DNA of 64,000 nt from contig NZ_JAKRWF010000002.1 of NCBI RefSeq assembly GCF_022352215.1, forward strand, positions 806,001 to 870,000, written 5' to 3'. The stretch comes from Flavihumibacter cheonanensis (GTDB lineage Bacteria; Bacteroidota; Bacteroidia; Chitinophagales; Chitinophagaceae). The position numbers and the translations under genes are program-made. The notes under the pieces were generated by a model. It saw only the letters and a program-made list of their open reading frames with translations, ran no database searches and had not been told where the DNA came from. Of this stretch, positions 1 to 64,000 are shown in pieces (the first letter of the stretch is position 1; each line of letters begins with the position of its first letter).

Positions 1-2
1 TC

Positions 3-2267
3 AATAACCGAACTATTGCCAGGGCAACTGTTCGGTTATTGAACAGTGATGAAATCCAAAGTACTGATGCCTCCGGCCAGTTTGAGTTCCGGCAATTAGC
101 GCCAGGCAACTACCTGTTGGAAGTTACCGCTATTGGATATGCTATCGCAACCAAAGAAGTACAGGTAAAACAAGCAGTTACAGACCTGACTATTCAGTTA
201 ACAGAATCGGTTGAGCAACTGGATGAAGTGATTGTGAGTGCTGAGAAAAAGGAGCAGCGACTGACTACTATTCCGTATAGCATCAGCACTTTATCTGCGA
301 AAGAAATCAATCAGTATCGGTTATGGAATACGAGGGAGCTCACGGGTATTATACCCAATTATTTTGCGGGGCATTCCGGTGATGAAAGAAATGTAGTGGG
401 CATACGTGGAATCACCACAACATCCTATGATCCTGCTGTAGCAGTGTACGTGGATGGCGTCAATCAGTTCAGCCTGGATACTTATATCCCCCAACTCAAT
501 GACGTGGAGCGAATTGAAGTGTTGCGCGGGCCGCAGGGAACGTTGTACGGTCGTAATGCGATGGGCGGTGTGATCAATATTATTACCAAAAAGCCTTCGA
601 ACAAAACAAGGGCTTTTGTAGAACTGACCAATGGCAATTATGATCAGTTCAGGTATACGGCAGGTGTTCAGACACCGGTTGTCAAAGATCGTTTGTATTT
701 TGGAGCAACAGCTTTGATCCAGGGTAGGGATGGGTATTATACCAACGAGTTCAACAACAAAAGTTTTGATGAACAGCAAACTATCAGCGGAAATTATTTT
801 CTCAAATACCGCGTGAATCAGCATTGGTCTGTTACTGCGAATTTTAAACATCAGAATAACCGCAACTGGGGCGCTTTCCCCCTCGTAAACGGGGTGGAAA
901 CGGCATTGGAAGAACTTTATAAACTAAGCCAGAATGCGGTGGGTAAAATGATTGATAATACCCAGAATGCGAGCCTGGCTGTGCAACATCGTTCTGATAA
1001 ACTGTTATTCAGTTCACAAACTGCCTTTCAGAAAAACTATCGGTACTATAATTCTCCGCTGGATGGTGATTTTTCTCCCCTGGATGCGGTTTCCATCATC
1101 AATGATTATGGCAAAGCATATAACAAGGTTAGCGTGTGGACCCAGGAGTTCAGGTTAACTAATACACCTGCTGCATCCCGATTGAACTGGACTGCAGGAG
1201 CCTACCTGTTTTCCCAGCAGGCGCCGGTTAAACAGGCTACTTATTTTGGAGAAGATGCCGGATTGATCGGAGCGCCTATGACTAATTTTTCTTCCATCAC
1301 TACCTCCGAAGCGAACAACCGCGGACTGGCATTCTTTGGTCAGATGGAATATGCGATATCGGAAAAGTGGAATGTGTTGGCAGGATTGCGGTATGATTAT
1401 GAATCCAAGAAGCTGAATGTATTGGGAGAATTCCAGCCGGAAGGCGCTGACCCAATGGTTACCCGTCCGGATACTTCTGCGAAGGCGGGCTTTTCTGCGT
1501 TTTCTCCAAAATTGGGTATTAGTTATGAAGTGAATGAGCAGGGAAGGTTTTTTGCCAATTTCACCCGTGGGTTCAGAACCGGTGGTTTAACCAGCCTGGG
1601 ATCGGATCCCTCCCAACCTCCATTGTTTTCCTACAAACCTGAATACAGCTCGAACCTGGAATTGGGTTTCCGGCAGGAAGTATGGAATCGTAAACTGCGG
1701 TTAGGCATTACTGTATTCTATACTGAACTTACGGATGCCCAGGTTCCTACCCTGGTCCTTCCTGATGCAATTACCATCACCCGGAATACCGGCAAACTGG
1801 TAAGTCGCGGTTTTGAATTCGAACTTTCTTCCAAGCCATTTAAAGGCCTGCAGGTTGATTACAATTTCGGAACCACCCGAGCGAAATACAGCTCACTCAA
1901 GGTATCCAGCAATGGTGATGAAGTGGACCTGAGTGGCAGACGCCAGATCTTTACTCCTGCGGTTACTTCTATGCTGGCTGCTCAGTATGAGCGGATCGTA
2001 TTTCCCAAAGCACATATGGGTATCAGGGTTCGGGGAGAATGGACCTATCTCGGTGAGCAATATTTTAATTTATCGAACAGCATCCGGCAATCGCCTTACC
2101 AGTTGCTGAATGCCAGGGCAGGGATTTATACGCGACGTTCGGAATTCTATTTCTGGAGCCGCAATATTACCGACCAGCAATATATTTCCTATGCCTATGA
2201 TTTTGGTGCGGTTCATATTGCGCCCCCTGCCACCTATGGGCTGACCTACCGGTATTCCATAAATTGA
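3..2267 (+). CDS. TonB-dependent outer-membrane receptor (5' partial)
   Basis: Outer-membrane receptor that imports a ligand using TonB energy. The frame is open from base 3, so the true start and signal peptide lie before the window; 754 residues are visible. They start inside a carboxypeptidase-D regulatory-like domain (NNRTIARATVRLLNS, then APGNYLLEVTAIGYA), continue with the plug (VLRGPQGTLYGRNAMGG, INIITKK) and end in a beta-barrel with many alternating aromatic strands (for example FFANFTRGFRTGG). The gene lies 85 bp before rhaT on the same strand, but a hairpin terminator separates them. A role in rhamnose or rhamnoside uptake is therefore only a guess; a siderophore or another substrate is equally possible. 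The family call is secure, the ligand is not. Confidence 0.93.
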   Translation, partial: NNRTIARATVRLLNSDEIQSTDASGQFEFRQLAPGNYLLEVTAIGYAIATKEVQVKQAVTDLTIQLTESVEQLDEVIVSAEKKEQRLTTIPYSISTLSAKEINQYRLWNTRELTGIIPNYFAGHSGDERNVVGIRGITTTSYDPAVAVYVDGVNQFSLDTYIPQLNDVERIEVLRGPQGTLYGRNAMGGVINIITKKPSNKTRAFVELTNGNYDQFRYTAGVQTPVVKDRLYFGATALIQGRDGYYTNEFNNKSFDEQQTISGNYFLKYRVNQHWSVTANFKHQNNRNWGAFPLVNGVETALEELYKLSQNAVGKMIDNTQNASLAVQHRSDKLLFSSQTAFQKNYRYYNSPLDGDFSPLDAVSIINDYGKAYNKVSVWTQEFRLTNTPAASRLNWTAGAYLFSQQAPVKQATYFGEDAGLIGAPMTNFSSITTSEANNRGLAFFGQMEYAISEKWNVLAGLRYDYESKKLNVLGEFQPEGADPMVTRPDTSAKAGFSAFSPKLGISYEVNEQGRFFANFTRGFRTGGLTSLGSDPSQPPLFSYKPEYSSNLELGFRQEVWNRKLRLGITVFYTELTDAQVPTLVLPDAITITRNTGKLVSRGFEFELSSKPFKGLQVDYNFGTTRAKYSSLKVSSNGDEVDLSGRRQIFTPAVTSMLAAQYERIVFPKAHMGIRVRGEWTYLGEQYFNLSNSIRQSPYQLLNARAGIYTRRSEFYFWSRNITDQQYISYAYDFGAVHIAPPATYGLTYRYSIN

Positions 2268-2280
2268 TATACTCCTCACT

Positions 2281-2310
2281 CCGCCGCGGCGGATGCCACC
2301 GGTCGGGTGA
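2281..2310. repeat. REP-like GC-rich palindrome
   Basis: The perfect 12-bp palindrome CCGCCGCGGCGG (2281-2292) is followed by ATGCCACCGGTCGGGTG (2293-2309), which matches 15 of 17 bases of GTGCCACCGGACGGGTG in the repeat near 31.7 kb. It lies between the receptor gene and its terminator. It is one of four related intergenic palindromes in this window. Confidence 0.5.
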
Positions 2311-2313
2311 CTG

Positions 2314-2347
2314 CAGGACAGTTGAAATGCAACTGTCCTGTATTTTT
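2314..2347 (+). terminator. Rho-independent terminator after the TonB-dependent receptor
   Basis: The arms CAGGACAGTTG (2314-2324) and CAACTGTCCTG (2330-2340) pair over 11 bp around a 5-nt loop and are followed by TATTTTT. It closes the receptor transcript just before rhaT, which suggests that rhaT is transcribed separately or by read-through. Confidence 0.75.
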
Positions 2348-2352
2348 AAGGT

Positions 2353-3435
2353 ATGCAAGCCATATTAGGAGTACTGTTTCACTTTATTGGGGGATTTGCC
2401 TCCGGCAGTTTTTACATACCGTACAAAAAAGTTAAAGGCTGGTCCTGGGAAACCTACTGGTTAATCGGAGGATTGTTTTCCTGGCTGATCGTTCCGCCTT
2501 TGGCTGCCTGGATCACTATCCCTGATTTTGCAACAATTATTGCAGAAACAAAATTCTCAACGCTTACACTTACCTATTTTTTTGGACTGCTCTGGGGAAT
2601 TGGCGGACTCACTTACGGACTGGGTGTTCGGTATCTGGGTGTGTCTTTAGGTAGCAGCATCATCCTGGGATTATGTATGGTATTCGGCGCCCTTATCCCG
2701 GCTATTTATTACCAGTTTAATCCGGGTGAAAGCAAGGATACCATTGGCATGCTAACCGGTACCTACTGGGGACTTACAATTTTGGCAGGATTGGCGATTT
2801 GTATTCTCGGCATCATCTGGTGTGGCAAAGCCGGTACACAAAAGGAGAAATTTCTTCAATCCGGAGCAACCAATACTACAGCAAACCAGGAATATAAATT
2901 TGGAATTGGACTACTGGTTTCTATCATCAGTGGCATCCTGAGTGCCTGCTTTAATTTCGGATTGGAAGCTGGAAAACCCATGGCAAACACGGCGAATGAA
3001 ATTTGGAAAGCAGCCAATGCTGGTCAGGGCGAATTTCTCTTTCAGAATAATGTTACTTATGTAGTGGTATTGTGGGGCGGCCTTACCACCAATCTGGTGT
3101 GGTGCCTGCTTTTAAATTATCGCAATAAGACCTTCGGTGATTATTCCAGCAAAAGCGTTCCAATTGCAAAAAATCTGTTATTCTGTGCACTGGCAGGTAC
3201 CACCTGGTTTCTGCAGTTTTTCTTTTATGGAATGGGTGAAAGCAAATTGGGGAATGGTCCGAGTTCCTGGATTCTTCATATGGCTTTTATCATATTGGTA
3301 GCCAATGCATGGGGATTAGTTCTTAGTGAGTGGAAAGGCACGCCTGTAAATGCCCGTAAAAATGTTATCATCGGAATTCTGCTGATTATACTTTCCGTAT
3401 TGGTAGTAGGTTATGGCAATTCAATTCGAACCTGA
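2353..3435 (+). CDS. rhaT: L-rhamnose/proton symporter RhaT
   Basis: Inner-membrane RhaT-family transporter (drug/metabolite transporter superfamily) that brings L-rhamnose in with a proton. The 360 residues form about ten hydrophobic helices. The N-terminus MQAILGVLFHFIGGFASGSF and the following YIPYKKVKGWSWETYWLIGG are characteristic of RhaT, and the length fits the family (about 345 aa in E. coli). The ATG at 2353 follows the terminator directly. The gene opens a same-strand run with the rhamnulose-phosphate aldolase fusion, rhamnose isomerase and kinase, which supports the substrate assignment. The next CDS starts 22 bp after its stop. Confidence 0.93.
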   Translation: MQAILGVLFHFIGGFASGSFYIPYKKVKGWSWETYWLIGGLFSWLIVPPLAAWITIPDFATIIAETKFSTLTLTYFFGLLWGIGGLTYGLGVRYLGVSLGSSIILGLCMVFGALIPAIYYQFNPGESKDTIGMLTGTYWGLTILAGLAICILGIIWCGKAGTQKEKFLQSGATNTTANQEYKFGIGLLVSIISGILSACFNFGLEAGKPMANTANEIWKAANAGQGEFLFQNNVTYVVVLWGGLTTNLVWCLLLNYRNKTFGDYSSKSVPIAKNLLFCALAGTTWFLQFFFYGMGESKLGNGPSSWILHMAFIILVANAWGLVLSEWKGTPVNARKNVIIGILLIILSVLVVGYGNSIRT

Positions 3436-3457
3436 TCATTTATTTGAAACCTTATAT

Positions 3458-5578
3458 ATGACAACTGCGACTGATCAATTTAAATATGTTAACTATTTGT
3501 GGGATGCAGATAAAGCAGCTTCCCTGGAGGGCGATGAAATTGCACTGCTTTTATATCGCTCCAATTTATTGGGTGCTGATCTGCGACTAACCAACTATGG
3601 TGGCGGTAATACCTCCTGCAAACTTTTGCAACCCGATCCCCTCACTGGCGAGCAGACTGAAGTGATGTGGGTGAAAGGCTCCGGAGGTGATATTGGTACG
3701 TTGAAAAAATCCGGATTGGCGGCATTGTATCTGAACCGCCTGCATCAATTGGAAACCGTCTACAAAGGAATTGACATGGAGGACCAGATGGTGGAATTGT
3801 TTAATCATTGCATATATGATCTGAACAGTAAAGCACCATCTATTGACACACCCCTGCATGCGTTCCTGCCCTTTAAGCACATCGATCACCTGCACCCGGA
3901 TGCAGCCATCGCGATTGCAGCAGCAAAAGATGGCAGGAAGATAACGGAGGATTTATTCAATGGAAAAATCGGGTGGGTGGATTGGCAGCGACCTGGCTTT
4001 GATCTTGGATTGAAATTACGGCAATGTCTAAACGAAAATCCGGGAATAAGGGGAATTATGCTGGGGTCACATGGGTTGTTTACCTGGGGAGAAACTGCTT
4101 TTGAATGTTATATCAATACCCTTGAAGTGGTGGAACAATGTGCCCGGTATATTGAAGAAAAAGTGACGGCTAAAGGACTTCCGTTCGGAGGTGAAAAAAT
4201 CAAAGCTGCTTCAATTGTTGATCGAAATAAACAGGCGGCTGCGCTGGCACCTGTTCTTCGTGGATTTTGTAGCAGCCAGGTTTCCATGATAGGGCATTTT
4301 ACGGATGATGATCGCGTACTTCAATTTATCAATTCGGTTAACCTTGACCGTTTGGCACCAATGGGTACCAGTTGTCCGGATCATTTTCTGAGAACCAAGA
4401 TCAGTCCGCTTGTACTGGAAATAGCGCCAGATGCAGATTTGAGCAATACGGAATCGCTTCGACAAAAGTTAACTCCTGCTTTTGAAGAATACCGAAAAAT
4501 GTATGCTGATTATTATACAGGATGTAAGCATCCGGATAGTCCGGCAATGCGAGACCCCAACCCGGTAGTGATATTGTATCCTGGAATCGGAATGTTCACG
4601 TTTGCTAAGGATAAACAAACAGCCCGGGTAGCAGCGGAATTTTATATTAATGCGATCAATGTCATGCGTGGTGCAGAAGCAATCAGTGAATACACTGCAT
4701 TACCAAGACAGGAAGCATTTAATATCGAATACTGGTTAATGGAAGAAGCCAAACTGCAGCGAATGCCGAAGCCAAAAGTACTGACAGGAAAAATTGCACT
4801 GGTAACCGGAAGTGCAGGGGGTATTGGGAAAGCCATTGCAAAAAAATTCGCCGAAGAAGGTGCCTGTGTGGTGCTGAATGATCTGAATGAAGAACGATTG
4901 AAAAATGCAGAAACTGAGTTTGTTCAGCAATTTGGAAAAGACCAGGTAAGATCGGTAATGCTTGATGTAACTGATAGTATATCCATTTATTCCGCGTATG
5001 AAAATGCCATCCTCCAATTCGGTGGAGTGGATATCATCGTTAACAATGCAGGGATCAGTATTTCTAAATCTATAGCTGAACATAGTTTGGAAGAATGGGA
5101 TCGTTTGTTTGATATCCTGGTAAAGGGGCAATTCATGGTATCAAAAGAAGGTATTGCCATTCTCCGAAAACAGGGAATGGGGGGAGATATTGTGAACATT
5201 GTTTCCAAAAATGCTGTAGTGGCTGGCCCGAATAATCCGGGTTATGGATCCGCTAAAGCAGCGCAGGCACATCTGACAAGATTAATGGCGGCTGAATTAG
5301 GTGCGGATAAAATTCGCGTGAATGCTGTTAACCCCGATGCCGTTATCGCCGACAGTAATATCTGGTCTGGCGGATGGGCAGAGGGAAGAGCTAAAGCTTA
5401 TGGTATTTCTGTTGAGGACTTGCCAGCCTATTATGCAAAAAGAACCTTGCTGAATGAAATCATTATTCCCGAAGATATTGCCAATGCCTGTTTTGCATTG
5501 GTGGGTGGGTTATTGAAAAAATCAACCGGTAATGCACTCAATGTGGATGGAGGAGTAGGAATGGCGTTCCTTCGCTAG
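3458..5578 (+). CDS. rhaEW: Bifunctional L-rhamnulose-1-phosphate aldolase / L-lactaldehyde dehydrogenase
   Basis: A 706-residue fusion. The N-terminal part (to about residue 440) is a class II aldolase domain with zinc-ligand type histidines (HAFLPFKHIDHLHPDA and GSHGLFTWG) and should split L-rhamnulose-1-phosphate into dihydroxyacetone phosphate and L-lactaldehyde. The C-terminal part is a short-chain dehydrogenase with the NAD motif TGSAGGIG and the catalytic YGSAK, expected to oxidise L-lactaldehyde to L-lactate. Such fusions are known from rhamnose loci of several phyla (RhaEW type). I place the start at the ATG at 3458, after the rhaT stop, because the in-frame codons upstream lie within rhaT. 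The product lactate fits lutABC, 6 kb downstream. Confidence 0.92.
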   Translation: MTTATDQFKYVNYLWDADKAASLEGDEIALLLYRSNLLGADLRLTNYGGGNTSCKLLQPDPLTGEQTEVMWVKGSGGDIGTLKKSGLAALYLNRLHQLETVYKGIDMEDQMVELFNHCIYDLNSKAPSIDTPLHAFLPFKHIDHLHPDAAIAIAAAKDGRKITEDLFNGKIGWVDWQRPGFDLGLKLRQCLNENPGIRGIMLGSHGLFTWGETAFECYINTLEVVEQCARYIEEKVTAKGLPFGGEKIKAASIVDRNKQAAALAPVLRGFCSSQVSMIGHFTDDDRVLQFINSVNLDRLAPMGTSCPDHFLRTKISPLVLEIAPDADLSNTESLRQKLTPAFEEYRKMYADYYTGCKHPDSPAMRDPNPVVILYPGIGMFTFAKDKQTARVAAEFYINAINVMRGAEAISEYTALPRQEAFNIEYWLMEEAKLQRMPKPKVLTGKIALVTGSAGGIGKAIAKKFAEEGACVVLNDLNEERLKNAETEFVQQFGKDQVRSVMLDVTDSISIYSAYENAILQFGGVDIIVNNAGISISKSIAEHSLEEWDRLFDILVKGQFMVSKEGIAILRKQGMGGDIVNIVSKNAVVAGPNNPGYGSAKAAQAHLTRLMAAELGADKIRVNAVNPDAVIADSNIWSGGWAEGRAKAYGISVEDLPAYYAKRTLLNEIIIPEDIANACFALVGGLLKKSTGNALNVDGGVGMAFLR

Positions 5579-5619
5579 GATTTGTTTGAAAAGAAATAAC
5601 TTACAAAAAACGATTGACT

Positions 5620-6894
5620 ATGCTTTTGGAAGGCTCTACAATTGAAAAACATAATGAACAGCGACTTCGCCGGCATAAACTTAAACTTGCTTCACTGCAG
5701 GATGAATTCCCAGAAACAGAGCAGATCATCCGGCAGATCGAAGCATTTCAGGTGGCGATACCCAGTTGGGCACTAGGGACAGGTGGTACAAGATTTGGTC
5801 GTTTTTCAGAAGGAGGCGAGCCCCGTTCGCTGGAAGAAAAGATGGAAGATGTTGGATTACTGAATCAGCTCAATCGGGCAAGTGGTGCAATTTCATTACA
5901 TATTCCCTGGGATGTTCCGCAAGATCCTGCTGCTATCAGACAATTGGCTCAGGAATATGGTTTATCATTCGATGCAGTTAATTCAAATACTTTTCAGGAT
6001 CAACCGCAACAGGCACTTAGTTATAAGTTCGGGTCCTTACAACATGTAGATAAGGCCGTACGAAAACAGGCAATTGACCATAATATAGAAGTGATTAAAC
6101 ATGGTGTTGAACTTGGTTCCAAAGCTATTACGGTATGGTTATCAGATGGATCCTGTTTTCCCGGCCAGTTAAATTTCAGAGGAGCATTTGAACGCACACT
6201 GGAAAGTTTGCAGGAAATCTACGGGGCATTGCCCGCGGATTGGAAGATCTTTATCGAATACAAGGCGTTCGAGCCAAATTTTTACAGTATGACCGTAGGG
6301 GATTGGGGACAATCCTTACTCTATGCATCGAAGCTTGGCCCCAAAGCCTATACGCTTGTGGATTTGGGACATCATCTGCCCAACGCGAATATTGAACAGA
6401 TAGTTGCCTTGCTTTTGATGGAGGGTAAGCTGGCAGGGTTTCATTTTAACGATAGCAAATATGGAGATGATGATCTTACGGTTGGTAGTATCAATCCCTA
6501 CCAGTTGTTTTTAATATTCAACGAACTGGTTGAGGGGATGAATGCAAGAAATATGAATCATGCCAAAGACCTGGGTTGGATGATTGACGCGTCACACAAT
6601 GTGAAAGATCCGCTGGAAGATCTGATACAATCTGTTGAAGCCATTCTTATTGCCTATGCGCAAGCTTTATTGATTGACACGACTGTGCTAAAACAGGCAC
6701 AGGCCGTCAATGATGTAGTTCGTTGCCAGGAAATCTTACAGGCTGCTTATCGTACAGATCTTCGACCACTTATTGCGGAAGCGCGATTCAGAAAGGGCGG
6801 GACGTTGGAACCTCTTGAACTTTTCCGGTCAGAAGCGATAAGAAATACATTGATTAAAAAAAGAGGAGAAAAAACGGTAGCAACCGGATTATAA
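5620..6894 (+). CDS. rhaI: L-rhamnose isomerase, RhaI type
   Basis: TIM-barrel sugar isomerase of 424 residues that converts L-rhamnose to L-rhamnulose. It resembles the Pseudomonas stutzeri/RhaI type rather than E. coli RhaA. Barrel and metal-site segments visible include WALGTGGTRFGRF, ITVWLSDGSCFPGQ, IEYKAFEPNFYS, VDLGHHLPNANIEQI, HFNDSKYGDDDL and WMIDASHN. The ATG at 5620 is preferred to the TTG two codons upstream. It follows the aldolase fusion by 41 bp and precedes the kinase by 9 bp, so the three enzymes are probably co-transcribed with rhaT. The wider family also accepts other deoxy sugars, so strict rhamnose specificity is inferred from context. Confidence 0.92.
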   Translation: MLLEGSTIEKHNEQRLRRHKLKLASLQDEFPETEQIIRQIEAFQVAIPSWALGTGGTRFGRFSEGGEPRSLEEKMEDVGLLNQLNRASGAISLHIPWDVPQDPAAIRQLAQEYGLSFDAVNSNTFQDQPQQALSYKFGSLQHVDKAVRKQAIDHNIEVIKHGVELGSKAITVWLSDGSCFPGQLNFRGAFERTLESLQEIYGALPADWKIFIEYKAFEPNFYSMTVGDWGQSLLYASKLGPKAYTLVDLGHHLPNANIEQIVALLLMEGKLAGFHFNDSKYGDDDLTVGSINPYQLFLIFNELVEGMNARNMNHAKDLGWMIDASHNVKDPLEDLIQSVEAILIAYAQALLIDTTVLKQAQAVNDVVRCQEILQAAYRTDLRPLIAEARFRKGGTLEPLELFRSEAIRNTLIKKRGEKTVATGL

Positions 6895-6903
6895 CCAGAG
6901 TGC

Positions 6904-8220
6904 ATGATTCCTATAGCTGTAACTGCTATTTTTGATATTGGTAAAACTAATAAGAAGCTGTTGTTATTTGATGAGCAACAGCAGATAGTTGATCAGTATG
7001 CAGAACGCATCGGGGAATTAACCGATGAAGATGGTTTCCCCTGTGATGACTTGCTGGCGATTCGTCGCTTCATTTTTGCGGCTCTCGATAGAATTATAGA
7101 GAACCCTGGCTGGAACCTGCAGGCAGTAAATTTTTCTGCCTATGGAGCTAGCCTGGTTTACCTGGATGAAAATGGCCAGCCAATTACACCGCTCTACAAT
7201 TATTTAAAACCATATCCTGAAGAACTTGCAAATGCATTATTTGAAAAATATGGAGGACAGGAATCCTGGTCGCGGGAAACTGCTTCGCCCTACCTCGGAA
7301 GTCTGAATTCCGGCTTACAGCTTTACCGGTTAAAAATAGAACGACCGGAATTGTTCAAACGGGTAAATTTCGCTCTTCATTTACCGCAGTATTGCTCTTA
7401 TTTGTTAACCGGCCTTCACAGTTCGGATCCAACCAGCATTGGTTGTCATACAGGTTTATGGGATTATGAAATGCAAGACTATCATGAATGGGTAAAACAG
7501 GAAGGCTTAACCGAAAAACTGGCTCCCCTTTTCCCTGGCAATTATAAAGAACGGGTTCGATACAAGGGGCAGGCCTTCTGGTGTGGAATTGGCATGCACG
7601 ATAGTTCCGCCGCTCTTGTTCCCTATCTTCAGCAGGCGGATAAAAAATTTACATTGCTCTCTACAGGCACCTGGTGTATTACATTGAATCCGTTTAATGA
7701 AGATCCGCTCACCCCTCAGGAGCTGGCATTGGATTGTCTTTGCTACCTGAGTTGCGAAGGTAAACCAGTGAAAGCAAGCCGGCTCTTTGGAGGCCATGAA
7801 CATGAAATCCAGGTCAAACGTATAGCCGATCATTTTCAACAATCAGTTGAGCAGATATTATCTGTTTCTGTTGATGAAAACTTTACCCCGATACCATCGT
7901 CCTTTACTCCTGCACCCGGTTCCCTGATTGAACAGCTCGCCTTCCGCGATCGTTCCTTGCAGGGATTTGCTACAGCTTCAGAAGCCTATCATCAATTAAT
8001 GGTTGATCTGATTACTTTACAGGCAGTATCCATTCGTTTGGTTGTTAATGAAGATATTCGTATTCTTTTTTTAGAAGGTGGTTTTGCGAAAAATGAACTC
8101 TTCCTACACTTTCTTAAACGGGCATTTCCCAAACTGACTATTCAGTTAGGTGAGAATGCACAGGTTGCTGCGCTGGGCGCGCTGCTGCTGGTGAAGGATT
8201 CAGTTCGTTCTTCTCTTTAG
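6904..8220 (+). CDS. rhaB: Rhamnulokinase (FGGY family)
   Basis: FGGY carbohydrate kinase of 438 residues, expected to phosphorylate L-rhamnulose to L-rhamnulose-1-phosphate for the neighbouring aldolase. Visible signatures are the N-terminal phosphate-binding segment AIFDIGKTNKKLLLFD, the segment GIGMHDSSAALVPYL, TLLSTGTWCITLNP and the C-terminal LFLEGGFAKNELFLHFL. It is shorter than E. coli RhaB (about 489 aa). Position as the last gene of the rhamnose operon is the main evidence for the substrate. Its last 21 bp overlap the end of the convergent S9 peptidase gene, and no terminator hairpin is visible there. Confidence 0.85.
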   Translation: MIPIAVTAIFDIGKTNKKLLLFDEQQQIVDQYAERIGELTDEDGFPCDDLLAIRRFIFAALDRIIENPGWNLQAVNFSAYGASLVYLDENGQPITPLYNYLKPYPEELANALFEKYGGQESWSRETASPYLGSLNSGLQLYRLKIERPELFKRVNFALHLPQYCSYLLTGLHSSDPTSIGCHTGLWDYEMQDYHEWVKQEGLTEKLAPLFPGNYKERVRYKGQAFWCGIGMHDSSAALVPYLQQADKKFTLLSTGTWCITLNPFNEDPLTPQELALDCLCYLSCEGKPVKASRLFGGHEHEIQVKRIADHFQQSVEQILSVSVDENFTPIPSSFTPAPGSLIEQLAFRDRSLQGFATASEAYHQLMVDLITLQAVSIRLVVNEDIRILFLEGGFAKNELFLHFLKRAFPKLTIQLGENAQVAALGALLLVKDSVRSSL

Positions 8221-10575
8221 TATTGATTCAAACAGGTTGAATATTCGTTTGTATTCATCCGCCCAGCTAGAGGGATCAACGAATCCATGATCCTCCATCG
8301 GATACAGGGCTACCTGCCAGTTTTCTTTGCCTAATTCGATGAGCCGTTGATTAAGCCGCACTACATCCTGAAAATGTACATTGACATCCACCATACCATG
8401 GCAAATCAACAGGTGGTCTTGTAAGCCGGCTGCGAAATAGATCGGTGAACTTCTTCTGTAGGCAATGCTGTCTTCTGCTGGCGTGTTTAGAATATTGGAA
8501 GTATATCCATGGTTATAATGTGCCCAGTCGGTAACAGGGCGAAGCGCTGCACCTGCTGCAAATGTTCCGGGAGAGGTAAATAAGCCCATCAGTGTGATGA
8601 AACCGCCATAGGATCCGCCATAAATCCCAATCCGTGTGGCATCCACTCTATGTTCTTTTGCCAGCCATTTTGCCCCATCGATATGATCAGTCAGATCCTT
8701 ACCTCCCATGTGACGATAGATGGCAGTCCGCCAATCGCGGCCATATCCTGCACTACCTCTGTAATCCATATCCAGCACATAGTATCCCTGGTCGGCCAGC
8801 ATGTTATGAAACATATATTCTCTGAAATAACTGCTCCACCATTTGTGTGCATTTTGCAAATACCCTGCCCCATGAACAAAGATTACGGCCGGCTTGGAAG
8901 GATCAGGATTTGCCGGACGATAGAATCTGGCAGGAACCATTGCTCCATCTGCAGCCGGAACCTGTACCAGCTCCGGATCGCGCCAGGAATAAGAGGCAAA
9001 TAATTCAGATTGGCCCCTATTGGTGATTTGTTGCGCTTTCGCTTTAGGGTTGTTATCCTGCAAATAAAGTTCCCAGGGTTTATTGGAATAGGAATATAAT
9101 ATAGCCAACTGTTTTTCGTCTGGGGATATCACTACCTGGTTAGCTCCTGTAAGCTGTGTGATGCGTTCTGGTTTTCCACCTGTAACGGACAACCGATAAA
9201 AATGTTTTTCTCCGGGGTGAACTTCGTTTGTGGTTAGGAAAAAATACTTTCCGTCTTTTGATTTTTGTACAGATTGCACTTCATAACTCCCTTGTGTAAG
9301 CGCTGTTTTTTTACCGGTTTGAATAGTATACTTGTAAAGATGTGAATACCCGGTAACTTCTGACTGGAACCAGTACTCATATTCATTGATCCAACCGGCG
9401 GATGCACCAAAACTTCCAATACCGGGGCCACCAATCCAGGCCTCGTCCCGTTGCCGGTCAACAAGTTTCAATTTTCCTTCTGATGGAATCAATTGCATGA
9501 TCCATCTGTCCTTATTGTCCTGTGAATAGATTTCAACTATGGCATTGCTGCCGGAAGGCGACCAGCTCAGCCGGCCAATGGAAAGCAGACGTTTTATTTT
9601 TTTTGCAGCTGACAACCTGGAAGGATAATCTTTCAGATAGTCAGGAAGATCTTCAATACCCGGAATTGAATCCAATGAAACAGTGTGAAGACTGTCTTTT
9701 TCCCGATCGTATACAAATAATTCACTGGTTCCCGAAGGGCTGCCCACTTTGGTTCTTGCCGGAATATCTTCCGTAAAACCTGTTTCAGTAACATAATTGG
9801 GGACAATTGTTCGCTTGCCACCTTGATCCGGCTTGAAAAGTGTATAACTGATATAACGACCATCTGAACTGATCTGTAGATTGCGCATCATTTTATCACC
9901 GGTATACAGTTGCCGAACCTGTTGTGGCTTAGGCAAAGATTTGGTAAAGGCTTCGGTAGCTTCTTTTTTTTCTTTACGTTCCCGGATAACTTCCATCCAT
10001 TCAAACTGATCTTTTTTTAACCATTCCTCCTGTGAACCCGAACGCTGTTTACTTTCTGCAGGGGCAGTTTTCTGAACGCTGATCAGTTGTTGCAGCTGAC
10101 CGGTTTCAGGATCCCAGGCATATAGGTCCTGCTGCAGTTGAAAAACGATCCTCTTTTCATTGAAAGAAAAAACCGGATTCATTTCGGAGACAATTGTTTG
10201 TGTTATCTGCCTGGTTTTTCCTGTTTTGGTATCTAGTAGAAAAATATCACCGTCTTTTTGATAGAGAGCCTGACTGCGAGCCAGGTTAAAAACCAGGTTA
10301 CGATAGTAGAGAATATGGTTTTTTCGTGAGCTGGCCAGTTTTTGGGGAGTACGATTTTCCTTTGTGATAAAATAAGTCGAATCGGCTGCTGCATTTTCCG
10401 GATTCCATTCAAAATACAGGATGGAACCATCAGCACTCCACTGCAGGTTGGATGGCGAACTTCCCATCCATTTGGGATCTGCCATAATTTTATCTATGGT
10501 CAGTTTTCCCAGTTGGATTTGTGCATATAATCCGGTGGATAGGGAAAGTAAAACAACAATAGCGATTTTTTTCAT
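8200..10575 (-). CDS. Secreted S9-family prolyl oligopeptidase / dipeptidyl peptidase
   Basis: Exported serine peptidase of 791 residues. A signal peptide (MKKIAIVVLLSLSTGLYAQ) is followed by a long WD40/beta-propeller-like region (repeated strands such as NLQWSADGSILYFEW and NPVFSFNEKRIVFQL) and a C-terminal alpha/beta-hydrolase domain. The nucleophile is in GGSYGG (Ser655), with Asp730 in CHGMVDVNVH and His763 in PMEDHGF completing a triad. This domain order is that of the DPP-IV/acylaminoacyl-peptidase group, which trims short peptides in the periplasm. The 3' end overlaps rhaB by 21 bp in convergent orientation. Confidence 0.9.
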   Translation of the reverse strand: MKKIAIVVLLSLSTGLYAQIQLGKLTIDKIMADPKWMGSSPSNLQWSADGSILYFEWNPENAAADSTYFITKENRTPQKLASSRKNHILYYRNLVFNLARSQALYQKDGDIFLLDTKTGKTRQITQTIVSEMNPVFSFNEKRIVFQLQQDLYAWDPETGQLQQLISVQKTAPAESKQRSGSQEEWLKKDQFEWMEVIRERKEKKEATEAFTKSLPKPQQVRQLYTGDKMMRNLQISSDGRYISYTLFKPDQGGKRTIVPNYVTETGFTEDIPARTKVGSPSGTSELFVYDREKDSLHTVSLDSIPGIEDLPDYLKDYPSRLSAAKKIKRLLSIGRLSWSPSGSNAIVEIYSQDNKDRWIMQLIPSEGKLKLVDRQRDEAWIGGPGIGSFGASAGWINEYEYWFQSEVTGYSHLYKYTIQTGKKTALTQGSYEVQSVQKSKDGKYFFLTTNEVHPGEKHFYRLSVTGGKPERITQLTGANQVVISPDEKQLAILYSYSNKPWELYLQDNNPKAKAQQITNRGQSELFASYSWRDPELVQVPAADGAMVPARFYRPANPDPSKPAVIFVHGAGYLQNAHKWWSSYFREYMFHNMLADQGYYVLDMDYRGSAGYGRDWRTAIYRHMGGKDLTDHIDGAKWLAKEHRVDATRIGIYGGSYGGFITLMGLFTSPGTFAAGAALRPVTDWAHYNHGYTSNILNTPAEDSIAYRRSSPIYFAAGLQDHLLICHGMVDVNVHFQDVVRLNQRLIELGKENWQVALYPMEDHGFVDPSSWADEYKRIFNLFESILKRRTN

Positions 10576-10649
10576 GCCATTCGACTTTAACTGCTAAGAT
10601 AGGGGATGAATACCTGTTATAACTTACCTTAGTATAAATCAGGTTCTCC

Positions 10650-11429
10650 ATGGAATTTTTTGTGTCTGAGGACTCCATTGTAAGAAAAATCTGGGGTAAG
10701 AGCGATACTATATTATTCATATTTGCAGGCGCTGCTGCTGAGTTTGCACTCAATAAAGCGGTGGACTGGTTATACTATACCGGGAAACTTCCGGCAGATC
10801 CGATTGGCCGGCTATTTTCTACAGTTGAATATGCCCGAAAGATTGTATTCACACCAACTCAGCAAGCACATAAAGCGATAGATACCATGGCTGCCATCCA
10901 TGCAGGATTGGAGAAAAAGAGAGGTAGCCAGATTCCGGATTGGTCCTATCGAGATGTATTGTTCATGCTGATTTATTATTCAATCGCTGCTTACGAATTG
11001 CTGGAGCGGAAACTGACTGAGGAGGAAAAGCAGGAAGTGTATGATGTTTTTTACCGGATGGGATCACGCATGGGTGTAAAAGAACTACCTGCAACTTATG
11101 AAGAATGGTTACCTGTTCGGGAAACTCATTTAGGACAGGACCTGGAGAAATCGGTTTATACCGAAGATCTATTCAAGCAATATCGAAAGCACCTGGGGAA
11201 TATGAGATTCCGCGTATTAATTGAAGCACAGAAACTGGTAGTGCCACAACGGGTAAAGGAATTATTACAGTTCAGTGATTTTTCATTGCTGACACCTGTT
11301 GTTCCATTGTACAAAGTCAGCCGGCTCATGAAAATGGACTGGATGCTGAAAAAAATATTACTACCCGGGGCTTACCAGGAGCAGATTCAGGGGCTGGATA
11401 TTGTTCCGCATCCCAGACCATCAAAATGA
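10650..11429 (+). CDS. DUF2236 / MpaB-like oxygenase family protein
   Basis: A 259-residue protein of the DUF2236 family, which includes fungal MpaB and latex-clearing-protein relatives that bind heme and cleave double bonds; most bacterial members have no known substrate. Recognisable parts are FAGAAAEFALNKAVDWL, RLFSTVEYARKIVFTP with the following conserved AIHAGL, the helix DVLFMLIYYSIAAYELL, and a C-terminal helical segment. There is no signal peptide. It is divergent from the S9 peptidase (74 bp apart), with no clear operon partner. Heme binding is inferred from the family, not seen. Confidence 0.75.
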   Translation: MEFFVSEDSIVRKIWGKSDTILFIFAGAAAEFALNKAVDWLYYTGKLPADPIGRLFSTVEYARKIVFTPTQQAHKAIDTMAAIHAGLEKKRGSQIPDWSYRDVLFMLIYYSIAAYELLERKLTEEEKQEVYDVFYRMGSRMGVKELPATYEEWLPVRETHLGQDLEKSVYTEDLFKQYRKHLGNMRFRVLIEAQKLVVPQRVKELLQFSDFSLLTPVVPLYKVSRLMKMDWMLKKILLPGAYQEQIQGLDIVPHPRPSK

Positions 11430-11445
11430 GGTTAACTGGTATATT

Positions 11446-11859
11446 CTATTGCCGAATTAATACACCATTTGCTATTTCTATATTCAGGTTTCCTGAAGCG
11501 GAGATTTTGAAATAGAAACTGTCAGCCTTCTGGTTGTAAATTTCATAAACTGGAAACCCTGATGAACTAGTTAGAATATTTGAAAATAAACTGCTTGAGT
11601 CTGGAATTGTATTTTCGTATTCCAGAGAATATCTGCTTTCGTTGATCCAACGTATTTTGCCTCGCCCCGGGAGCCCATTTGTTGATATTGATTGAAATAG
11701 ATCTCCAGTTATTTCTAATGTTTTTATTTTCGATAAAGTAGAATGTTTGTATACAACTTTGTAAGTGCCATCTGATAATTTTTTCAGCTGGTGATTTTCA
11801 AATCCAGTGAGCAAAACGAGCAGGATAGTTAGTATGATCAGATAATTTACCTTTAGCAT
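11446..11859 (-). CDS. Small exported protein of unknown function
   Basis: I do not recognise the family. The likely start is the ATG at 11859, giving 137 residues with a hydrophobic leader (MLKVNYLIILTILLVLLTG) and no lipobox cysteine; an ATG at 11889 would add ten residues ahead of the leader. The rest is beta-rich and polar (YKVVYKHSTLSKIKTLEI, KIRWINESRYSLEYEN), compatible with a small secreted beta-sandwich. It lies alone on the minus strand between the DUF2236 gene and lutA. Base composition is more AT-rich than its neighbours, which may point to a poorly conserved or recently acquired gene. Confidence 0.6.
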   Translation of the reverse strand: MLKVNYLIILTILLVLLTGFENHQLKKLSDGTYKVVYKHSTLSKIKTLEITGDLFQSISTNGLPGRGKIRWINESRYSLEYENTIPDSSSLFSNILTSSSGFPVYEIYNQKADSFYFKISASGNLNIEIANGVLIRQ

Positions 11860-11910
11860 CGGGTAAAAATTAAATAAAATCTGAAACAATATCTTCCCAT
11901 TTTCGCTAAA

Positions 11911-12663
11911 ATGTTTTCCATGTATACGGTGGGCCTATTCGTTCCCTGTTATATAGACCAGTTTTACCCGCAGGTGGCCATTTCAAGCCTGCAACTGTTG
12001 GAGAAACTGGGCTGTAAAGTGGTGGTTCCCTTAAACCAAACCTGTTGCGGTCAGCCAATGGCCAATAGTGGTTTTGCCAGCCTGTCAAAAGGTTGTGATG
12101 CTAATTTCATTCAGAATTTTTATGAACTGGATTATATTGTTTGTCCCTCCGGTAGCTGCACCCTTCATATTAAAGAACATCTCCACAGTGAACAGTTTCC
12201 GGACAAAGCGACGCGGATTCAACAGCGCATCTATGAGCTGACTGAATTCCTCACAGATGTATTAAAACTGACCAGCTTCAAAGGATCCTTTCCACGCCGT
12301 GTCGGTTTACACAATTCCTGTCATGGGCAACGTGGCCTGCATCTTTCTTCTATGTCTGAGTTGGTAGCACCGGTTTTTTCAAAGCCCGCGGATTTGCTGC
12401 AGCGAATCAACGGACTTGAATTAGTAGTACCGGAACGATCAGATGAGTGTTGCGGTTTTGGTGGTACCTTCTGTGTGTTTGAAGAAGCGGTTAGTGTAAA
12501 AATGGGTAAGGACCGGATCAGGGAACATGAACAAAACCAGGTGGAAATTCTGACCGGAGGTGATATGAGCTGTTTGATGCACCTGGAAGGTATTTTAAAA
12601 CGCAAAAAAAGTCCGGTTAGGGTAATGCATATTGCTGAAATTTTAAATGCCGGATATGAGTAG
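11911..12663 (+). CDS. lutA: L-lactate oxidation protein LutA (LldE)
   Basis: Subunit of the LutABC (LldEFG) iron-sulfur complex that oxidises L-lactate to pyruvate. The 250 residues contain two cysteine-rich CCG-type domains: QTCCGQP (Cys45-Cys46), NSCHGQRG (Cys137) and DECCGFGG (Cys180-Cys181), motifs that hold non-cubane or 4Fe-4S clusters in heterodisulfide-reductase-like proteins. The ATG at 11911 is used; another in frame lies three codons later. It overlaps lutB by 17 bp, so translation of the two is probably coupled. The fused rhamnose aldolase/dehydrogenase upstream is a plausible intracellular source of its substrate. Confidence 0.92.
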   Translation: MFSMYTVGLFVPCYIDQFYPQVAISSLQLLEKLGCKVVVPLNQTCCGQPMANSGFASLSKGCDANFIQNFYELDYIVCPSGSCTLHIKEHLHSEQFPDKATRIQQRIYELTEFLTDVLKLTSFKGSFPRRVGLHNSCHGQRGLHLSSMSELVAPVFSKPADLLQRINGLELVVPERSDECCGFGGTFCVFEEAVSVKMGKDRIREHEQNQVEILTGGDMSCLMHLEGILKRKKSPVRVMHIAEILNAGYE

Positions 12664-14026
12664 TCGTCACGCTCAATTAGCCGAACAATTCAATGCCGAT
12701 GAACCGCGCACTAACTGGCATGATCAAACGCTTTGGTGGGTTCGTCAGAAACGGGACCGTGCTGCCAATACCCTTCCTGAATGGGAACAACTTCGGCAAT
12801 GGGCATCCGACATAAAGGATCATACCTTGTCGAATCTGCATGCCTACCTGCTGGAGTTTGAAAAAAATGCACTGGCAAACGGAGTGTTTGTTCATTGGGC
12901 GACAGATGCCGAAGAGCACAACCGGATTATTTACGAAATTCTGCAAAAGGCTGGTGTCGATCACATCGTCAAGAGCAAGAGCATGCTCACGGAAGAATGT
13001 CACCTCAACCCTTATCTGCAGGGTAAAGGCATTGATGTAGTTGATACCGACCTCGGTGAACGAATCGTACAATTCAGGGAAGAGGCACCCAGCCATATTG
13101 TTTTACCTGCTATACATCTTAAAAAGGAAGATGTCAGTAATACCTTTCATGAGCACCTGGGTACAGAAAAAGGGAATAATGATCCGCAATACCTGACACA
13201 TGCCGCCCGCCTGCATCTCAGGGAGAAGTTTATCCAGTCGGATATTGCCATTACCGGTGTCAATTTCGCGATTGCCGAAACAGGTGGTATTGTAGTATGT
13301 ACCAATGAAGGCAATGCCGATATGGGGGCTCATGCGGCCCGGGTTCATATTGCCTGCATGGGGTTTGAAAAAATCATTCCCAAAGCAGAACATTTGGGAG
13401 TATTTACGCGACTGCTTGCCAGAAGTGCAACCGGGCAGCCCATCACCACCTATACCAGTCATTTTCACCGGCCCGCACCTGGTAAGGAAATGCATATTGT
13501 ATTAGTCGACAATGGGCGATCGCGGCAATTAGGCAGAGAGGATTTTCGAAATTCCTTAAAGTGTATCCGTTGTGCTGCCTGCTTTAATACCTGCCCGGTT
13601 TACAGACGTAGCGGGGGGCATAGTTATCATACGGCAGTTGCCGGACCGATCGGTTCCATCCTGAATCCCAACCTGGATATGAAAGCAAATGCAGATCTTC
13701 CATTTGCCTCAACGCTCTGCGGTTCCTGTTCGAATGTTTGTCCGGTTAAAATCAATATTCACGAGCAACTTTGGAAATGGAGGCAGGTAATCAGCGCAGA
13801 AGGACTAACAGCACCTTCAAAAAAATTGGGCATGCAACTGATGGCCTGGGTACTGGCTCGGCCAGGTATTTATCGTTTTGCAGGTAAGACTGCCAGATGG
13901 GTGATTTCAAATCTTCCCTTCCTGGTAAAAAATAAAACCTGGAACCCCTGGTTCAAACAGCGGGAAATGCCGGAAGCACCCAAACAGAGTTTTCAGGAAT
14001 GGTATATAAATCAACAACGTTCATGA
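12647..14026 (+). CDS. lutB: L-lactate oxidation iron-sulfur protein LutB (LldF)
   Basis: Central 459-residue subunit of the lactate oxidation complex. The N-terminal two thirds are an LUD-type domain (GVNFAIAETGGIVVCTNEGN). The C-terminal part carries a dicluster ferredoxin: CIRCAACFNTCPV (Cys306, 309, 312, 316) and CGSCSNVCPV (Cys358, 361, 365). A membrane-proximal C-terminal tail with Trp-rich segments follows. The start overlaps the end of lutA; an alternative ATG lies at 12656. Its stop TGA overlaps the lutC ATG (ATGA). Full length for the family. Confidence 0.94.
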   Translation: MPDMSSRHAQLAEQFNADEPRTNWHDQTLWWVRQKRDRAANTLPEWEQLRQWASDIKDHTLSNLHAYLLEFEKNALANGVFVHWATDAEEHNRIIYEILQKAGVDHIVKSKSMLTEECHLNPYLQGKGIDVVDTDLGERIVQFREEAPSHIVLPAIHLKKEDVSNTFHEHLGTEKGNNDPQYLTHAARLHLREKFIQSDIAITGVNFAIAETGGIVVCTNEGNADMGAHAARVHIACMGFEKIIPKAEHLGVFTRLLARSATGQPITTYTSHFHRPAPGKEMHIVLVDNGRSRQLGREDFRNSLKCIRCAACFNTCPVYRRSGGHSYHTAVAGPIGSILNPNLDMKANADLPFASTLCGSCSNVCPVKINIHEQLWKWRQVISAEGLTAPSKKLGMQLMAWVLARPGIYRFAGKTARWVISNLPFLVKNKTWNPWFKQREMPEAPKQSFQEWYINQQRS

Positions 14027-14622
14027 GTAGCCGAAATCAGATACTGGAAGCCATTAAAAACGCACAACCAGCAATAAAACCATTGCCAGTATTGGATTAT
14101 ACGGTGGTCACACCCATCCAAGAGTTGATCTCCTCCTTTGAACAATTTGTAAATGCTGTTGGTGGTAGGGTTCGGTTCGTTGATCAGTCTGCTGATCTTA
14201 CCCTGGAAATTGAAAATGCAAGACAGGAAGGCCAGATAATTTTAAACAGGCTGAATGGATTTTCCACTCTGGATGAGATTTCACCGGACCTTGCCGAATT
14301 GGAGAAGCTCGACCGGGTTTATGTCCGGGCAAGTCTGGGTGTTGCAGAGAATGGTGCAATATGGGTGGAGGAAACGGCAATGGGTAACCGAATTTTACCA
14401 TTTATTGCACAGGAGCTTGTATTAGTGTTGCGCGAAGAGGAACTCGTTCCCACCATGCATGACGCGTATCAACGTATCCGGATCAACCAGGAAGGCTTTG
14501 GTGTTTTTATTGCGGGACCATCTAAAACAGCAGATATTGAGCAATCGCTGGTAATTGGCGCACATGGTCCGGTAGCACTTACTGTTTTGATCCTGAAATC
14601 CGGGTTGGTGGTGCCTGTTTAA
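14023..14622 (+). CDS. lutC: L-lactate oxidation protein LutC (LldG)
   Basis: Third subunit of the LutABC lactate oxidation system, a 199-residue LUD-domain protein. Typical parts are ASLGVAENGAIWVEE and GPSKTADIEQSLVIGAHGP. The ATG at 14023 overlaps the lutB stop in an ATGA arrangement, which is why it is preferred to the in-frame codon 24 bp upstream. Its last 44 bp overlap the 3' end of the convergent M90 peptidase gene, the longest such overlap in the window. No lactate permease or LutR-type regulator is adjacent. Confidence 0.93.
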   Translation: MSSRNQILEAIKNAQPAIKPLPVLDYTVVTPIQELISSFEQFVNAVGGRVRFVDQSADLTLEIENARQEGQIILNRLNGFSTLDEISPDLAELEKLDRVYVRASLGVAENGAIWVEETAMGNRILPFIAQELVLVLREEELVPTMHDAYQRIRINQEGFGVFIAGPSKTADIEQSLVIGAHGPVALTVLILKSGLVVPV

Positions 14623-15376
14623 AAATTTTTTCCAGCATTTCGTACAGCCTGGGATGTTTGCTTTTTAATAATGCCGGGCGTTCAAAAAAGTATTCGGCGG
14701 CTACTGCAAAAAACTCTGTTTGGCTGGTTGCGCCATAAGGATTGATATCTGACTCATCTTCCTTTATCTCCTGTATTTTCTGGTGAATCAGCTTCAGCCA
14801 GGGCAGGCAATATTGTTTGGAGAGCAGTGCTTCAGGAATTCCGTCGACAGCGCCATCTGCCTTGTCAAGCAGATGTACAAATTCATGAATGGCTGTATTG
14901 TGTTTATCTGTTTTGTTGGAGAATCCTTCCCGTAAGGCCTGTTTACTGAGAATCATTTTATGATTCATAACACCCGATCCCACCATACCAAGGATATTCC
15001 GGTCGCGGGATTGGGTATCAAATTCCTGGTCAAAACTATCATTGTAAATCAACACATCGGTAAGGTTGCTGTAATGCCATTCAGGAAATCCGAAGATGGG
15101 AATAACGGCGCTGGCAGCAACCAGTACGCGGTCAGAGTCTTCGATTTCCGTTCCTACAGGTGTTATGCGTGTCTCACGGAGGAAATCTTCCACTTCAGTT
15201 ATAAATCGCAGTTTATCGTTCTCTGGTAAGGAGCGGTAATAGGCTACTTCCTTTTCAAGAATCCCGGGAATATTGGCTGGTAGGGGTGTAGCGGCCTGTT
15301 TTTTACGATCTGCCTTTTTCCACCAGACCAGTACCAGTATCAGCGCTCCAAAAAATACAAGTCCAAACATATACAA
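14579..15376 (-). CDS. M90-family (MtfA-like) zinc metallopeptidase
   Basis: Membrane-anchored zinc peptidase of 265 residues. One N-terminal helix (MFGLVFFGALILVLVWW) is followed by the MtfA/M90 domain with the zinc motif HEFVH and the downstream acidic segment EFFAVAAEYFFE that supplies a further ligand. In E. coli, MtfA interacts with the repressor Mlc and has aminopeptidase activity; the N-terminal membrane helix here is an addition typical of Bacteroidota homologues. The final 14 codons run antisense to the end of lutC. A REP-like palindrome lies just upstream of its start. Confidence 0.87.
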   Translation of the reverse strand: MYMFGLVFFGALILVLVWWKKADRKKQAATPLPANIPGILEKEVAYYRSLPENDKLRFITEVEDFLRETRITPVGTEIEDSDRVLVAASAVIPIFGFPEWHYSNLTDVLIYNDSFDQEFDTQSRDRNILGMVGSGVMNHKMILSKQALREGFSNKTDKHNTAIHEFVHLLDKADGAVDGIPEALLSKQYCLPWLKLIHQKIQEIKEDESDINPYGATSQTEFFAVAAEYFFERPALLKSKHPRLYEMLEKIFKQAPPTRISGSKQ

Positions 15377-15383
15377 ATGTAAT

Positions 15384-15407
15384 TACCCATCGGGTAACCG
15401 ACGGGTA
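15384..15407. repeat. REP-like palindrome
   Basis: Hairpin with arms TACCCATCGG and CCGACGGGTA around GTAA. It shares the arm sequence ACCC(G/A)TC / GACGGGT with repeats at 27616-27638 and 31684-31725. It lies in the spacer between the M90 peptidase start and the LytTR-like sites of the first fasciclin gene. Confidence 0.55.
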
Positions 15408-15423
15408 GGGTAAGCAGAAAAGC

Positions 15424-15454
15424 AGTTCACGCCCGAAAATCTACAATTCACTCC
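15424..15454 (+). promoter_or_regulatory. Candidate LytTR-binding direct repeat upstream of fasciclin gene 1
   Basis: AGTTCACGCC (15424-15433) and AATTCACTCC (15445-15454) are direct repeats starting exactly 21 bp apart, ending 52 bp before the ATG. LytTR regulators such as YpdB and YehT bind direct repeats with about one 21-bp period. The same motif and spacing recur before fasciclin gene 2, and a LytTR regulator gene lies 3 kb downstream. Confidence 0.6.
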
Positions 15455-15506
15455 CCTGTTAAAATCTTAACAATTGTGCTAACTGTAATATCTCAAACTC
15501 TTTGTT

Positions 15507-16484
15507 ATGCTAAACAAAACTATCTTACAATTTGCCCGTACATGGGCACTGCCATTGCTTGCTGTTTTATTTCTCGCCAGTTGTCAGAAAATGGGTCCTG
15601 TTCCTCCGCCATGGAAAAACCAGGCGAAGAAAAAAACAATCTGGGAAGTTGCTTCATCAGACGGACGTTTCAGTCTGCTTAAAGCGGCAGTAGCCCGTAC
15701 CGGCCTGGTTCCTGCACTGAACGATAAAAAGGCGAACCTCACCGTATTTGCGCCTACAGATGATGCATTCAGAGCGGCTGGTTTCAGAACTGTATCTGAC
15801 ATCGCAAAAGCTCCCGTTGATGTGCTGAAGGCTATCTTATTGTATCATGTTGTTGGTGATGAAGTATTTGCTGCTGAAATTCCGCAGGCTAGCAATACTC
15901 CGGTTCCCAGTCTGAATGGTCAACCCTTATATGTTACCCGTACAAGCGCAGGAAATGTATTTATTAATGGTGTTAAAGTAATCATCGCTGATATCGATTG
16001 TTCTAATGGAGTGATTCATGTTGTGGATCGCGTATTGATTCCTGCTCCGGGTAATATTGTTGCGCTGGCAGCCGGAAATTCAAATCTCAGCTTCCTGGTA
16101 GCAGCTGTAATTCGCGCTGGTGCTTCTGGTACCGATGTTGCTGCTATCCTCAGCAGTGATGGCCCGTTTACCGTATTCGCCCCCACCAACCAGGCATTTG
16201 CCGCAGCCGGATTAACTTCAGTTGAGGTTATTAACAATGCTGATCCGGCCTTCCTCTTAAATGTGCTGGCCTATCATGTGATTGCAGGTGCCCGTGTATT
16301 CAGTTCTGATTTAGTTGATGGCGCTGATGTACCCACTTTCCAGGGTAGCACGTTGGAAATCAGTCTGGGATCCGGTGCAAGAGTAAAGGGCAATGCAAAT
16401 GCTACAGCGTCCAATATAACCATCACAGACCTGCTCGCTACTAATGGAGTGGTACATGTGATTGACCAGGTATTGCTCCCATAA
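15507..16484 (+). CDS. Fasciclin-domain lipoprotein 1
   Basis: Cell-surface or periplasmic lipoprotein of 325 residues with a signal peptide ending in a lipobox (LLAVLFLASC). Two fasciclin (FAS1) domains follow, at about residues 45-180 and 185-325, each with the conserved NLTVFAPTDDAF / PFTVFAPTNQAF strand, the central YHV(V/I) segment and a closing GVIHVVDRVLIP / GVVHVIDQVLLP. FAS1 domains mediate adhesion or matrix contacts; the ligand is unknown. It is followed 110 bp later by a second gene with the same layout, and both share upstream direct repeats, so they probably arose by duplication and are co-regulated. Confidence 0.92.
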   Translation: MLNKTILQFARTWALPLLAVLFLASCQKMGPVPPPWKNQAKKKTIWEVASSDGRFSLLKAAVARTGLVPALNDKKANLTVFAPTDDAFRAAGFRTVSDIAKAPVDVLKAILLYHVVGDEVFAAEIPQASNTPVPSLNGQPLYVTRTSAGNVFINGVKVIIADIDCSNGVIHVVDRVLIPAPGNIVALAAGNSNLSFLVAAVIRAGASGTDVAAILSSDGPFTVFAPTNQAFAAAGLTSVEVINNADPAFLLNVLAYHVIAGARVFSSDLVDGADVPTFQGSTLEISLGSGARVKGNANATASNITITDLLATNGVVHVIDQVLLP

Positions 16485-16510
16485 AATAGCATTCCCAATA
16501 AATAATTTAC

Positions 16511-16541
16511 AGTTCACTCCATTCATTCAACAACTCACTCC
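16511..16541 (+). promoter_or_regulatory. Candidate LytTR-binding direct repeat upstream of fasciclin gene 2
   Basis: AGTTCACTCC (16511-16520) and AACTCACTCC (16532-16541) start 21 bp apart and end 53 bp before the ATG at 16595. The identity extends to TCACTCCATTC in both copies. Sequence, period and distance to the start codon all match the pair before fasciclin gene 1. Confidence 0.62.
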
Positions 16542-16594
16542 ATTCTGTTCATCTTTTGCCTTTCGATTCTGTTACAAAAGGAAAATCTAGCATC

Positions 16595-17536
16595 ATGAAA
16601 AAATTTATAACATCCCGCTTACTTCTGATCGCGGTGGCCTTATTCAGTGTATTTACATTCTCAGCTTGTTCTGATGATGATGATGACAATCAGCCGGCAG
16701 ATCCAACTATTACAGATGTGGTTGCTACCAATCCTAACTTCTCACTGCTCCTGGCTGCGGTTTCCAAAGCAGGTTTAGCAGACGAGTTGGCTGCTCCCGG
16801 CAATCTGACCGTATTTGCACCTGATAATGAAGCTTTCGCGGCTGCCGGTATCAACCAGGCCTTTATCAACAGCGCAACTCCACAGGCATTGGCTGATATC
16901 CTGCTGTACCATGTAGTAGGTGCAAGAGTTGGTTCCGCAAACGTGCCTGCAAGTGACAGCGTGCGTTCACTGGGACAAAAATTAATCTTTGCCTCCAGAA
17001 ATGCAAATGGAGTGTTTGTGAATGGAGTGTCTGTAAAAACTGCGGATGTAGCTGCCAGCAATGGGGTAATTCATGTAATCAGCAATGTACTGATTCCACC
17101 AACGCAAACAATTGCGGGTATAGCAACAGGATCTCCTGATTTCTCCATCCTGGTTTCTGCTGTTACCAAAGCAGGACTGGTAAATGCAATCAGCAGCCCT
17201 GGTAAGTATACCGTATTTGCACCTACAAACGCTGCCTTCCAGGCTGCCGGTGTAACTCAGGCAACTATTGATGCCCTATCTGTTGCTGAAGTAACTGCTA
17301 TTGTCGGACAGCACGTAATTGGTACAAACGTTTACGCAAGTGATTTGATCAATAACGGAACTGCTCCTACATTAAATCCAGCTGCAACACTTACCATTGG
17401 TACAAATCCTCCCAGCGTAAAAGTAACCGGCAGCAGCAGTACTGCGAGCAATGTAGTTACCACTACCCCTGGAGCCACATTTAATATCACTGCCACCAAC
17501 GGTGTGGTTCATGTGATCGATCGCGTTATCCTGTAG
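16595..17536 (+). CDS. Fasciclin-domain lipoprotein 2
   Basis: Lipoprotein of 313 residues with signal peptide and lipobox (LFSVFTFSAC), then an acidic linker of Asp residues (SDDDDDNQ) of the kind linked to surface export of Bacteroidota lipoproteins, then two FAS1 domains (NLTVFAPDNEAF, YHVVGARVGSA, GVIHVISNVLIP; then KYTVFAPTNAAFQ, GVVHVIDRVIL). The start is the ATG at 16595, directly before a Lys-rich signal peptide; a longer frame upstream would cover the direct repeats. The pair with the preceding fasciclin gene looks like a tandem duplication that has diverged considerably. Confidence 0.92.
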   Translation: MKKFITSRLLLIAVALFSVFTFSACSDDDDDNQPADPTITDVVATNPNFSLLLAAVSKAGLADELAAPGNLTVFAPDNEAFAAAGINQAFINSATPQALADILLYHVVGARVGSANVPASDSVRSLGQKLIFASRNANGVFVNGVSVKTADVAASNGVIHVISNVLIPPTQTIAGIATGSPDFSILVSAVTKAGLVNAISSPGKYTVFAPTNAAFQAAGVTQATIDALSVAEVTAIVGQHVIGTNVYASDLINNGTAPTLNPAATLTIGTNPPSVKVTGSSSTASNVVTTTPGATFNITATNGVVHVIDRVIL

Positions 17537-17573
17537 AAAGATTGTAGTAGTTTTGATACTGCGGGGATGGCTA

Positions 17574-17608
17574 GATAGTTCCGGCTTTAACGCCGGAACT
17601 ATCTTCTT
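17574..17608 (+). terminator. Terminator after the fasciclin genes
   Basis: GATAGTTCCGGC (17574-17585) and GCCGGAACTATC (17592-17603) form a perfect 12-bp stem around TTTAAC, followed by TTCTT. It separates the fasciclin genes from the histidine kinase gene. Confidence 0.7.
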
Positions 17609-17623
17609 ACTTAACCTCTACCC

Positions 17624-18643
17624 ATGTTTGCCCATAAATACAGACTCTGGTTTGCCCTTTTTCTTGGATGCTATTCTTACCTGAATACGCTCTATGCAGA
17701 GGTCTATACCTATTACCAGATTCAGGCTCCCTGGTACCTTAGCCTGCTCACCATTTTACTCGTTACCCTGGGAGTTTGGGAATCCAACCGATTACTTGAT
17801 AACCGAATTCAAAAATCCTGGGCTAACAAAACACAACTCACCCGTATCGGTATTTCTTTCCTTGCGGGAACTATCGCATCTGTATTGATCGCATTGGTTA
17901 TTATTGCCATTACTGCAAGGGGCCTTGCAGGACTCAGAGGCGCAGCTGTTTCTCTTCCCATGAAGCTGACTACTATGTATGCTACCAGGATCAACCTGTT
18001 TTTGCATATCATTAATGCGTTGTTTGTTTTCATTGGTAACCTCCGGCAAAAAGAAGTGGAAGCGGAAGCGCTCAAAAGAAATACTGCGCAGGCACAACTT
18101 CAGATAATCCGAAACCAGATCAATCCCCATTTCCTTTTTAATAACCTGAATGTATTATCAGGATTACTCGTTAAAAACAACCCGGAGGCTAATGAATTTG
18201 TTGAGTCTTTTGCCGCTGTTTATCGCTATTTATTAAGCAATCAGGATAAGGAATTGGTTTCTCTTCGGTCTGAACTCGAATTTATTCAACCTTATATCTT
18301 CCTTTTAACCAAACGATTCCCCGAAAGTTTATCCATCTCCCTATATGTTCAGGAAGGCGAAAAAGACAAGCGAATTGTACCTGGCGCTTTACAGTTGTTG
18401 ATCGAGAATGCGATCAAGCATAATATATTGTCTAAACAATTCCCACTGGTTATTGATATTTCAGTGAACGGAAATAACAGTTTGGTTGTTAGTAATAACC
18501 TGCAAATCAAAAGTCCCGTTGAACCGTCAACGCAAATTGGACTTAATAATATCCGTCAGCGATATGAATTAAGTACAGGCCAGACGATCAGCATCAAAAA
18601 GGACGACCGGATTTTCAGTGTTCATTTACCATTAATAACCTAA
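17624..18643 (+). CDS. LytS/YehU-type sensor histidine kinase
   Basis: Inner-membrane sensor kinase of 339 residues. The N-terminal half has about four hydrophobic helices (to about residue 145) and no recognisable periplasmic sensor domain. It is followed by the His_kinase domain of the LytS class with the phospho-acceptor in NQINPHFLFNNLNVLSG (His169) and an ATP-binding HATPase region (LQLLIENAIKHN, GLNNIRQRYEL). The cognate response regulator starts 8 bp downstream. The stimulus is unknown; in other bacteria such kinases sense membrane potential or metabolites such as pyruvate. Confidence 0.92.
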   Translation: MFAHKYRLWFALFLGCYSYLNTLYAEVYTYYQIQAPWYLSLLTILLVTLGVWESNRLLDNRIQKSWANKTQLTRIGISFLAGTIASVLIALVIIAITARGLAGLRGAAVSLPMKLTTMYATRINLFLHIINALFVFIGNLRQKEVEAEALKRNTAQAQLQIIRNQINPHFLFNNLNVLSGLLVKNNPEANEFVESFAAVYRYLLSNQDKELVSLRSELEFIQPYIFLLTKRFPESLSISLYVQEGEKDKRIVPGALQLLIENAIKHNILSKQFPLVIDISVNGNNSLVVSNNLQIKSPVEPSTQIGLNNIRQRYELSTGQTISIKKDDRIFSVHLPLIT

Positions 18644-18651
18644 TCTCGTTT

Positions 18652-19374
18652 ATGCGAACGCTTATTGTTGAAGATGAGCCATTGGCTGCGGAACGTCTGA
18701 CAGTACTCCTCCAACAATTGCGCCCGTCTGCAGTTGTAGCGGCTGTCACGGATAGTATTTCAGAAACCATTCAATGGCTGAATGAAAACCCATCGCCTGA
18801 TTTGATCCTTATGGATATTCAGCTTTCAGATGGTCCCTCTTTCGAAATTTTCAGAACAATCAAATCAGATTGCCCCATCATTCTGACTACCGCATTTGAT
18901 TCTTATGCGATGGATGCTTTCAAATTGCTGAGTATTGATTATTTACTCAAACCTGTTTCTAAATCTGCACTTAAACAGGCCCTCGATAAACTGGATCTTC
19001 TGTCGGGGAAGAATACCATCCTTCCTAAGACCTATAAATCACGGTTCCTCGCCAGGATTGGAAGTCGCAGTTTCTTTATAGATGCCGCCGATATCGCTTA
19101 TTTCTCCGCCGACAATAAAATTGTATATTTAAACGCGCATGACGGTACTCGTTACATTGTAGACTATACACTGGAAAGCCTGGAACTGGTGCTGGATCCA
19201 CGACAGTTTTTCCGGCTAAACAGAAGTATCATTGTACAGGCATCCGCCATTCAACACATTAAACCATATATCAACAGCCGACTCAAACTCAATGTGAAAG
19301 CTGGTTCCAACCTGGATGAACTGATTGTTAGCAGAGAACGGGTACCGGCATTCCGCGAATGGGCTGAGAGTTAA
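18652..19374 (+). CDS. LytTR-family response regulator
   Basis: Two-domain regulator of 240 residues. The receiver domain (about residues 1-120) has the acidic pocket VEDEP, phospho-acceptor Asp55 in LILMDIQLSD and the conserved Lys of LLKPVSKSALKQAL. The C-terminal LytTR DNA-binding domain (about residues 130-238) includes IAYFSADNKIVYLNA and FFRLNRSIIVQASAI. LytTR proteins bind direct repeats with a 21-bp period; matching repeats stand upstream of the two nearby fasciclin genes, which are therefore the best candidate targets. Co-transcribed with the kinase. Confidence 0.94.
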   Translation: MRTLIVEDEPLAAERLTVLLQQLRPSAVVAAVTDSISETIQWLNENPSPDLILMDIQLSDGPSFEIFRTIKSDCPIILTTAFDSYAMDAFKLLSIDYLLKPVSKSALKQALDKLDLLSGKNTILPKTYKSRFLARIGSRSFFIDAADIAYFSADNKIVYLNAHDGTRYIVDYTLESLELVLDPRQFFRLNRSIIVQASAIQHIKPYINSRLKLNVKAGSNLDELIVSRERVPAFREWAES

Positions 19375-19384
19375 CTTATTGCTT

Positions 19385-20089
19385 ATGAGAATTTCATTGC
19401 TCATTCTGTTTGTCTTGTTTTTTGTTGGTGCAGTGGCCCAGGGTAAAAAGGAAGATGTACTATATCTGAAAAACGGATCTGTTATCCGTGGCCAGCTTGT
19501 TGGTTCTTCAGATCAGCAGACCCGCATCCTTACGCAGGATGGTTCCATATGGTCTTTCAATAAAGCTGAACTCGACTCTATCCGATCCGAAAAACGCTAT
19601 CGGAATTTTGCATACAAAACAAAAGGATTTGCACATTTCAGTGAACTTGGTCCGCTTGTAGCAGGGAAAACAACGGTTGATGGTGTAACTACTGCCGCCT
19701 TTTCCTTTCAAACGGTTAACGGGTATAAGTTCAACCAGTTTGCCATGCTGGGTTTTGGTACCGGTGTGGATCTGTATGCCACCCAAACAATCGTTCCGCT
19801 TTTCGCCAGTTTCCGGGGAGATATCGCTACCAACGGTACCGTGCTTCCGTTTTATTTTATCGATGCAGGATATGGAGCGAATATTACCCAGGATTCACAG
19901 GCCGGTGAAGATTTTAAAGGAGGGTTATTATATGCTGCCGGACTCGGTGTAAAAATTCCGTTCAATCGTTCTGCCGGCTTTTTGCTGAGCATTGGGTACC
20001 GTTACCAGGCAACCCAATCAATCCGCAACCAGGATGAGATCGATACGAAGTACCGCCGCCTGGCCATCCGAGCGGGCTTTTTCCTTTAA
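19385..20089 (+). CDS. Small outer-membrane beta-barrel-like protein
   Basis: Exported protein of 234 residues. The ATG at 19385 gives a clean signal peptide (MRISLLILFVLFFVGAVAQG). The segment LYLKNGSVIRGQLVG with DGSIWSFNKAELDSI resembles the short sequence-recognition repeat often found before barrels in Bacteroidota proteins. The rest consists of alternating strands (YKFNQFAMLGFGTGVDLY, LLSIGYRYQATQS) ending in Phe-Leu, consistent with an 8-stranded barrel. It lies 10 bp after the regulator gene and probably belongs to its transcript. Function unknown; a 4-bp convergent overlap with mnmD. Confidence 0.75.
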   Translation: MRISLLILFVLFFVGAVAQGKKEDVLYLKNGSVIRGQLVGSSDQQTRILTQDGSIWSFNKAELDSIRSEKRYRNFAYKTKGFAHFSELGPLVAGKTTVDGVTTAAFSFQTVNGYKFNQFAMLGFGTGVDLYATQTIVPLFASFRGDIATNGTVLPFYFIDAGYGANITQDSQAGEDFKGGLLYAAGLGVKIPFNRSAGFLLSIGYRYQATQSIRNQDEIDTKYRRLAIRAGFFL

Positions 20090-20760
20090 GTTGTCATTGG
20101 TTTAGTGGCTCGTACCATTTCTCTTTTACCAGGCGGACCAGGAATTTTTTCAATGCTGAATCCCGCTGCCTGCATGGCTCTTCTGACGATGCCTTTGCTG
20201 CAGTAGGTGACAAGTATGCCACCCGGCTTCATGTTATCAAACAGTTTCTTGAATACGGATTCGGTCCATAATTCCGGTTGGGCCGTTGGTGCGAATGCAT
20301 CAAAATATACAATATCATAGTTGCCGGTGGGATGAAAAGCTTCAAGTGCAGTTTCCCGCTTATACAAGTAAAATTCCGGAGTAACGTTCACCCACTCATT
20401 CCATGCTGCCAGATGCATGGCTTTAAAATGTTCAACGGCATCCTGCTTTTTTAATAATGCTGCGTAATTCAGTTGCAGGGCCATTTCAAGTGAAACCGGA
20501 TAAGCTTCCAGGCTTTCATACCAGATTTCCCGGCCTTCAGCTTCCAGTAACGAGAGCAAGGCATTCAGTCCGGTTCCAAAACCCATTTCAAGAATAGTTA
20601 ATGCACCAGGGGAAGACTGCATTTTATAGCGCAACCCCGCTTCAATGAATACATGCATTGACTCCTGCACTGCACCGTGTTTGGAATGATAGGTAACCTG
20701 AAGTTCAGGTATCGAAATAGTATGACTGCCATCCGCTGTTGCCTCCAGGATTCTTTCCAT
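20086..20760 (-). CDS. mnmD: tRNA U34 methyltransferase MnmD
   Basis: SAM-dependent methyltransferase of 224 residues that completes the mnm5(s2)U34 modification of tRNA by methylating the aminomethyl group. It corresponds to the MnmC1 half of the E. coli bifunctional MnmC; the oxidase half is absent, which is the stand-alone MnmD form. Visible motifs are LEMGFGTGLNALLSL (SAM-binding motif I) and YDIVYFDAFAPTAQPELW with the DAF signature. The 4-bp overlap with the preceding gene is convergent; the glycosylase gene diverges 28 bp away. Confidence 0.92.
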   Translation of the reverse strand: MERILEATADGSHTISIPELQVTYHSKHGAVQESMHVFIEAGLRYKMQSSPGALTILEMGFGTGLNALLSLLEAEGREIWYESLEAYPVSLEMALQLNYAALLKKQDAVEHFKAMHLAAWNEWVNVTPEFYLYKRETALEAFHPTGNYDIVYFDAFAPTAQPELWTESVFKKLFDNMKPGGILVTYCSKGIVRRAMQAAGFSIEKIPGPPGKREMVRATKPMTT

Positions 20761-20788
20761 ACTGCGAAGTTAATTACTACTTTCGGGT

Positions 20789-21394
20789 ATGTCTTATTTA
20801 GATCACCTTTCACTGGATAAGAAGATGGCTTCCATCCTTGATGGAGAACCCTTCGTGCTTAAAAAACAAAAGCGGCTGGATTTCTACCTGTGCAGCTCTA
20901 TTATGAGTCAACAGTTATCTGTAAAAGTAGCTGCCGTAATCAAGCAGCGATTTTTATCACTGTATGATGATAAGCATCCACATCCGCAACAGATCCTGGA
21001 AACGCCTTTTGAAACATTACGGGGAATCGGTTTGTCCAATGCAAAAGTAAACTATGTACAAAATGTGGCGCGTTTCGCTCTTGAAGAAGGGATGGATTAC
21101 AAAAAACTCGACAAGCTTTCCAATGAAGAAGTAATCGCTTATCTGACACAAATCAAGGGTGTTGGCAGATGGACGGTCGAAATGTTACTTATGTTCGCAA
21201 TGGCAAGAGAAGATGTGTTTGCTATTGATGATTTGGGCATACAGATGGCGATGAAAAGACTCTATCGCCTCGATGATGCTGACCGGAAAAATTTCAGGGA
21301 AAAAATGCTGAAGATCTCTAAGAAATGGGCTCCCTACCGAACCTATGCCTGCGTACATCTCTGGAAATGGAAAGATAATGGGCCGGCTGTCTAA
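20789..21394 (+). CDS. AlkA-like DNA-3-methyladenine glycosylase (HhH-GPD)
   Basis: Base-excision repair glycosylase of 201 residues that removes alkylated purines. It has the HhH-GPD fold: the helix-hairpin-helix QIKGVGRWTVEMLL (residues 121-134) and the catalytic Asp in FAIDDLGIQ (probably Asp148). SSIMSQQLSVKVAA is the family segment near the N-terminus. It lacks the N-terminal domain of E. coli AlkA, as usual for the short bacterial and yeast MAG-type enzymes. It ends in a 4-bp convergent overlap with the next gene. Confidence 0.9.
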   Translation: MSYLDHLSLDKKMASILDGEPFVLKKQKRLDFYLCSSIMSQQLSVKVAAVIKQRFLSLYDDKHPHPQQILETPFETLRGIGLSNAKVNYVQNVARFALEEGMDYKKLDKLSNEEVIAYLTQIKGVGRWTVEMLLMFAMAREDVFAIDDLGIQMAMKRLYRLDDADRKNFREKMLKISKKWAPYRTYACVHLWKWKDNGPAV

Positions 21395-21774
21395 TACATT
21401 TTGGTAACCGTTACATAACTAATTTCATTCCGGATCACCTTGAATTTTTTTAACAGGATCCGCTGGGGTTTTACCCATTCAAAAACCAGTTCATCCGCAC
21501 AGGAGGAAGGGATTTTATATACTTTTTCAAAGCTGGAGCCAACCATCTTGTCTTCATATACCAACTCTCCTTCCTGATCACGTACGAATAAAGTGGTCTT
21601 TTCTTTTTTTGAAGTATTCAACCTCGCTTTGAAAAACAGGTAACCATCTTCCGCTTTTAGAAATTCAATTGAAGCTGCACTAGTTGCTGTTTGCCCGTTT
21701 ACTGAAAGCAAACAGGCGAAAAAAAATCCCAATAGAAAAAAGATGCTTGTTCCTATGGTAGTACAATTTTTCAT
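21391..21774 (-). CDS. Small secreted protein of unknown function
   Basis: A 127-residue protein with a signal peptide (FFLLGFFFACLLSVNGQ) and no lipobox at the cleavage region. The mature part is beta-rich with conserved-looking segments LFVRDQEGELVYEDKM and LVFEWVKPQRILLKKFKV, resembling small C-terminal-domain-like Ig modules of Bacteroidota periplasmic proteins. I do not recognise a named family. It stands alone on the minus strand between the glycosylase and the patatin gene. Confidence 0.65.
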   Translation of the reverse strand: MKNCTTIGTSIFFLLGFFFACLLSVNGQTATSAASIEFLKAEDGYLFFKARLNTSKKEKTTLFVRDQEGELVYEDKMVGSSFEKVYKIPSSCADELVFEWVKPQRILLKKFKVIRNEISYVTVTKMY

Positions 21775-21808
21775 GCGTGAAAACTACCTCCTTAAAGTTA
21801 CCCAAAAA

Positions 21809-24235
21809 TTAATTCCCTGTTATCAAATCAAACTCTTTTAACAACGCGATCAGCCGGGGTTGGTTCACTAATCTGCGATCCATTTGATTCCGGACACTAT
21901 CCGATATAAACCAGTTCATGGCATAGGGACCTTTGGAAAGCGTATCACCCGGTACGTCCGGATCATTGTACAAATGGATGGGGATGTATTCAAAAGACCG
22001 AAAAACGCCTTTTGGGGCCTGTTGCTGCAGGTCCTGAATATAGGTGATAAAGCGGCGGTCATTCACTGTTGTCTGCATATCAAATGCACCGGTGATGGTG
22101 AGCAACGGCGAGAGCAGATCGTTGACAAATGGACCGATCGGTTTTAATGGAACAGTCCCCTGCGGGCTGTTGGTTATCTGAATAACCCGAATGTTCAGTT
22201 TTGCGGATCGTTTGCGGATTTCATCATCCGGACTGGCAGCTGCCAGTTTCAAAAGCGTCCGGATCATTTCCTGCACTGCACCGGCTCCGGAATTATCAAA
22301 ATACCCCCCGTCTACGAAATAATGCGCCCTGGTAGTGTCTATACCGTTGGGGGTGGAAGGGGTTTTGAGCTGGTTGATGCGTCCTGCGGGACTTATATAC
22401 GGAAACCTGGCTCCCAATATCGTGGCAGTGCTTAAGCGGATTGTCTGATCCCTGGGCAAAAGAGCCGCAACATCTACCCTGCGGTTGAAAATATTCGGAG
22501 CGATGTGAATGTTTGACACCACTCCGGGATTTCCATCTTTAACCCGGGTTGTATTTATAAACAACACCGGCAATGAATGCGGTACGCCGGTTTGGGTTAG
22601 ACACTGATCAAACCAGGTACTGTCGAAGCCCACCCGATAATAGGAGGCATCAATACCTCTTTCAATGGCCTGCTCCAATGCTTCTGCGCGGTCTTCATTG
22701 GGTACAAACTTGTTAAGTAAGGGAATGTAGTTGAAGAAATCCGGTCCCAGCATCCTTGCCAGTGTGAAGCTCAAAAAATCCTGGCGCAGAAACTCACGGC
22801 CAGATGCTTCAAATCCCTTTACCGGTTCCTTTTTTTGCTGGTGTAATAAGGTGGTGTAAAAATTGGCAATTCCCAACCCGCCTCCAGATGTACCCGATAA
22901 ACAAAACAAATGGCGCGAAAAACGGCCGCGGGGATTCTGTAAGGACGCATCTTCCAATTTTCCCAAAACAGATGCTACCCAATAGGCTGATCTGGAAGCG
23001 CCTCCATTCGCCAATACCAGGTACATATCATAGGAACTGGCCGTATCAATTTCCGGCCTTGATTTTATCCAGTGATAAAAATATTCGGATAACTGTTGCC
23101 GCTTTTCATAAATCGCCGGATCCAATTGCCGCTCTGATAAACTTCCTGTTCTTACGATATGATGATCCGGTGTTGGAAGAAAAGCAGCAAATAGGAAAAT
23201 GAAAAAATGAAAATTGACCTGGAATTTACAGGATAGGGCGGATAACATATTGCCAAAACCAAGGAGAACTGCGAATGCAAGCAGGATAACAGCAAAAGGT
23301 CCTATTTGAACACTGGCTGCCAGGGAGTTAATCGCAAGCAGGTAAAAACATAAACCAATTGCGGCCACCAGGTTAAAAACGGCGAAATAACTTTTTTCTT
23401 CATTCGGCAGGTGTAAAAATTTCATGGATCGTTCCACCAGCTTTTCAAAAGGTTTGGCGGGATGAATGCCCGTTATTCGCCCTGCCTTCGATCCTTCCCT
23501 GATCATGTGTTGCCGGCGTACATTGATGTACAGCATATATAGAAAAAACAGGAGCAGTAGAAGCAGCAGAATATAGGGTATACTACTGAAGAGATCATAC
23601 TTTACATATAAAACCGGCAGCAGCAATACCAACCCGAACAGCACCCAGGCAATGTTTCTTAATAAGGCGGATTTACCCGGAATTTGTACCAGCCGGATCA
23701 GCGTTCGATCAGCCAACCAGGCGAGTAAGGCAGCACCAATCAGCACCAGGAAAGGCTGTTCCTGGACCCAGCTACCGGGAAAAAGGAGCAGGCTCAGAAC
23801 AATCATTACTACTAACAGACATCCATAACCGATAATGCGGGGAAACCGGTGCAGAAACCGCAATTCCATATCGTATAAGGACGCATAGGCCTGGTCACTT
23901 AACACTGGATCTATGATTCGTACTGCTTCCCGGTGTTGCCAGCTTTTTATGTAAGCAACCATCCGGGATGAATACCAGCTGACATAAACCCAGAAAAAAA
24001 TCGCTACCAGGAAGATCATCTTGGCGGCCAGAACATGACCAAAAGCGCCTGCAGTTTCAGTGAAGGAAATCAGTATATCCTGTCCCTGGCTAAGTTGAGA
24101 AAATGCCACCATGGCCAGGATGATGAATACCAGCGATGGGAAAAACAGCCAGCAACTCCGGAGCAGGTTCGACAGGAATCGTAAAAAGGGATATTTTCTG
24201 AGTCGGATCGATAAGAAAATACTTCCTGTACGCAT
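21809..24235 (-). CDS. Membrane-anchored patatin-like phospholipase
   Basis: An 808-residue protein joining a polytopic membrane region (about nine hydrophobic helices in residues 20-350) to a C-terminal patatin-like hydrolase. The catalytic dyad is visible: Ser450 in LSGTSGGGLG and Asp642 in YFVDGGYFDNSG. The oxyanion loop usually has GGG(x)R; here it reads NGGASRSAYW. Patatins cleave acyl chains from lipids. Membrane-fused versions are little studied. The product probably acts on membrane phospholipids from the cytoplasmic or periplasmic face; topology cannot be fixed from sequence alone. It ends a minus-strand run with obg, 10 bp away. Confidence 0.85.
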   Translation of the reverse strand: MRTGSIFLSIRLRKYPFLRFLSNLLRSCWLFFPSLVFIILAMVAFSQLSQGQDILISFTETAGAFGHVLAAKMIFLVAIFFWVYVSWYSSRMVAYIKSWQHREAVRIIDPVLSDQAYASLYDMELRFLHRFPRIIGYGCLLVVMIVLSLLLFPGSWVQEQPFLVLIGAALLAWLADRTLIRLVQIPGKSALLRNIAWVLFGLVLLLPVLYVKYDLFSSIPYILLLLLLLFFLYMLYINVRRQHMIREGSKAGRITGIHPAKPFEKLVERSMKFLHLPNEEKSYFAVFNLVAAIGLCFYLLAINSLAASVQIGPFAVILLAFAVLLGFGNMLSALSCKFQVNFHFFIFLFAAFLPTPDHHIVRTGSLSERQLDPAIYEKRQQLSEYFYHWIKSRPEIDTASSYDMYLVLANGGASRSAYWVASVLGKLEDASLQNPRGRFSRHLFCLSGTSGGGLGIANFYTTLLHQQKKEPVKGFEASGREFLRQDFLSFTLARMLGPDFFNYIPLLNKFVPNEDRAEALEQAIERGIDASYYRVGFDSTWFDQCLTQTGVPHSLPVLFINTTRVKDGNPGVVSNIHIAPNIFNRRVDVAALLPRDQTIRLSTATILGARFPYISPAGRINQLKTPSTPNGIDTTRAHYFVDGGYFDNSGAGAVQEMIRTLLKLAAASPDDEIRKRSAKLNIRVIQITNSPQGTVPLKPIGPFVNDLLSPLLTITGAFDMQTTVNDRRFITYIQDLQQQAPKGVFRSFEYIPIHLYNDPDVPGDTLSKGPYAMNWFISDSVRNQMDRRLVNQPRLIALLKEFDLITGN

Positions 24236-24245
24236 ATGAAAAGGT

Positions 24246-25250
24246 TTAGTCCACCGGCCGGTTGAGGATTTGCCAGAGCTGGTCTTTTAATTCCTTCAGT
24301 CCCTTTTGGGTTACAGAAGATATGAAAAGATGCGGATATTCCGCCGGCAGTTCCTTGCTGATAGCTGCTTTTAACTCTTCATCAAGCATATCGCTTTTAC
24401 TGATAGCAATTACAATGTCTTTTTCCAGTAGCTCCGGATTGTATTCTTCCAGTTCGTTGAGCAAGATCTCAAATTCCTTGCGGTGATCCTTGCTGTCGGC
24501 AGGAATCAGGAACAGGAGGGCGGAGTTACGTTCAATATGTCGCAGGAACCGGTGCCCCAGTCCGCGTCCTTCTGCGGCCCCTTCAATAATGCCGGGCAGG
24601 TCGGCAATACAGAAAGATTTTCCATCCCGGTATTCTACCATTCCCAGTTGAGGGCTCAGCGTCGTAAAGGCATAATCCGCGATCTTGGGTTTGGCAGCGG
24701 TGATCACACTCAGCAGGGTGGATTTTCCTGCATTCGGAAAACCAACTAATCCTACATCTGCCAGCACTTTTAATTCCAGAATCTTATAGCCCTCTACACC
24801 GGGCTCTCCGGGCTGGGCATGCTCAGGTGCCTGGTTGGTAGGAGTAGCAAAACGGGCATTTCCGAGCCCGCCACGGCCTCCTTTCATCAGGATGGCTTCC
24901 TGTCCATCTTCCAGGATTTCTGCTTCTTTTTCGCCAGTTTCCTCGTCAAAGGCGATGGTTCCAAGCGGAACGTCAATATAGATATCCTTTCCGCTACGAC
25001 CCGTGGAGTTATTGCCGCTTCCGCTTTCACCGTTTTCAGCAAGGATGTTTTTGTGATAGCGCAGGTGCAGAAGAGTCCATAGGTTTTTGTTACCACGTAA
25101 AATGATATGCGCTCCCCTGCCGCCATCGCCCCCATCGGGACCGGCTTTCGGGTTGAACTTGGTTCGCATGAAATGTTTACTTCCGGCTCCGCCATGACCG
25201 CTTCGGCAAAAGACGCGGATCTGGTCAACAAAATTTGATTTCTCTGACAC
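24246..25250 (-). CDS. obg: Ribosome-assembly GTPase Obg (CgtA)
   Basis: Essential GTPase of 334 residues acting in late 50S ribosome assembly and stress signalling. The N-terminal glycine-rich Obg fold ([20 protein letters not shown], then [11 protein letters not shown]) is followed by the G domain: G1 [11 protein letters not shown], switch TTLSPQLG, G3 [10 protein letters not shown]4 SKSD. The variable C-terminal OCT domain is absent, as in many Bacteroidota. It is followed by the patatin gene 10 bp downstream and preceded by paaY 30 bp upstream on the same strand. Confidence 0.96.
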
Positions 25251-25280
25251 GGTTATACGCTGTTAATCCGCGAAGGTAGT

Positions 25281-25871
25281 TCATTTGGACAACTGCCATG
25301 TTTCATACAGGATCTCCTGGCTTGGACGGTCGGCCGGAAGCTCCGATAATGGTTCGCAAATCTCGCTGTATTGCTGCATTTCTTTGGGTAATGCCTGGTA
25401 TAGGGCGGTACCCCTGGTTTTCCAGGAAAGCATTTCGTTACTTACTTCCTTAATGATTTTTCCGGGGTTTCCCACTACCAGGCTCCGGGGAGGAATGATG
25501 GTTCCTTCTTTAATAAAACTCAACGCTCCTATGATGGACTCATCACCCAGTTCAACACGATCCATGATCACCGAATTCATTCCTACCAGGCAATTACGGC
25601 CAATCTGTGCGCCATGAATAATAGCACCATGACCAATATGCGCACCTTCTTTAAGGCGAACCGTATACCCTGGAAACATATGGATTGTACAGTTCTCCTG
25701 TACATTACAGCCGGCTTCCAGTATGATGCCTCCCCAGTCGCCACGTAAAGCCGCACCCGGACCAATATAACAATCTTTACCAATGATCACATTTCCGGTT
25801 ATGCATGCCTGTGGGTGTACATAGGAACTGGGATGTACTACAGGTATAATTCCTTTGAATGAAATAAACAT
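25281..25871 (-). CDS. paaY: PaaY-like hexapeptide-repeat protein (gamma-carbonic-anhydrase fold)
   Basis: Left-handed beta-helix protein of 196 residues built of hexapeptide repeats, with metal-binding histidines of the gamma-carbonic anhydrase type (IHMFPG, IGHGAIIHGAQIG). In phenylacetate clusters PaaY is a thioesterase that removes dead-end CoA adducts. It is the last gene of the paa run, 6 bp after paaI. The length matches E. coli PaaY (about 196 aa). A generic carbonic-anhydrase-like protein would look similar; the position decides the name. Confidence 0.88.
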   Translation of the reverse strand: MFISFKGIIPVVHPSSYVHPQACITGNVIIGKDCYIGPGAALRGDWGGIILEAGCNVQENCTIHMFPGYTVRLKEGAHIGHGAIIHGAQIGRNCLVGMNSVIMDRVELGDESIIGALSFIKEGTIIPPRSLVVGNPGKIIKEVSNEMLSWKTRGTALYQALPKEMQQYSEICEPLSELPADRPSQEILYETWQLSK

Positions 25872-25877
25872 AGTATC

Positions 25878-26294
25878 TCAAATATGCGTTTTACCGGTCC
25901 GGAAGCAGGTTCCTTTAAAAAGGGCAACCTGTTCATCCTTCTGGTTGAATATGCCAATGGAATAGACTCCTGTGCTTCGGCCATTGTGGATTTCCGTTGC
26001 TTCGGCAGTTAACACATCACCAACCTGCACTGCCCTGGTAAATGAAATATTGGTATCAAGCGCAACCGATAAATTGTTACGGTTGTTGCAGGCAAATGCA
26101 AAAGCGCTATCCGCCAGCGAGAATGCAATACCTCCATGGGCGATGCCGAAGCCGTTTACCATGTCTTTGCGGACAATCATTTTGATGCGGCTATACCCTT
26201 CCCTGATTTCCAGCAATTCGATACCCAGCCACTGACTGAATGCGTCCTGCTGCAGCATGTGATCAACCACTTTTTCGTAGGACGATTTTTCCAT
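25878..26294 (-). CDS. paaI: Phenylacetyl-CoA-pathway hotdog thioesterase PaaI
   Basis: Hotdog-fold acyl-CoA thioesterase of 138 residues. The core GFGIAHGGIAFSLADSAFAFA carries the HGG motif and catalytic Asp typical of PaaI. It hydrolyses hydroxyphenylacetyl-CoA and related esters, preventing CoA from being trapped when the ring-oxygenation pathway stalls. I use the ATG at 26294, two bases before the paaG stop; a longer frame would only read back into paaG. Between paaG and paaY. Confidence 0.92.
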   Translation of the reverse strand: MEKSSYEKVVDHMLQQDAFSQWLGIELLEIREGYSRIKMIVRKDMVNGFGIAHGGIAFSLADSAFAFACNNRNNLSVALDTNISFTRAVQVGDVLTAEATEIHNGRSTGVYSIGIFNQKDEQVALFKGTCFRTGKTHI

Positions 26295-26295
26295 C

Positions 26296-27072
26296 TTATT
26301 TTCCTTTAAATACAGGGGCACGTTTCTCCAGGAAGGCCTGGACGCCTTCTTTGAAATCTTCTGTATTGGCTGCTCGTTGCTGCAGTTTGTCTTCATTCGC
26401 CAATTGTTCAATCAGGGCATGTGTGAACGACCATTGCAAGGCTTTTTTGGTATAAGCCAGTCCAACGGTTGGCATGGTGGCAAGTTTCGCTGCAATGCTT
26501 AAAGCCTGCTCTATAAACTGGTCATCTTCATAAAATTGATAGATCATGCCCAATCTTTCTGCTTCTTCTGCACTCACTTTTTCCCCTAATAACATCAGGG
26601 CACTGGCTTTCTGATGACCAATCAATCGGGGCAGGTAGAAGGTTCCCCCGCTGTCTGGTATCAATCCGATTTTAGAAAATGCCTGAATAAAACTGGCTGA
26701 TTTCGCGGCTACCACGATATCGCAACCCAACGCTATATTGGCCCCTGCGCCAGCTGCCACTCCATTTACAGCAGCTACAACAGGTTTTTTCAAATCGCGG
26801 ATGCCCATCACAATGGGATTGTAATGCTCCGATAAAATTCTTGCCATGCCGGGTCCATTGGGATCTACCACTTCTGCCAGGTCCTGGCCCGCAGAGAATG
26901 CTTTGCCTGCGCCGGTGAGAAATACGGAACGGATTTCAGGAGCCTCACATTCCTTTAATACTGCCTGCAATTGAAGGGCCATTTCCCGGTTAAAGGAATT
27001 CAGTTTATCCGGACGGTTAAGGGTAATTTTTCCAATACCGTCTTCAATTGAAAAAAGAATGGATTCAGCCAT
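26296..27072 (-). CDS. paaG: PaaG-type enoyl-CoA hydratase/isomerase
   Basis: Crotonase-fold enzyme of 258 residues. In this pathway it isomerises the ring-1,2-epoxyphenylacetyl-CoA made by PaaABCE to the seven-membered oxepin-CoA. Visible are SAGQDLAEV with the oxyanion-hole region, VNGVAAGAGANIALGCD, and FSKIGLIPDSGGTFYLPRL containing the Asp typical of PaaG. The ATG at 27072 starts the conserved MAESILFSIEDGIGKITLN; the frame extends ten codons further but without support. PaaF-like hydratases are similar; the Asp and the close match over the whole length favour PaaG. Confidence 0.9.
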   Translation of the reverse strand: MAESILFSIEDGIGKITLNRPDKLNSFNREMALQLQAVLKECEAPEIRSVFLTGAGKAFSAGQDLAEVVDPNGPGMARILSEHYNPIVMGIRDLKKPVVAAVNGVAAGAGANIALGCDIVVAAKSASFIQAFSKIGLIPDSGGTFYLPRLIGHQKASALMLLGEKVSAEEAERLGMIYQFYEDDQFIEQALSIAAKLATMPTVGLAYTKKALQWSFTHALIEQLANEDKLQQRAANTEDFKEGVQAFLEKRAPVFKGK

Positions 27073-27116
27073 AGATTGAGTTTCTACCACAAACCTAAAC
27101 AATTAGTGCGGCACAG

Positions 27117-27605
27117 TTAATGACATTTGAAATAATCAAAAGGCTCTTTACAGTCCTCACACTGGTACAATGCTTTACAGGCAGTGCTGCCAAACTCACT
27201 GATCCGCCGGGTATGAAAGGATCGGCAATGCGGACATTGAACCGCTTCTTCCTGCTGAAAATATCCCGGTGTGCATACCTGCTGCTTGGGATTTGGAGGC
27301 GCGATACCATAGGCCAGTAACTTTTGTTTTCCTGCTTCGGTCATCCATTCGGTTGTCCATGCCGGTGAGAGTACTGTTTTTATGGTTACAGGTGCATAAC
27401 CATGGCCAGCAAGTACCATTCTGATCTGCATCGCTATCACATCCATTGCCGGGCATCCGGAATAAGTGGGAGTGATGGTAACTTCCAGGCCGTTTTCAGT
27501 TTGTTTTACATCCCGGATAACGCCCAGATCAACTACCGACAAAACCGGTACTTCCGGATCCTTCACTTCCTCCAGCAAATTCCATATGGTCGATTCAATT
27601 GACAT
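27117..27605 (-). CDS. paaD: Phenylacetyl-CoA epoxidase assembly protein PaaD
   Basis: A 162-residue protein of the MIP18/SufT-like family required for maturation of the phenylacetyl-CoA epoxidase, probably for an iron-sulfur centre. The N-terminal domain has DPEVPVLSVVDLGVIRDV and TPTYSGCPAMDVI. The C-terminal zinc-ribbon-like part has CPHCRSF and CEDCKEPFDYFKC. This layout is that of PaaD in proteobacterial paa operons. It lies 40 bp after paaC, a gap holding a REP-like palindrome. Confidence 0.93.
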   Translation of the reverse strand: MSIESTIWNLLEEVKDPEVPVLSVVDLGVIRDVKQTENGLEVTITPTYSGCPAMDVIAMQIRMVLAGHGYAPVTIKTVLSPAWTTEWMTEAGKQKLLAYGIAPPNPKQQVCTPGYFQQEEAVQCPHCRSFHTRRISEFGSTACKALYQCEDCKEPFDYFKCH

Positions 27606-27615
27606 ATCTTTTCAT

Positions 27616-27638
27616 TACCCGTCGGGTACCCGACGGGA
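27616..27638. repeat. REP-like palindrome between paaC and paaD
   Basis: TACCCGTCGGG and CCCGACGGG(A) form a nearly perfect hairpin centred on TA. It shares its arms with the repeats near 15.4 and 31.7 kb. It fills most of the 39-bp paaC-paaD spacer, so any transcript through the operon carries a strong stem here. Confidence 0.6.
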
Positions 27639-27644
27639 GGATGT

Positions 27645-28442
27645 TTACCATTGCGCACCGGGGTGACTGCGCTGCAGGTATTGCATTTCGGCCAGCAGGT
27701 AACCCAGGTGCTCTGTATGGATTCCCAGTTTGCCTCCTTTCTGGTACCAATTTAGCGCAGGCATTGCTAATCCGGCCTGATCAAATGCGGCTGCTGTTTT
27801 TTCTAACCAGGGCTCGCGATAATACTCCGGGTTTTTTAGCTGTCCCGATGCTGCCGCCTCCAGTTGAAAATCAGCAGGTATAAACAATTCTCCCACATAA
27901 GGCCAGAGCTGATCGATGGCGGTTTCCATGCGGCGATGGCTTTCTTCCGTACCATCTCCAAGACGAATCACCCACTCACCGCTCCAGCGAACATGATAAT
28001 GCACTTCTTTCAATGATTTCTCTGAGATAGCAGCCAGCCTTTTATCAGCTGAATATTGGAGATCCGAATACAACAATTGCTGGTACAGGCTCATGAAAAA
28101 TTGCCGGGTAATGGTTACCGCCCAATCCCCTTTTTTCAGCTCCACCATAAGATGATTGCGAAATTCTTTCGCATCCCGCAGGTAGGCAAGATCGTCTTCG
28201 TCAATTGGTCCGATTACCTGATGAAAAGCTGGTGAACTGAAAGTTTTCGTGTAAGCATCTTTGTTAGCATTATACAGTTCCGCAGCGTATTGATAAAAAT
28301 TTCTTGCCTGTCCGATCTGGTCCAATGCAATATTGGATATGGCGATATCCTGCTCCAGGTTCGGCCCATGTCCTGTCCATTCGCTATTGCGGTGTCCAAG
28401 AATTAAGGCATCATCGGCCAGATGTAGGGATAGAAGAAACAT
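27645..28442 (-). CDS. paaC: Phenylacetyl-CoA epoxidase structural subunit PaaC
   Basis: A 265-residue ferritin-like protein that partners PaaA in the multicomponent phenylacetyl-CoA 1,2-epoxidase but has lost the metal site. Characteristic segments are LHLADDALILGHRNSEWTG, ISNIALDQIGQARNFY, FRNHLMVELKKGDWAVT, and HYHVRWSGEWVIRLGDGTEESH. The length agrees with E. coli PaaC (about 248 aa). It is separated from paaB by about 120 bp of GTGAGACGT-type repeats, an unusual spacer inside an otherwise tight operon. Confidence 0.94.
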   Translation of the reverse strand: MFLLSLHLADDALILGHRNSEWTGHGPNLEQDIAISNIALDQIGQARNFYQYAAELYNANKDAYTKTFSSPAFHQVIGPIDEDDLAYLRDAKEFRNHLMVELKKGDWAVTITRQFFMSLYQQLLYSDLQYSADKRLAAISEKSLKEVHYHVRWSGEWVIRLGDGTEESHRRMETAIDQLWPYVGELFIPADFQLEAAASGQLKNPEYYREPWLEKTAAAFDQAGLAMPALNWYQKGGKLGIHTEHLGYLLAEMQYLQRSHPGAQW

Positions 28443-28570
28443 TTGAAGTAGGAATTAGGAAGTGTGAAGTATGAAGTATGAGTGAGGAAGTGAGACGTCA
28501 AATGTGAGACGTCAGACGTGAGATTTTGGATTGGTGTCCCGTCTCACATCTCACATCTCACGTCTCACAT
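28443..28570. repeat. Degenerate GTGAGACGT / GAAGT repeat cluster between paaB and paaC
   Basis: The left part has GAAGT(A/G)T(G/A)-like units (GTGTGAAGT, ATGAAGT, ATGAGTGAGGAAG). The centre has GTGAGACGTCAAATGTGAGACG and AGACGTGAGAT on the plus strand (28490-28524). After a 17-nt spacer come the reverse-complement units GTCTCACATCTCACATC and TCACGTCTCACAT (28541-28570). The whole can fold into a long imperfect hairpin. The paaB stop codon (28565-28567) lies inside the right arm. Confidence 0.75.
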
Positions 28571-28927
28571 TGCTTTTAGTTCATCCGGCAAATCATAAAA
28601 TGTCGGGTGCCGGTACACTTTATCATTGGCTGGATCATAGAAGCTGGCAGCTTCATCCGGATTGGAGGCGTGGATATATTTACTTTCTACCACCCAGATG
28701 CTGATCCCCTCCTGGCGACGCGTATATACATCTCTTGCGTTTTCAATGGCCATCTGTGCATCTGCCGCATGCAAACTGCCCACATGTTTGTGATCCAACC
28801 CCATTTTACTGCGGATGAATACTTCCCATAATGGCCAGTCGGCCTGGTTTTGAGTTGCCCCTTCCGCTTTTACCGGTTCGCGATCGCCATAATCGCCGTA
28901 TCGCTGTATCTGAATGAATGTTTTCAT
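28565..28927 (-). CDS. paaB: Phenylacetyl-CoA epoxidase subunit PaaB
   Basis: Small subunit of 120 residues of the PaaABCE epoxidase, needed for complex assembly. Family signatures are [20 protein letters not shown] and the preceding [13 protein letters not shown], then [20 protein letters not shown]. It is longer than E. coli PaaB (about 95 aa), with an added C-terminal segment [19 protein letters not shown]. The last codons and the TGA lie in the right arm of a repeat cluster, so the exact C-terminus may have been set by the repeat. Its start overlaps the paaA stop by 4 bp. Confidence 0.93.
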
Positions 28928-29880
28928 GCTACTGCTGCGCTTTGTTTTTGAGCTTGTTTACTTGCGAAAGCAGTTGCTGCTTCCCGCACCCAGGCACCTT
29001 CCTCGTGTGCTTTTACTCTGGCGGCAATCCGCTCCTTGTTACAAGGGCCGTTTCCACTGATCACCTGCCAGAATTCTTCCCAGTTGATTTTTCCAAAATC
29101 ATGATGTCCTGTTTCAGGATTCCATTTCAACTCAGAATCTGGTAATTGCATGCCAAGAATTTTGACCTGCTCTGCACAGATGTCTACAAATTTTTGCCGC
29201 AGTTCATCGTTGGTAAAGCGTTTGATCTTCCACTTCATGCTCTGAGCAGTATGGGGTGATGCGTCATCGGCCGGACCGAACATCATGATACTGGGCCACC
29301 ACCAGCGGTTGATCGCATCCTGGCACATAGCTTTTTGTGCTTCAGTGCCCCTGCTCAGAGTCAGCAAGATCTCAAACCCCTGGCGCTGGTGAAAACTTTC
29401 TTCCTTGCAAATCCGTACCATCGCACGGGCATAGGGTCCATAGGAAGTGCGACAAAGTGGAACCTGGTTCATGATGGCAGCTCCATCTACCAGCCAGCCA
29501 ATTGCCCCGATATCGGCCCAGGTGAGCGTAGGATAATTGAATATGCTGGAATATTTTGCTTTACCGGTGTGTAATTGGTCGATCATTTCAGCGCGACTGA
29601 TTCCCAGGGTTTCTGCAGCGCTGTAGAGATAGAGTCCATGACCCGCTTCGTCCTGTACTTTGGCAATCAAGGTTGCTTTCCTGCGCAGTGATGGGGCACG
29701 CGTTATCCAGTTACCTTCCGGTAACATGCCTACAATCTCGCTGTGCGCATGCTGGGAAATCTGACGGATCAGGGTTTGACGATATTTCTCCGGCATCCAG
29801 TCTTTTGGCTCAATGCGGATATCCTGATCAACACGATCCTGGAACTGCTGCTCCAGGTTGATAGTTGCCTGCTTTTCCAT
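28924..29880 (-). CDS. paaA: Phenylacetyl-CoA epoxidase catalytic subunit PaaA
   Basis: Catalytic di-iron subunit of 318 residues, which inserts oxygen into the aromatic ring of phenylacetyl-CoA to give the 1,2-epoxide. The ferritin-like iron motifs are [13 protein letters not shown] and [12 protein letters not shown] (two EXXH). [16 protein letters not shown] and [16 protein letters not shown] are also diagnostic. A 52-bp gap separates it from paaE upstream and contains a palindrome matching the one before paaR, so paaA probably has its own regulated promoter. Confidence 0.96.
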
Positions 29881-29884
29881 AACG

Positions 29885-29924
29885 TAAAAATAGCATTTTA
29901 AGCGTAAAAACTAACAACTGTTAG
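29885..29924 (-). promoter_or_regulatory. paaA promoter with PaaR-like operator
   Basis: The palindrome CTAAC-AACT-GTTAG (29911-29924) lies 31 bp before the paaA ATG. On the minus strand TATTTTTA (29892-29885) fits the -7 consensus TAnnTTTG in 7 of 8 positions, and a TTG inside the palindrome could serve as -33. A repressor on this site would block the promoter. The same pattern (one arm base different) stands before the TetR gene. Confidence 0.6.
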
Positions 29925-29932
29925 GCGATTGC

Positions 29933-31015
29933 TTATTTCTGGTCAAAATCGATCAACAGCTCTGTGCTTCTTGGATGGCTTTGGCAGGTGAGGATGAAAC
30001 CTGCTTCCACTTCATCGGGTTCCAGGGCATAATTGGTATCCATGCTTACTTCACCCGTCACCAGTTTGGCTCTGCAGGTACAACAAACCCCTCCCTTACA
30101 GGCGTAGGGCAAGTCGGCGCCTGCCTGGAGGGCTGCATCCAGGATAGCCGGACCATTGAAAGGTACCCGCAATTCAAGCGAGCGGCCATCGGCTTTAATG
30201 GTCACTTTTGCGAGTTGCCCAGGTTCGGTGGATGTTGTTATTTGCCTGGTTTTGGATATTTGATCCTGACCGGGCGTGGTAAATAACTCAAAATGGATGC
30301 GATCCCCTGTTACCCCTTTTCCCTGCAGGTAATCCCGCACCGAAAAGATTAGTTGTTCGGGTCCGCATAGAAAATAGTGATCCACCTGTTTCCATTCCAG
30401 CAGTTTATCTCCCAGTGCTTCACATTTAGCAGCATCGATGCGTCCATGCAATAGAGGAGCATCGGTTTTTTCCCGGCTCAGAATATGAATCAGCCGGAAC
30501 CGATCCATGTATTTATTTTTCAATGCTTCGAGTTGCTCCCGAAAGATGATGGATGCCCGGTGACGGTTTCCATATACCAGGGTAAACCGGCTCTTTGGTT
30601 CTGAAGCAAGCACTGTTTTAATTATCGAAATAATGGGTGTAATGCCGCTGCCTGCTGCAAATGCCATGTATTCTTTGGATGCGGCACTTTCAATAGGCGT
30701 ATAGAATTTTCCGGTGGGTGGTAATACATCCAAACGATCGCCCTTTTTAAGTTGTGTATTGGCGTAATTGGAAAATCGTCCGTCTGCAATTGCTTTTACT
30801 GCAACACGTAATTCACCTTCTAACGGTGAGCTGCATACGGAGTAGGAACGTCTTATTTCTTCACCATTGATGGTAGCTCGCAGGGTGATATTCTGCCCCT
30901 CACGAAAACGATACTGCTCTTTTAGATCTTCTGGAATTTCGAATGCAATAGATACGCATTCATTCGTTTCGGGCCGGATATCGCTGATGGTCAGCTTATG
31001 AAAATGCATGCTCAT
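29933..31015 (-). CDS. paaE: Phenylacetyl-CoA epoxidase reductase PaaE
   Basis: Reductase of 360 residues that passes electrons from NADPH to the PaaA di-iron centre. The N-terminal FAD domain has RRSYSVCSSP; the NAD(P) domain follows (AAGSGITPIISIIK, LVYGNRH); the C-terminal plant-type 2Fe-2S ferredoxin has CKGGVCCTCRAKL and a later CQSH. It starts with ATG overlapping the stop of the TetR gene (31012-31015), so regulator and reductase are translated from one message. An alternative ATG lies two codons later. Confidence 0.94.
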   Translation of the reverse strand: MSMHFHKLTISDIRPETNECVSIAFEIPEDLKEQYRFREGQNITLRATINGEEIRRSYSVCSSPLEGELRVAVKAIADGRFSNYANTQLKKGDRLDVLPPTGKFYTPIESAASKEYMAFAAGSGITPIISIIKTVLASEPKSRFTLVYGNRHRASIIFREQLEALKNKYMDRFRLIHILSREKTDAPLLHGRIDAAKCEALGDKLLEWKQVDHYFLCGPEQLIFSVRDYLQGKGVTGDRIHFELFTTPGQDQISKTRQITTSTEPGQLAKVTIKADGRSLELRVPFNGPAILDAALQAGADLPYACKGGVCCTCRAKLVTGEVSMDTNYALEPDEVEAGFILTCQSHPRSTELLIDFDQK

Positions 31016-31602
31016 GCTTTCAGTCCTTCAATCATGATCAACACCATATTTTCTTCGAGTTGTTTGGCAGAGATTTTTTCCCTGCTTCGATGCCAGCTTT
31101 CAATACCATTTACGGCATGCAGCATTATTAGTACAACAGTGGGGGCGTCAACTTGTTTGATCTCGCCGGTCTGGATTCCTTTCTCGATAATTCCAGCCAG
31201 GCGTTTGCGATAGGTACGGCGCTGGTTGTGAAAATTGGACAGATAGGGGTCAGACAGATGTTTCCAATCGCGATCCGCCACCAGCACCAGTTCATACTGT
31301 TCCAGCATTTGACGGATATGAAACCGCAATATTGCTTCCACTTTTCGGATCGCCGGCAGTTCACTGGATTCAATCATCTCCAGGTGCTGATTAAAGGTAT
31401 TGGCCACCTTGAAACAGATTTCCTGTAGCAATTCTTCCTTTGATTGTATATGATTGTACAGGCTGGCTGCTTCTACCCCTACAGCTTCCGCCAGATCGCG
31501 CATGGAAGCAGCCTTAAAGCCTTTTTCGCGGAACAACCGCATAGCAGCTTCTACGATCACTTCCTTTTTAGTGCCGTTGTTTTTGCTCTTGATCTTCGCC
31601 AT
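31012..31602 (-). CDS. paaR: TetR-family regulator of the phenylacetate genes (PaaR-like)
   Basis: Repressor of 196 residues. The N-terminal helix-turn-helix is typical of TetR (VEAAMRLFREKGFKAASMRD, then AVGVEAASLYNHIQSKEELL); the C-terminal helical domain would bind a pathway ligand, in known PaaR proteins phenylacetyl-CoA. I choose the ATG at 31602, which begins the basic MAKIKSKNNG; the codons upstream read through promoter-like sequence. It heads the paa transcript and overlaps paaE by 4 bp. A CGAAC-N4-GTTAG site 20 bp upstream is a candidate autoregulatory operator. Confidence 0.9.
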   Translation of the reverse strand: MAKIKSKNNGTKKEVIVEAAMRLFREKGFKAASMRDLAEAVGVEAASLYNHIQSKEELLQEICFKVANTFNQHLEMIESSELPAIRKVEAILRFHIRQMLEQYELVLVADRDWKHLSDPYLSNFHNQRRTYRKRLAGIIEKGIQTGEIKQVDAPTVVLIMLHAVNGIESWHRSREKISAKQLEENMVLIMIEGLKA

Positions 31603-31609
31603 ATGACCC

Positions 31610-31635
31610 CAAATATACATACGAACAAACGTTAG
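31610..31635 (-). promoter_or_regulatory. paaR promoter with PaaR-like operator
   Basis: On the minus strand TATATTTG (31617-31610) matches TAnnTTTG exactly. Directly upstream is CGAAC-AAAC-GTTAG (31622-31635), the same spaced palindrome as before paaA with one changed arm base. No good -33 is visible. The start codon lies only eight bases after the -7 box, so the message would be nearly leaderless. Confidence 0.55.
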
Positions 31636-31660
31636 TGCATCCGGCTTCAAAAATTTCGGG

Positions 31661-31668
31661 TACTTTTG
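31661..31668 (+). promoter_or_regulatory. Candidate -7 element of the PfkB kinase gene
   Basis: TACTTTTG fits TAnnTTTG exactly, 86 bp before the ATG. No clear -33 TTTG is present at the expected distance. A transcript starting near 31674 would begin with the nested hairpin at 31680-31738. Confidence 0.4.
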
Positions 31669-31679
31669 CGCCCGTTCAC

Positions 31680-31738
31680 ACTTCACCCGTCCGGTGCCAC
31701 CCGTCCGGTGCCACCGGACGGGTGGGGAAAAGTGAAGT
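31680..31738. repeat. Nested REP-like palindrome in the PfkB kinase leader
   Basis: CACCCGTCCGGTG (31684-31696) is repeated at 31698-31710 and then followed by its inverted copy CACCGGACGGGTG (31712-31724). An outer inverted pair ACTTCAC (31680-31686) and GTGAAGT (31732-31738) encloses the whole. It ends 15 bp before the kinase ATG and must form a strong stem in the message. Confidence 0.65.
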
Positions 31739-31753
31739 AAAAAACACACATAT

Positions 31754-32680
31754 ATGTCTTTAATTGTTGTTGGTACGATGGCTTTTGATGCCATTGAAAC
31801 GCCCTTTGGAAAAAGCGGACAGATCATCGGAGGTTCCGCCACTTATGTTGCCTATGCTGCTTCCAATTTTGTGAAGCCCATAAACCAGATTTCCGTAATT
31901 GGGTATGATTTTCCAAAAGAGGAACTGGATGAATTGAAAGGGAGAGGGGTTCAGTTGGATGGCGTGCAGGTGAAACAAGACGAAAAATCCTTTTTCTGGG
32001 CCGGTAAGTACCATCTCGATATGAATACCCGTGATACCCTGGATACCCAGCTCAATGTACTGGCCAGCTTTGAACCAAAAGTACCGGACGCCTACCAGGG
32101 ATCGGAATTCCTGATGCTCGGTAATTTGATGCCCAGTCTTCAACTGAGCGTGATCCGTCAATTGAAAAACCGTCCGAAATTGATCGTGATGGACACCATG
32201 AACTTCTGGATGGATACAGCCATGGCTGACCTGGAAATTGTGCTGAAAGAAGTGGATGTGCTGATGGTGAATGACAGCGAGGCGCGCCAGTTAAGCGGCC
32301 AGTTCTCCCTGGTAAAAGCAGCCAAGGAAATTATGAAAATGGGACCAAAATTCCTGGTCATCAAAAAGGGCGAACATGGGGCCCTGCTCTTCCACGAGAA
32401 CGAAGTTTTCTTTGCACCGGCATTGCCGCTGGAAGAAGTGTTTGACCCAACGGGAGCTGGTGACACATTCGCAGGCGGATTTGTGGGCCATCTTGCAGCT
32501 ACACAGGATATCTCCTTCAACAATATGAAAACGGCCATCATTAAAGGTTCTGCGCTGGCATCTTTCTGTGTTGAAAAATTTGGCACCACCCGCATGAAGG
32601 AAATCAGTGCAGCTCAAATTGATGAGCGCATTCAGCAATTTGTGAACCTGGTGAACTTCGAGATCAAACTTGCAGAATAA
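31754..32680 (+). CDS. PfkB-family sugar or nucleoside kinase
   Basis: Ribokinase-like kinase of 308 residues. The N-terminal GGSATYVAYAASNF is the substrate-binding glycine motif, and the C-terminal DPTGAGDTFAGGFVGHL holds the anion hole and catalytic Asp. Closest in appearance to the adenosine-kinase/ribokinase-like proteins conserved in Bacteroidota; the substrate is not clear. It has its own promoter candidate and a hairpin leader, diverges from paaR and ends in a terminator that lies inside the next, convergent gene. Confidence 0.87.
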   Translation: MSLIVVGTMAFDAIETPFGKSGQIIGGSATYVAYAASNFVKPINQISVIGYDFPKEELDELKGRGVQLDGVQVKQDEKSFFWAGKYHLDMNTRDTLDTQLNVLASFEPKVPDAYQGSEFLMLGNLMPSLQLSVIRQLKNRPKLIVMDTMNFWMDTAMADLEIVLKEVDVLMVNDSEARQLSGQFSLVKAAKEIMKMGPKFLVIKKGEHGALLFHENEVFFAPALPLEEVFDPTGAGDTFAGGFVGHLAATQDISFNNMKTAIIKGSALASFCVEKFGTTRMKEISAAQIDERIQQFVNLVNFEIKLAE

Positions 32681-32693
32681 AGCTTGGCTCGGT

Positions 32694-34394
32694 TTAATAT
32701 TTTTTACCCAACGTTACCGCCAGCCGGTAACGTTTTGTTTTTCCGGAAAGATGCCAGGCATCCACCACGATTATGTACAAACCATTAGCTAAAACCTGCT
32801 GATTATCATTCCTCCCATCCCATCTGAAACTCCCTTTCATTGCACAAATACCATTGTTAATCAACATTCGATGCGGATGTCCCGAGTGGTCAAAGATCCG
32901 GATGCTAACCTGGTATCCTGGTTGTGCAAACTCGTATTTTATTTCGCAGAAGTCCTGGTGGCCATCACCATCCGGACTTATCAACTGTTCATTCAAAAAC
33001 ACCCGGTCCGGATCATCCGGAATACCTGCTTGTGAATTCTCATAACCTGGCGTTCCATAACCGGCATGCGCAGCCGCAGATGCCCAGTTAGAAGCTGACA
33101 AACTGGAAGCTGCCGGATCCCTGCGTTCCAATGAAACATTCTCCGTATTCCGAAGCATCTCATGGTGCCAGGCGGCATCGTATTGAACCTCATCAATCAC
33201 TTGCAGCATCGAATCCAGGAGTACGACTGTTCCTTTATCATTCGGGAAGGAGGGCAGTGAGCCCAATTGTACCAAACTGTTGGGCTGTTTCACCAGGTAT
33301 TGCCTCTGTAACCAGCTCGCATCCGTAGTTACAACCAGGAAATCTCCCGGATAGAAGAAACGGGGACCAGGAACCAATGCTCTGAGACCTGATAAATTTC
33401 CATTGCTGTTTCTGCTGGCAAGCTGCCACCCCCCGAGTTGAACCGGCGCCTTACCAACATGAAATAGTTCAATAAAATCACTGCCTCCAATGATTGGGTC
33501 TGCTAAAATCTCATTTATAATGATGGCTTTCTCCGTAGTATCTGCTAAACCAATTTTTAACTTACTGAACCCCGTCCCCTGCTCAGGATCTTCATCACAT
33601 CCCGGTATAGCAGCTATTTGCAGTGTATAAATTTTTCCTGGCTCAAGGGCGTTTCGCAAATGTAGCAGCAACTCCTGTTGGAAAGGTGCCAGCAGTTCCA
33701 CTTTTTCCACTTCCGGTCCAGCCTCCAGCTTATACAACCCAGCCCGTTCGGCAACCATCCGGTGTATTCTATCGGTGAAGGTTATTCGAATCGTATACGC
33801 ATCCGGGCACCAGGCATGAATTGGATCCACAACGGGTAATGTAGCAGCTGATGGCGAATGCCTGTTGGACCTGCCCGGACTTCCTCCTAACGTATCCAGA
33901 CTGGCATACCAGTTGTTTAAATATCTGCAAGCTTTGTCTTTGTTCACCATTTCCAGGGACCAGCCTCCATCTGCTTTCTCGTCTTTCAATAAAGAAGGAA
34001 GATAGGCGGCTGCAAATACCAGTTCATCCTTTTCATTCAACAAAAACAGGGTATCGCCAGCATTTGAAATTGCAGGGAAAGGGCTTAGACCGATGGTGCG
34101 CCCATAGGAAGTAAAAAGGTTAATCGCCCTGGCCGGACAAAGAATCACTATTTCACCGGGAGCCATACGAACACTATCACCAAACTTTCCGATTGTTCTA
34201 CCATTGGTAAGTTTCCAGCCACTCAAGCTGATCTCAATTGTACTAACATTGGTTAGTTCCACAAATTCTTCAGCAGGTAACCCCACACTTGGTAAAGGAT
34301 CCCCCATGATCTCTGTAATAACAACCGGAAACCCTTGTCCGTAAAGGGTTTCAAAAGAAATTACCAACACCGCACAATGCACCCATTTCCACAT
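32694..34394 (-). CDS. Secreted lamin-tail-domain protein with FlgD-like C-terminus
   Basis: Exported protein of 566 residues. After a signal peptide (VLVISFETLYGQ) come two lamin-tail (LTD) domains, at about residues 20-130 (VVITEIMGDPLPS, EEFVELTN, LSGWKLTNG) and 290-400 (IIINEILADPIIGGSDFIEL, LGGWQLASRNSNG), separated by an SbsA/Ig-like stretch. The C-terminus (VSIRIFDHSGHPHRML, GSFRWDGRNDNQQVLANG, then GLYIIVVDA) is a FlgD/gliding-type Ig module of the kind that ends surface proteins of Bacteroidota. Function unknown; perhaps surface attachment or DNA binding. Divergent from asd. Confidence 0.82.
   Translation of the reverse strand: MWKWVHCAVLVISFETLYGQGFPVVITEIMGDPLPSVGLPAEEFVELTNVSTIEISLSGWKLTNGRTIGKFGDSVRMAPGEIVILCPARAINLFTSYGRTIGLSPFPAISNAGDTLFLLNEKDELVFAAAYLPSLLKDEKADGGWSLEMVNKDKACRYLNNWYASLDTLGGSPGRSNRHSPSAATLPVVDPIHAWCPDAYTIRITFTDRIHRMVAERAGLYKLEAGPEVEKVELLAPFQQELLLHLRNALEPGKIYTLQIAAIPGCDEDPEQGTGFSKLKIGLADTTEKAIIINEILADPIIGGSDFIELFHVGKAPVQLGGWQLASRNSNGNLSGLRALVPGPRFFYPGDFLVVTTDASWLQRQYLVKQPNSLVQLGSLPSFPNDKGTVVLLDSMLQVIDEVQYDAAWHHEMLRNTENVSLERRDPAASSLSASNWASAAAHAGYGTPGYENSQAGIPDDPDRVFLNEQLISPDGDGHQDFCEIKYEFAQPGYQVSIRIFDHSGHPHRMLINNGICAMKGSFRWDGRNDNQQVLANGLYIIVVDAWHLSGKTKRYRLAVTLGKKY
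32710..32742 (+). terminator. Terminator of the PfkB kinase, inside the convergent gene
   Basis: AACGTTACCG (32710-32719) and CGGTAACGTT (32725-32734) form a perfect 10-bp stem around CCAGC, followed by TTGTTTTT. It lies within the last codons of the minus-strand lamin-tail gene, so the same bases encode its C-terminus. Confidence 0.75.
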
Positions 34395-34430
34395 GATCTA
34401 AAACTACTCAGTCCGCCAACTATTATCAAG

Positions 34431-34474
34431 CCCAAATAATTATTTGGGTGAAAATACCCTTCGCATTAATTTCG
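34431..34474 (+). promoter_or_regulatory. asd leader promoter with perfect 18-bp palindrome
   Basis: TTTG (34443-34446) and TAATTTCG (34467-34474) are 20 bp apart and match the Bacteroidota -33 / -7 pattern with one mismatch. The -33 element lies in the perfect palindrome CCCAAATAATTATTTGGG (34431-34448), which could be an operator. The predicted start is just before the leader peptide. Confidence 0.55.
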
Positions 34475-34480
34475 TGCACC

Positions 34481-34543
34481 ATGATTACAATGAAACATAC
34501 TACGAAGACCAAGAAACAGCTCCCACAAGTGGAAGGTGTGTGA
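34481..34543 (+). CDS. asd leader peptide (attenuator)
   Basis: Twenty codons, MITMKHTTKTKKQLPQVEGV, ending in TGA. Eleven of the first twelve residues are Met, Ile, Thr or Lys (4 Thr, 4 Lys, 2 Met, 1 Ile), the amino acids made from the product of the gene that follows. A second ATG at 34490 gives a shorter version with the same Thr/Lys run. It lies 83 bp before asd and directly before an antiterminator/terminator pair. I read it as a ribosome-mediated attenuation leader, not as a functional protein. Confidence 0.75.
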   Translation: MITMKHTTKTKKQLPQVEGV

Positions 34544-34578
34544 TCTCGTATATGTTCACTAAATAACACAGGCCTTCC
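34531..34578 (+). promoter_or_regulatory. Predicted antiterminator of the asd leader
   Basis: GGAAGG-TGTGT (34531-34541), at the end of the leader ORF, can pair with ACACA-GG-CCTTCC (34566-34578), leaving a two-base bulge. This uses up the 5' arm of the terminator. A ribosome stalled at the Thr/Lys codons leaves 34531-34541 free and favours this fold; one that reaches the stop covers it. Confidence 0.65.
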
Positions 34579-34599
34579 CAAGTTGGGAAGGCTTTTTTT
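34572..34599 (+). terminator. asd leader attenuator terminator
   Basis: GCCTTCCCA (34572-34580) and TGGGAAGGC (34584-34592) form a 9-bp stem with loop AGT, followed by seven T. It ends 27 bp before the asd ATG, so it can only make sense as an attenuator. It competes with the antiterminator described at 34531-34578. Confidence 0.85.
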
Positions 34600-34625
34600 A
34601 TAACCAAAATGCAAGCAAAAACGCA

Positions 34626-35621
34626 ATGAAAGTCGCAGTTGTAGGGGCCACCGGACTGGTAGGTACCAAAATGTTACAAGTATTGGCTGAACGGAATTTT
34701 CCCGTTACCGAATTGATTCCAGTAGCTTCTGAAAAATCAGTGGGAAAGGAAGTGGAGTACCAGGGTAAAAAATACAAAGTGGTTAGCATGACAGATGCCA
34801 TCGCAGCCAAACCCGCAGTGGCGCTCTTTTCCGCCGGCGGAAGCACCTCCCTTGAGTGGGCTCCCAAATTTGCAGCTGCAGGTATTACTGTTATCGATAA
34901 CTCTTCCGCCTGGCGTATGGATCCTACCAAACCCCTGGTAGTTCCTGAACTGAATGCAGATATTCTTACTGCCACAGATAAAATCATTGCCAATCCGAAC
35001 TGCTCCACCATTCAAATGGTAGTTGCATTAAATCCGCTTCATAAAAAATATGGTATCAAACGGCTGGTGGTATCCACCTACCAGAGTGTAACAGGTACCG
35101 GTGTAAAAGCAGTTGACCAGTTAATGAATGAGCGCAACGGTATTCAGGGTGAAATGGCTTATAAATATCCGATTGATCTCAATGTCATTCCCCAAATCGA
35201 TGTATTTCTTGACAATGGTTATACCAAGGAAGAAATGAAAATGGTGAATGAAACTAAAAAGATCATGCGCGATGATGCTATCCGTGTTACTGCTACAACG
35301 GTACGGATTCCGGTAATGGGTGGGCACTCTGAAAGTGTGAATGTGGAATTTGCGCAGGACTTCGATCTGAACGAAGTACGTTCTTTGCTTTCTTCTGCAC
35401 CTGGTGTTGTACTGGTAGATGATCCTGCCAACGCACAATATCCGATGCCAAAGGATGCACACGAAAAGGACGAAGTTTTTGTTGGTCGTTTGCGTAGGGA
35501 TGAATCTCAACCCAATACACTGAATATGTGGATCGTCAGCGATAACCTGCGCAAAGGTGCCGCCACCAATGCGGTTCAGATTGCTGAATATCTTCAGCAA
35601 AAAGGATTATTGTCCAGATAA
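34626..35621 (+). CDS. asd: Aspartate-semialdehyde dehydrogenase
   Basis: Enzyme of 331 residues that reduces aspartyl-phosphate to aspartate semialdehyde, the branch point to lysine/diaminopimelate, threonine, methionine and isoleucine. The N-terminal NADP site is VGATGLVGTKML; the catalytic cysteine is Cys126 in IANPNCSTIQ; the substrate-binding region includes STYQSVTGTG and RIPVMGGHSESV. The gene is monocistronic: a leader with attenuator precedes it and a terminator follows. The amino-acid content of the leader peptide matches its pathway. Confidence 0.96.
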   Translation: MKVAVVGATGLVGTKMLQVLAERNFPVTELIPVASEKSVGKEVEYQGKKYKVVSMTDAIAAKPAVALFSAGGSTSLEWAPKFAAAGITVIDNSSAWRMDPTKPLVVPELNADILTATDKIIANPNCSTIQMVVALNPLHKKYGIKRLVVSTYQSVTGTGVKAVDQLMNERNGIQGEMAYKYPIDLNVIPQIDVFLDNGYTKEEMKMVNETKKIMRDDAIRVTATTVRIPVMGGHSESVNVEFAQDFDLNEVRSLLSSAPGVVLVDDPANAQYPMPKDAHEKDEVFVGRLRRDESQPNTLNMWIVSDNLRKGAATNAVQIAEYLQQKGLLSR

Positions 35622-35625
35622 TATA

Positions 35626-35664
35626 AACAGCCGAACCTTTCTGCGCGGGTTCGGCTGTTCTTTA
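35626..35664. terminator. Bidirectional terminator between asd and the DUF2461 gene
   Basis: AACAGCCGAACC (35626-35637) and GGTTCGGCTGTT (35648-35659) form a 12-bp stem, followed by CTTT downstream. It can serve asd (plus) and, more weakly, the convergent gene. Confidence 0.75.
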
Positions 35665-35670
35665 CCGTTA

Positions 35671-36336
35671 TTACTCCAGACTTCTCTTTATAAATGTCAG
35701 GAGCGGTTGAAGCGTTTCAAAGGACTTCAGTATTTTTTTACTGATGGCAGGGTCAGTTAATTCCTTATCTGCAAGCGGCATCATAGCTACATAACTTTTG
35801 TACACCAGGTAATCGGCTGCGGGAGAGTCTTTATCAAACCCCTGCGGCACGCGGGAAAGTTTCATTCCCTCGCTGTCTGATAAGCCACCAAAAGTTGAAA
35901 CAAAGGACTTTGATTTCACTATTTTTTCAAACTCATCTGCATTGTAATCAATTTCCTGCCGTACTTTTTTAAGCTCTGGTGGCATCGGCATGTAAATTCC
36001 TCCACCAGCAAAACTGTTACCCGGTTCTATGTGGATATAGTATCCACCTGCAAGCGCTTTCTTTCCGCCCTCATTGATACTGGCACCGAAATTCGTTTTA
36101 TAGGGAGATTTGTCTTTACTGAAGCGCACATCCCGGTTTATACGGAACATACATTTTTTCGCTTCCAGTTCCGCGATGCCCGGATCTTTTTTCGCATGTG
36201 CATTAATGATAGATTGTACAAATTGCTCTACATCTTTTCGGGCTGCTTCATAAGCCGAACGGTTTTCGTCGAACCAGGATTTGTCATTGTTTTTTTTCAA
36301 TCCCTTCAGAAAGGATAAGGTGCTTTGTTGTATCAT
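35671..36336 (-). CDS. DUF2461 family protein
   Basis: A 221-residue protein of the DUF2461 family (TIGR02453), widely conserved and of unknown function. Family marks are LKKNNDKSWFDENRSAYE, FRINRDVRFSKDKSPYKTNF and GGYYIHIEPGNSFAGGGIYMP. Soluble, no signal peptide. It follows the UbiD-like gene by 4 bp on the same strand, so the two are probably one operon. No mechanism is known for the family, and I do not propose one. Confidence 0.88.
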   Translation of the reverse strand: MIQQSTLSFLKGLKKNNDKSWFDENRSAYEAARKDVEQFVQSIINAHAKKDPGIAELEAKKCMFRINRDVRFSKDKSPYKTNFGASINEGGKKALAGGYYIHIEPGNSFAGGGIYMPMPPELKKVRQEIDYNADEFEKIVKSKSFVSTFGGLSDSEGMKLSRVPQGFDKDSPAADYLVYKSYVAMMPLADKELTDPAISKKILKSFETLQPLLTFIKRSLE

Positions 36337-36340
36337 AGAA

Positions 36341-38182
36341 TTAGTTTAATACGCCATACAAACTTCCTCCTTTATCAAACAGGCGATTTATTTTTCTCTC
36401 CACATCAGGATCAACTTCCACCGCCGGCGCATGATGCGGTTTGATACGGGCATCAATGATCAGGGGTCCGCGACACCCCCAGTGTTTATTTTCTGTAAAG
36501 GCATCTATGCCATATATGTCATGTGAGGGATTGCTGCGGGTGAAACTTACCCAGAGCCAGTTCCGGAGATTGGCAGCCGTGAAGGCGGCATCATCACACC
36601 AGATCATCAGTGGCAGTCCGCTTAATTCATCTATTGATGACCGCAGGTAAGCATCCATTTCCTGGATGGTTTCTCTTGCGGCTACCGCTCCAGAATAGGC
36701 GGTGGTTTGAAAGGCCACCACACCAGGTAGTACCCATCGGGCATCTTTCACAAAAGGCAACCTGCTTATCATCTCCGGCACTGATTGGCAAAGCGTTCGA
36801 ACCGGCTCACCATAAGCAGCAAATACTACCTTACTGCCGGTATTCAGACCGGTGCCAGAATAGTCGAGGGTATCAATGGTGGTATTGGTATGGAAATGAA
36901 CATCTCGGTCGAGATGAATCCGCTCCAGCAGATATTCAAAAAATGCCTGCTCATGATGGGTGCTGACCCGGTTCTGTTCGTCGGCTGTTATAAACAAAAA
37001 CTTGGCAAGGCTTAACTGTCCGGTACCCAGCACATGATTGGCGATGGTGAGCAATTCTGCTGGTTGTTTGGTTGGCAGGTAAGGCGTATACCGCTCGCTT
37101 CCAACAGCCAGCAATAAGGGGTGTACACCGGCTGCATCTACGGCATGCACTTCCTTTAATCCAGGTATCTCCTGGGGAATGGCATCTCCCGTGATTTCAT
37201 GAATCAATTGTCCAAAGCTGGTATCTTCCTGGGGAGGGCGACCTACCACGGTAAATGGCCAGATCGCATGTTGCCTTGCATAAACAGCTTTTACCCGCAT
37301 CAGGGGGAAATCGTGCCGAAGGCTATAATAACCCAGGTGGTCTCCAAAAGGTCCTTCCGGTTTATTCTCTTCCGGATATACTTCTCCGGTTATGACAAAG
37401 TCTGCATCGGTGCTGATACAAAACCCATCCCGATAGGTATACCTGAAACGTCTGCTGCCCAGCAACCCTGCAAATGTCATTTCACTCATACCTTCCGGTA
37501 AGGGCATAACGGCCGATACGGTGTGGGAGGGAGGCCCGCCAGCAAATACAGATACTTTAAGCGGTTGTCCCTTCCTGTTAGCCTTGGTCTGGTGTACGCC
37601 AATCCCCCTGTGAAGTTGATAATGCAGCCCGATTTCCTTATCCTGTACATACTCATTTCCGGCTAACTGGATACGGTACATACCCAGGTTAGCTTTCATA
37701 ATACCTGGTTGATCAATATCTTCAGTGTATACCTGTGGTAGTGTAACAAAAGCACCACCGTCCATGGGCCAGTGTTGTATCTGCGGTATTTCGCTTATAC
37801 GTATCTGTTGGTATAAAACCGGCTTGTTGAGTGGATTTTTTAGTGGTAATGCTTTTAATGCTGCCCATCCCGCACCCGCATACCGAAAGGGATGCTTCAG
37901 CGCTTTTAAGGGATCGTTCTTAAGCCTTATGAGTTGCTGTACCTCGTTCAGGCTTTCCCTGAAAAGAAAGCGGCTTCGGTCCAGAGTTCCAAATATATTG
38001 GAAGCAGCCCGAAACCTGCTGCCTTTCACATGTTCAAAAAGAAGTGCCGGTCCGCCTGCTTCATATACCCGAAGGTGAATAGCGGCCATTTCCAGGTAAG
38101 GATCCACTTCCTCCCGAATCCGAACCAGTTGCCCGGTTCGCTCCAAATCCAATAGTGCTGCTTCCAGCGAAGAATATGCCAT
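36341..38182 (-). CDS. UbiD-family (prenyl-FMN-type) decarboxylase
   Basis: A 613-residue member of the UbiD family, which decarboxylates aromatic or unsaturated acids with prenylated FMN. Typical parts are GGPALLFEHVKGSRFRAASN, GPPSHTVSAVMPLPEGMSE, and PEGPFGDHLGYYSLRHDFP, which carries the catalytic-region Glu. It is longer than E. coli UbiD (about 497 aa) through C-terminal additions, as in many Bacteroidota members. The natural substrate is not evident; since this phylum uses menaquinone, a role in quinone synthesis is uncertain. No ubiX lies in the window. Confidence 0.88.
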   Translation of the reverse strand: MAYSSLEAALLDLERTGQLVRIREEVDPYLEMAAIHLRVYEAGGPALLFEHVKGSRFRAASNIFGTLDRSRFLFRESLNEVQQLIRLKNDPLKALKHPFRYAGAGWAALKALPLKNPLNKPVLYQQIRISEIPQIQHWPMDGGAFVTLPQVYTEDIDQPGIMKANLGMYRIQLAGNEYVQDKEIGLHYQLHRGIGVHQTKANRKGQPLKVSVFAGGPPSHTVSAVMPLPEGMSEMTFAGLLGSRRFRYTYRDGFCISTDADFVITGEVYPEENKPEGPFGDHLGYYSLRHDFPLMRVKAVYARQHAIWPFTVVGRPPQEDTSFGQLIHEITGDAIPQEIPGLKEVHAVDAAGVHPLLLAVGSERYTPYLPTKQPAELLTIANHVLGTGQLSLAKFLFITADEQNRVSTHHEQAFFEYLLERIHLDRDVHFHTNTTIDTLDYSGTGLNTGSKVVFAAYGEPVRTLCQSVPEMISRLPFVKDARWVLPGVVAFQTTAYSGAVAARETIQEMDAYLRSSIDELSGLPLMIWCDDAAFTAANLRNWLWVSFTRSNPSHDIYGIDAFTENKHWGCRGPLIIDARIKPHHAPAVEVDPDVERKINRLFDKGGSLYGVLN

Positions 38183-38230
38183 GCGATTGATTGAATGTGC
38201 AAAGGTAAAACAGAATCGCAGGCATCTTGT

Positions 38231-38794
38231 TTACTTCACCTTGGACCAGTTTTCGCCACTTTTAATGCGATAGAGTGTCATTTCACTAACCCCATACTTT
38301 TCAGCAAGCTGGCGGATGGTTAGTTTACGGTTCTTACTTTCCAATGTTTTCTTGATGGAACGAACCTGTGTAGCATTCAGTTTTAAGCCGTTGGAGCGGT
38401 TGGCCTGGACTTTTTTATAAGCCACTTTAGCCGGACTGCTTTGCTGGTGTTCAATCATTTCTTCCAGCGTTGCCCATTTCAGATTCTTAACAGAATTATC
38501 AGTTTTGTTGTGATTCAAATGAATCACATACCGATGTTTCGGAGAAGGTTTCTTGAGAAAGAGGCGCGCAATTTCACGGTGTACGTATAAGGTGCCATTA
38601 TTTCCCGGACGGTGCAGGTTCAATGTTTTGTAACCGGTGGTCAGGGAACCATTCAACAGTTTACCATCTTCCAGCACATTTTCAGAATAACTGGCAATGC
38701 GACCGTTAGAAGACAAGGCATACTGTTTGCGAAGGTGTTTCCATCCCGGAAACTGAAGTGGCTTCCATACTTCGCCAGATATTGATTTGATCAT
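38231..38794 (-). CDS. NUMOD4/HNH homing-endonuclease-like protein with C-terminal HTH
   Basis: A 187-residue protein with an N-terminal NUMOD4 segment (EVWKPLQFPGWKHLRKQYAL, SSNGRIASYS), an HNH nuclease core (YVHREIARLFL, VIHLNHNKTDNSVKNLKWAT) and a C-terminal helix-turn-helix (LTIRQLAEKYGVSEMTLYRI). This set is that of phage or intron homing endonucleases. Here it is free-standing, with no intron, intein or phage genes around; ligA, 53 bp away, is intact. Whether it is an active nuclease or a domesticated DNA-binding protein cannot be said. Confidence 0.82.
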   Translation of the reverse strand: MIKSISGEVWKPLQFPGWKHLRKQYALSSNGRIASYSENVLEDGKLLNGSLTTGYKTLNLHRPGNNGTLYVHREIARLFLKKPSPKHRYVIHLNHNKTDNSVKNLKWATLEEMIEHQQSSPAKVAYKKVQANRSNGLKLNATQVRSIKKTLESKNRKLTIRQLAEKYGVSEMTLYRIKSGENWSKVK

Positions 38795-38847
38795 CGTACC
38801 CTTTTTTTTAAAGTTACGAAAAGATATGACCCAAAATTCTTATGCGT

Positions 38848-40941
38848 TTATTCTTCCTCCATCATTTTTAAAAAATCTTCTTCCGTGAGGATCCTGATCT
38901 GGGGAATCTTCTTTGCTTTCTCCAATTTTGAACCTGCATCTTCCCCAACCACCAGGTAATTCAGCTTGCTGCTCACCCCGCTGAGCAACTTTCCCCCATG
39001 TGCTTCCACCATCTCTTCCGCGTCTGATCGTTTTAATCGGTTAAGGGTACCCGTGAACAGGAAGGTTTGTCCGGATAAGGATCCTCCTTCCACTTGTCCC
39101 TTTTTCTCTGTTTGCATGGAAAGTCCGAGGCTTTCCAACTCCCGGATCAACTCCACATTCGAGGGATTTTTAAAAAACTGGTATATACTGTTGGCTACTT
39201 TCACTCCCACATCCTCCAGTGATTGCAGGTCTTCCAGGCTCATCCGGCTCAGGTCATTCAGGTGCGTAATCGATTGAGCCAGGGTCTTTGCCGTAGTTTC
39301 CCCAACATACCGGATGCCCAGGGCAAATATTAACCGGTGCAGGGGCTGCGACTTGGATTTCTCAATATTCGTTTGCAGGTTGTTGATGGATTTCTCTCCA
39401 AACCCTTCCAGCTTTCTCATTTCATCAAAGGGAAGTCGGTAAATACCCGGGATATCTTTCAGCCAGCCCAACTCATAAAACTTGCGCACATTCGCTTCCC
39501 CGAAACTCCGGATATCCATTGCATCCTTGGAAACAAAATGTATAATACGCTCTACTACCTGGGCCGGACAGTCAATATTGATACAACGCCAAACTGCTTC
39601 TCCTTCTTCACGGGCCAGCGGCGATTCACAACGCGGGCAATTCCTCGGAAACAGAATCGGTTGTTCTTCCCCGTTACGCAGTTCTGCCATGGATTTCACA
39701 ATGTAGGGGATCACATCCCCGGCACGCTCAACCAAAACGGTGTCGCCGATCATCAGGTCTTTCTCCCTAATCACATCTTCGTTAAACAGTGAAATCGATC
39801 CAACCGTAACACCTCCAATGGGAACCGGATCTATTTTAGCAACCGGTGTAATGGCTCCCGTTCTGCCAACCTGGAATTCAACCCCCCGTAATTTACTGGT
39901 AGCCTGCCTTGCTTTAAACTTATAGGCAATAGCCCATCGCGGATGGTGGGTAGTCATGCCTAACTGATCCTGCAACTCCACACTATTGACCTTGATTACC
40001 ATACCATCAATTTCATAGGGCAGATCATCTCTGCCTGCCTCAAAATCCTGGCAGTATTGTATCACGTCCTGAATTCCGTTGAAAACGCGTTTTTCTTTAG
40101 CCGGACTACGGAATCCCATCTCCCAGAGCAAATCCAGCGCCCCACTATGGCTAAGCAAGGCTTCTGGTGGAAGATTGTTCTGATCTACATGATAACTTAC
40201 ATGGTATAAAAAAGCTTCCAGGTTGCGACGCCTTACTTCTTCCGGATCTTTAATGCGCAGGGAACCGGAAGCTGCATTCCGTGGATTGGCCAAGGGAGGT
40301 AAATTCTGTTCCGCCAGTTTATCATTGAAAGCCTTGAAATGCTTTTTTGTGAGCAGTACCTCCCCCCTGATTTCTATTTGTGTAATGCCGTATTCCGAAA
40401 ATTTAGCAGATAAGGGTACGGATCGTATCTGCCGAATATTGGTGGTGATATCATCTCCCTGTACACCATCCCCCCGAGTTGCGCCGCGTACCAGGATATC
40501 ATTTTCGTAAATCAATGAAATACTCGCGCCATCAAATTTTGGCTCTACGCAGTATTCAATGATATCCCTGCGAGCACCTTCCCGCACCCGACGATCCCAG
40601 TCGACCAGGTCCTCCGCATTGTAAGAGTTATCCAACGACAACATGGGTACCAGGTGGGATACCGTAGGGAAAGCGCTGTTTAAACCACTTGCCACCCGTT
40701 GTGTAGGCGAATCAGGCCGAATCAGCTGTGGATGGGCTTTTTCAATTGCTTCCAGTGCCTTATACAATTGATCGTATTCATAATCTGCTATCAGCGGTGC
40801 ATCCAACACATAATACCGGTATTCATGAAAACGCAGCACATCTCTTACTACTTCCACTTCCGACTCCGCTATGGCTGGTATTTGTTTCAGTAACGTATTG
40901 GTCCTGTTCTGCAGATCAATTGTTTGTTGTTCCGTATACAT
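38848..40941 (-). CDS. ligA: NAD-dependent DNA ligase LigA
   Basis: Essential replicative and repair ligase of 697 residues. Domains in order: Ia (HEYRYYVLDAPLIADYEYDQ), adenylation domain with the nucleotidyl Lys in CVEPKFDGASISL, OB fold (AYKFKARQATSKL region), the four-Cys zinc finger (CPRCESPL, CINIDCPAQ), helix-hairpin-helix repeats (KLEGFGEKSINNLQ, LEDVGVKVANSIY) and a C-terminal BRCT domain (GQTFLFTGTLNRLKRSDAEE). Full length, no disruption. Divergent from the amylase gene 70 bp away, whose promoter holds a candidate NrtR operator. Confidence 0.97.
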   Translation of the reverse strand: MYTEQQTIDLQNRTNTLLKQIPAIAESEVEVVRDVLRFHEYRYYVLDAPLIADYEYDQLYKALEAIEKAHPQLIRPDSPTQRVASGLNSAFPTVSHLVPMLSLDNSYNAEDLVDWDRRVREGARRDIIEYCVEPKFDGASISLIYENDILVRGATRGDGVQGDDITTNIRQIRSVPLSAKFSEYGITQIEIRGEVLLTKKHFKAFNDKLAEQNLPPLANPRNAASGSLRIKDPEEVRRRNLEAFLYHVSYHVDQNNLPPEALLSHSGALDLLWEMGFRSPAKEKRVFNGIQDVIQYCQDFEAGRDDLPYEIDGMVIKVNSVELQDQLGMTTHHPRWAIAYKFKARQATSKLRGVEFQVGRTGAITPVAKIDPVPIGGVTVGSISLFNEDVIREKDLMIGDTVLVERAGDVIPYIVKSMAELRNGEEQPILFPRNCPRCESPLAREEGEAVWRCINIDCPAQVVERIIHFVSKDAMDIRSFGEANVRKFYELGWLKDIPGIYRLPFDEMRKLEGFGEKSINNLQTNIEKSKSQPLHRLIFALGIRYVGETTAKTLAQSITHLNDLSRMSLEDLQSLEDVGVKVANSIYQFFKNPSNVELIRELESLGLSMQTEKKGQVEGGSLSGQTFLFTGTLNRLKRSDAEEMVEAHGGKLLSGVSSKLNYLVVGEDAGSKLEKAKKIPQIRILTEEDFLKMMEEE

Positions 40942-40962
40942 AGGGGTAAAGTTTCAACAAAA

Positions 40963-40997
40963 TTTGGTTAGAAATTTTTAATGTGTATTTTTAACAC
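40963..40997 (+). promoter_or_regulatory. Amylase promoter with NrtR-like operator
   Basis: TTTG (40963-40966), then 19 bp, then TATTTTTA (40986-40993), seven of eight matches to TAnnTTTG. The palindrome GTGTA-TTTTT-AACAC (40983-40997) covers the -7 box and agrees in 12 of 15 positions with the palindrome before susC. A repressor bound here would block transcription of the amylase and the regulator gene. Confidence 0.65.
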
Positions 40998-41011
40998 ATT
41001 ATTGCTTTGCC

Positions 41012-43909
41012 ATGAGAAAGACAGCTTATCTCTTTTTATTACTATTCCTGGTTTGCCGTGTTCAGGGCCAGATCTCAGTGAATCCTTTTTTTCCAACGGA
41101 TGACAAAGGTGTAATTATAACTTATGATGCGGCTAAAGGCAACAGGGGGTTATTGAACCATACCGGAGATGTTTATATTCATACCGGAGTTATCACGGAT
41201 AAAAGTACCAGTAATACCGACTGGAAATATGTAACCACCACCTGGAATACCAATGATGCTGCAGCCAGAATGGTAAAAGGTTCAGGATCTACCTATCAAT
41301 TCACGATTCCGAATATCCGGACGTATTACAATGTCCCAGCAGGCGAAACCATTTTGAAGATTGCGATGGTTTTCCGGTCGTATAATCCAACCGGCAACGC
41401 ACTGGAGGGAAAAGCATCTGATCTGGCTGTTGACCAGGGAAATATTTATTGGGATGTATACCCGTCCGGTAAGGCAGCCATCCGTTATACCAAACCTGAA
41501 TTTGAGGCCAGGTACAAACCTTTCCTCGGTCCGCTGAATCTGAGCATTGGTTCAACCATTGAAATCGAAGCGCGCAGTAACCAATACCAGAAATTGGTTT
41601 TGCAGCGAAACGGGAATACACTTGCAACCGTTAATAACGATACCATTATCCGGCACACTGCAACGATTCCAGCTGCCGGTGAGCATGTTTTTATTGTAAG
41701 CAACCCTGATAATGCAACAGTTCCTGGTGATACCTTTCGGGTCTATGTTGCTCCTCCCACAACGGAAGCCCCACTGCCCGCAGGTGTAAAAGAGGGCATC
41801 AATTATGAAACCGGAGGTACAGCTGCTACGCTGGTTTTATTCGCGCCTGGAAAAAGCCGTGTGAATGTGATTGGCGACTTTAATAACTGGCAGGAATCTC
41901 TCCCTTACCAGATGAATAAAACGCCGGACGGAAATTATTTCTGGCTCAGAATAACCGGGCTGACCCCTGGCACTGAATATGGCTATCAATACCTGGTAGA
42001 TGGAACCATTAAAATTGGTGATCCCTATTGTGAAAAAGTATTGGATCCCTGGAATGATCCATTTATTGCTGCCACCACCTACCCCAATCTGAAAGCCTAC
42101 CCGACGGGTAAAACTACCGGTATTGTTAGTGTACTTCAATCCAATGCGCCGGTATATAATTGGGAAGTAACCAATTTCCAGCGGCCGGCTAAAGAAAAAC
42201 TCGTGATCTATGAAGTGTTGCTGCGTGATTTTGTTGAAAAACACGATTGGAACACGCTGAAAGATTCGATTAACTATTTCAAATCGTTGGGTGTAAATGC
42301 CATTCACCTGATGCCGTTCAACGAATTTGAAGGGAATATCAGTTGGGGATATAATCCATCTTACTATTTCGCACCGGATAAATATTATGGTCCCAAAAAC
42401 ACGCTGAAAGCGTTTATAGATGCCTGCCATAAAAACGGGATAGCAGTAATTATGGACATGGTTTTAAATCACTCTTTCGGTCAGTCGCCCATGGTACAAC
42501 TCTATTTTGATGGAGCTAATAATCGCCCGGCTGCTAATAACCCCTGGTTCAATCCCGTTGCCAAACATGCATTCAATGTCGGATATGATATGAACCATGA
42601 GGCGGCGGTCACCAAACGTTTCTTCAGTAACGTTTGTGCTTTCTGGTTGCAGGAGTACAAACTGGATGGATTCCGCTTCGACTTATCGAAAGGTTTTACG
42701 CAAACCAAAACCTGTGACGACAATGGCGGCAACTGTGATGTAAACGGATGGAGTGCCTATGATGCCAGTCGTGTTGCCATCTGGAAAGCCTATTATGATA
42801 CCTTGCAACAAAAAGCTCCCGGCTCCTATGTCATTCTTGAACACCTGGGTGTCAATAATGAGGAAAATGAATTGTCGAATTATGGTATGATGTTATGGGG
42901 CAACATGAATTATAACTTTACAGAGGCGGCGAAAGGCCAGATCCCCAATTCCAATTTCAGTGGCGCTTTGCATACGGTTCGTAACTGGCAAAAGCCGCAC
43001 CTGATCAGTTATATGGAAAGTCACGATGAGGAACGCTCCATGGTAAAATGCAAAACGGAGGGCGTTAGCGTAAGCGGTTACAATATCCGTGATGAAGCCA
43101 TCGCCCTGAAACGAAATGAGTTGGCGGCAAGTTTCTTATTGGCTATGCCTGGCCCGAAACTGATTTGGCAGTTTGGGGAGCTGGGTTATGATTTATCGAT
43201 CAATTATTGTCCGGATGGAACCGTAAACAACAATTGCCGTACTGATCCCAAACCCATTCGCTGGAATTATTACCAGAACGCCAACCGGGTTCAGTTGCGA
43301 AATGTGTACAAAGCCATGCTGGACCTGCGGAACAATCCGTATTTTGAAAAGCTGTTTATTGCCGGAGATGTGCAGCAGGACCTGGCAAATGCCACCAAAT
43401 GGCTTCGTGTAACCAGCGACAGTTCCAAAATTGTGGTAGTTGGAAATTTCGGAACCAGCCAGGCTCCGGTGCAGATTTCCTTCCCGCAGGCGGGGATTTG
43501 GTATGAATTATTCACAGGCGAACCATTTGCAGCTACTGGTGGAGCACAAAGCATAAATTTGCCGGCGGGTGGCTACAAAGTGTACCTTAACAGGAATCTC
43601 AATGGAACCACACCCACACCGGTTCGGGATATTGAAACAACAGACGTATTCCGCTTGCGGATGAGTCCAAATCCGGTTCAGGCCAGCTCCATTATCCGTT
43701 ATGAATTGCCGGAAGCAGGAAGGGTTCAGTTTACCCTGATGGATCTGAATGGAAGAACCATAGGTACACTGCCGGTTGGAAGCAGGGCGATGGGATCCCA
43801 CCAGGCCAGGCTGGATCCGGCGCTGGTTGGAAGTTTGAGAAAAGGTGTGTACCTGTTGCAGCTAACGGTAAACGACAAGCGAAAAATTATAAAACTGCTG
43901 GTGCAGTAA
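41012..43909 (+). CDS. Secreted GH13 alpha-amylase with T9SS sorting signal
   Basis: Extracellular or surface glucan hydrolase of 965 residues. Order: signal peptide (LFLLLFLVCRVQG), beta-sandwich N-domains, an E-set/CBM48-like domain (about 265-345; LFAPGKSRVNVIGDFNNWQ), the GH13 barrel (about 395-790) and a C-terminal type IX secretion domain (about 885-965; LRMSPNPVQASSIIRYELPE, GVYLLQLTVNDKRKIIKLLV). Catalytic residues appear to be Asp557 (DGFRFDLSKG), Glu610 (YVILEHLG) and Asp672 (MESHDEE). The product is expected to degrade starch or glycogen outside the cell for the SusCD uptake system encoded after it. Confidence 0.94.
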   Translation: MRKTAYLFLLLFLVCRVQGQISVNPFFPTDDKGVIITYDAAKGNRGLLNHTGDVYIHTGVITDKSTSNTDWKYVTTTWNTNDAAARMVKGSGSTYQFTIPNIRTYYNVPAGETILKIAMVFRSYNPTGNALEGKASDLAVDQGNIYWDVYPSGKAAIRYTKPEFEARYKPFLGPLNLSIGSTIEIEARSNQYQKLVLQRNGNTLATVNNDTIIRHTATIPAAGEHVFIVSNPDNATVPGDTFRVYVAPPTTEAPLPAGVKEGINYETGGTAATLVLFAPGKSRVNVIGDFNNWQESLPYQMNKTPDGNYFWLRITGLTPGTEYGYQYLVDGTIKIGDPYCEKVLDPWNDPFIAATTYPNLKAYPTGKTTGIVSVLQSNAPVYNWEVTNFQRPAKEKLVIYEVLLRDFVEKHDWNTLKDSINYFKSLGVNAIHLMPFNEFEGNISWGYNPSYYFAPDKYYGPKNTLKAFIDACHKNGIAVIMDMVLNHSFGQSPMVQLYFDGANNRPAANNPWFNPVAKHAFNVGYDMNHEAAVTKRFFSNVCAFWLQEYKLDGFRFDLSKGFTQTKTCDDNGGNCDVNGWSAYDASRVAIWKAYYDTLQQKAPGSYVILEHLGVNNEENELSNYGMMLWGNMNYNFTEAAKGQIPNSNFSGALHTVRNWQKPHLISYMESHDEERSMVKCKTEGVSVSGYNIRDEAIALKRNELAASFLLAMPGPKLIWQFGELGYDLSINYCPDGTVNNNCRTDPKPIRWNYYQNANRVQLRNVYKAMLDLRNNPYFEKLFIAGDVQQDLANATKWLRVTSDSSKIVVVGNFGTSQAPVQISFPQAGIWYELFTGEPFAATGGAQSINLPAGGYKVYLNRNLNGTTPTPVRDIETTDVFRLRMSPNPVQASSIIRYELPEAGRVQFTLMDLNGRTIGTLPVGSRAMGSHQARLDPALVGSLRKGVYLLQLTVNDKRKIIKLLVQ

Positions 43910-43919
43910 TAACAACAAC

Positions 43920-44624
43920 ATGAAACAGATTTCGAGATTCAGTCACTTTGGTGAATTGAGCGACAAAGATTATTTCCGGATAGCCCTTTCTGTGGATTGC
44001 GTAATTTTTGGCTTCGAGGATGGTGAATTAAAAGTGCTGGTGATAAAATGTAATATCAAGGAATACAAAGGCATGTGGTCCTTGTTGGGAGACCTGGTAA
44101 GGCCGGATGAAGACCTGGACTCCGCCTCCTACAGAATTTTGAAGGATAGAACCGGTTTGGATGATGTGTACCTGGAGCAGGTTCAAACTTTTGGAAAGGT
44201 AAATCGGCATCCTGCGGGAAGGGTAATTACCACTACTTATTTTTCACTGGTAAACATCAAGGATCACCAGTTGAAATTATCCGATAACGAATTGCATTGG
44301 CATCCGGTTAAGGAAATTACCGAGATGGCCTTCGATCATAAGAACATCCTGGATACCTGTTTGGAACGTTTGAGGGAAAAAATCCAGGATCACCCTGTAG
44401 TGTTTAATCTGCTTCCAAAAAAATTCTCTCTTAGGGAACTTCAGAGTGTGTATGAAGCGGTACTCAATTGTGAGTTGGATCGCCGTAATTTCCGAAAGAA
44501 ATTTTTCATGATGGACTGGCTGATTGATCTCAATGAACTGGAGGAAGATGTACCACACCGCCCTGGAAAACTCTACAAGTTTAATGCTGCCAAGTTTGCG
44601 AAAAAGGCAAAGAAAGTTTCTTAA
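43920..44624 (+). CDS. NrtR-type Nudix transcriptional regulator
   Basis: A 234-residue regulator with an N-terminal Nudix-like domain and a C-terminal winged helix-turn-helix (FSLRELQSVYEAVLNCELDR, then NFRKKFFMMDWL). The Nudix box reads GDLVRPDEDLDSASYRILKD and ends RTGLD, lacking the catalytic REUXEE glutamates, so it should bind a ligand without hydrolysing it, as in NrtR proteins and the Bacteroides arabinose regulator of the same family. It lies 10 bp after the amylase and before susC; matching palindromes stand in front of both transcripts. Starch-derived sugar or its phosphate is the likely effector class, by inference. Confidence 0.9.
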   Translation: MKQISRFSHFGELSDKDYFRIALSVDCVIFGFEDGELKVLVIKCNIKEYKGMWSLLGDLVRPDEDLDSASYRILKDRTGLDDVYLEQVQTFGKVNRHPAGRVITTTYFSLVNIKDHQLKLSDNELHWHPVKEITEMAFDHKNILDTCLERLREKIQDHPVVFNLLPKKFSLRELQSVYEAVLNCELDRRNFRKKFFMMDWLIDLNELEEDVPHRPGKLYKFNAAKFAKKAKKVS

Positions 44625-44663
44625 ACAATAGGCGGGACCACGTTTTCATCCTGATAACTTGAT

Positions 44664-44693
44664 TTTCAACAATCTGGAAAAATATTGTTGAAA
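44664..44693. repeat. Perfect inverted repeat between the regulator and susC
   Basis: TTTCAACAAT (44664-44673) and ATTGTTGAAA (44684-44693) form a perfect 10-bp stem around CTGGAAAAAT. No T run follows, so it is a weak terminator candidate at best; it could also be an operator or an mRNA stabilising stem. Confidence 0.5.
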
Positions 44694-44763
44694 GCGCCCT
44701 TCTACAGGCTATTCTGGCTAAAAAAAATCTTACACAAAAGTTAACAACAAGAAAAAATAATTA

Positions 44764-44808
44764 TATGTTTGTGTACTTTGTACACATTTTAATATGTAAA
44801 AAGTACAC
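44764..44808 (+). promoter_or_regulatory. susC promoter with two inverted NrtR-like operator copies
   Basis: TATGTTTG (44764-44771) fits the -7 consensus exactly. The palindrome GTGTAC-TTT-GTACAC (44771-44785) covers the expected start site. GTAAAAAGTACAC (44796-44808) is the reverse complement of GTGTACTTTTTAC, matching the first site in 12 of 13 bases, about 25 bp away. The 73-bp leader to the ATG shows nothing else. Confidence 0.65.
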
Positions 44809-44858
44809 AAAGTAGGATTAACGATTTCTTCATTATAAAAAACGCAACACGTACGATT

Positions 44859-47825
44859 ATGTCATTGAAACGTCTGCTTACGATTGCCTTGCCGTTGTTG
44901 TTCCTAACACTTCTGCAGCAGGGCGTTTATGCACAAACAAAAACTATTTCCGGTAAGGTTACAGACAGTAAGGATGGTTCACCCATTGTTGGTGCCACTG
45001 TGCTGGTGAAAGGAACCAGCTCTGGTGTACAAACGGGTGCTGATGGATCCTTTACCATTACTGTTCCGGCATCTGCCAAAACGCTGGTTATTTCTTCGGT
45101 AGGCTTTGCCAGCCAGGAAATTTCCACTTCCGCAGCGAGTTTCTCGATTGCGCTTGGGCCTGATAATGCAGCCCTTGGTGAAGTGGTGGTAGTAGCTTAC
45201 GGAACCCGGAAAAAATCAGATCTCACAGGTGCTGTTACCTCGGTAACTGCGAAGGAATTTCAAAAGGGTGTGATTAATTCCCCGGAACAATTGCTGACTG
45301 GTAAAGTTGCCGGTTTGCAAATCACAACCGGTGGTGGTGCTGCTGGTGGCGGAAGCCGGATCCGGATTCGTGGAGGGGCCTCCCTTAACTCCAGCAATGA
45401 TCCCCTGATTGTAATTGATGGAGTACCTCTTGATGGGGGTGGTGTGGCAGGTTCCGCCAATATCCTGAATACGATCAACCCCAATGATATAGAGTCGATG
45501 AACGTGTTGAAAGATGCAGCAGCTACAGCCCTGTATGGTTCACGTGCTTCCAACGGGGTATTGATTGTTACCACAAAAAAAGGCACCAGTGGTAAACCCA
45601 AATTCAATTTCAACTCTACGCTTTCGTTGGGGCAATTAACTGATAAAGTTGATGTACTAACTGCAGGTGAGCTAAGAAGTCTTATCCAGGACGAGGGCAA
45701 TGAATCTTTTTTGCGTTTGTTGGGTGCAGCTAATACAGACTGGCAGAATCAGATATTCCAGGATGCTGTTGGTTTTGATAACAACTTTAATGTTAGCGGT
45801 TCGCTTGGTAAAAAATTACCCTATCGTTTATCTGTAGGTTACCTGAACCAGGAAGGTACGCTCAAGACCAATGAATTTGATCGTTTCTCCACTTCACTGA
45901 ACCTGAACCCCAAATTTTTTGATGACCATTTAACGCTAAACGTTGCAGTTAAAACTGCCACTACAGCCAATCGTTTTGCAGACGAAGGAGCCATCGGGGC
46001 AGCCGTTACTTTTGATCCAACTCAACCCGTATTCAGTGGTAAAGAGGAATGGGGTGGTTATTATGAGTGGCTTCAAAGTGATGGATTACCCATTAACCTG
46101 GCAACCCGTAACCCGGTTGCCTTGTTAAATCTTCGGGATAACCGTTCCAATGTATTTCGTTTTATCGGTAACGTTCAGGCAGATTATAAACTGCATTTCT
46201 TCCCTGATCTGCACGTGTTGGTTAACCTGGGGGTTGAATACAATGAAGGAGAAGGGCGTGATATATTTGACCGCCGTTCTGCCACTAATTTCCGTACTAA
46301 TGGACGTGTTTCTGAATATCGCCAGATGAAGCGTAACCAATTGGCAGATGTTTCACTCTTCTATACAAAGGACCTCTCTTCCATCAATAGTAAGCTGGAT
46401 GTATTGGTTGGACATAGCTACCAGGATTTCCTGATTAAGAATTACAATTTTGCTGCCTTTGGACAGGATGGCAGACAGATTCCCGGTACTACTCCAAACT
46501 TTCCTTTTGATGAGCCCCGTTACAGACTGGAATCCTACCTGGGACGGTTGAACTATACCCTGGCAGATAAATACTTGCTCACTGCATCTATCCGTCGGGA
46601 TGCGAGTTCCAAGTTCTCTCCTGATACCCGCGTAGGTTATTTCCCTGCAGTAGCTGTAGCCTGGAAAATCAACGAAGAGTTTTTCCGCAACAGCAATACG
46701 CTGAACGACTTGAAACTTCGTGCAAGCTGGGGTGTTACCGGTCAGCAGGATATTGGTGATTTCTATTCCTACCTGCCCCGTTATACGGCCAGTAACCAGA
46801 CTGCACAATACCAATTTGGAAACAGTTTCTTTTCTTTCCTGCGTCCTGCCGGCTATGATCCGAATATCAAATGGGAAACAACTGAAACCTATAACCTTGG
46901 CTTGGATTTCGGTTTCCTGAACAATCGCATCTCCGGTAGTGTGGATGTATATCAGAAAAAAACCAGGGACCTCCTGAGTACTGTTCCGGTTGCTCCCGGT
47001 TCCAACTTTGTAAACCTGATTACTACCAACGTAGGTAATATTGATAACAAGGGTGTTGAATTTGTATTGAATACGGTGCCGGTTCGGACAAACAATCTCA
47101 CCTGGGATTTTGGCTTCAATGTAACTTACCAGGACATCAAAATCACCAATCTGTTGAAACAGGAAGATGCTGCGTTTACCGGAATTGATGTGTTGGGTAT
47201 TCAGGGTGGTACCGGAAATACCATCGCGAAACATGTAGTTGGATACAGACCTTATACGTATTTCGTGTATAAGCAGGTGTATGATCCGGAAACTAACAAA
47301 CCTATTGAAGGCTTGTATGAAGACCTGAACCGCGATGGTGTTATTAACCAATCGGATCGCTACCTGACTCAACAGGGAGCACCCAATTTCCTCTTTGGCA
47401 TTAATACGCAGGTTAACTACAAGCGTTTTATGTTTGGATTAGCAGGTCATGGAACTACTGGTAACTATATCTACAATAACGTAAATTCTGAAAGAGCTGC
47501 GTTCCGTAATGTTCAGAATCCGATCAACTTTGTTCAGAATACTACCCGTAGCTATTTCAATACCGGGTTCTTTAATAACCAGTATTTATCAGATCACTAC
47601 ATTGAGAACGCATCTTTCTTCCGTCTGGACAACATCAACCTTGGCTATACAGTTGGTAAGGTATTGCAGGGTAAGGCGAATATGCGCCTGGGTGTAAGTA
47701 TTCAGAATGTGTTCGTGATTACCAAATACTCAGGTCTCGATCCGGAATTGGCAAATGATGGTGTAGACAATACCATCTATCCCCGTCCCCGAATTTATTC
47801 ACTGGGTATGAACCTTGATTTTTAA
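44859..47825 (+). CDS. susC: SusC-type TonB-dependent oligosaccharide transporter
   Basis: Outer-membrane barrel of 988 residues that imports oligosaccharides with its SusD lid. Signal peptide (LLTIALPLLFLTLLQQGVYA), carboxypeptidase-D-like domain (ISGKVTDSKDGSPIVGATVL), TonB-box region (LGEVVVVAYGTRKKSDLTGA), plug (RIRGGASLNSSNDPLIVIDG, LKDAAATALYGSRASNGVLI), then the barrel ending IYSLGMNLDF with the terminal Phe. All are hallmarks of SusC. The neighbouring amylase and SusE-type lipoproteins indicate starch or maltodextrin as substrate. Followed by susD after 18 bp. Confidence 0.96.
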   Translation: MSLKRLLTIALPLLFLTLLQQGVYAQTKTISGKVTDSKDGSPIVGATVLVKGTSSGVQTGADGSFTITVPASAKTLVISSVGFASQEISTSAASFSIALGPDNAALGEVVVVAYGTRKKSDLTGAVTSVTAKEFQKGVINSPEQLLTGKVAGLQITTGGGAAGGGSRIRIRGGASLNSSNDPLIVIDGVPLDGGGVAGSANILNTINPNDIESMNVLKDAAATALYGSRASNGVLIVTTKKGTSGKPKFNFNSTLSLGQLTDKVDVLTAGELRSLIQDEGNESFLRLLGAANTDWQNQIFQDAVGFDNNFNVSGSLGKKLPYRLSVGYLNQEGTLKTNEFDRFSTSLNLNPKFFDDHLTLNVAVKTATTANRFADEGAIGAAVTFDPTQPVFSGKEEWGGYYEWLQSDGLPINLATRNPVALLNLRDNRSNVFRFIGNVQADYKLHFFPDLHVLVNLGVEYNEGEGRDIFDRRSATNFRTNGRVSEYRQMKRNQLADVSLFYTKDLSSINSKLDVLVGHSYQDFLIKNYNFAAFGQDGRQIPGTTPNFPFDEPRYRLESYLGRLNYTLADKYLLTASIRRDASSKFSPDTRVGYFPAVAVAWKINEEFFRNSNTLNDLKLRASWGVTGQQDIGDFYSYLPRYTASNQTAQYQFGNSFFSFLRPAGYDPNIKWETTETYNLGLDFGFLNNRISGSVDVYQKKTRDLLSTVPVAPGSNFVNLITTNVGNIDNKGVEFVLNTVPVRTNNLTWDFGFNVTYQDIKITNLLKQEDAAFTGIDVLGIQGGTGNTIAKHVVGYRPYTYFVYKQVYDPETNKPIEGLYEDLNRDGVINQSDRYLTQQGAPNFLFGINTQVNYKRFMFGLAGHGTTGNYIYNNVNSERAAFRNVQNPINFVQNTTRSYFNTGFFNNQYLSDHYIENASFFRLDNINLGYTVGKVLQGKANMRLGVSIQNVFVITKYSGLDPELANDGVDNTIYPRPRIYSLGMNLDF

Positions 47826-47843
47826 ACAACAATTGTTTGCAGT

Positions 47844-49445
47844 ATGAAAAAGATGATCATATCAAAATTTACGATAGTGGCGTTGGGAGCAACATTGTTG
47901 GTCTCCTGTGCCAAAAAACTCGACCTCTTTCCAACAAATGATTTAACTCCTCAAACTACTTACGCAACTCCGGAAGGCTACAAAGCGGTACTGGCGAAAA
48001 TTTACGGTGGTATGTCTACTACAGGTAATGCTGGTCCGGCTGGAGCTTCCGATATCCAGGGCCTGGATGAAGGTTCACAGGCATCCTTTATCCGTGGGTT
48101 CTTTAATTGCCAGGAACTGCCTACAGATGAAGCGGTGGTTGCCTGGAACGACCAGACCATTCAGGATTTTCATGCGCTTCGCTGGACAGCCGGTGATCCG
48201 TTTTTACTGGGTATGTATGCACGCCCTGTATATAATATCACCATCTCGAATGAATACTTACGAGAAGCAACAGACGAAAAAATCGCTTCCCGTGGCATTA
48301 CAGGTGCAGCAGCCACGGAAATCGCGAATACCCGTGCTGAGGTTCGATTCCTGCGCGCTTTTAATTACTGGGTGATGCTGGATTTGTTTGGAAAATCAAC
48401 CTTCGTAACAGAGGCAGATCAGATCGGTACAGCGCTTCCAAGAGAAATATCCCGGGAGGAATTATTTGCCTACATCGAAACCGAACTGAAAGCAATTGAA
48501 ACAGAACTCCAACCGGCAAGATCCATTGAATATGGTCGGGTAGACCAGGGTGCAGCCTGGGCATTGCTGGCTCGTTTGTACCTGAATGCAGAAGTATATA
48601 CGGGTACAGGCCGTTATGCAGATGCGCTTACCTATGCCAAGAAAGTAATCGATGCAGGGTATGAATTACATCCTGATTATCGGGAGGTTTTCATGGCAGA
48701 TAACGACAAGGCTGCCAACGAATTTATGTATGTAATCAACTGTGACGGACTGAGAACACAGAGTTATGGAAATACCACCTTCTTTATTCATGCGGCAGCT
48801 GGTGATAATTTTGCCGACTATGGAACCAATGGTGGCTGGTATGGATATCGTGCAACTGCTGCGTTGACAAACAAATTTGCTGATTTATCTGGCAATACGG
48901 ATGAGCGTGCCATGTTCTCTAACCTGAGCAATGCTACCATCAATGCACTGAGTGATTTCAACCAGGGAGTATGGGTTCGCAAGTATGTGAATATTCGTTC
49001 CGATGGCGGACAGGTAAGTGATGTTAACCGCGAGTTTTCAGACGTAGATTTCCCGGTCTTCCGTTTGTCTGAAATGATCCTGATTTATGCTGAAGCGCAT
49101 TTACGCGGCGGCGGTGGCGATCTTGCAACAGCGCTCGCACAGTTAAACAGAATCCGTTTCCGTGCTTATGGACAGAGCTATGGTCCGAATGATGTGGGAA
49201 GAATCCTGAGTTCAGATCTGAACCTTCAATTTATTCTCGATGAAAGAGCACGTGAATTATTCTGGGAAGGTCATCGTCGTACCGACCTGGTTCGCTACAA
49301 TCAGCTGACTACAGGAACGTACCTGTGGCCCTGGAAAGGGGGTGTTGCGTCCGGAACTGCAGTGGATGAAAAATTCAATCTTTTCCCGATTCCGGCAACC
49401 AATCGTACTGCAAATCCGAACCTTAGTCAGAATACTGGTTATTAA
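47844..49445 (+). CDS. susD: SusD-family glycan-binding lipoprotein
   Basis: Surface lipoprotein of 533 residues that closes the SusC pore and binds the glycan. Lipobox LLVSC (Cys22), then the conserved LDLFPTNDLTPQTTYATPEG. The N-terminal TPR-like region includes EVRFLRAFNYWVMLDLFG and AAWALLARLYLNAEVYTG; the C-terminal RagB/SusD segment includes VFRLSEMILIYAEAHLRGG and LQFILDERARELFWEGHRRTDL in two adjoining parts. Complete and typical. Second gene of the susCDEF-like operon. Confidence 0.96.
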   Translation: MKKMIISKFTIVALGATLLVSCAKKLDLFPTNDLTPQTTYATPEGYKAVLAKIYGGMSTTGNAGPAGASDIQGLDEGSQASFIRGFFNCQELPTDEAVVAWNDQTIQDFHALRWTAGDPFLLGMYARPVYNITISNEYLREATDEKIASRGITGAAATEIANTRAEVRFLRAFNYWVMLDLFGKSTFVTEADQIGTALPREISREELFAYIETELKAIETELQPARSIEYGRVDQGAAWALLARLYLNAEVYTGTGRYADALTYAKKVIDAGYELHPDYREVFMADNDKAANEFMYVINCDGLRTQSYGNTTFFIHAAAGDNFADYGTNGGWYGYRATAALTNKFADLSGNTDERAMFSNLSNATINALSDFNQGVWVRKYVNIRSDGGQVSDVNREFSDVDFPVFRLSEMILIYAEAHLRGGGGDLATALAQLNRIRFRAYGQSYGPNDVGRILSSDLNLQFILDERARELFWEGHRRTDLVRYNQLTTGTYLWPWKGGVASGTAVDEKFNLFPIPATNRTANPNLSQNTGY

Positions 49446-49467
49446 TTCAAAAAAAATTATCTGAGAT

Positions 49468-50292
49468 ATGAAACGCTTGTCAATTTTTTTACTTCTGGGT
49501 GTTTTGCTGACCAGCCTTTGGTCCTGCGAAAAAGAAGAGAATCGCGTTTATTTCGAAGGCGGTACTCCCCCTGCATTAACAGTGAACAATGCTTCACCAG
49601 TTTTACGATTTGAAGACAGTGATAAGGAAGCTATTCGCTTTAACTGGACGAACCCGGACTATAAATTCAATACCGGGATAAGTTCACAGGATGTGAATTA
49701 TATTCTTGAAATGGATACGGCTGGAGCTAATTTCAGCCGGCCAACCAAAGCTTCGGTTAGTGTTAACCGTGAGTTGAGCCGCAGCTTCACAGTTTCCCAG
49801 CTCAATGATATTTTGCAGAATACCATGCTGCTGGCACCTGGTAAAGAACACAATCTTGAAGTACGGGTTCGTGCTTCTATCGGAAATACGGCTACCGCAG
49901 TATTTTCCAACTCAATCTCTGTAAAGGCAACTCCCTATGCGCTGCCTCCCAAAATAGCCCCACCAACTACTGGAGCCCTTTATATTGTGGGAAGTGCAAC
50001 ACCTGGCGGATGGAATAACCCGGTGCCCGTACCAAGTCAGCAGTTCACCAGGGTTAGTGAAACGCTGTATGAGATTACGCTTGATATGGTTGGTGGTGGA
50101 GCCTATCTGTTGATTCCAACCAATGGACAGTGGGCAAAATACAATGTGAATGATGATACCATTCCTGGTATTGCAGAAGGAGGTGATTTCTTCCGCGAAG
50201 GCAGTAAGGATATTCCCGGTCCGGCTGCTGCAGGTACTTACAAAATCACGGTTGATTTTCAACGTGGCAAATTCACCGTGGTAAAACAGTAA
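49468..50292 (+). CDS. SusE-like starch-binding lipoprotein (one C-terminal module)
   Basis: Surface lipoprotein of 274 residues (lipobox ending Cys20). The N-terminal SusE domain (about 25-160; IRFNWTNPDYKFNTG, LEVRVRASIG) is followed by one SusE/F C-terminal starch-binding module (about 165-274) with LYIVGSATPGGWNNPVPVPS and YLLIPTNGQWAKYN, whose tryptophans are likely sugar-stacking residues. It should hold starch at the cell surface. The module is homologous to both modules of the next gene and shares the 12-residue string NPVPVPSQQFTR with the second. Confidence 0.92.
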   Translation: MKRLSIFLLLGVLLTSLWSCEKEENRVYFEGGTPPALTVNNASPVLRFEDSDKEAIRFNWTNPDYKFNTGISSQDVNYILEMDTAGANFSRPTKASVSVNRELSRSFTVSQLNDILQNTMLLAPGKEHNLEVRVRASIGNTATAVFSNSISVKATPYALPPKIAPPTTGALYIVGSATPGGWNNPVPVPSQQFTRVSETLYEITLDMVGGGAYLLIPTNGQWAKYNVNDDTIPGIAEGGDFFREGSKDIPGPAAAGTYKITVDFQRGKFTVVKQ

Positions 50293-50318
50293 TTAACCAG
50301 AACTAAAAGCATTTTGCT

Positions 50319-51467
50319 ATGAAGTATTTATCTAAAATTCTATTTAATACGCTGCTGGCAGCCATTTTGCTGACAGCTTGTGAGAAAGCGGATGACCTTC
50401 CTTTTTACGAAAATGGTACAGTCCCGGCAGTAACTGCATCTGCGAGTACCATTGCACCCGTTCCTGCTGATTCATTGGCAGCAGGTCTTACGCTGAGTTG
50501 GACGAACCCTTCCTACGCTGCGGATTCTGCTACCTATAAATATGTGGTAGAAATTGACCAGGCCGGAAATGGTTTTGCAAACGCTGCTCAGCGTGTAATT
50601 ACAGGTTCATTGAGTACAACTTATCTGAATAAAGAGTTGAATACTATCCTGCTTGATAAGGGTCTTGAATTTGGCACTGCCTATGATATGGAAGTGCGGG
50701 TGATCTCCTCTTATTCCAATAATAATGAACGGCTTATTTCCAATGTGCTACCCATTAAAATGACTCCGTATAAAATTCCTCCCCGTGTTGAACTTCCCTC
50801 TTCCGGTAAATTATTCCTGGTTGGAAGTGCAACAGGTAGCGGATGGAACAATCCGGTTCAGACTCCGGAACAGGAATTCACACGTTTGAATGAAACTACT
50901 TTTGCTGGTGTTTTTAATCTGAAAGGAGGAAATGAATACCTGGTGTTGCCAGTGAACGGTCTTTGGGATCAGAAATACTCAGTGGCCAATAAAAATCTGG
51001 CAGGCCTTGCAGAGGGTGGAGATTTTGGTTTCGGTCTGAATGATAACATTCCGGGTCCTGCCGCGGATGGTATCTATTTAATTGTTCTGGATTTCCAGGC
51101 TGGAAAATTTGTAGTTACTCCTTTTAAAGATGCTGAATTACCATCCTCACTCTTTATTGTAGGAAATGCAACAGCAGGCGATTGGAGCAATCCGGTTCCT
51201 GTACCGTCTCAGCAATTTACCAGGCTGAATTCAGCAGAATTTGAAATTACCGTTGATCTGACTGGTGATAGAGAATACCTGCTGCTTCCCGAAAATGGCA
51301 ACTGGAATAAAAAATATTCAGTTGCTGATAACTCCGTAGCAGGTTTACGTGAAGGAGGAGAAATGGGATACAATCTGCCTGCTAACATTCCTGGTCCAAC
51401 TACTACCGGTACCTATAAGATCAATGTGAATTTTGCAACACACCGTTACAAGGTGACCCGGCTCTAA
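50319..51467 (+). CDS. SusE/SusF-like starch-binding lipoprotein (two C-terminal modules)
   Basis: Surface lipoprotein of 382 residues (lipobox LLTAC, Cys21). A SusE domain (TLSWTNPSYAADSATYKYVV) is followed by two SusE/F starch-binding modules: about 165-272 (LFLVGSATGSGWNNPVQTPE, YLVLPVNGLWDQKYS) and 276-382 (LFIVGNATAGDWSNPVPVPS, YLLLPENGNWNKKYS). Each keeps the paired tryptophans and the IPGP-(A/T) loop. It is the last gene of the sus operon and is followed by a terminator. SusE-like and SusF-like roles are shared out by module number rather than by clear orthology. Confidence 0.92.
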   Translation: MKYLSKILFNTLLAAILLTACEKADDLPFYENGTVPAVTASASTIAPVPADSLAAGLTLSWTNPSYAADSATYKYVVEIDQAGNGFANAAQRVITGSLSTTYLNKELNTILLDKGLEFGTAYDMEVRVISSYSNNNERLISNVLPIKMTPYKIPPRVELPSSGKLFLVGSATGSGWNNPVQTPEQEFTRLNETTFAGVFNLKGGNEYLVLPVNGLWDQKYSVANKNLAGLAEGGDFGFGLNDNIPGPAADGIYLIVLDFQAGKFVVTPFKDAELPSSLFIVGNATAGDWSNPVPVPSQQFTRLNSAEFEITVDLTGDREYLLLPENGNWNKKYSVADNSVAGLREGGEMGYNLPANIPGPTTTGTYKINVNFATHRYKVTRL

Positions 51468-51488
51468 GGATATAAACATGATGCGCTA

Positions 51489-51537
51489 TTCAGCCGGATC
51501 TCAGTGTTACAAACTGACATCCGGCTGAATTTTTATT
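51489..51537 (+). terminator. Terminator of the sus operon
   Basis: TTCAGCCGGAT (51489-51499) and ATCCGGCTGAA (51519-51529) form a perfect 11-bp stem, followed by TTTTTATT. The right half overlaps the end of the convergent HD-domain gene. Confidence 0.8.
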
Positions 51538-52112
51538 ATAAAGTTGATCACTTCCTCCAGTGTAAGATTTGTGCGACTAATTGCATCCTGAATTTCTTCC
51601 CGGTTTACCTGGGCCGCAAAAGAAGGGGTCTTCAATTTCTTAAGCACGGATTTCACATCCATTCCTTCGTACCGGTTTGGCCGGATCAGGGCTGCAGCGT
51701 GTATAAAGCCCGATAGTTCGTCAAATACATATATCATTTTTTCCATCGCGCTTTCCGGCTCCACCCCAAAATGCCGGGGACCATGGCAGGCAATTGTTCG
51801 GATTATCGTTGGATCAATTTCTCTTCTTTCCAGCTCCTCTATAATACGCCGGCAATGTTCTTCCGGGTATTTCTCCCAGTCGGCATCGTGCAATACCCCG
51901 GCCAGCCACCATTTATGCGCATCAGCTTCTTCCAGGCTTTCCCGCTCCAGGGCCCAGGTTTTCAGCAAAGCACCTACCTGCCGCATATGCAGGCGGAGCC
52001 GTTCATTAGGTACCCAATCTTCCAATAATTGCAATGCTTCTGCTTCTGTTAACACCTTCCCACTATTGGCAGGATCTCCAAATTGGGTCCTTCCGAGCTG
52101 TAAATTTGCCAT
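51507..52112 (-). CDS. HD-domain hydrolase
   Basis: A 201-residue predicted phosphohydrolase of the HD superfamily, soluble. Metal-ligand segments are LRLHMRQVGALLKTW (His), LAGVLHDADWEKYPEEH (HD pair) and IIRTIACHGPRHFG (His). The fold resembles small HD proteins annotated as hydrolases acting on nucleotides or other phosphate esters; the substrate is unknown. The last residues run over the sus terminator. Divergent from rplM, with a 174-bp spacer. Confidence 0.82.
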   Translation of the reverse strand: MANLQLGRTQFGDPANSGKVLTEAEALQLLEDWVPNERLRLHMRQVGALLKTWALERESLEEADAHKWWLAGVLHDADWEKYPEEHCRRIIEELERREIDPTIIRTIACHGPRHFGVEPESAMEKMIYVFDELSGFIHAAALIRPNRYEGMDVKSVLKKLKTPSFAAQVNREEIQDAISRTNLTLEEVINFIIKIQPDVSL

Positions 52113-52190
52113 CTATTAAAAATTATTGTAAAAATATTTATTGATTATCAATTGATTGTAAAAGGTGCTACAAAAAATTCATCCTAAATA

Positions 52191-52223
52191 ATTGGTGAAA
52201 TGCAGTACATCAACCTACCTTTG
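52191..52223 (+). promoter_or_regulatory. Promoter of the rplM-rpsI-rpsB-tsf operon
   Basis: ATTG (52191-52194) then 21 bp then TACCTTTG (52216-52223), an exact match to TAnnTTTG. The start would be near 52230, giving a leader of about 57 nt that contains the hairpin at 52249-52268. Confidence 0.6.
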
Positions 52224-52248
52224 CGCTCCGAATTATTTCATCATTCCA

Positions 52249-52268
52249 GTTACCGGGATGGCGGTAAC
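52249..52268 (+). promoter_or_regulatory. Leader hairpin before rplM
   Basis: GTTACCG and CGGTAAC form a perfect 7-bp stem with the loop GGATGG, 18 bp before the rplM ATG. Ribosomal-protein leaders controlled by L13 are known in other phyla, so this is a candidate autoregulatory site; no comparison was possible here. Confidence 0.45.
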
Positions 52269-52286
52269 GGACTAAATTAAGTTTAA

Positions 52287-52730
52287 ATGAGCAAATTACA
52301 TTTCACCACCAAGCATGCGAACGAGGCTACCGTACAGCGTAACTGGTACGTTGTAGATGGTACCAATCAAACCGTAGGACGCATGTGTGCCAAAATCGCG
52401 GCCGTACTTCGTGGTAAGAACAAAGCGTATTTCACTCCCCATGTAGATTGCGGAGATTTCATCATTGTTATCAATGCTGATAAAATTCAGTTTACAGGAC
52501 AGAAGCTGGATCAGAAAGTGTATGAGAACTTCAGTGGCTATCCTGGTGGCCGGAAAGAAGAAGTTGCGAAAGACCTGTTGAAGCGTCGTCCGGAAGTAAT
52601 CATCGAGCGTGCTGTAAAAGGTATGTTACCGAAAAATCGCCTGGGTCGCAAAATGTACAAGAAGCTGTTTGTTTATGCCGGAGACACGCATCCGCATGCA
52701 GCTCAGCAACCCAAAGAACTGAAATTCTAA
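52287..52730 (+). CDS. rplM: 50S ribosomal protein L13
   Basis: Ribosomal protein uL13 of 147 residues, which binds 23S rRNA early in assembly. Diagnostic stretches: NWYVVDGTNQTVGRMCAKIA, LRGKNKAYFTPHVDCGDFI and VKGMLPKNRLGRKMYKKLFV. First gene of a run rplM-rpsI-rpsB-tsf, the standard order in this phylum. The 5' leader carries a hairpin that may serve autoregulation. Confidence 0.97.
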   Translation: MSKLHFTTKHANEATVQRNWYVVDGTNQTVGRMCAKIAAVLRGKNKAYFTPHVDCGDFIIVINADKIQFTGQKLDQKVYENFSGYPGGRKEEVAKDLLKRRPEVIIERAVKGMLPKNRLGRKMYKKLFVYAGDTHPHAAQQPKELKF

Positions 52731-52760
52731 TCACCAATCATTATCTCAAATTCCAAATAG

Positions 52761-53150
52761 ATGGAAAAGCAAAAAAATGGATTAGGCCGTCGTAAGGAAG
52801 CAGTAACTCGTGTATTCCTCAGTAAAGGCGAAGGCAAAATCACAGTAAACGATAAAGACTATAAAGTATATTTTCCACTGGTTTACCTGCAAAACCAGGT
52901 AGAAGCTCCGTTGAAGGCGATTGAAGCCCTTGACAAGTTTGATGTGGTAATCAACGCTACCGGTGGTGGTGTGAAAGGTCAGGCGGAAGCTGCTAAACTC
53001 GGTATTGCCCGTGCACTGCTGGAAGTAAATGCGGAATATCGTCCAACTCTTAAGGCTGCAGGTTTTCTGACCCGCGATCCCCGTGGTGTTGAACGTAAAA
53101 AACCAGGTCGTAAAAAAGCACGTAGAAGCTACCAGTTCAGCAAACGTTAA
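52761..53150 (+). CDS. rpsI: 30S ribosomal protein S9
   Basis: Ribosomal protein uS9 of 129 residues. GLGRRKEAVTRVFLSKGEGK, GGGVKGQAEAAKLGIARAL and the basic C-terminus KKPGRKKARRSYQFSKR, which reaches the tRNA in the P site, are all present. Thirty bp after rplM and 42 bp before rpsB. Confidence 0.97.
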   Translation: MEKQKNGLGRRKEAVTRVFLSKGEGKITVNDKDYKVYFPLVYLQNQVEAPLKAIEALDKFDVVINATGGGVKGQAEAAKLGIARALLEVNAEYRPTLKAAGFLTRDPRGVERKKPGRKKARRSYQFSKR

Positions 53151-53192
53151 TCTGTCTGCTTCAACCTTCAAACAAATTTTAATAAGACTACG

Positions 53193-54053
53193 ATGGAAAA
53201 TAATACATCCTTACAACAGCAACTTCTCGATGCAGGTGTTCACTTCGGTCACCTGAAGAAGAAGTGGAATCCTAAAATGTTGCCTTACATCTTCGCAGAG
53301 AAGAAAGGTATCCATATCATCGACCTGAACAAGACTACTGAAAGTTTGCAGGAAGCAGCAGCTGCTCTGAAGCAGATTGCCCGCAGCGGTAAGAAGATCA
53401 TGTTCGTAGGTACGAAGAAACAAGCGAAAGAAATCGTTACCCAATGCGCTCAGCGTGTGAACATGCCTTATGTTACTGAGCGTTGGCTGGGTGGTATGCT
53501 CACCAACTTCAACACAGTTCGTAAGAGTGTGAAGAAAATGCAGAGCATCGAAAAAATGCTGGGCGACGGAACGCTTGACAACATCACCAAGAAAGAGCGT
53601 CTGACACTGACCCGCGATAAAGAGAAGATGGAAAAAGTGCTGGGTGGTATCGCTCAACTGGGCCGTGTACCAGCTGCTTTGTTCATCATCGACATCGGTC
53701 ATGAGCACATCGCATTAGCGGAGGCAAAGCGCCTGGGCATCAATACTTTCGGTATGGTAGATACCAACTGCGATCCGAATAAAGTTGACTTCCCGATCCC
53801 TGCGAACGATGACGCTACTAAGTCAATTGCTATTATCGTTGAATACATCACAGCAGCTATTGCTGAAGGTCTTGCTGAAAGACAGGAAGCAAAAGATTCT
53901 GATGTGGAAGAAAGCAGCGATGAGAACGAGAGACGTGCAGCTCGCCTGGAAGCAGAAGCACAGGCTGAAGCAGCCCGTGGTGGCCGCACTCGTGGAACCA
54001 ACGCTCCCAAGCGTCGTGTTCCAAATAGTCCAAAGCGGACCGGAGCGAGATAA
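53193..54053 (+). CDS. rpsB: 30S ribosomal protein S2
   Basis: Ribosomal protein uS2 of 286 residues. [51 protein letters not shown] and [20 protein letters not shown] are the family marks. A charged C-terminal tail (about residues 235-286) of Glu/Ala-rich then Arg/Pro-rich sequence extends beyond E. coli S2 (about 241 aa) and is commonly long in Bacteroidota. Confidence 0.97.
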
Positions 54054-54081
54054 GATATTCACAATATAAAACTTCTATACA

Positions 54082-54918
54082 ATGTCTACTGTAACAATTA
54101 CAGCTGCGGATATCAATAAACTACGCCAGGCAACCGGTGCAGGTATGATGGATTGTCGTAAGGCACTGACCGAAAACAATGGTGATTTTGAAGCAGCGAT
54201 CGACTGGTTACGTAAGAAAGGCGCGAAAGTAGCTGCCCTGCGTAGCGATCGTGAAGCGAAAGAAGGTGTGGTATTGGCAAAAACTACTGCCGATAACAAA
54301 ACAGGTATCGCTGTTTGCGTTAGTTGTGAAACTGATTTCGTTAGTAAGAATGCTGATTTCGTTGCCTTCGCTCAAAGCATCATGGATGCAGCGATCGAGA
54401 ACAATGTTAAATCTGCAGAAGAACTGAATGAAGTGGCAATCAATGGTCAGAAAATAGCTGATCTCGTAAACGACAAACTGGCTTCTATCGGCGAAAAAAT
54501 TGGTATTTCCAAGTTTGAGCGCGTGGATGCTCCTTATGTTGCCTCTTATATCCATGGCGCTAACCGTATGGGTGTACTGGTAGGTTTGAACAAGGAAGCT
54601 GCTGAGGCTGGTAAGGATGTAGCTATGCAGATCGCGGCCATGAACCCCGTAGCCGTTGATGCTGATGCGGTTCCTGCTGATATCGTTGCCCGTGAGAAGG
54701 CGATCATTACCGAGCAGGTTGCTGCTGATCCAAAAATGGCTGGTAAACCGGCAGAAATGATCGAAAAGATCGCTGCAGGTAAACTGGGAGCTTTCTTCAA
54801 GGAAAATACCCTCTCTGCACAGGCCTTCGTTAAAGATGGTGGTATGAGTGTAGGTGATTACCTGAAAAAAGCAGGTGATGTAGTGGTTACCGAATTCAAG
54901 CGCGTAGCTTTAGGTTAA
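54082..54918 (+). CDS. tsf: Elongation factor Ts
   Basis: Nucleotide exchange factor of 278 residues for EF-Tu. The N-terminal UBA-like domain has INKLRQATGAGMMDCRKALT; the TDFV-type motif that inserts into EF-Tu is CETDFVSKNADFVAF; the C-terminal part has SYIHGANRMGVLVGL. It ends the ribosomal operon and is followed by a strong terminator. Confidence 0.97.
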   Translation: MSTVTITAADINKLRQATGAGMMDCRKALTENNGDFEAAIDWLRKKGAKVAALRSDREAKEGVVLAKTTADNKTGIAVCVSCETDFVSKNADFVAFAQSIMDAAIENNVKSAEELNEVAINGQKIADLVNDKLASIGEKIGISKFERVDAPYVASYIHGANRMGVLVGLNKEAAEAGKDVAMQIAAMNPVAVDADAVPADIVAREKAIITEQVAADPKMAGKPAEMIEKIAAGKLGAFFKENTLSAQAFVKDGGMSVGDYLKKAGDVVVTEFKRVALG

Positions 54919-54941
54919 TCCAACTTCGGTTTATAAATTCT

Positions 54942-54980
54942 AAAGGGGCTGTACGGTTAATTCCATACAGCCCCTTTTAA
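54942..54980. terminator. Bidirectional terminator after tsf
   Basis: AAAGGGGCTGTA (54942-54953) and TACAGCCCCTTT (54966-54977) form a 12-bp stem with T runs available on both strands. It serves tsf (plus) and the convergent permease gene (minus), whose stop lies at 54977-54979. Confidence 0.85.
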
Positions 54981-56653
54981 TTTGTAGCAACTTCAACCCA
55001 GGAAATTCTGGCAATTCGCTGATAAACCAACCAAATCGCTGCACCACTCAATATCACAGAAATCAGGACTACTATCGGAAATCCATAAACGAAATAATGC
55101 GCCACTCCGAATACTCCATTGAAAACAAGCATGAGTAAACCACGCAAAAAATTCCCGGTACCATCTGCTTTATTTGAAGGAAGAGAAGCGGGTAGTTTTT
55201 TATAATTAATTAATAGTAAGAATCCCGATATCAACAGAATATTGGAGAATCCCAATAACAGATTTGGCAATACTACCCAGCCCTGCCAGGCAAATCCAAG
55301 TCCCGTAACTACTATAGCCAGCGGCAGAAAGAATTGCGCCAATAAGGCTTTCAACATGCCAAGCAGGATCGGCCCGGGTGCTGAAACCGGTGCACTGTAA
55401 AAGATCCAGGAGGCTTTGTATTCATCAGCCTGGCTTATCTGTTGAATAGCGCTGATAAAAATGAAACAACTCAGGTAAATAATTCCGAGTAATCCTGCAG
55501 CACTCCCCTTTAAAACATTTTCACCTGATTCTCCCAGCTGAAATACATTCCGGTAAATACTGATCACAAACCAAACCAGTATGTATCCTATTGCGGGGTA
55601 CACACGCATCCGGAATCCCCGATTTCGCAAAGCCCATTTCCAGGTAAATAAAAAACCTGCGCGCTCTACCGTTCCACGTGTTAGTATTCCCGCGAGTCGT
55701 TTCACATAACCAGTTTCGCTAGTTAATGTGCCCGTGCTTTTTTTCTGCGATACCAAAGTTTCTGAACTGCCTCCCAGCATCGCCAGTTTTTGGTTAAACC
55801 GTGGAGCCAAATACCGGATTACGACCCAAACGCTCAGCAGACTGACTATCGCACTAACCAGTAGCCACCACCAGGCATGCACAACCGAAGCTGCAAACCA
55901 GTAGGGTGGCAGGAACCGCACATAATTGTAATCCGATACCGTAAACTGCTGCAGGTTCTCCATCGCAGTGGCTCTGGGCATTACCTGGTAGGCTCCGTAT
56001 ATCAGGATCATAAACCCGATCTGGAACCAGGCAATGATGGATTTAAATCGCTCCGGGGTGGTAACACGAATGATCAACAGGTACAAAGCATTGATAAAAA
56101 AGATAGCCATCAGGCTGGCCAGTGCAGCTGAAATCAAAAACCTGGTTACCACTGCTAAATTGTAATCAATTGCCAGGTAAACAATTGCAGGAAGCAGCAT
56201 CGGTACAATCACCCTGAATAGATGCACCATAATATGCAGGATCCGGGCCAGTAAGAAGGTTCGGTCATTTACCGGTTTAGGTAACAATATCTGGGTGTCC
56301 CGCGGGTCAATCAATACCGAGGTAAAATCACTGATCAGGGTAGCCGATAACAGGAATAGGAAAAAGGAAAAGTAAATGGTAAAATAGGTGATATCATCCG
56401 CCCCCATGGCAAATGCAATCAGGTTCAGCAGCCCCATAAACAACGCAATCAGCATGGTGCCATAAGTGGCCCTGCTCACCCCTTCTTTCTTGCGGTTGAC
56501 CTGTGTTTGCTGAAAGGTATTGGGCCGGCGATCATCCATAATCAGCTTGTAACGCAGGATCATAGCCAGTTGTGCCCTGTTGGCTCCCATTTGCTCATAT
56601 AACTTAGCAGGCAACATTGCCAGCCAGAAAAAAAAGGCACTGATCTTATTCAT
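54977..56653 (-). CDS. ABC-2-like exporter membrane subunit
   Basis: A 558-residue integral membrane protein with about twelve hydrophobic helices, encoded directly after an ABC ATPase and overlapping it by 8 bp. No signature beyond membrane helices and the cytosolic N-terminal amphipathic stretch RAQLAMILRYKLIMDDRRPN is seen. The ATG at 56653 is used because it overlaps the ATPase stop; the frame runs nine codons further upstream. With one large subunit rather than two small ones, it should act as the permease of an export system of unknown substrate. Confidence 0.8.
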   Translation of the reverse strand: MNKISAFFFWLAMLPAKLYEQMGANRAQLAMILRYKLIMDDRRPNTFQQTQVNRKKEGVSRATYGTMLIALFMGLLNLIAFAMGADDITYFTIYFSFFLFLLSATLISDFTSVLIDPRDTQILLPKPVNDRTFLLARILHIMVHLFRVIVPMLLPAIVYLAIDYNLAVVTRFLISAALASLMAIFFINALYLLIIRVTTPERFKSIIAWFQIGFMILIYGAYQVMPRATAMENLQQFTVSDYNYVRFLPPYWFAASVVHAWWWLLVSAIVSLLSVWVVIRYLAPRFNQKLAMLGGSSETLVSQKKSTGTLTSETGYVKRLAGILTRGTVERAGFLFTWKWALRNRGFRMRVYPAIGYILVWFVISIYRNVFQLGESGENVLKGSAAGLLGIIYLSCFIFISAIQQISQADEYKASWIFYSAPVSAPGPILLGMLKALLAQFFLPLAIVVTGLGFAWQGWVVLPNLLLGFSNILLISGFLLLINYKKLPASLPSNKADGTGNFLRGLLMLVFNGVFGVAHYFVYGFPIVVLISVILSGAAIWLVYQRIARISWVEVATN

Positions 56654-57461
56654 GCGTACCTCCCTCTTTGCGAAAAGCACCTATCAGTTCAGAAGCAGTA
56701 TCACTTAGATTATCCGTTGCCGTTAGTTGTGAGAAAATCCGTTCCAGGCTGCCTGCTCCCATTTGTTGCTGCAGTGATTCGAAACTGCCATCGGCCAGTA
56801 TGCTGCCCTGGTTGATGAGCACTATCCGGTCGCTCACTTTCTCCACCACATCCATCATATGGCTACAGTAAAAAATGGTTTTCCCTTCTTTTGCAAGCCG
56901 GCTGATCAGTTCTTTCACGATGATTACACTGTTGGCATCCAATCCACTAAGTGGTTCATCTAATATGATAATCGACGGATCGTGAAGTATACCTGCGATG
57001 AGTAATACTTTCTGCCGCATGCCCTTGCTGAAACTGTCCATCCGCTGCTGCAAATTTGCTCCAAGTCCGAATGCCTGTAACATTTTTTCCATCCGCGGCC
57101 GGCTTACTGCCGGATCCAATTGGTACAGTCCTGCCATCAATTCCAGGAATTCCAACGGTGTCAAAACTTCGTACAGCTCTGCAAGTTCAGGAACATATCC
57201 GATCATTTTTTTCACCGCTACCGGATCCTGCTGAATATTCACTCCATTTACCAGTACCTCGCCTTCAAAATCGGAAATGAGTCCGCATAAAATTTTAACC
57301 GTAGTACTTTTCCCCGCACCATTCGGGCCTATGTAACCGATCACTTGTCCGGGGTAAATGGCTAAATCAATATTGTTCAATACCTGTTTGGCGCCATACG
57401 ACTTGCTCAACCCGCTGATCCTGATCACGGGGTTCACTGATTCATTACCTGTTTCCGTCAT
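56646..57461 (-). CDS. ABC transporter ATP-binding protein
   Basis: ATPase of 271 residues of the CcmA/ABC-2 export type. Walker A is IGPNGAGKSTTVKIL, the signature region FSKGMRQKVLLIAGIL, and Walker B IIILDEPLSGLDANS; the H-loop is YCSHMMDVVEK. The start is the ATG at 57461; 41 further codons upstream are in frame but read into the pyrH region. It forms an operon with the large permease. Divergent from pyrH by 52 bp. Confidence 0.92.
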   Translation of the reverse strand: MTETGNESVNPVIRISGLSKSYGAKQVLNNIDLAIYPGQVIGYIGPNGAGKSTTVKILCGLISDFEGEVLVNGVNIQQDPVAVKKMIGYVPELAELYEVLTPLEFLELMAGLYQLDPAVSRPRMEKMLQAFGLGANLQQRMDSFSKGMRQKVLLIAGILHDPSIIILDEPLSGLDANSVIIVKELISRLAKEGKTIFYCSHMMDVVEKVSDRIVLINQGSILADGSFESLQQQMGAGSLERIFSQLTATDNLSDTASELIGAFRKEGGTHE

Positions 57462-57513
57462 TTCGGAAAGATAAAAATTCCTTTCTTTGCACCACACTGT
57501 AAAAAGAGCGCAC

Positions 57514-58239
57514 ATGCAACCCAAGTACAAAAGAATCCTATTGAAACTATCGGGCGAAGCCCTGATGGGGGAGGCCGGCACCAATGGTTACGAGCCCCTG
57601 AATTCAGCCATCATCGCCCAGTATGCCAAAGAAGTTAAAGCGGTTGCTGCAGCCGGAGTAGAAGTGGCCCTGGTAATTGGAGGTGGTAATATCTATCGTG
57701 GTATGAATGAAGCGGAAACCGGTATTGAACGCGCTCATGGCGACTATATGGGCATGCTGGCTACGGTCATCAATGGGATGGCCCTCCAGGCCGGATTGGA
57801 AAAAGAAGGCCTTTTCACCCGTCTTCAAAGTGCTATTAAAATGGAGCAGATTGCGGAACCCTATATCCGCAGACGCGCCATCCGCCACCTGGAAAAACAC
57901 CGGATCGTGATTTTTGGTGCCGGAACCGGTAACCCCTATTTCACCACCGACACAGCCGGCTCTCTGCGGGCAATTGAAATAAAGGCGGATGTGATCCTGA
58001 AAGGCACCCGCGTGGATGGCATTTATACAGCCGACCCTGAAAAAGATCCTACCGCTACCAAATTTGACAGCATCACTTTTAAAGAGTGTATTAGTAAAAA
58101 TCTTAAAGTGATGGACATGACAGCTTTTACGCTCTGTATGGAGAACAACCTGCCGATCATCGTGTTTGATATGAACAAACCGGGCAACCTGATGCGGGTG
58201 GTAATGGGTGAGGGAGTAGGCACCCTGGTTAAGGGTTAA
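57514..58239 (+). CDS. pyrH: UMP kinase PyrH
   Basis: Uridylate kinase of 241 residues, making UDP for RNA, DNA and cell-wall precursors. [48 protein letters not shown] and [19 protein letters not shown] are diagnostic. The ATG at 57514 begins the conserved N-terminus; a frame from 57487 would add nine unconserved residues. In many bacteria frr follows pyrH; here it does not, and a terminator and a coiled-coil gene come next. Confidence 0.96.
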
Positions 58240-58307
58240 TACGTAGTTTTACTCGAAAGCCGCGCCCGGCTTGCATAATTGAAGGAAGCATGCTATTTTG
58301 CATACTG

Positions 58308-58335
58308 AAAAACCACCTGACAAGGGTGGTTTTTT
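58308..58335 (+). terminator. Terminator after pyrH
   Basis: AAAAACCACC (58308-58317) and GGTGGTTTTT (58325-58334) pair over 10 bp with a 7-nt loop, the second arm ending in a T run. The 163-bp gap before the next gene holds nothing else that I can support. Confidence 0.75.
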
Positions 58336-58402
58336 AATCCCGCGTCTCAAGATCCTCTGGAAGCCCACGAATTAGGATGTACTCCGAAAAACTCCGACCA
58401 TT

Positions 58403-59467
58403 ATGAGGACGTTATTGAATTTATTGGTAACCGACATTTCCGTGGGAATAGCTGAAATCATTATTTTCCAGCTGGGCGCTATCGCGCTTGGGTTTGCTAT
58501 TCATTTATTTATTACCTCACGTAGAAATACCAAACTTCAGATCGGCGAAACAGGCCCCGGGTCTGCCTTACAGGAGGCGGATGAATGGAAGCTGAAATAT
58601 TTCAACGATACGGAAGAACTGGAAAAGAGAATTCAGAAACAACAACAGGACCTTGCCAGGTATCAGCATGAATTAAATAAGGTGAAGGAAAACGAAGAGT
58701 TTCTTTCCTTAGAAATTGAATCACTTCGGGCTGAGCGGGAAGAGTTACTGGAAACCCAGGCTACACTTTCACAAGCTGCCGCACCAAAAGAAGAAAATCA
58801 ACTGGATTACCTTGGGCAGCTGCGCGAAACACAACAGCACGTTCAGCAGTACAATCAGCATATCACACAGTTACTCGGACAAATAGATCAGCTCAAGGCG
58901 ATGGAACTCAAACACCAGGAGCTGAATTTACAAAATGAAACACTGAATCGCCAGGTGAGTGAAATGCGCGTGAGCCTCGTAGAGAAAGAACAAGAGATAC
59001 GCGGACTGCGTCAGCAGAACCGCCTGGGTGAGGAAATGCAACAGCGACTGGAAAAAGTCTACGCAGATTATAATAGCCTGCTGGAAAAAATGCATAAACT
59101 GGAATCACATGTTTCTCATTCACAGAAAGAGGGTACCAGTTACGCCGAGTTGCAGGATTCCTATTTTAAAGTGACCAAGGAACTGGATGAATTCAAATTA
59201 AAATACCTGCACCTGCTGGAGGAAAACCAGCGCCTTACGCGTTCTGTTGCTGACCTGGAAGACAAAAACCGGGAAGCCAATTTCCAGCGGCAGCAACTAC
59301 AGAAAAAAGCAAGTTACCTGGAAGAATTAAACCAGGACCTGCAGCAGGTTGCCGAGCAACACAACAAATTACACAGCCAGATGCGTCGAATTGCAGAAAT
59401 CGAGCAACTGCTGGCCAAAGCCACGCAATTATCCGGATCCACAGACAGAGAAGATCCGGCTATCTGA
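58403..59467 (+). CDS. Membrane-anchored coiled-coil protein of unknown function
   Basis: A 354-residue protein with one N-terminal helix (IIIFQLGAIALGFAIHLFI, about residues 18-36) and then an almost continuous coiled coil from about residue 60 to 350, rich in Glu, Gln, Lys and Leu with heptad spacing (EELEKRIQKQQQDLARYQHE, LEDKNREANFQRQQLQKK). I recognise no named family. The layout (single anchor, long cytoplasmic or periplasmic rod) is that of scaffold or cell-division-associated proteins, but no specific claim is possible. It is monocistronic, between pyrH and pdxH. Confidence 0.8.
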   Translation: MRTLLNLLVTDISVGIAEIIIFQLGAIALGFAIHLFITSRRNTKLQIGETGPGSALQEADEWKLKYFNDTEELEKRIQKQQQDLARYQHELNKVKENEEFLSLEIESLRAEREELLETQATLSQAAAPKEENQLDYLGQLRETQQHVQQYNQHITQLLGQIDQLKAMELKHQELNLQNETLNRQVSEMRVSLVEKEQEIRGLRQQNRLGEEMQQRLEKVYADYNSLLEKMHKLESHVSHSQKEGTSYAELQDSYFKVTKELDEFKLKYLHLLEENQRLTRSVADLEDKNREANFQRQQLQKKASYLEELNQDLQQVAEQHNKLHSQMRRIAEIEQLLAKATQLSGSTDREDPAI

Positions 59468-59531
59468 TAAACAGCTAAAAACAACATGGAATTTGGCAGC
59501 AGGTTGAATAACTTTGCTGCCAAATTTTTGT

Positions 59532-60179
59532 ATGTCGCACCACTCCATTGCTTCCATCCGGAAAGATTATATGCAACATCGTTTAACTGAAGCGGATGTT
59601 GCGAAAGATCCTATTACACAGTTCACCAACTGGTGGCAGGAAGCACTGAAAAGTGAAATTGATGAAGTGAATGCAATGACCCTCGCTACGGCTTCAGCAG
59701 ATGGGTTTCCATCCGCACGGATTGTATTGCTGAAGGGATACGATACAAATGGATTTGTTTTTTATACCAACTATCATAGTTTCAAAGGACAGCAACTGGA
59801 AGAAAACCCCAGGGCATGCCTGGTTTTTTTCTGGAAGGAATTGGAGCGCCAGGTACGTATCACCGGTCTTATTCACAAAGTTAGCAGTGAAGAGAGTGAT
59901 GAATATTTTCACAGTCGACCGGAAAGTAGCCGCATTGGAGCCTGGACATCACCGCAGAGCCAGGTAATCGAAAACCGGGAACAACTGGAAGAAAAGGAGA
60001 AAGAATTGAAAATAGCCTTTGAAGGAAAGGAAATTCCAAGACCGCTGCATTGGGGTGGCTATCGCGTGAAGCCACTAATCGTAGAATTCTGGCAGGGCAG
60101 ACCGAGTCGATTGCACGACCGGATTCAATATACAATGGAAGATAATGGTGGATGGAAGATAGAACGCCTGGCACCATAA
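59532..60179 (+). CDS. pdxH: Pyridoxamine 5'-phosphate oxidase
   Basis: FMN enzyme of 215 residues that makes pyridoxal 5'-phosphate from the pyridoxine or pyridoxamine phosphate. RIVLLKGYDTNGFVFYTNYH, SFKGQQLEENPRACLVFFW, SRIGAWTSPQSQVI and the C-terminal WGGYRVKPLIVEFWQGRPSR (sites for FMN and PLP) are present. The ATG at 59532 starts the conserved SIRKDYM region shortly after; six in-frame codons upstream are ignored. Confidence 0.96.
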   Translation: MSHHSIASIRKDYMQHRLTEADVAKDPITQFTNWWQEALKSEIDEVNAMTLATASADGFPSARIVLLKGYDTNGFVFYTNYHSFKGQQLEENPRACLVFFWKELERQVRITGLIHKVSSEESDEYFHSRPESSRIGAWTSPQSQVIENREQLEEKEKELKIAFEGKEIPRPLHWGGYRVKPLIVEFWQGRPSRLHDRIQYTMEDNGGWKIERLAP

Positions 60180-60200
60180 CCATCCAACCATTCAACCTCT

Positions 60201-60323
60201 TTACGCTTTCTTCTCAGCAGCTGCAGCGGCTTTTTTAGCCTGAGCTGGACGAGCCGGACGGCTTTTGCCAAAAGAACCTTTGAAGATTTTACCTTTCTTG
60301 GTTTTTTTATCTCCTCTACCCAT
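60201..60323 (-). CDS. 30S ribosomal protein bTHX
   Basis: Very small basic ribosomal protein of 40 residues, MGRGDKKTKKGKIFKGSFGK then SRPARPAQAKKAAAAAEKKA. The MGRGDxKTKKGKIFKGSFGK block is typical of THX, which sits in the head of the small subunit in Thermus and is conserved in Bacteroidota. The ATG at 60323 is chosen; the frame is open further upstream but without similarity. It lies 100 bp after the HU gene on the same strand. Confidence 0.92.
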   Translation of the reverse strand: MGRGDKKTKKGKIFKGSFGKSRPARPAQAKKAAAAAEKKA

Positions 60324-60401
60324 AATAAAAAATTTAGACGGCGAAGGTACATAAAAAATAGAAAGGGAACAGGTAAAACCCATTCCCCTTCCGCGGAAAG
60401 C

Positions 60402-60420
60402 GGCATCTGAAGGAGATGCC
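60402..60420 (-). other. Stem-loop in the HU 3' region
   Basis: GGCATCT and AGATGCC form a 7-bp stem with a 5-nt loop just after the HU stop codon on the minus strand. No T run follows, so it may protect the message rather than end it; bTHX could be read from the same transcript. Confidence 0.4.
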
Positions 60421-60425
60421 TCCGA

Positions 60426-60695
60426 TTATAATTTAGAAGACAGTTCTTTACCAGCCTTAAAGCGGGCAACTTTTTTAGCCTTAATCTTGATAACTGCCCC
60501 AGTTTGAGGGTTACGACCATTACGGGCGGCTCTTTTACTAACAGAGAAGGTACCGAAACCTACCAGGGTAACTTTACCACCACCTTTCAGCGTTTTGGTA
60601 ACTGCCTCGATGAAAGAGTCCAGGGCAGCATTCGCCTGTGTCTTGGTAATTTCTGCATCCTCAGCAAGTTTCGCGATTAATTCAGCTTTGTTCAT
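60426..60695 (-). CDS. hup: HU-family DNA-binding protein
   Basis: Nucleoid protein HU of 89 residues, which bends and compacts [23 protein letters not shown] and [40 protein letters not shown] cover the helical base and the beta-arm with its conserved Arg-Asn-Pro tip. A good promoter stands upstream. The arm and Pro make HU, not IHF, the likely class. Confidence 0.96.
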
Positions 60696-60724
60696 AGTGT
60701 GAAATTTTAGAATTTTAAGCAGAA

Positions 60725-60754
60725 CAAATATATACGGTTTTTACATCCAGCAAA
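60725..60754 (-). promoter_or_regulatory. Promoter of the HU gene
   Basis: On the minus strand TTTG (60754-60751), then 18 bp, then TATATTTG (60732-60725): exact matches to the Bacteroidota -33 and -7 elements, about 30 bp before the ATG. Confidence 0.65.
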
Positions 60755-60825
60755 TCTTTTTTCAAATTTATTTATCCTCTTTTAGATCGCTGGAACCCGC
60801 ATCTAGGCTGCATTGTAGCGAAAAT

Positions 60826-61143
60826 TCAGGATTTGTCAGGGAAAACCTGCTGCATTACCGAACGAAATGCAATAAACTGATCACCCCAACGATCGAAACT
60901 TTTTTTTCTCAATGCTTCAGCATGATTACTGATATATTGATTGTACATGGCTTTTGATGGCGACATGTATTGTGCCGCATATGTTGGACCATCTGTTTCA
61001 TCTACTTCCACAAGTCGCAATAAACGACTGCTCTCAAAACAGCCGGTGGCCACAACTTCAGGCATATGTTCTGCTGTCATCCAATTGAGCCATTCTTCAT
61101 GTATGCCCCAGGTTAGCTGGATGGTTACATTGTAGATAAACAT
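60826..61143 (-). CDS. DUF4286 family protein
   Basis: Small 105-residue protein of the DUF4286 family, common in Bacteroidota and of unknown function. MFIYNVTIQLTWGIHEEWLN, WMTAEHMPEVVATGCF and TYAAQYMSPSKAMYNQYISN match the family over the full length; it has the look of a dimeric alpha-beta ferredoxin-like barrel. Two bp after xth on the same strand, so probably co-transcribed. Confidence 0.87.
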   Translation of the reverse strand: MFIYNVTIQLTWGIHEEWLNWMTAEHMPEVVATGCFESSRLLRLVEVDETDGPTYAAQYMSPSKAMYNQYISNHAEALRKKSFDRWGDQFIAFRSVMQQVFPDKS

Positions 61144-61145
61144 AG

Positions 61146-61913
61146 TTAATAGTTGATTTTTAGATATACAGGACAGTGATCACTGTGTTTTACATCCGGA
61201 TAGATTTCAGCATCGAGTAATTGTTTCTTCAACTCTTTGGTTACATTAATGTAATCAATACGCCAGCCTTTATTATTCAAGCGTACACTGGGGAAACGCT
61301 GGCTCCACCAGCTATAGCGATGCGGTTCAGGATGAAATTCACGGAAACTGTCCACCCATCCGGCTTCAAAGAATTTATCCATCCAGGTACGTTCCTCGGG
61401 TAGAAATCCGGATGATTTTTTATTGCCTTTGGGATCATGAATATCAATCTCTTTGTGTGCAATATTCCAGTCGCCACATACAATCAGCTTCGGTCTTTCT
61501 TTTCGTAACTGTTCTGTATAACCGAAAAACTCTTCGAGCCATTGATATTTATATAATTGTCTTTCATCACCGGATGTGCCGGAAGGGAAGTAGGCATTAA
61601 TGAGAGTAATGTCTCCATAATCAGCACGGATAACACGACCCTCTGCATCACTTTGCATAAAACCATTACCCATTTGAACCAGGTCTGGTTTGATTTTGGA
61701 AAAGATCGCTACGCCGCTGTACCCTTTCTTCTCTGCAGAGTACCAGTAATCATGAAAGCCAAGCGCTGTAATGGCTGCATGATTTACATTATCCTTGTGA
61801 GCTTTTGTTTCCTGTATACAGATAATATCAGCGGGATCTGTTTTCAGCCAATCGACAAATCCCTTATTCATAGCGGCTCTCAACCCATTGACATTATAAG
61901 ATATAATTCGCAT
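61146..61913 (-). CDS. xth: Exodeoxyribonuclease III
   Basis: AP endonuclease/3' exonuclease of 255 residues in base-excision repair. MRIISYNVNGLRAAMNKGF, IICIQETKAHKD (catalytic Glu), VCGDWNIAHKEIDIHDPKGN, and the C-terminal DYINVTKELKK with HSDHCPVYLKI (Asp-His) are all present. Either this ATG or the one four codons earlier could be the start; I take the shorter because it begins the conserved strand. The upstream LOG gene diverges 49 bp away. Confidence 0.95.
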   Translation of the reverse strand: MRIISYNVNGLRAAMNKGFVDWLKTDPADIICIQETKAHKDNVNHAAITALGFHDYWYSAEKKGYSGVAIFSKIKPDLVQMGNGFMQSDAEGRVIRADYGDITLINAYFPSGTSGDERQLYKYQWLEEFFGYTEQLRKERPKLIVCGDWNIAHKEIDIHDPKGNKKSSGFLPEERTWMDKFFEAGWVDSFREFHPEPHRYSWWSQRFPSVRLNNKGWRIDYINVTKELKKQLLDAEIYPDVKHSDHCPVYLKINY

Positions 61914-61962
61914 AACCCGTTTCATTTATTATATTGGTTTCAGATTGTTCAAATTTATTGAA

Positions 61963-62694
61963 ATGGCGCCTCAACAACCTATAATTCCTCCAAAAGAACT
62001 TTTTTACCTCGATGGACCCAAGCCCCGTAGTTATGAATTGGGCTTCGCTTTTAAAGTTTTCAGGCAATTTATAAAAGGATTCCGAACCCTGCACTTTGTT
62101 GGCCCCTGCATCACCGTATTTGGGTCTGCTCGTTTTCAGGAAGATCATCCCTATTATGAACTTGCAAGAGAATGCGGGCGAAGAATCGCGGGCCTCGGTT
62201 TTACCACCATGACAGGCGGTGGGCCGGGTGTTATGGAAGCTGCCAACCGGGGAGCATTTGAAGTGGGTGGCTATTCAGTAGGTTGTAATATCAGGCTTCC
62301 TTTTGAACAAAAGGCAAACCCCTATCTGAATAAATCCATCACCTTTGAACATTTTTTTGTGCGTAAGGTATTGCTGGTAAAATACTCGTATGCCTTCATC
62401 ATTATGCCGGGTGGCGTTGGAACCATGGACGAATTTTTTGAAACGTTGACGCTGGTACAAACCAAAACAATTATTCAGTTTCCAATCGTGTTGGTAGGTA
62501 AGGCATTTTATCAGCCGTTGATGGATTACCTTGAATTTATGAAAGAACAAAAGACCATTGGGGAACATGATCTTGATCTGGTATTATTAACAGACGATAT
62601 AGGAGAAGCAATGGATCATATCAATAAATACATTGGTACCAATTATCAAAAGAAACCACGTAAGAGCTTGTGGTGGTTATTCGAAAAAAAATAG
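61963..62694 (+). CDS. LOG-family protein (TIGR00730)
   Basis: Rossmann-fold protein of 243 residues of the LOG family, cytokinin-riboside-monophosphate phosphoribohydrolases in plants; bacterial members may act as nucleotide 5'-monophosphate hydrolases. Family motifs: TGGGPGVMEAANRGAFEVGG and MPGGVGTMDEFFETLTLVQT. The N-terminal extension with PKPRSYELGFAFKVFRQF is typical of the bacterial group. The ATG at 61963 is preferred to the TTG upstream. The CPBP gene begins 4 bp after its stop. Confidence 0.88.
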   Translation: MAPQQPIIPPKELFYLDGPKPRSYELGFAFKVFRQFIKGFRTLHFVGPCITVFGSARFQEDHPYYELARECGRRIAGLGFTTMTGGGPGVMEAANRGAFEVGGYSVGCNIRLPFEQKANPYLNKSITFEHFFVRKVLLVKYSYAFIIMPGGVGTMDEFFETLTLVQTKTIIQFPIVLVGKAFYQPLMDYLEFMKEQKTIGEHDLDLVLLTDDIGEAMDHINKYIGTNYQKKPRKSLWWLFEKK

Positions 62695-62698
62695 ACGG

Positions 62699-63463
62699 AT
62701 GGAAATAGTAGATGATGCTGAATATGAATGCAGTTCCTGTGGTGCTGGTTTACAACCAGAGGAAGTGATCTGTCATCAATGCGGACAACCAACCATTCCT
62801 GTTGAAGAGTGGGATGGCGCGTATGAGCGGTACCGTTTGATGGTGGTTATTTTTTTCAGTATCAATCTTTTCGTGTGCCTGTTGTTTAATTTCTGGCCCC
62901 CGGCGGGAGAAACGATAACAGGTTTGGTGTTGATAGATGGTTTTTTATTGAGCTGCGGACTTTTTTTCGCTTACCTGTTATGGCCGGACATTAAACCGCT
63001 TTTGAAATGGAATCATTTTGCATGGTGGCGACTCATACTGCTGATAGTAATGGCAGTTGGGGCAGCATTGGTGGTTAACTATGGTGTGAAATGGATTAAT
63101 GAAAAAATTTTTGAACGAGAACTCTATTACTATTCTTCTTTTCGTCATCTTTCGTATCCTAAAACAACCATGTTCCTGCTGATTGCATTGGTTCCGGCTT
63201 TTTCAGAAGAACTGGCCTATCGCGGAATTATCCAGGCAGGTTTATTAAAAATAATGCATGGAAGACAGGCAGTGGTACTTACTGCACTGCTGTTTGCCAT
63301 CATTCATATGAGCCTGATCTCCTTTGTCTGGTTGCTTCCATTCGCCTTATTTCTTGGCTGGCTAAGGCAACGCATGAATACGCTCTGGTATGGTGTTGTC
63401 ATTCACTTTTGTTTCAATGCAACTACCTGCCTGATGGAATTATTGGAACTGGGCTTACTGTGA
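62699..63463 (+). CDS. CPBP intramembrane protease with N-terminal zinc ribbon
   Basis: A 254-residue protein. Residues about 10-30 form a zinc ribbon (CSSCGAGLQPEEVICHQCG), followed by a polytopic membrane domain with the CPBP/Abi motifs: EELAYRGIIQAGLL (EExxxR type), FAIIHMSLISF (His) and WYGVVIHFCFNATTCL (His/Asn). CPBP proteins are membrane-embedded metalloproteases of the Rce1 type. The zinc ribbon suggests partner or nucleic-acid contacts. Starts 4 bp after the LOG gene; 9-bp convergent overlap with the SMR gene. Confidence 0.87.
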   Translation: MEIVDDAEYECSSCGAGLQPEEVICHQCGQPTIPVEEWDGAYERYRLMVVIFFSINLFVCLLFNFWPPAGETITGLVLIDGFLLSCGLFFAYLLWPDIKPLLKWNHFAWWRLILLIVMAVGAALVVNYGVKWINEKIFERELYYYSSFRHLSYPKTTMFLLIALVPAFSEELAYRGIIQAGLLKIMHGRQAVVLTALLFAIIHMSLISFVWLLPFALFLGWLRQRMNTLWYGVVIHFCFNATTCLMELLELGLL

Positions 63464-63784
63464 GGAAACGAATTTTAGCCCGATGATGGAAGCGATTAAG
63501 GTTGCCAGGAAAAACAATCTCCAGAACTCTGCCGGCTCCCGGAAATAAAAGATGCCAACCAACACAGTCCCCACTGCACCTATACCAGTCCAAACTGCAT
63601 ATGCTGTACCAATCGGAAGTGTTTGGGTTGCTTTATACAACAGGAACATACTGATGGAGAGGCATACAAAGAAACCTATCATCCAGTAAGTGGAAGTGAG
63701 GCCGCTTGTTTCCTTTGCCTTACCAAGGCAGGTTGCAAATCCCACTTCAAAAAATCCGGCAATGATCAGTAAAATCCAGTTCAT
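63455..63784 (-). CDS. sugE: SMR-family exporter, Gdx/SugE type
   Basis: Small multidrug-resistance protein of 109 residues with four hydrophobic helices and the conserved Glu in helix 1 (IAGFFEVGFATCLGKAKE). LPIGTAYAVWTGIGAVGTVL is the Gdx/SugE signature. Gdx members export guanidinium; others export quaternary ammonium compounds. It acts as a dual-topology dimer. No riboswitch is visible upstream. The stop overlaps the CPBP gene by 9 bp. Confidence 0.9.
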   Translation of the reverse strand: MNWILLIIAGFFEVGFATCLGKAKETSGLTSTYWMIGFFVCLSISMFLLYKATQTLPIGTAYAVWTGIGAVGTVLVGIFYFREPAEFWRLFFLATLIASIIGLKFVSSQ

Positions 63785-63805
63785 GGTTGGCGAAGTTTTT
63801 CATGA

Positions 63806-64000
63806 TTAATCTTCCAGGATGGGTCGCAGCCATCGGGTGATTTCTTCTATCGAAAGCCCTTTTCTATTGGCATAATCTTCGAGCTGATCCTCTTTGATTT
63901 TTCCAACACCAAAATACTGGCTTTGCGGATGTGCAAAATACCAGCCACATACGGAAGCTGCCGGATACATTGCCAATGATTCGGTAAGTGTGATTCCGGT
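63806..64000 (-). CDS. metH: Methionine synthase MetH, C-terminal end (partial)
   Basis: The last 64 codons of a minus-strand CDS run off the window end at 64000. They read [60 protein letters not shown] and end LED. This is the AdoMet-binding reactivation domain of cobalamin-dependent methionine synthase. The full gene of roughly 1200 codons should lie outside. A vitamin B12 riboswitch would be expected further upstream, out of view. Confidence 0.93.

Follow-up and report, generated by a model that had tools for sequence, protein, structure and literature searches.

Leader-peptide attenuation is a classical mode of control, known from the trp, thr and his operons of Escherichia coli; the leader of the thr operon encodes a Thr/Ile leader peptide. 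Aspartate-semialdehyde dehydrogenase (Asd) acts at the branch point from which one route leads to lysine and the cell wall and another to threonine, methionine and isoleucine. In Bacteroidota, the Bacteroid-trp RNA (RF01692) is found at trp operons, for which attenuation was proposed (PMC2864571, PMC6414381), leader-peptide attenuation was inferred upstream of amino-acid operons of Flavobacterium psychrophilum (PMC9723704), and long 5'UTRs of Bacteroides hold small ORFs reminiscent of leader peptides; in the cited passages of the papers found, attenuation in this phylum is mentioned only in outline. Outside the phylum, two systems are described in passages that bear on the present case. The trpL transcript of Sinorhizobium meliloti is leaderless, starting at the leader ATG, and is subject to leader-peptide attenuation (PMC7298713); the LEU element of Actinobacteria combines a leader peptide with a pseudoknot and concerns leucine (PMC1262725).

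The leader studied here precedes the gene asd in the window, a stretch of 64,000 nucleotides from Flavihumibacter cheonanensis (family Chitinophagaceae). It is real, conserved and of a known kind; that it is a ribosome-mediated transcription attenuator tuned to charged lysyl- and threonyl-tRNA we consider very probable. It is set apart by the likely input of two amino acids, the predicted near-leaderless state of the leader, the nested and crossing order of its strands (A, B, A', C and C' in Table 1), and the reuse across several amino-acid genes. Like the E. coli thr leader, it combines a leader peptide with regulatory codons, an intrinsic terminator and an alternative pairing in an aspartate-family pathway; unlike that leader, it contains Lys/Thr codons, serves a stand-alone gene and is predicted to be nearly leaderless, and in place of a 1-2-3-4 ladder its helix A:A' encloses B and crosses B:C. 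Bacteroid-trp is an amino-acid leader of the same phylum, but concerns Trp only and is matched neither by the window nor by six sister loci. The F. psychrophilum attenuators share phylum, promoter type and a role in amino-acid biosynthesis; they are of another class, and the cited passages contain no asd case and no structure. The S. meliloti trpL leader resembles the asd leader in attenuation and in the start at the leader ATG, which for asd is a prediction of a nearly leaderless transcript, and differs in sensing Trp and in belonging to the Alphaproteobacteria. According to the passages cited, which do not describe an intrinsic terminator logic, LEU elements have a crossing layout like that of the asd leader but respond to leucine; by this comparison they appear to be the nearest precedent found for such a layout.

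At the gathering score, Rfam gave no match for the window and the six sister loci; at E ≤ 1, positions 34401-34700 gave four sub-threshold hits, namely OmrA-B (26.1 bits, threshold 40), Phe_leader (26.6 bits, threshold 55), bantam and Qrr. Literature searches, with most subscription journals outside their coverage, turned up no stand-alone asd gene controlled by a Lys/Thr attenuator and, for Bacteroidota, neither an asd nor a Lys/Thr attenuator of any kind. The first-pass annotation had called such a system not well described in the phylum; for the Lys/Thr asd case these searches agree with that, but attenuators as such have been published for Bacteroidota (Bacteroid-trp and F. psychrophilum). 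The asd leader offers a concrete and testable control mechanism for the aspartate and histidine pathways in a large family of the phylum. An attenuator that reads two end products together is a simple two-input sensor, and if A:A' indeed gates B:C by crossing it, the same problem has been solved in another way than in the E. coli trp leader.

The asd gene encodes a protein of 331 residues, which scored above the cut-offs of TIGR01296 and NF011456 and also matched PF01118 and PF02774. Between asd and a divergent gene on the minus strand (32694-34394) lie a plus-strand promoter, an ORF of 20 codons and an intrinsic terminator (Table 1). The terminator, which the first-pass annotation had placed just before asd, has a stem of 9 bp (34572-34580/34584-34592), a loop of three bases and a T7 tract, from which 26 bases lead to the ATG of asd; it was confirmed in this place and recurs in 41 distinct asd leaders. 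As no convincing plus-strand gene ends just upstream, the hairpin is not an ordinary 3' terminator. The folding of 34431-34625 is better than that of 200 out of 200 shuffled sequences (z = -3.43).

Table 1. Features of the asd leader region, in positions of the window
Feature	Position	Strand	Basis or remark
-33 promoter element TTTGG; its TTG starts 23 bases ahead of the TA in the -7 box	34443..34447	+	sequence
-7 promoter box TAATTTCG, one mismatch to the Bacteroidota consensus TAnnTTTG	34467..34474	+	sequence
Leader ORF, 20 codons, MITMKHTTKTKKQLPQVEGV and stop	34481..34543	+	sensing presumably by codons 6-12 or so (H T T K T K K)
Strand A, within the Lys/Thr codons; partner A'	34490..34512	+	duplex analysis, swap and shuffle tests, covariation
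Strand B (AGTGGAAGGTGTG, in the final ORF codons); 5' strand of the antiterminator, partner C	34528..34540	+	duplex analysis
Strand A' (TGATCTCGTATATGTTCAC); partner A, B enclosed	34541..34559	+	duplex analysis, swap and shuffle tests, covariation
Strand C, pairing either with C' as 5' arm of the terminator or with B	34570..34580	+	sequence, duplex analysis, covariation
Strand C', 3' arm of the terminator	34584..34594	+	sequence, duplex analysis, covariation
U-tract of the intrinsic terminator	34593..34599	+	sequence
asd	34626..35621	+	NCBIfam and Pfam HMMs

For the comparison with relatives, asd was located in 38 of 39 genomes, that of the window included; 30 loci were taken from these and 80 more from named records, so that the upstream regions of 110 loci were scanned. 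A leader ORF together with a terminator was present in 43 loci (20 of the genome set and 23 of the named records), and 41 distinct leaders remained after removal of L004, a near-copy of L001, and L032, which stems from the same record as L006. Their sources are genomes of the family, records of Chitinophagaceae, and records whose names reach no lower than order, class or phylum. At L003 and L057 the upstream sequence was too short to judge. In none of the scanned loci with the titles Mucilaginibacter, Pedobacter, Sphingobacterium, Hymenobacter, Flavobacterium, Dyadobacter and Algoriphagus was a leader recognised; the same goes for some titled Sediminibacterium, Chitinophaga and Chitinophagaceae (L070, L077, L080, L097, L104) and for two loci of the family, L023 and L026. 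The leader alignments comprise 40 rows (A1, without L041) and 39 rows (A2, without L041 and L060).

The 20-codon ORF, for which 11 of the first 12 residues had been noted to be Met, Ile, Thr or Lys, was found as annotated. Its peptide has a core, K-H-T-[K/T]-[R/K]-[T/I]-K-K, which fits 34 of the 41 leaders, with exceptions at every position: counted without the seven divergent peptides (n = 34), the columns hold K 33, H 32, T 32, K/T 33, R/K 27, T/I 28, K 32 and K 30. In codons 6-12 of the 41 leaders, Thr and Lys account for 69% and Met and Ile for 7%, and both Thr and Lys occur within codons 5-13 in 39. By geometry, a ribosome stalled in the core would mask A and leave B accessible. Leader length and C-terminus are variable, ranging from 14 to 22 codons. 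Within codons 5-13, a comparison of 12 leaders from the genus shows variation at none of the nine first, 3 of the nine second and 4 of the nine third positions, which alone is no proof of a coding constraint. The His at codon 6 is conserved as much as Thr and Lys; this conservation presumably serves pairing, and the residue may be sensed. In the window, Met and Ile precede the core, and lysine and threonine are hence the likely inputs. The proposal that Met and Ile are sensed in addition fares poorly, these residues being common at codons 1-4, which are variable and come ahead of the stretch in which stalling would mask A; a reservation is codon 10, where the 34 core-aligned leaders have Ile in nine cases and Thr, as in the window, in 19.

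A -7 box with at most one mismatch precedes the leader ATG by 5-10 nt in 38 of the 41 leaders, whereas 4.1 were expected from mononucleotide shuffles. The TTG lies at -23 from the box in 31 leaders (one of which, L068, has no good -7 box) and at -22 in four. According to the cited part of a flavobacterial promoter map, the TAnnTTTG box occupies -12 to -5 (PMC9723704); together with the spacing found here, this predicts a 5'UTR of about 1-6 nt. For the window, with 6 bp between box and ATG, the sequence predicts a transcript start near 34479 and a 5'UTR of about 2 nt, that is, a nearly leaderless mRNA. The predicted start falls downstream of a hairpin at 34431-34448, which is therefore probably absent from the RNA. 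Between terminator and asd, an exact TAnnTTTG box was present in none of the 40 leaders examined, and a box with a single mismatch in seven, the one of the window not among them. In four leaders (L021, L042, L043, L051) this interval measures 115-182 bases and contains similar stretches around GTACAAGTGNGNGACGCAA (by eye), perhaps a dispersed repeat. An inverted repeat, GGGTGAAAANACCC, overlaps the -33 element (34446-34459 in the window) and is present in 11 of 13 listed leaders of the genus (not in L013 and L015); L017 carries the look-alike GGATGTAAATATCC. The repeat is possibly an operator, or a mere feature of the promoter.

A duplex analysis of the 41 leaders gave the same strand order in nearly all of them: A falls within the Lys/Thr codons, B is found where the ORF ends or directly behind its stop, and A', C and C' come next; A pairs with A', B with C, and C with C'. 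The 5' arm of the terminator thus doubles as the antiterminator partner of B, and the stop codon lies in or beside B in leaders of 14 and of 20 codons alike, which is a statement of geometry only. A trp-type 1-2-3-4 ladder, with strand 2 common to 1:2 and 2:3, was not found, since A pairs with A' and not with B. Helix A:A', which encloses B, was missing from the first-pass annotation. Of the alternative pairing that the latter had proposed, the part GGAAGG (34531-34536)/CCTTCC (34573-34578) can form and is mostly kept in relatives; the part TGTGT/ACACA, reached across a 2-base bulge, is present here but by eye not generally kept.

The mean energy of A:A' in the 41 leaders was -11.55 kcal/mol for the native strands, compared to -8.80 for swaps between species and -7.08 for shuffled A'. 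The native pair surpassed its mean swap in 35 of 41 leaders and the shuffles (P ≤ 0.05) in 24; in the remaining 17 it was not significant singly, and in L022 the helix is absent. Because A:A' had first been recognised in this very set, it was tested on 20 other leaders chosen by a covariance model, R1, which had been built from 39 leaders with only the terminator paired. These 20 were drawn from the 30 best R1 loci, leaving out loci of the first set and L150, the twin of L145; they were picked by sequence similarity and are for this reason not fully independent. Here the values were -13.31 (native), -11.49 (swapped) and -7.95 (shuffled), with the native pair better than the swap in 19 and P ≤ 0.05 in 15 of the 20 cases. 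In alignment A2, 14 of 17 pairs, namely 5 of 7 in the A:A' core and 9 of 10 in the terminator, changed on both sides, as opposed to 7.5 after shuffling; none of 500 shuffles reached the observed number. As the rows are related, P values in these tests are not independent. Pairing is possible in 73% of the cells for A:A' and in 92% for the terminator. A thus coevolves with A', and C with C'. B:C pairs in 83% of the cells and exceeds shuffles at P ≤ 0.05 in 30 of 41 leaders and swaps in 26, with little covariation among asd leaders: on five measures, 41-124 of 500 shuffles scored as high, and a slide by one column scored equally well or better. The letters of B:C differ in L042 and L047 and also in the hisG leaders. 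The alignment of relatives that had been recommended as a check has hereby been carried out: relatives keep the leader peptide, the terminator and the alternative pairing, and covariation is seen in A:A' as well as in the terminator.

From this arrangement we infer the following course of events, from start site to stalling, termination and read-through. Transcription would begin 1-6 nt ahead of the leader ATG, and ribosomes would thus initiate at nearly the 5' end. With Lys and Thr plentiful, the ribosome would reach the stop codon and cover B, C:C' would form, and RNA polymerase would halt before asd. If Lys or Thr is short, the ribosome would stall at about codons 6-12, covering A and leaving B free; A:A' could then not form, B:C would pre-empt the terminator, and asd would be transcribed. 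If there is no translation, A:A' would trap B in its loop and the terminator would prevail. The earlier idea, in which ribosomes stalled at Thr/Lys codons allow transcription of asd, is supported by the conserved peptide, terminator and alternative pairing and by the covariation of A:A' and the terminator. That A:A' acts by excluding B:C we regard as the somewhat better bet. In order to model these states, the RNA was folded up to just past C after deletion of everything 5' of the assumed leading edge of the ribosome, which was set about 14 nt beyond the first base of the A-site codon; the model is nested, i.e. pseudoknots are forbidden. For the window, the pairing probability without ribosome was 0.03 for B:C and 0.97 for A:A'; with the ribosome at codons 4-13, B:C reached 0.97-1.00, and at the stop codon 0.00. 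Among the 41 leaders, B:C exceeded 0.5 in all 41 at each stall position and in one at the stop codon, outcomes which are partly due to the choice of the bases removed. Without ribosome, B:C exceeded 0.5 in 21 leaders and A:A' in 19, and A:A' as the default is therefore not universal in the nested model.

These last folds bear on a variant of the same attenuator, in which A:A' and B:C would form side by side in a pseudoknot, with A:A' serving mainly as a pause hairpin to synchronise RNA polymerase and ribosome. In the E. coli trp leader, helix 1:2 is a pause hairpin of this type, keeping RNA polymerase in step with the ribosome. The spacings of the strands (about 15-20, 0-8 and 12-25 nt) would permit an H-type pseudoknot, and the 21 nested folds with ribosome-free B:C fit it as well; the preponderance of A:A' in the window and the coevolution of A with A' speak against it, and we judge this variant improbable, if worth keeping in mind. 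A further version, according to which mainly lysine is sensed and the Thr codons are kept for A:A' pairing, draws on the dapA leaders, which by eye retain a KHTK-like motif with fewer Thr, and on the location of Thr codons 7-8 within A. We think it distinctly unlikely, given that Thr codons vary synonymously in the genus (ACA/ACT at codon 7; ACG/ACT/ACA at codon 8), that Thr accompanies Lys in nearly all leaders, and that codon 10, often Thr, belongs to the extended A but not to the 7-pair core of A:A'.

Two other explanations dispense with attenuation by the ribosome. A conserved structure upstream of a gene of the lysine/threonine pathway could also be a leader that binds a ligand or a protein, e.g. 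a lysine riboswitch, for which translation would be irrelevant; but Rfam gave no match at the gathering score, half of the leader of about 120 nt is a translatable ORF, and the residues track the gene, with His at hisG, Lys at dapA and lysA and Trp at a trpE-like gene, which makes this explanation very hard to uphold. Slightly less credible still is a conserved gene for a small, trans-acting protein with its own terminator, unrelated to the control of asd. Such leader peptides are known, e.g. peTrpL of Sinorhizobium according to the passages cited (PMC7298713), whereas here each of the 30 best loci has asd as the next gene, the complementarity of B and C is kept, and the peptide varies in length (14 to 22 codons) and C-terminus. 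The lysine- and threonine-sensing attenuator stays the preferred reading.

With E ≤ 0.001, R1 matched 103 of 147 sampled genomes of the family (93 of 130 good ones) and had no match in 44; some matches precede other genes. All of the 30 best-scoring loci have asd immediately behind, in the same orientation; ten of them belong to the first set or closely resemble its leaders. Ten weaker matches in the window's own genome (L151-L160) were rejected, since by eye they look like ordinary gene-end terminators. An order-wide search matched 64 of 248 genomes, 15 of them outside the family; the matches in these 15, ten of which were inspected, are all weak (E ≥ 3e-5). At 11 loci outside the family, asd was never the first downstream ORF; ten of these had no recognised gene and one (L294) a Trp-rich leader. 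Within the sample, the asd form of the leader looks confined to the family.

Among 30 R1 loci in other genomes of the family (L161-L190), the gene is asd in 5, dapA in 6, hisG in 8, lysA in 2, an aminotransferase in 2 and aspartokinase in 1, and 6 loci had no recognised leader gene. A further 20 loci comprise the 11 outside the family and 9 within it (2 asd, 1 dapA, 3 hisG, 3 unrecognised). The matches concerned are L162, L164-L166, L168, L170 and L297 for dapA, L172 and L186 for lysA, L182 for aspartokinase, and L173 and L189 for the aminotransferase; one representative per gene was confirmed by HMM, and the other genes were named from their N-terminal sequence. At L173 and L189, a leader of the same layout precedes a class I/II aminotransferase, which in L173 resembles aspartate and LL-diaminopimelate aminotransferases, below the NCBIfam cut-offs. 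In relatives, Lys-containing leaders (peptides read by eye) precede dapA and lysA; in the window's genus, 14 dapA loci showed by eye no such leader within 210 nt. Upstream of hisG, a complete parse was obtained at 24 of 25 loci, not counting L224, L237-L239 and L306; the leaders there are His-rich and share the layout. The hisG leader of the window's own genome (L225, G000:C110:1384828-1388682) reads MKRNSNIHHHHVLLPAR; its TAA stop is part of B (GGTAAGC), and GCTTACC is found in C. In the hisG set, the native A:A' exceeded the mean swap in 15 of 24 leaders, in 10 of the 24 it beat shuffles at P ≤ 0.05, and the own-genome hisG leader was no better than shuffled (P = 0.74); A:A' is thus less firm there. 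In the relatives, leaders of this design appear to serve histidine and lysine genes as well. Whether Chitinophagaceae share a common cassette, A-B-A'-C-C', nearly leaderless, with the antiterminator nested in a crossing helix, re-coded for Lys/Thr (asd), Lys (dapA, lysA) or His (hisG), and gated by topology or a transient pseudoknot instead of a shared-strand ladder, we consider evenly balanced.

Upstream of the own thrA-like gene for aspartokinase/homoserine dehydrogenase (L270, G000:C110:145400-149000), a Thr/Ile-rich ORF was noticed, MAFVSTYTTTTTTITTR. In 8 of the 10 thrA-like loci L270-L279, the own one included, a hairpin like CAACCCGYTAAGGGTT surrounds the stop of this ORF, which starts with ATG only in L270 and L271. 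As these loci have no clear U-tailed terminator, the own thrA was not counted; the ORF is perhaps a leader of another kind. In a different family of the order, the Trp-rich leader of L294 (L294:101-229), which by eye begins MIFNNTNWWWHIQ, precedes a trpE-like gene.
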